NCBI GenBank assembly: GCA_945861845.1
Contig: CAMAWS010000047.1
Span: 1 to 12,006, forward strand
Length of the DNA stretch: 12,006 nucleotides
Reading direction: 5' to 3'
Source: Candidatus Sulfopaludibacter sp. SbA3
Lineage (GTDB): Bacteria > Acidobacteriota > Terriglobia > 20CM-2-55-15
Shown here: positions 1-12,006 of the stretch, in pieces
Layout: every line of letters starts with the position of its first letter
How positions within the stretch are numbered: the stretch's first letter is position 1
Notes under the pieces: generated by a model
The model's database searches: none
What the model was told of the DNA's origin: nothing
What the model saw: only the letters and a program-made list of their open reading frames with translations
Program-made: the position numbers and the translations under genes

Positions 1-59
1 ATGATTTCGGTCAACGTCACCGAATTTCCCAATTGTCCGAAATCCGAAATCGTCCCGTG

Positions 60-671
60 TTATGGCTTGGCTGTCTTCGCGGTTTCAGCGTTAACGCGGC
101 GGATGATCTCTGTCGTGACGTCGACGACATCATCCCAGTACAGGATACTGTTGAACTCGCTTGACCTGTCGAAAACGAGGGCAAATCCATTTTCTGCGGC
201 ATATGCCTGGAGAATGCGATTCGTTATGGCCCCGATCGGCGCGAGCAACTGCTGCTGCAGATCGCCGAGTTCCTTCTGGGCGTCCTGATTCATGCGTTCC
301 ATCAGCGTGTTTTTCTGATCAACCTGCCTGGTCATGTCCGCGCGCGCTGTCTCGCTGAGGGCCGCGGTCTGGGTTGTCAGCCGCGTCTGCAGATCCTGGA
401 CTTCCTTCTGAAGCTTGTCGAATTCGGTCTGCTTTTTCGTCATTTCGCCGACCCACTGATCGGCTGCTTTCTTGCCATCAGTGCTTTCAGTCATGGCGCG
501 GCGCATGTCAATGACCGCCACCTTCGATGCGCCTGGAGCGCCTGCCGCGCTTGCCGGACGTGGCGCGGCCGCAGGGGCCGCGGCCCGGGGTGCAGTTGCA
601 GGCGCCGGTGCCTGCGCGAATACCGCCGCGGGCAGCAAAAGTAGTAAAACCATCACACTAAGTCGTTTCAT
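60..671 (-). CDS. skp: OmpH/Skp-family periplasmic chaperone
   Basis: Predicted periplasmic holdase that binds unfolded outer-membrane proteins and delivers them to BamA. The 203-residue product starts MKRLSVMVLLLLLPAAVFA, a clear Sec signal peptide with likely cleavage after AVFA (residue 19). Residues 20-49 are an unusual Ala/Pro-rich linker, followed by KVAVIDMRRAM (50-60), the typical first beta strand of the family. Residues about 65-145 form a charged, Gln-rich helical stretch matching the coiled-coil tentacles. The C-terminal part (ENGFALVFDRSSEFNSILYWDDVVDVT) matches the end of the OmpH domain. E. coli Skp is 161 residues; the extra length is mainly the linker. An in-frame ATG 12 codons upstream is rejected because this start gives a proper signal peptide and has GAGG 7 nt before it. 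The gene lies 53 bp after bamA, the usual order, so co-transcription is likely. After the stop, 59 bases reach the window edge with no gene visible. Confidence 0.9.
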   Translation of the reverse strand: MKRLSVMVLLLLLPAAVFAQAPAPATAPRAAAPAAAPRPASAAGAPGASKVAVIDMRRAMTESTDGKKAADQWVGEMTKKQTEFDKLQKEVQDLQTRLTTQTAALSETARADMTRQVDQKNTLMERMNQDAQKELGDLQQQLLAPIGAITNRILQAYAAENGFALVFDRSSEFNSILYWDDVVDVTTEIIRRVNAETAKTAKP

Positions 672-688
672 TTCGTAGCCTCGAATAG

Positions 689-710
689 GATTTGGAACAG
701 TAGCCAAATC
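689..710 (-). other. Intercistronic hairpin between bamA and skp
   Basis: A perfect 7-bp stem (gatttgg at 689-695, ccaaatc at 704-710) with an 8-nt loop sits in the 53-bp gap between the bamA stop and the skp start. No U-run follows on the minus strand, so it does not look like an intrinsic terminator. It could stabilise the bamA 3' end or tune the bamA:skp ratio. The stem is AT-rich and only moderately stable, so chance is possible. Confidence 0.35.
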
Positions 711-724
711 TGAAGTTCTATCTG

Positions 725-3385
725 TCAGAATGTCTTTCCCACCGTAAATTTAATATCCCTGCCTTTCTCACGAATAAAGAAAGGCAGACCTGTAGCAGAC
801 CCGAAATATGTCCGCTCGATCCGCTGGGGATTAAAGGCAAAAATCAATCGGAACGGCTGATTTATCACGGGCATTAAAACCTGGAGCTCCAGGCCCGTGC
901 TTGCACGGATTCCTGAATTCGTGCGGCCCAGGAACCTCGGCCCTTCGCTGCGAACCCGCCCGTCTGGGCCAATGACTTCGCGCTGCAATTGATTTTTCTG
1001 GACGGCCCATGTATTTCCGACGTCCAGGAACGGAGCCAGCGTGATCGTCTGTCCCACAACGGGGATTCGATATTCAAGATTCGCAACGGCCTGCGTGTCG
1101 CCGCCTACGTAAACGATGTCGTCGAACGGACGCTTGACCGTGTTGCCCGTTTCCGGATCAATCGTATCCAGCGAACGCGTGATAAAGGAAATCGGGCTGA
1201 TCGCGCGGAAGTCAAAACCGCGGATGTCGAAGTCGCCGCCAAGGTAGAACCTTTCATAGAACGGAACGCTTGTACTGGAGAAGCCACGCACATGCGAAGC
1301 CATCAACCGCATCGCAAAAATCGGCCGATTGCGGAAACCCAGCGGCTTGAAGAACCGGTACTCAAAGGTTGGCCGGTAGAAGTTCACGTTGCCGCCCAGC
1401 GGACCGCCTGTAAATTCAAACGATGTTGTAACGTTTTGTCCGCCGGTCGGATTGAAGGGATTCTGAATCGTGTTGTACGTATACGTCGGCGTGACTTTGC
1501 GCTGCTTGTACCTGCCGAAGCTGCTGCCGGTCTCCGTTATGAAACTCTCGGCTTCCTGCGTTCTCACATTCGTGAAGTAGTCTCGCGTTGCCTCGTTAAC
1601 GGCACCCGTTTCGGAATTCGTCCACTGATACGTCAGTCCCAACCGGCTCCAGATCTTGAATGGATAGCTGCCATAAAAATTGAAGCCGACACGCTGCTGC
1701 TCGAAGTTCAATCGGTTCTCAAAACCCAGTCCGCTCGGAAGGTTTGATGGGTCCAGGCCGTAATATTCGCGCGCCTGGTCGAATCGATAATTGCTGGCGA
1801 AAACCGAGAAGCCGAGCGACAGCGGACGATCCAGAAAATACGGCTCGGTGAAGCTGAACTGGTAATTTGACTGCCGCGTACCGCCCTGCAAACTGACCGA
1901 CAGATTTTCGCCAAATCCGAGGAAGTTGTTCGTCTGGTAGTCGATGCCAAGAAAGCTCCCACCGATTCCGCTGACGCCACCGTTGAAGCCGATCGAATTT
2001 CGCCCTTTTTCCTTCACTTTGAGCGTTACATCGACCGTGGGTTCGGTCGAATGCGGCTTCACTTCAGCATCCTCTTCCTTGATCTCTTCAAAATATCCAA
2101 GCTGGTTCAGCCGCGCGCGGCTTATGTCCCACAGCGTTGAGCTGAAAATGTTCCCTTCATCCACCATGATTTCGCGGCGGATCACCTTATCGCGCGTTGT
2201 TGTGTTACCCGAAAACGCTATCCTGTTGACCAGGAACTGACGATCTTCATCGACGTTGATCGTCAGGTTCACCAGCTTCTTCTGTTCGTCGAAATCGTGA
2301 ATCGGAACCGGAGTGAAATTGATGTACCCACGGGCGCCGTATAGCTTCTTCAGATTTTCGAAGCCAGTACGAAGCTGGGTTTCGTTGTAGATCTGTCCGG
2401 TCCTGAGTCCCAATACGAACTTGACCTGGTCTTCCGTAAAAGCCTTACTGCCGGTAACTTTTACCTCGCCGACCTGATACTGCTCGTTTTCTTCCACCTT
2501 GATGGTGATGAAGAACCGATCAACTTTTTTCTTCCAGAAAGGAATTGGTATACCCCACGGAAACGGAGTCTTGATGAACGGCAGTGTCCGATACACACTT
2601 GTCTGCTTCGTTTCGATCTCAGGATCTACGATGTTCACGCGAACGTACCCGTTCTCTGCGTAAAGGATACGAATGCGAGTCAGGTCATCCGCAAGTTTCA
2701 GATCGTAGTAGGTGTCCTTTCCGTTGAAGACCGTGAGCGGCCCTGCTTCCTTGACAAGCTTCATCGCCTTCTTGATTTTGCCGTCAGTAAACACCTGGTT
2801 GCCTTCGATTTCGATATCCGCAATCTTGATCTTATCGCCTTCATCCACATTGAATGTGACGATGACGGCGTTCGGCGGGATAGCCTCGGAAGTAACCTCG
2901 ATTTTTGCGTTCTGGCGGCCCTTCTCGGCCAGCATGGACTTTATGACGGTTTCGGCACGGCGGATTCGGGAGGGGTCAAAAGGCGACTCAATGCTCAAGC
3001 CCACCTTTCGCTCCCTGAATTTCTCGAGGATATCTGCCCGGGTAATCGACTTGATCCCTTCGTATTCAATACCCCGGATCAAGGGCTTTTCTTTCACGAC
3101 GAAAGTAACGAGCTTGCCGGTCTTGCCTTCTTCCTCTTCAACGCGAACATCGTCAAAGACCTGCATCCCGTACAGCGCCTTCATGTCGCGCTGGATGGTC
3201 GAAGGATCAAAGGTATCGCCGCGTTTGCTTTGAAGGTTAAACCGGATAGCATCGGACCGAATCCGGCGGTTGCCCGTGACGAGGACATCCTCGATCCGAT
3301 TCGGATTTGGCGTCTGGAGAACGGGCGGTCCCTGAGGTTCCATGCCGCCCAATACCAAAGCCATCAATAGAGAGAAGACCGTCAT
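725..3385 (-). CDS. bamA: Outer-membrane protein assembly factor BamA (Omp85)
   Basis: Core of the BAM machine, which inserts beta-barrel proteins into the outer membrane. The 886-residue product has five POTRA domains, approximately at residues 30-100, 101-184, 186-300, 302-382 and 383-460. A C-terminal 16-strand-type barrel follows from about 463 (SIGFNGGVSGIGGSFLGIDY) to the final Phe 886. The conserved loop-6 motif is present as IRGF (721-724) after FYLGGDFD, and the chain ends KFTVGKTF, the aromatic-terminated beta signal. E. coli BamA is 810 residues. The extra length includes a Pro/aromatic-rich insertion in POTRA3 (about 261-289) and a longer stretch after the RGF motif (about 731-760). 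The start is fixed by GGAGGA 4 nt upstream and by an in-frame stop five codons upstream. The N-terminus MTVFSLLMALVLGG is hydrophobic but lacks the basic residues expected of a signal peptide. skp follows, matching the chaperone-to-acceptor pathway. Confidence 0.95.
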   Translation of the reverse strand: MTVFSLLMALVLGGMEPQGPPVLQTPNPNRIEDVLVTGNRRIRSDAIRFNLQSKRGDTFDPSTIQRDMKALYGMQVFDDVRVEEEEGKTGKLVTFVVKEKPLIRGIEYEGIKSITRADILEKFRERKVGLSIESPFDPSRIRRAETVIKSMLAEKGRQNAKIEVTSEAIPPNAVIVTFNVDEGDKIKIADIEIEGNQVFTDGKIKKAMKLVKEAGPLTVFNGKDTYYDLKLADDLTRIRILYAENGYVRVNIVDPEIETKQTSVYRTLPFIKTPFPWGIPIPFWKKKVDRFFITIKVEENEQYQVGEVKVTGSKAFTEDQVKFVLGLRTGQIYNETQLRTGFENLKKLYGARGYINFTPVPIHDFDEQKKLVNLTINVDEDRQFLVNRIAFSGNTTTRDKVIRREIMVDEGNIFSSTLWDISRARLNQLGYFEEIKEEDAEVKPHSTEPTVDVTLKVKEKGRNSIGFNGGVSGIGGSFLGIDYQTNNFLGFGENLSVSLQGGTRQSNYQFSFTEPYFLDRPLSLGFSVFASNYRFDQAREYYGLDPSNLPSGLGFENRLNFEQQRVGFNFYGSYPFKIWSRLGLTYQWTNSETGAVNEATRDYFTNVRTQEAESFITETGSSFGRYKQRKVTPTYTYNTIQNPFNPTGGQNVTTSFEFTGGPLGGNVNFYRPTFEYRFFKPLGFRNRPIFAMRLMASHVRGFSSTSVPFYERFYLGGDFDIRGFDFRAISPISFITRSLDTIDPETGNTVKRPFDDIVYVGGDTQAVANLEYRIPVVGQTITLAPFLDVGNTWAVQKNQLQREVIGPDGRVRSEGPRFLGRTNSGIRASTGLELQVLMPVINQPFRLIFAFNPQRIERTYFGSATGLPFFIREKGRDIKFTVGKTF

Positions 3386-3389
3386 CCAT

Positions 3390-3395
3390 TCCTCC
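3390..3395 (-). promoter_or_regulatory. Strong Shine-Dalgarno for bamA
   Basis: On the minus strand GGAGGA precedes the bamA ATG by 4 nt. A second ATG lies 4 nt upstream in another frame, immediately after the SD, so the in-frame ATG at 3385 is preferred because only it opens the long frame. Confidence 0.7.
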
Positions 3396-3450
3396 AGTCA
3401 GGGGATTTTACTATAGATAGGAGGCAATTAGACTTAGATTGGTTTTTTTG

Positions 3451-3458
3451 GTTAAACA
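3451..3458. repeat. Candidate 8-bp target-site duplication, left copy
   Basis: GTTAAACA occurs here and again, in the same orientation, at 3633-3640. Each copy directly abuts an end of the inverted-repeat element between them, which is the pattern left by transposition with an 8-bp staggered cut. Confidence 0.6.
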
Positions 3459-3632
3459 GTAACTATTCAGGAGGTGGCAGGTTCAGCTGAGAATTGGAAA
3501 ATGATTAGTGATTAATGATTAATACGTTTCGACAAATCCTCAAATGGCGGAAGCGGTTGAATCGGTCAACCGCAATACTCATTAATCACTAATCATTGTT
3601 CAGTCTTCATCGGTGTGATGCTGAATAGTTGC
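3459..3632. mobile_element. MITE-like non-autonomous transposable element (174 bp)
   Basis: The ends are inverted repeats: gtaactattcag (3459-3470) and ctgaatagttgc (3621-3632), whose complement is gcaactattcag, so 11 of 12 bases match. The element is flanked exactly by the 8-bp direct repeat GTTAAACA. Inside are a perfect 18-bp inverted repeat (3500-3517 and 3580-3597) and, at the centre, an 8-bp stem with 5-nt loop (gcggttga 3553-3560, tcaaccgc 3566-3573), so a single strand could fold into nested hairpins. No transposase frame is present. As family knowledge, IS66 elements typically have termini beginning GTAA and make 8-bp duplications, so an IS66-type transposase is my best guess for its mover. 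That assignment is inference from 4 terminal bases and the repeat length. The alternative is a regulatory palindrome with chance flanking repeats. Confidence 0.6.
3500..3597. repeat. 18-bp perfect inverted repeat with heptad periodicity
   Basis: aatgattagtgattaatg (3500-3517) is the exact reverse complement of 3580-3597, separated by 62 bp that contain the central 8-bp hairpin. The left arm is built of three 7-bp units, (a/g)tgatta, at 3501-3507, 3508-3514 and 3515-3521. The right arm carries two complementary units (3583-3589 and 3590-3596). It is AT-rich, unlike the surrounding genes. Confidence 0.8.
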
Positions 3633-3640
3633 GTTAAACA
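3633..3640. repeat. Candidate 8-bp target-site duplication, right copy
   Basis: GTTAAACA, identical to 3451-3458 and directly adjacent to the right terminal inverted repeat of the MITE-like element. The similarity stops outside the 8 bases (tttg versus ttgc upstream, gt versus ca downstream), as expected for a duplication. Confidence 0.6.
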
Positions 3641-3666
3641 CAGAAAGAATAATGAATGCACGCCGT

Positions 3667-3692
3667 GGGCACGGGGTTGAAGCCCCGCACCC
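3667..3692. repeat. GC-rich hairpin downstream of clpC (REP-like)
   Basis: cgggg (3672-3676) pairs with ccccg (3683-3687) around a 6-nt loop ttgaag. Outside a 2x2 internal loop, ggg (3667-3669) pairs with ccc (3690-3692). It begins 23 bases after the clpC stop, where a transcript end is expected. No U-run follows on the minus strand, so it is not a textbook Rho-independent terminator. It may instead protect the 3' end or be a dispersed palindromic repeat. Confidence 0.45.
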
Positions 3693-3714
3693 CCTGATCA
3701 GGATGAAATCGTGT

Positions 3715-6159
3715 TTACATTGTCAGCGGGACGCCGATTTCTTCGCGGTCGCGGTCGAGTGGCCGATACCAGAGCTGGGCAGCATCCATGTAGACCTCTA
3801 CCTTTGACAGTTCTTTCAGGTTGCCCTGAATCAGCGCCTCGGACAGAGGATCCTCAATGTACCGCTGAATGGCGCGGCGCAATGGGCGGGCGCCATAGTT
3901 CTTGTCCTTGCAAACCTTCTCAAGAATCCACTGCTTGGCTTCTTCAGTGATCGAAACCTCAAGTTGCTTGTGAGCAAGGTTTTCGTTGAGCTGGCTGATC
4001 ATCATTTCGACGATGCGGCCTAAATCGTCGTTGCTCAGTGAATTAAAGATAATGATCTCGTCCAGGCGGTTGATGAACTCGGGGTTGAACAACCGCTTCA
4101 CTTCCGTCATGACCGCGTCTTCCATCTTAAGTGCCGCACTCTCTTCGCTCGGCGCCTGAAAGCCCATGCTCGTGTGCTTGCTCAGGAAGCGAGCACCGAT
4201 ATTCGAGGTCATGATAATGATCGTGTTCTTGAAATCGATCGTATTGCCGAGACCGTCCGTCAGGTGGCCGTCTTCAAAGACCTGCAACAGGATGTTGTAG
4301 ACATCCGGATGGGCCTTCTCAATTTCGTCCAACAGGATGATCGAATATGGGTTTCTCTTCACCCGCTCGGTCAACTGTCCGCCTTCCTCGTATCCAACGT
4401 AACCTGGAGGGGAACCGATCAACTTTGAAACGGAATGTTTCTCCATGAACTCCGACATGTCGAAGCGGATTAGCGCCTTTTCGCTCCCGAACAGGAATTG
4501 GGCGAGGCTTCTGGCCATTTCGGTCTTTCCAACGCCGGTCGGACCAAGGAACAGGAATGAACCCGCCGGGCGGTTCGGTGATTTCAACCCCGCCCGGGAT
4601 CGCCTTATGGCGCGCGCCAAAGCATTGATGGCTCGCTCCTGGCTGACGATCCGACGGTGAAGTTCCTCTTCAATGCGAGACAACCTCTGCATTTCCTCTT
4701 CTTTGATAGAGGTAACCGGAACGCCCGTCCACCGCGACACGACATCTTCAATGTCGCTCTTGGTAACGACGCCCATGCTGGTTGTTTCGCTGATGTTGAA
4801 CTTTTCTCGAACACTCCGCAGGTTCTCGCGCTCGAGCTGCTCCTGGTTCTTGTAATGCTCGGCCTTTTCAAAGTCCTTGCTCGAAATTGCGCTTTCCATC
4901 CGGGCGACGATGAATTTGATCCGCCGCTGTATGTCGGTCATCTCGGAAGGAAGAGTCGCCTGGCGCAACTTCACGCGGGCGCCGGCCTCGTCCAGAAGGT
5001 CAATCGCCTTGTCGGGCAGGAAGCGATCTGGAATGTACCGGTTCGAAAGGTACACGGCAGACTCGATGGCATCGTCCACATAATTGACCATGTGGAATTT
5101 TTCGTAGCGCGGCTTCACTCCCTGAAGAATCCGGACAGATTCGTTCTCACTGGGCGCTCCAACCTTAACAGCCTGGAAACGGCGCTCGAGTGAACGGTCC
5201 TTCTCAATGGACTTGCGATACTCCGCAGGCGTCGTCGCGCCAATGCACTGGATCTCGCCACGCGATAACGCAGGCTTCAAGATATTCGCGGCGTCGAGTG
5301 AACCCTCGGCGGATCCTGCGCCCACCAACGTATGCAACTCATCGATGAATACGACCGTGTTGGGATTGTCGATGAGTTCCTTCATGATCGTCTTCAGACG
5401 TTCTTCAAACTGCCCGCGATACTTCGTTCCGGCAACAATCAGGGACAGGTCGAGAACCAGGATTCGTTTCTCCGCCAGAAACGACGGGACTTCACCGTCA
5501 ACGATTCGTTGCGCCAGTCCTTCGACAATGGCCGTCTTTCCGACGCCCGGATCGCCGATGAGGACAGGATTGTTCTTCGTCCGCCGGCACAGGATTTGAA
5601 TGACGCGATCGATTTCCTGATCCCGGCCGACCAGGGGATCGAGGACACCGTCCATCGCAGCCTGCGTGAGATCTCGCGAAAACTCGCTCAGCAGCGGCGT
5701 TTCCTTCGGCTTGACCAGCGTCTGCCGATCGACCACGGAACGGGCAAGTTCTTCCCTGATTGCGTTCAGGCGCAGCCCGCGCTCGTGAAGAATCTCGGCA
5801 GCAACGCACTTCTCTTCGCGAAGAATTCCGAGCAGGAGATGCTCGGTTCCGATGTGACGATGATTCAGGCGTTCAGCCTCCTCAGCCGCATACGCCAGAA
5901 TGCGCTTGCACTCATTCGAGAGCGGCAAATCAATCGAGGTCGAAACCTTCTCGCGAATGGTTGTCCGTCCCTCAATTTCTTTTCGGATGCTTTCGATCGA
6001 GGAGTGATTACGCAGGAATCGATTCGTCAGGTTCTTGTCTTCCCGGATCAAGCCGAGCAACAGGTGCTCGGTCTCGATGGTGGTGCTTCCGAACTGGCTG
6101 GCTTCATAGCGAGCAAAAAAGATTACCCGCCGTGCTCTTTCAGTATATCTCTCGAACAT
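3715..6159 (-). CDS. clpC: ATP-dependent Clp protease ATP-binding subunit ClpC
   Basis: Hexameric Hsp100 AAA+ unfoldase of the cytoplasm that feeds substrates to ClpP. The 814-residue product opens with the double Clp-N repeat ([12 protein letters not shown] at 1-12; second repeat about 78-145, with [13 protein letters not shown]). D1 AAA+ has Walker A GDPGVGKT (202-209), pore loop KYRGQ (246-250) and Walker B VVFIDE (269-274). A short UVR-type middle domain lies at about 410-450, much shorter than the ClpB middle domain. D2 has Walker A GPTGVGKT (539-546), pore loop GYVGYEEGG (586-594), Walker B IILLDE (607-612) and sensor-2 GARPLRRAI (756-764). MGF (665-667) sits where ClpP-binding loops carry [ILV]-G-[FL], supporting ClpC over ClpB. 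The length is normal for ClpC. The ATG at 6159 begins the conserved N-terminus, although the SD is weak (GAGAG, distant). No ctsR, mcsA or mcsB lies alongside. A candidate promoter upstream suggests independent transcription. Confidence 0.95.
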
Positions 6160-6200
6160 AACGTTTAATTCTCTCGCAACTGCCGTGACCCGCCGTGCCT

Positions 6201-6219
6201 GGGCCGGAACATCCGGTCC
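6201..6219 (-). other. Hairpin in the clpC leader
   Basis: ccgga (6204-6208) pairs with tccgg (6212-6216) around a 3-nt loop, extended by one G-U and two G-C pairs to an 8-bp stem. It lies about 42 nt before the clpC start and inside the predicted leader. It is more stable than expected of a random 19-mer, but a role in clpC expression is only inferred. Confidence 0.35.
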
Positions 6220-6266
6220 AAAACCTCTCTCATGAACTCAACCCAAAGATTCAGCGGCTGTTCCGG

Positions 6267-6295
6267 ATTTTAAACGAAGCGCCAAGCCCGAACAA
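6267..6295 (-). promoter_or_regulatory. Candidate sigma70-type promoter for clpC
   Basis: On the minus strand TTGTTC (6290-6295) and TAAAAT (6267-6272) are separated by exactly 17 bp. The -10 matches TATAAT at 5 of 6 positions and the -35 matches TTGACA at 3 of 6. It lies in the 189-bp lolD-clpC spacer and would give a leader of about 100 nt. I see no CIRCE repeat and no tandem CtsR heptads near it. Confidence 0.4.
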
Positions 6296-6348
6296 TAACT
6301 TTATCCGAAACTAACCATCCCATCTTCATCCGATCTTCAAATGAAACT

Positions 6349-7038
6349 TCAAACGACGTCTGCCCTTGATCTCAATTTTCCGAAGTTTCCCGCGTCCATT
6401 TCCCAAACCTCATCACATTGGACAGCAATTTTCTCATTATGTGTGACGATGACCGAAGTCAGGTCCCTCTCGCGATGAAGTTCGCGAATTGTTGTGAATA
6501 TCGCCTCACCCGTCCGATGGTCCAGGTTGCCTGTCGGTTCATCCGCCAGCAAAAGAGATGGATCGCCGATCAAGGCCCGGGCGATTGCCACACGCTGCTG
6601 CTCCCCGCCGGAAAGCTCACCAACTTTATGATGAAGCCGATGCCCAAGTTGAACCCGCTCCAGCATTTCCTTTGCCAGCACCTCGATCCGGCTGCGCTCC
6701 TCGCCTCGAATCAGCCGCGGCATTACCGTGTTTTCGAGGGCCGTGAACTCGGGCAAGAGATGATGAAACTGAAAGACAAAACCAATGTGGCGGTTTCGAA
6801 ACCGGGCCAGTTCCTGGGATCCCCATTCAAAAATATTCTCGTTGTTAAAGATCACGCTTCCCCGGGTCGGCGTATCCAAACCACCCAGGAGGTGAAGCAA
6901 CGTGCTCTTTCCTGCACCTGAAGGGCCAATCACGGCCACAAGACTTCCCTTCCGGACTTCAAAATTAATGTCCCGAAATACCACGACCTCGGAGCCCGGC
7001 GTTTTGTAGATCTTTGTGAGATCCCTGGCTTCGATCAT
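6349..7038 (-). CDS. lolD: Lipoprotein-releasing system ATP-binding protein LolD
   Basis: ABC-transporter ATPase that powers release of outer-membrane lipoproteins from the inner membrane. The 229-residue product has Walker [10 protein letters not shown] (38-46), Q-loop Gln 90, ABC signature LSGGEQQR (142-149), Walker B SLLLADEP (161-168), D-loop GNLD (170-173) and switch His 200. After the Q-loop, [16 protein letters not shown] is characteristic of LolD and separates it from the related MacB and FtsE ATPases. The length matches E. coli LolD (233). The start lies 4 nt after the lolC/E stop, so the two are co-translated or tightly coupled; the SD is weak. It appears to be the last gene of the ribH operon, since a 189-bp spacer with its own promoter candidate follows. 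Confidence 0.93.
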
Positions 7039-7042
7039 TTTC

Positions 7043-8254
7043 TTATTCGTATCTCAGCGACTCGACAGGCTGGAGTCTAGCGGCCGCGGCAGACGGATAC
7101 AGCGTCGCAAGAAAGCTGATCAAAATCGCCGATGCGGCAACGATTACCGTGTCGAGTGCCTGAGCCTTGAAGGGGACATAAGCGATGGTGTAGACATCCG
7201 GAGCGAGGCTTATGAGATGGTAAGTGTCGGCTGTATAGCTGAAGACATGTCCGAGGACGACACCCAAAACAGTACCGACCAAGCCAATAATCACGCCCTG
7301 GTACATGAAGATCCGGCGAATGTTCTGCTGCGTGGCGCCCATCGACATGAGAATGGCCACGTCTCGAGTCTTTTCGAGCACCATCATGATTAGGGTTGCC
7401 ACAATATTGAGAGCGGCAACTATTACAATGAGGCCTATCGTGATGAACATCACCAGGCGTTCCATCCGCAACGCCTGGAATATCGACTGATTCATGGAGA
7501 TCCAGTCCGTGAATTCGACATCCGGGCCGAGCTTCTTGACGATTTCCTGACCGATTTCCCTGGCCTGGTAAATGTCGTCAACCTTGACTTCAATAACCGT
7601 CGCCACGTCACCGATGGACTGCAGTCTCTGCGCTGCACCAAGGCTCACATAGGCCCACGCGCTGTCGTACTCGAACAAACCGGACGAGAATATACCGGTC
7701 ACAACGAACGTCCGGACGCGTGGAGCCGCGCCGAGCGGAGTCAACTGAGTCTCTGCGCTAAGCACTTTCAGCCGATCTCCGAGAAATGAACCGAGAGACC
7801 GCGCCATCTCCTGTCCAATGATTATCGAGTCCGGGCCGAAGTCTGAAAGCCCCCCTTCGACAATGCTGCCGGAGAGAGCCGATATGCGATTCTCCATCTC
7901 GGGCACGATGCCCTTCAGGTAAACGCCCCGGCTCTGTACGCTGCTTGAAATCAGAACGGTCTGATGTATGACGGGCGCGGCGGCGGCAACGCCTTCGACC
8001 TGCTCGGTTTCCTTCACGATTTCGTTGTAATTGGTGAAGCCGATCTGCCTCTTCAGAAGATTCAGATGGGGTTGAGCGCCGAGAAGCTTGTTCTGGAGAT
8101 CCTCGCGAAACCCGGCATTGATCGCCAACGCAATGATAAGAGCCGCAACGCCGGCCGCCACGCCTGCGATCGAAATGACCGTGATCAGGGATATGACAGC
8201 TTGCTTGCGCTTGGCTTTGAGATACCGGATTGCAACGACGATCTCAAATCTCAT
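7043..8254 (-). CDS. Lipoprotein-releasing ABC transporter permease (LolC/LolE family)
   Basis: Inner-membrane permease that partners LolD to extract lipoproteins and hand them to the periplasmic carrier. The 403-residue product has the family layout. The N-terminus (MRFEIVVAIRYLKAKRKQ) is followed by TM1 (about 20-46), then a periplasmic MacB-type domain (about 48-262). Three TM helices follow (about 268-292, 315-338, 366-388), forming the FtsX domain. EKTRDVAILMSMGATQQNIRRIF (294-316) is the conserved cytoplasmic coupling-helix region that contacts LolD. LolC and LolE cannot be told apart here. Only one permease gene sits beside lolD, so the transporter may use two copies of this protein, or the second subunit is encoded elsewhere. 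It starts 9 nt after lysS with no clear SD, suggesting translational coupling. Confidence 0.92.
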   Translation of the reverse strand: MRFEIVVAIRYLKAKRKQAVISLITVISIAGVAAGVAALIIALAINAGFREDLQNKLLGAQPHLNLLKRQIGFTNYNEIVKETEQVEGVAAAAPVIHQTVLISSSVQSRGVYLKGIVPEMENRISALSGSIVEGGLSDFGPDSIIIGQEMARSLGSFLGDRLKVLSAETQLTPLGAAPRVRTFVVTGIFSSGLFEYDSAWAYVSLGAAQRLQSIGDVATVIEVKVDDIYQAREIGQEIVKKLGPDVEFTDWISMNQSIFQALRMERLVMFITIGLIVIVAALNIVATLIMMVLEKTRDVAILMSMGATQQNIRRIFMYQGVIIGLVGTVLGVVLGHVFSYTADTYHLISLAPDVYTIAYVPFKAQALDTVIVAASAILISFLATLYPSAAAARLQPVESLRYE

Positions 8255-8263
8255 AACTGCCGA

Positions 8264-9736
8264 TTACTCGGGACGAAGGTGCGGGAACAATATCACATCC
8301 CGGATCGACGTTGAGTTCGTCAGCAACATGGCCAATCGATCGATTCCGATGCCTTCGCCCGCAGTTGGCGGCATTGCGTAGCTCAAGGCTCGCACGTAAT
8401 CGTCGTCCATCTCGTGCGCTTCTTCATCGCCGCGCTCCCGCGCCTGCAACTGCGCCAGGAAACGATCCCGCTGATCGACCGGATCGTTCAACTCCGAGTA
8501 CCCGTTCGCTATCTCCATTGCGCCGATGTACAACTCGAACCGCTCGACCATCGCAGGATCGCTGCTCTTGACCTTTGAAAGCGGCGACAGCTCGATGGGA
8601 TAGTCATATATTAAGGTCGGCTGTATGAGATGGTCCTCGGCAACCGTCTCGAAGAGTATCCCGACCAGATTGCCAAGTGGCATGCGCGGATCGTACTCCC
8701 CATGGACCAGCTTGAGCAGCCGCTCGACCGTCGCGCGATCCGTAAGAGCCGCCTCGTCGATCTTCTCCGGGCAGAACTTGACGATCGCTTCCTTCATCGA
8801 AAGCCTGGTCCATTTGTTAAAGTCGATCTCGTGCTCGTCATATTTGACTACGCGTGAACCGCAGACTTTCTCTGCAATGCCGGTAATCATCGTCTCGGTC
8901 AAATCCATCAAATCCGTGTAATTGCTGTACGCCTGGTAGAACTCGAGCATTGTGAACTCGGGATTGTGCCGCGTCGAGATACCTTCATTTCGAAAGATGC
9001 GGTTCAGGTCATACACGCGATTCAACCCACCCACGATCAGCCGCTTCAAATAAAGCTCTGGGGCGATTCTCAGGTAGAAATTCATGTCGAGCGCGTTGTG
9101 ATGCGTCTTGAAAGGCTTTGCAAGCGCGCCTCCGGCAATCGGATGAAGGATTGGCGTCTCGACTTCGAGGTACCCGCGCTCATCAAGGAAGTGCCGCAAC
9201 TCGCGAATGATGAGGCTGCGCTTTACAAAAACGTCGCGCACATCGCGATTGACAACCAGATCGACGTAACGCCGCCGGTATCGGATTTCGACGTCTGTGA
9301 GGCCATGCCACTTCTCCGGCAACGGAAGAAAACACTTCGCCAGGAACGTCAACTCCTTCGCAAGGACGGTAAGTTCGCCTGTTCGCGTTCGAAACAGCGT
9401 TCCCTCAACCCCGATGAAATCGCCAATGTCGAGCAGTTGATAAAGCTGGAAGTCGCGCTCGGGCAACTGATCCTTCTTCGCGTAAACCTGTACCTGTCCC
9501 TCGCCGTCGGAAAGGGCCAGGAATCCGGCCTTGCCGAATGGCCGATGGGCCAGAATCCGGCCCGCGACTCGTACCGTGGCCGGGCTCTGTTCCAGTTCTT
9601 CCGCGGATTTCGGGCCAAAATCCTTGACGGCTTGTCCGATAGAATGGGTGTAACGGTAAAACGTGGGGTATGGATCATGGCCAAGCTCCCGAATCTGGCT
9701 CAGCTTCTGAACGCGTATCGCTTCAAGTTCTTCCAC
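8264..9736 (-). CDS. lysS: Lysyl-tRNA synthetase, class II
   Basis: Charges tRNA(Lys) with lysine in the cytoplasm. The 490-residue product has an N-terminal OB-fold anticodon-binding domain (about 55-135, [20 protein letters not shown]) and a class II catalytic core. Motif 1 is in [15 protein letters not shown] (183-197), motif 2 in [17 protein letters not shown] (246-262) and motif 3 in [13 protein letters not shown] (460-472). [16 protein letters not shown] (202-217) and [13 protein letters not shown] (221-233) are typical of bacterial LysS. The length is normal (E. coli 505). The start is GTG, inside a TAGTG overlap with the nusB stop, preceded by GGAGAG. No upstream in-frame start is plausible and the N-terminus fits the family. 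The one-base overlap implies translational coupling to nusB. Confidence 0.96.
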
Positions 9737-10143
9737 TAACTCTCCAATTCTCTCTTTATGCTATCCAGGATCCCATTGATGAACGGGGGCGATTCCTGCG
9801 AACTATAGCGCCGTGCGATTTCGATCGCTTCGTTCATGACGACAGCCTTTGGCGTTTCCCGGCCGTACATGAATTCCTGCACTGCCATGCGAAGAAGATT
9901 CCGATCGACGATGGCCATGCGATCCAGCCGCCAGTTCTCGGCGTGCCGCTGGATCAACGCATCGATCTCCTCGACGTGGTCAATGGTTCTTGTAACCAGC
10001 AGGCGGGCGAAATCCACGACAGCGGCGGGCTGGTCCTGATCTTCCCAGAACGTTCCGGCGATTTGCTCGATGCTGTCGCGCGTGATATCCCATTGGAACA
10101 ACATCTGCAGCGCGTATTCTCTGGCCTTGCGTCGGGTACCCAT
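9736..10143 (-). CDS. nusB: Transcription antitermination factor NusB
   Basis: Small all-helical RNA-binding protein that, with NusE (S10), binds boxA in rRNA leaders and promotes antitermination. The 135-residue product begins [19 protein letters not shown], the conserved Arg-rich N-terminal helix. It also carries the other signatures: [21 protein letters not shown] (71-91), [17 protein letters not shown] (97-113) and [14 protein letters not shown] (120-133). The length matches the family (about 139). The ATG is 16 nt after the ribH stop, with AAGGA overlapping the ribH end about 12 nt upstream. The stop TAG overlaps the lysS GTG. ribH-nusB adjacency is widespread in bacteria. Confidence 0.95.
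9740..9745 (-). promoter_or_regulatory. Shine-Dalgarno supporting the lysS GTG start
   Basis: GGAGAG on the minus strand ends 3 nt before the GTG (GGAG itself is 5 nt away), inside the last codons of nusB. It supports GTG at 9736 as the true lysS start. Confidence 0.65.
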
Positions 10144-10159
10144 GAATGCAGAACATCCT

Positions 10160-10597
10160 TCATAATTGCTTGAGTAAGTTAACCATCTCCACGGCCGCTG
10201 CCGCCGCTTCGTAACCCTTATTCTCGGAATTTTTCTCCGAGCGCTCCATCGCCTGTTCTTCGGTGTATGCCGTCAGCACGCCAAAGGTTACCGGAATGCC
10301 GGTTTCCAGGGCGACCTGGCCGATGCCGCTCGAAACGTGCTGGCTGATGTATTCGAAATGCGCGGTTTCGCCCCGGACCACGCAGCCTATCGCAATCACG
10401 GCGTCGAACTTCTTCGAAATCGCCGCACGCTTGGCGGCCAGCGGAATCTCAAACGCGCCAGGCACCCGAAACACCGACACCTGGCCGGGCGCCACGTTCG
10501 CTTGCTGGAATGCTTCCATCGCGCCGGCAATCAGCCGGTCTGAAATCTCGGAATTGAACCGGCTTGCGATAATGGCGAAACGAGATTCTTGGATCAT
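10160..10597 (-). CDS. ribH: 6,7-dimethyl-8-ribityllumazine synthase
   Basis: Penultimate enzyme of riboflavin synthesis, condensing 5-amino-6-ribitylamino-uracil with 3,4-dihydroxy-2-butanone 4-phosphate in the cytoplasm. The 145-residue product carries FAIIASRFN (7-15), VPGAFEIP (45-52), GCVVRGETAHFEYIS (71-85) with the catalytic His 80, and FGVLTAYTEEQAMERS (105-120) followed by ENKGYEAA. The position that is usually TTD in GVLTTDT reads TAY here. The conserved Arg 119 that binds substrate phosphate is kept. The length is slightly short (about 154 is common) because the N-terminus is brief. The ATG is fixed by an in-frame stop TAA two codons upstream, and no strong SD is seen. No FMN riboswitch is recognisable in the 112-bp spacer. 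It is the first gene of the five-gene operon; other rib genes are not in the window. Confidence 0.94.
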   Translation of the reverse strand: MIQESRFAIIASRFNSEISDRLIAGAMEAFQQANVAPGQVSVFRVPGAFEIPLAAKRAAISKKFDAVIAIGCVVRGETAHFEYISQHVSSGIGQVALETGIPVTFGVLTAYTEEQAMERSEKNSENKGYEAAAAAVEMVNLLKQL

Positions 10598-10623
10598 TAT
10601 TTAATGGCTGCGCCCGGCTTTGG

Positions 10624-10652
10624 ATTGTGCGCGGTCACAGACCGCGCACAAT
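10624..10652. repeat. Perfect 13-bp hairpin upstream of ribH
   Basis: attgtgcgcggtc (10624-10636) and gaccgcgcacaat (10640-10652) form a perfect 13-bp stem with the 3-nt loop aca. It lies between the propeller gene and ribH, and downstream of a promoter candidate, so it would sit in the ribH leader. Neither side carries a U-run, so it is not a classic intrinsic terminator. It may be a dispersed palindromic repeat, a 3'-end stabiliser of the upstream mRNA, or a leader structure. The structure is certain; its role is not. Confidence 0.8.
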
Positions 10653-10669
10653 TTCGCATGTTCTGCGAC

Positions 10670-10697
10670 TTTATATGCAAAGCCCGAGTAGCCGCAA
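10670..10697 (-). promoter_or_regulatory. Candidate sigma70-type promoter for the ribH operon
   Basis: On the minus strand TTGCGG (10692-10697) and TATAAA (10670-10675) are separated by 16 bp. TATAAA matches the consensus -10 at 5 of 6 positions and the -35 at 3 of 6. It lies in the 112-bp spacer before ribH and would start a leader of about 65 nt containing the 13-bp hairpin. Confidence 0.4.
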
Positions 10698-10709
10698 GAG
10701 GGCTCCACG

Positions 10710-12006
10710 TCACTTCCCCTGTGGATGCCAGTTCTGAATGAGTGTGATCGGGGAGGAGGCGTCGTCCAGCACCGTGTTGATCAGGAACCGGCCGTCGCGG
10801 GTGACATCGTATTGCCGACCCTGTGCACTGTCCGCGGCGCCGCCGAAGATCCGCGGGGGAAACAGCGCCACCGGCGCTCCCGGCTGCAGGGTCGTTTCCG
10901 TCGTCGTGATCGGTGCTGCCATCATTTCGCCATTCGGAGCCACGTAGTAGAGCTCCTTTCCATCGTGCCGCCATGCCGGAAAGATGCCACTGGCCGTGGA
11001 CACCTGCCACTGCCCACTGGCCGCCTGGCCCGTTGCGCCGGGTGCTGCAGGCGCGGCAAACGGCCGGATGTAGATCTCGTTGCGTCCCGATTCGTTCGAT
11101 TGATACGCCACCCAGCGGCCGTCCGGCGAGAACCGGCCGAAGAGCTCATTGAAGTTGGTCTTCAAAAACACCCACGGCTTCCGGTCCCCGGTGAGCGGCA
11201 GTACCCATAAATCTTGCGCCGTCTGCGGATCCGCGCTGTGATACAGGAGGAATCGGCCATCCGCGGACCAGTCGTTGGCCAGCTTGTGTTGGGAGGATTC
11301 CACGAGAAGTTCTTCCACTCCCGCCCCGCTCGATGGTTTTTGATAGAGGTCGCGCAGCCCCTTCCGGTCCGAGTCGAACGCGATCTGGCTGCCGTCGGGG
11401 GACCAGAGGGGGTAGCGGTCTATCGCCGCATCAAACGTGAATCGACTCGTGCGGGTTCCGTCCAGCAGCCAGATGTCCTGATTGCCTTGCACCGTGCGGA
11501 CCACGGCCACCCGCCGGCCATCTGGAGAGATGTTGGGGAGACGGAGATTATTGTCATCCGGCGCGCCCATGGTGCCCAACGCCTTGCCGGACCGGTCGAA
11601 CCAGGCCAGTTGCCGCCGGCTGGTCCCGCCCGTCCGGTAGGCCACCAGACCCGTGGCCGATACCGATACGGCGCTCCCAGTGGAACCGGCGTCGAAGGCC
11701 ACCAGATCGGCCATGGTCACGGGATCCCCGGTGAGCGCCTGCTGTTCCAGATCCAGATGCTGGGCCACGAGCGTTCCCGCACGCACCCACACGAGCCAGC
11801 CGCCCATCATGTCCATCATCCCAGGCACCCCAGGCACCCCAGGCAGCCCCTGCAGGTAGACGCCCCGCGTATCGGCCGGCGTCAACCGCTTCGTGTCTCC
11901 GGATTCGAGCGAGCCCAGATAAATTCCTGCGGTTTCCGGCGATCCTTGCGCGAATAACAGGAATTGGCGGCCATCGGGCAGGAAGACCGGAAACCGCTGG
12001 CTCCCC
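10710..12006 (-). CDS. PD40/TolB-like beta-propeller protein, C-terminal part (possible Ser/Thr kinase sensor)
   Basis: The frame is open to the window edge, so the start is missing; 431 residues are visible. They contain WD40-like PD40 repeats, each with an [S/R/A]xDGR/K core: FLPDGRQFLLFA (8-19), then ISPDGRRVAVV, WSPDGSQIAFDSD, WSADGRFLLYHS, FSPDGRWVAYQSN, WRHDGKELYYVA and VTRDGRFLINT. IYLGSLESGDTKRLTPAD near the visible start and the closing ITLIQNW match the C-terminal half of acidobacterial eukaryotic-like Ser/Thr kinases. In those proteins a cytoplasmic kinase domain precedes a TM helix and the propeller. That identity is inference, because no kinase domain is in view. A TolB-like or S9-peptidase-type propeller without a kinase is the alternative. 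A 9-bp tandem repeat inserts GLPGVPGVPG at about 53-62. The gene ends 112 bp before ribH and is probably unrelated to it. Confidence 0.8.
   Translation of the reverse strand, partial: GSQRFPVFLPDGRQFLLFAQGSPETAGIYLGSLESGDTKRLTPADTRGVYLQGLPGVPGVPGMMDMMGGWLVWVRAGTLVAQHLDLEQQALTGDPVTMADLVAFDAGSTGSAVSVSATGLVAYRTGGTSRRQLAWFDRSGKALGTMGAPDDNNLRLPNISPDGRRVAVVRTVQGNQDIWLLDGTRTSRFTFDAAIDRYPLWSPDGSQIAFDSDRKGLRDLYQKPSSGAGVEELLVESSQHKLANDWSADGRFLLYHSADPQTAQDLWVLPLTGDRKPWVFLKTNFNELFGRFSPDGRWVAYQSNESGRNEIYIRPFAAPAAPGATGQAASGQWQVSTASGIFPAWRHDGKELYYVAPNGEMMAAPITTTETTLQPGAPVALFPPRIFGGAADSAQGRQYDVTRDGRFLINTVLDDASSPITLIQNWHPQGK
11821..11847. repeat. Three-copy 9-bp tandem repeat inside the propeller gene
   Basis: Units ccaggcacc, ccaggcacc and ccaggcagc follow one another. 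On the coding strand they encode part of GLPGVPGVPG, a Gly-Val-Pro stretch between two propeller strands. Being in multiples of 3, copy-number change would keep the frame. Confidence 0.75.

Follow-up and report, generated by a model that had tools for sequence, protein, structure and literature searches.

Organisation of the bamA locus

The window, i.e. the whole stretch of 12,006 nucleotides that was analysed, lies on contig C47 of its own genome (hereafter G000), whose assembly of 496 contigs totals 3.31 Mb and is 81% complete. It carries bamA (725-3385, minus strand; TIGR03303, 532 bits) and a gene for a Clp-family ATPase (3715-6159, minus strand). The best Clp models for the latter, ClpB and ClpA, did not reach their cut-offs, and the 25 matches listed included none specific to ClpC, so the 'clpC' of the preliminary description is that reader's own label.

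The spacer between the two genes contains an element of 174 bp (3459-3632), enclosed by exact 8-bp duplications GTTAAACA at 3451-3458 and 3633-3640. Reading from 3451 to 3640, the order is GTTAAACA, GTAACTATTCAG ... CTGAATAGTTGC, GTTAAACA. The terminal inverted repeats GTAACTATTCAG (3459-3470) and CTGAATAGTTGC (3621-3632; GCAACTATTCAG when read on the other strand) match at 11 of 12 positions and directly abut the duplications, as originally described; the right repeat has one mismatch to the family end CTGAATAGTTAC. We scanned the 12-kb window for ends that were at least 7/12 complementary, lay 60-400 bp apart and were bounded on both sides by identical abutting 8-mers. Five pairs were obtained, the element at 11/12 and four others at 7/12. 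No open reading frame (ORF) of at least 80 aa overlaps the element, in line with the earlier claim that the 174 bp are non-coding. The nested inverted repeats noted in the interior are real, as it folds as DNA with z = -7.6 relative to shuffles in the window copy and z = -9.1 in the copy on contig C69. A hairpin core built of 7-bp units occupies 3485-3613 (covariance model R1, 60.2 bits, E 2.9e-10; fold z -7.6).

The remainder of the spacer holds a REP-like palindrome between the Clp gene and the element (3663-3692, with GGGGTTGAAGCCCC at 3673-3686). Near-copies of this palindrome occur at 10 more places in G000 and at 12 in G001, a genome of the same genus. Within 3350-3760 we found no sigma-70-like sites (shuffles 0.5) and two terminator-like sites (shuffles 0.2), both outside the element. 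A terminator-like stem with a T-rich tail stands directly past the Clp gene on the minus strand, at 3659-3673 and outside the element; it might part Clp from bamA transcription.

Copies in the genome and an empty site

A search of G000 yielded 12 copies, the window's included. Nine others are full or near-full (C69, C29, C375, C418, C248, C232, C37, C179, C96), C81 is without its left end and C482 is cut at a contig end; the remaining shorter matches correspond to the interior hairpin or to neighbouring REP-like sequence. Pairwise identity among ten compared copies was 84-98%, with a subgroup (C418, C248, C232, C37) at 95-98%.

Exact 8-bp duplications flank six of the 12 copies (the window copy, C69, C375, C248, C37 and C96), and no two of them are alike (GTTAAACA, AATTATTG, CAAAATTC, CTAATTTC, AACAATTC, CAAATAAG), that of C96, CAAATAAG, being exact only on the assumption that the element has lost its first four bases. 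Inexact duplications were seen at C232 (7/8), C418 and C179 (5/8 each) and C29 (4/8), so that three of the ten copies readable on both sides have no clear duplication (4/8 or 5/8). Those of C81, with its left end lost, and C482, at the contig end, were not assessable. The C96 copy (L010 1497-1667) also shows an identical change at both ends (AGCTATTC), as if one end had been made to agree with the other. After joining of the insertion sites, an ORF of at least 100 aa spanned the junction in three of ten cases (C69, C375, C96), so not every copy is taken to lie outside genes.

Among 40 relatives, no full-length copy was found at E <= 0.001, and partial matches to the interior occurred in five. 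G001, the sole same-genus genome in the samples searched, provides an empty site. Both sides of its clp-bamA spacer align to the window at 90% identity, and the spacer is without exactly the element plus one duplication, carrying one GTTAAACC instead. The joined flanks of the window align to G001 without a gap at the insertion site; on the left, similarity is close as far as the insertion point, and on the right the first 25 or so bases are weakly alike but equal in number. Both expectations of the preliminary description, further copies with differing 8-bp flanks and an empty site in a close relative, were thus borne out, and its contrary case, a conserved non-mobile region with no second copy, was not observed. 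Short, non-coding, bounded by inverted repeats and target duplications, and dispersed in copies with one empty site, the sequence at 3459-3632 is a true MITE, ordinary in kind and a clean example, with an embedded hairpin repeat.

About 65 bases adjoining bamA are kept, so the insertion probably left intact any promoter core that lies near the gene. An effect of the MITE on bamA, as a putative promoter change, is possible.

The ends are of the ISBst12 type of IS66

The preliminary description had likened the GTAA termini and 8-bp duplications to the IS66 family. G000 itself has IS66 transposase matches (PF03050; seven rows) at four places. Ends could be found at two of these. C208 holds a complete element of 2551 bp, whose ends are GTAAGCG and whose 8-bp duplication is AGATCGAC; the element on C152 has GTAAGCGTTCGG ends without a matching duplication. 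Such classical IS66 elements might in principle have moved the MITE, but the ends at these two of the four places have GTAA only in common with it, and its full 12 bp are carried by a different, ISBst12-type IS66 group. We therefore consider the classical elements improbable movers and rejected them as the partner.

The 12-mer GTAACTATTCAG matched in 30 of 299 genomes of the class, and more than two matches were found solely in G000 (16) and in G007 (14), which belongs to another genus of the same family. Matches in the other class genomes (one or two each) were taken as chance, with the exception of G004 C239. Matches were also present at G004 C57 (L144), G010 C261 (L146) and in G008 (L147); no second end lay within 400 bp at the examined loci outside G007, and no transposase was recognised by eye among the ORFs listed near the G008 match. 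On C239 of G004, which is from the same family, CTGAATAGTTAC and the stop codon of an IS66 tnpC (PF03050, NF033517) before it are one base apart, and the right end of this element has 14 bp in common with the MITE consensus. A search for its left end found none, and the same-family evidence for common ends is the right end of this one element.

An alignment of 16 relatives led to 516 confirmed loci in GTDB genomes. The best 80 of them, ISBst12-type TnpC loci that span several phyla by their record titles and include one in G004, were retrieved. Allowing up to two mismatches per 12-bp end, we found the right end at 74, the left end at 72 and both at 68 of these best 80 of 516 loci, which are not independent, since some genomes give many (Halomonas sp. 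Y3 six, the Bathymodiolus japonicus symbiont eight). Exact 8-bp duplications were present at 32 of the same 80. As a control, five shuffled 12-mers each gave 0-2 right ends, 4-7 left ends, no pairs of ends and no duplications at the 80 loci. The AT content of the duplications was 77% in the six MITE copies and 77% in the 32 IS copies drawn from these best 80 loci, and the flanks of ten MITE copies have 52-60% GC. Full IS66 elements with the 12-bp ends, which had been named as something to look for, thus exist elsewhere, and the two G000 elements with known ends differ. Judged by its ends and duplications, the IS66 assignment is right and is narrowed to ISBst12-type ends. Having GTAA ends and 8-bp duplications as in this group but no TnpC gene (PF03050) inside, the MITE is not itself an IS.

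The group name rests on comparison with ISDge4 from Deinococcus geothermalis (ISBst12 group, IS66 family), not on the sequence of ISBst12 itself. The account of ISDge4 in PMC12898284 gives ends GTGACTACTCAGCA / GTAACTGCTCAGCA, the 8-bp direct repeat CCTCGATG and a single transposase ORF of 449 aa, and reports transposition. The ends GTAACTATTCAG of the MITE are close to those given there and both have 8-bp repeats; unlike ISDge4 with its own transposase, the MITE encodes nothing.

A protein-profile search for ISBst12-type tnpC was negative in G000 (81% complete) and in nine of the ten other family genomes searched, G007 included, so that neither G000 nor G007 yielded a partner transposase.

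Four ISBst12-type IS66 loci have a gene of about 290 aa with a DruA domain (PF14236) upstream of tnpC (L193 1946-4359; L160 2931-5443; L185 3052-5465; L145 706-2999). Both genes lie between the element ends in three of the four loci (2.4-2.5 kb), and the left end of L145 was not found. Duplications bounding the pair are exact over 8 bp in L193, 6/8 in L185 and 4/8 in L160. A literature search found no paper that mentions both 'IS66' and 'DruA'.

Other elements with the same end motif

G007 contains a second MITE, 168 bp long, with the same 12-bp end motif. Five of the ten loci fetched hold complete 168-bp elements and five have one end only; one end of ten has one mismatch to the motif. The 8-bp duplications are exact in three of the five complete elements (AAGTTGAC, CTGATATC, CAAGTATG), one matches at 7/8 and in one the match is shifted by one base. 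Inside lies another kind of hairpin (fold z -7.8), also with ATTGAGA-like units. We further searched 396 genomes of the phylum, a sample outside which G007 falls, for the two exact ends at a spacing of 130-160 bp, a pattern that excludes the window copy with its one end mismatch. The pattern occurred in two of the 396 genomes, G000 and G345, and G345 has a single element of 176 bp with a 7/8 duplication.

A dispersed hairpin repeat in the interior

The core hairpin measures about 110-130 bp and in the window consists of the units TGAGAAT, TGGAAAA, TGATTAG, TGATTAA, TGATTAA and so on, followed by their inverted partner. The interior resembles dispersed hairpins of 7-bp units (TGAGAAT, TGAAAAT, TGATTAG, TGATTAA ...). 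Covariance model R1 was trained on 12 such hairpins outside the MITE, with no MITE copy included. It matched 11 of 11 MITE copies (best strand E 5e-9 to 7e-14) and both elements with a second inverted-repeat frame, GAGCTGACG...ACACCGG, but none of the five G007 MITEs, not the one G345 element, and one of 24 IS loci (E 4e-4).

Across 41 genomes, R1 had matches in 12 among the candidates scored. The row counts are lower bounds, as part of the candidates was scored, and both strands were counted (sites are about half): at least 59 in G000 (with MITE copies), 58 in G001, 53 in G009, 41 in G004, 40 in G008, 24 in G006, 21 in G007 and 3 in G010. The family genomes G002, G003 and G005 gave none among the candidates scored, so the repeat is present in eight of the 11 family genomes searched on that basis. 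Weaker rows, at least 2-7 each, were obtained in G015, G019, G034 and G038. As judged by the model, the MITE interior is an embedded copy of this dispersed heptad hairpin repeat.

The second frame encloses the heptad hairpin at G000:C88:42-273 and G006:C678:7658-7870, and these two, from two genera, are 86% identical over 213 bp. One core type thus occurs within two or more kinds of outer ends; the hairpin may invade such elements or may have been captured a single time. It is conceivable, though rather doubtful, that the heptad hairpin spreads as a palindrome in its own right and lodges in other inverted-repeat elements, giving modular MITEs with one core and different ends, namely IS66-type in G000 and GAGCTGACG...ACACCGG in G000 and G006. 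Among ten MITE copies, three of the 61 base pairs predicted showed compensatory changes and the covariation term was +0.15, which gives no support for selection on structure.

A hairpin outside the MITE lies on C394 of G000, and the orthologous G001:C32:28589-28738 (L274) has a different GC-rich palindrome. With this other palindrome present, the G001 site does not count as a clean empty site and gives no firm evidence on movement of the hairpin by itself.

The many matches of such hairpins at non-MITE sites in G000, G001, G004 and G006-G009 would fit a hairpin that moved by itself, as a palindromic mobile unit of the REP-like or another type, with the IS66-like ends as passive flanks. However, it is the GTAACTATTCAG ends and not the hairpin that border directly on the 8-bp duplications, which largely refutes this explanation. 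The whole 174 bp are missing from the empty site of G001, and the G007 MITE shares the end motif and has duplications although the hairpin model matches its core in none of five elements. We regard the hairpin as a most unlikely mover. The strong folding of the interior might point to a regulatory or RNA element that is conserved and non-mobile in the clp-bamA spacer, but this can practically be dismissed, since the same spacer in G001 is without the 174 bp, copies lie at unrelated sites in G000 and the window has no Rfam match at gathering thresholds.

Origin and mobilisation

The MITE is very probably a non-autonomous element with ISBst12-type IS66 ends that a TnpC of this group, acting in trans, inserted between the Clp gene and bamA. 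This reading builds on the dispersed copies and the variety of their 8-bp duplications, on the empty site, and on ends and a duplication length that agree with those of transposase-bearing elements. An ISBst12-group TnpC supplied in trans would recognise the 12-bp GTAACTATTCAG ends, and insertion would duplicate the 8-bp AT-rich target GTTAAACA. The element may have originated from a dispersed heptad hairpin that became flanked by IS66-type ends, and the partner transposase may have been lost or not assembled. Mobilisation in trans by an ISBst12-type TnpC is putative, because the IS66 ends found in G000 differ and an ISBst12-type transposase was not found in the 81%-complete assembly. Likewise, the likeness between the MITE and its candidate partner is confined to the ends (12 bp, or 14 bp for the G004 element), and its derivation from any one IS therefore stays putative.

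The MITE is like IS-derived bacterial MITEs in being short and gene-less, with IS ends and lineage-specific spread. An example is MITECca01, described in PMC9769881 as derived from an IS982-family element. Unlike MITECca01 as described there, it has IS66/ISBst12 ends, its interior is a dispersed hairpin repeat without recognised IS remains, and its parental IS was not found in the assembly. Its core is a palindrome dispersed among related genomes, as in REP and BIME sequences, but with about 110-130 bp of 7-bp units it falls outside the 20-40 bp stated for REPs in PMC3733652. Our literature search met no IS66-derived MITE.

End sequence, length of the duplications and composition of the target together place this bacterial MITE in the ISBst12-type IS66 group, and the results provide a 12-bp signature that can be used to seek such MITEs elsewhere. 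They also show that the dispersed hairpin repeat of this family can ride inside a transposable element, which would be one route for the spread of intergenic palindromes.
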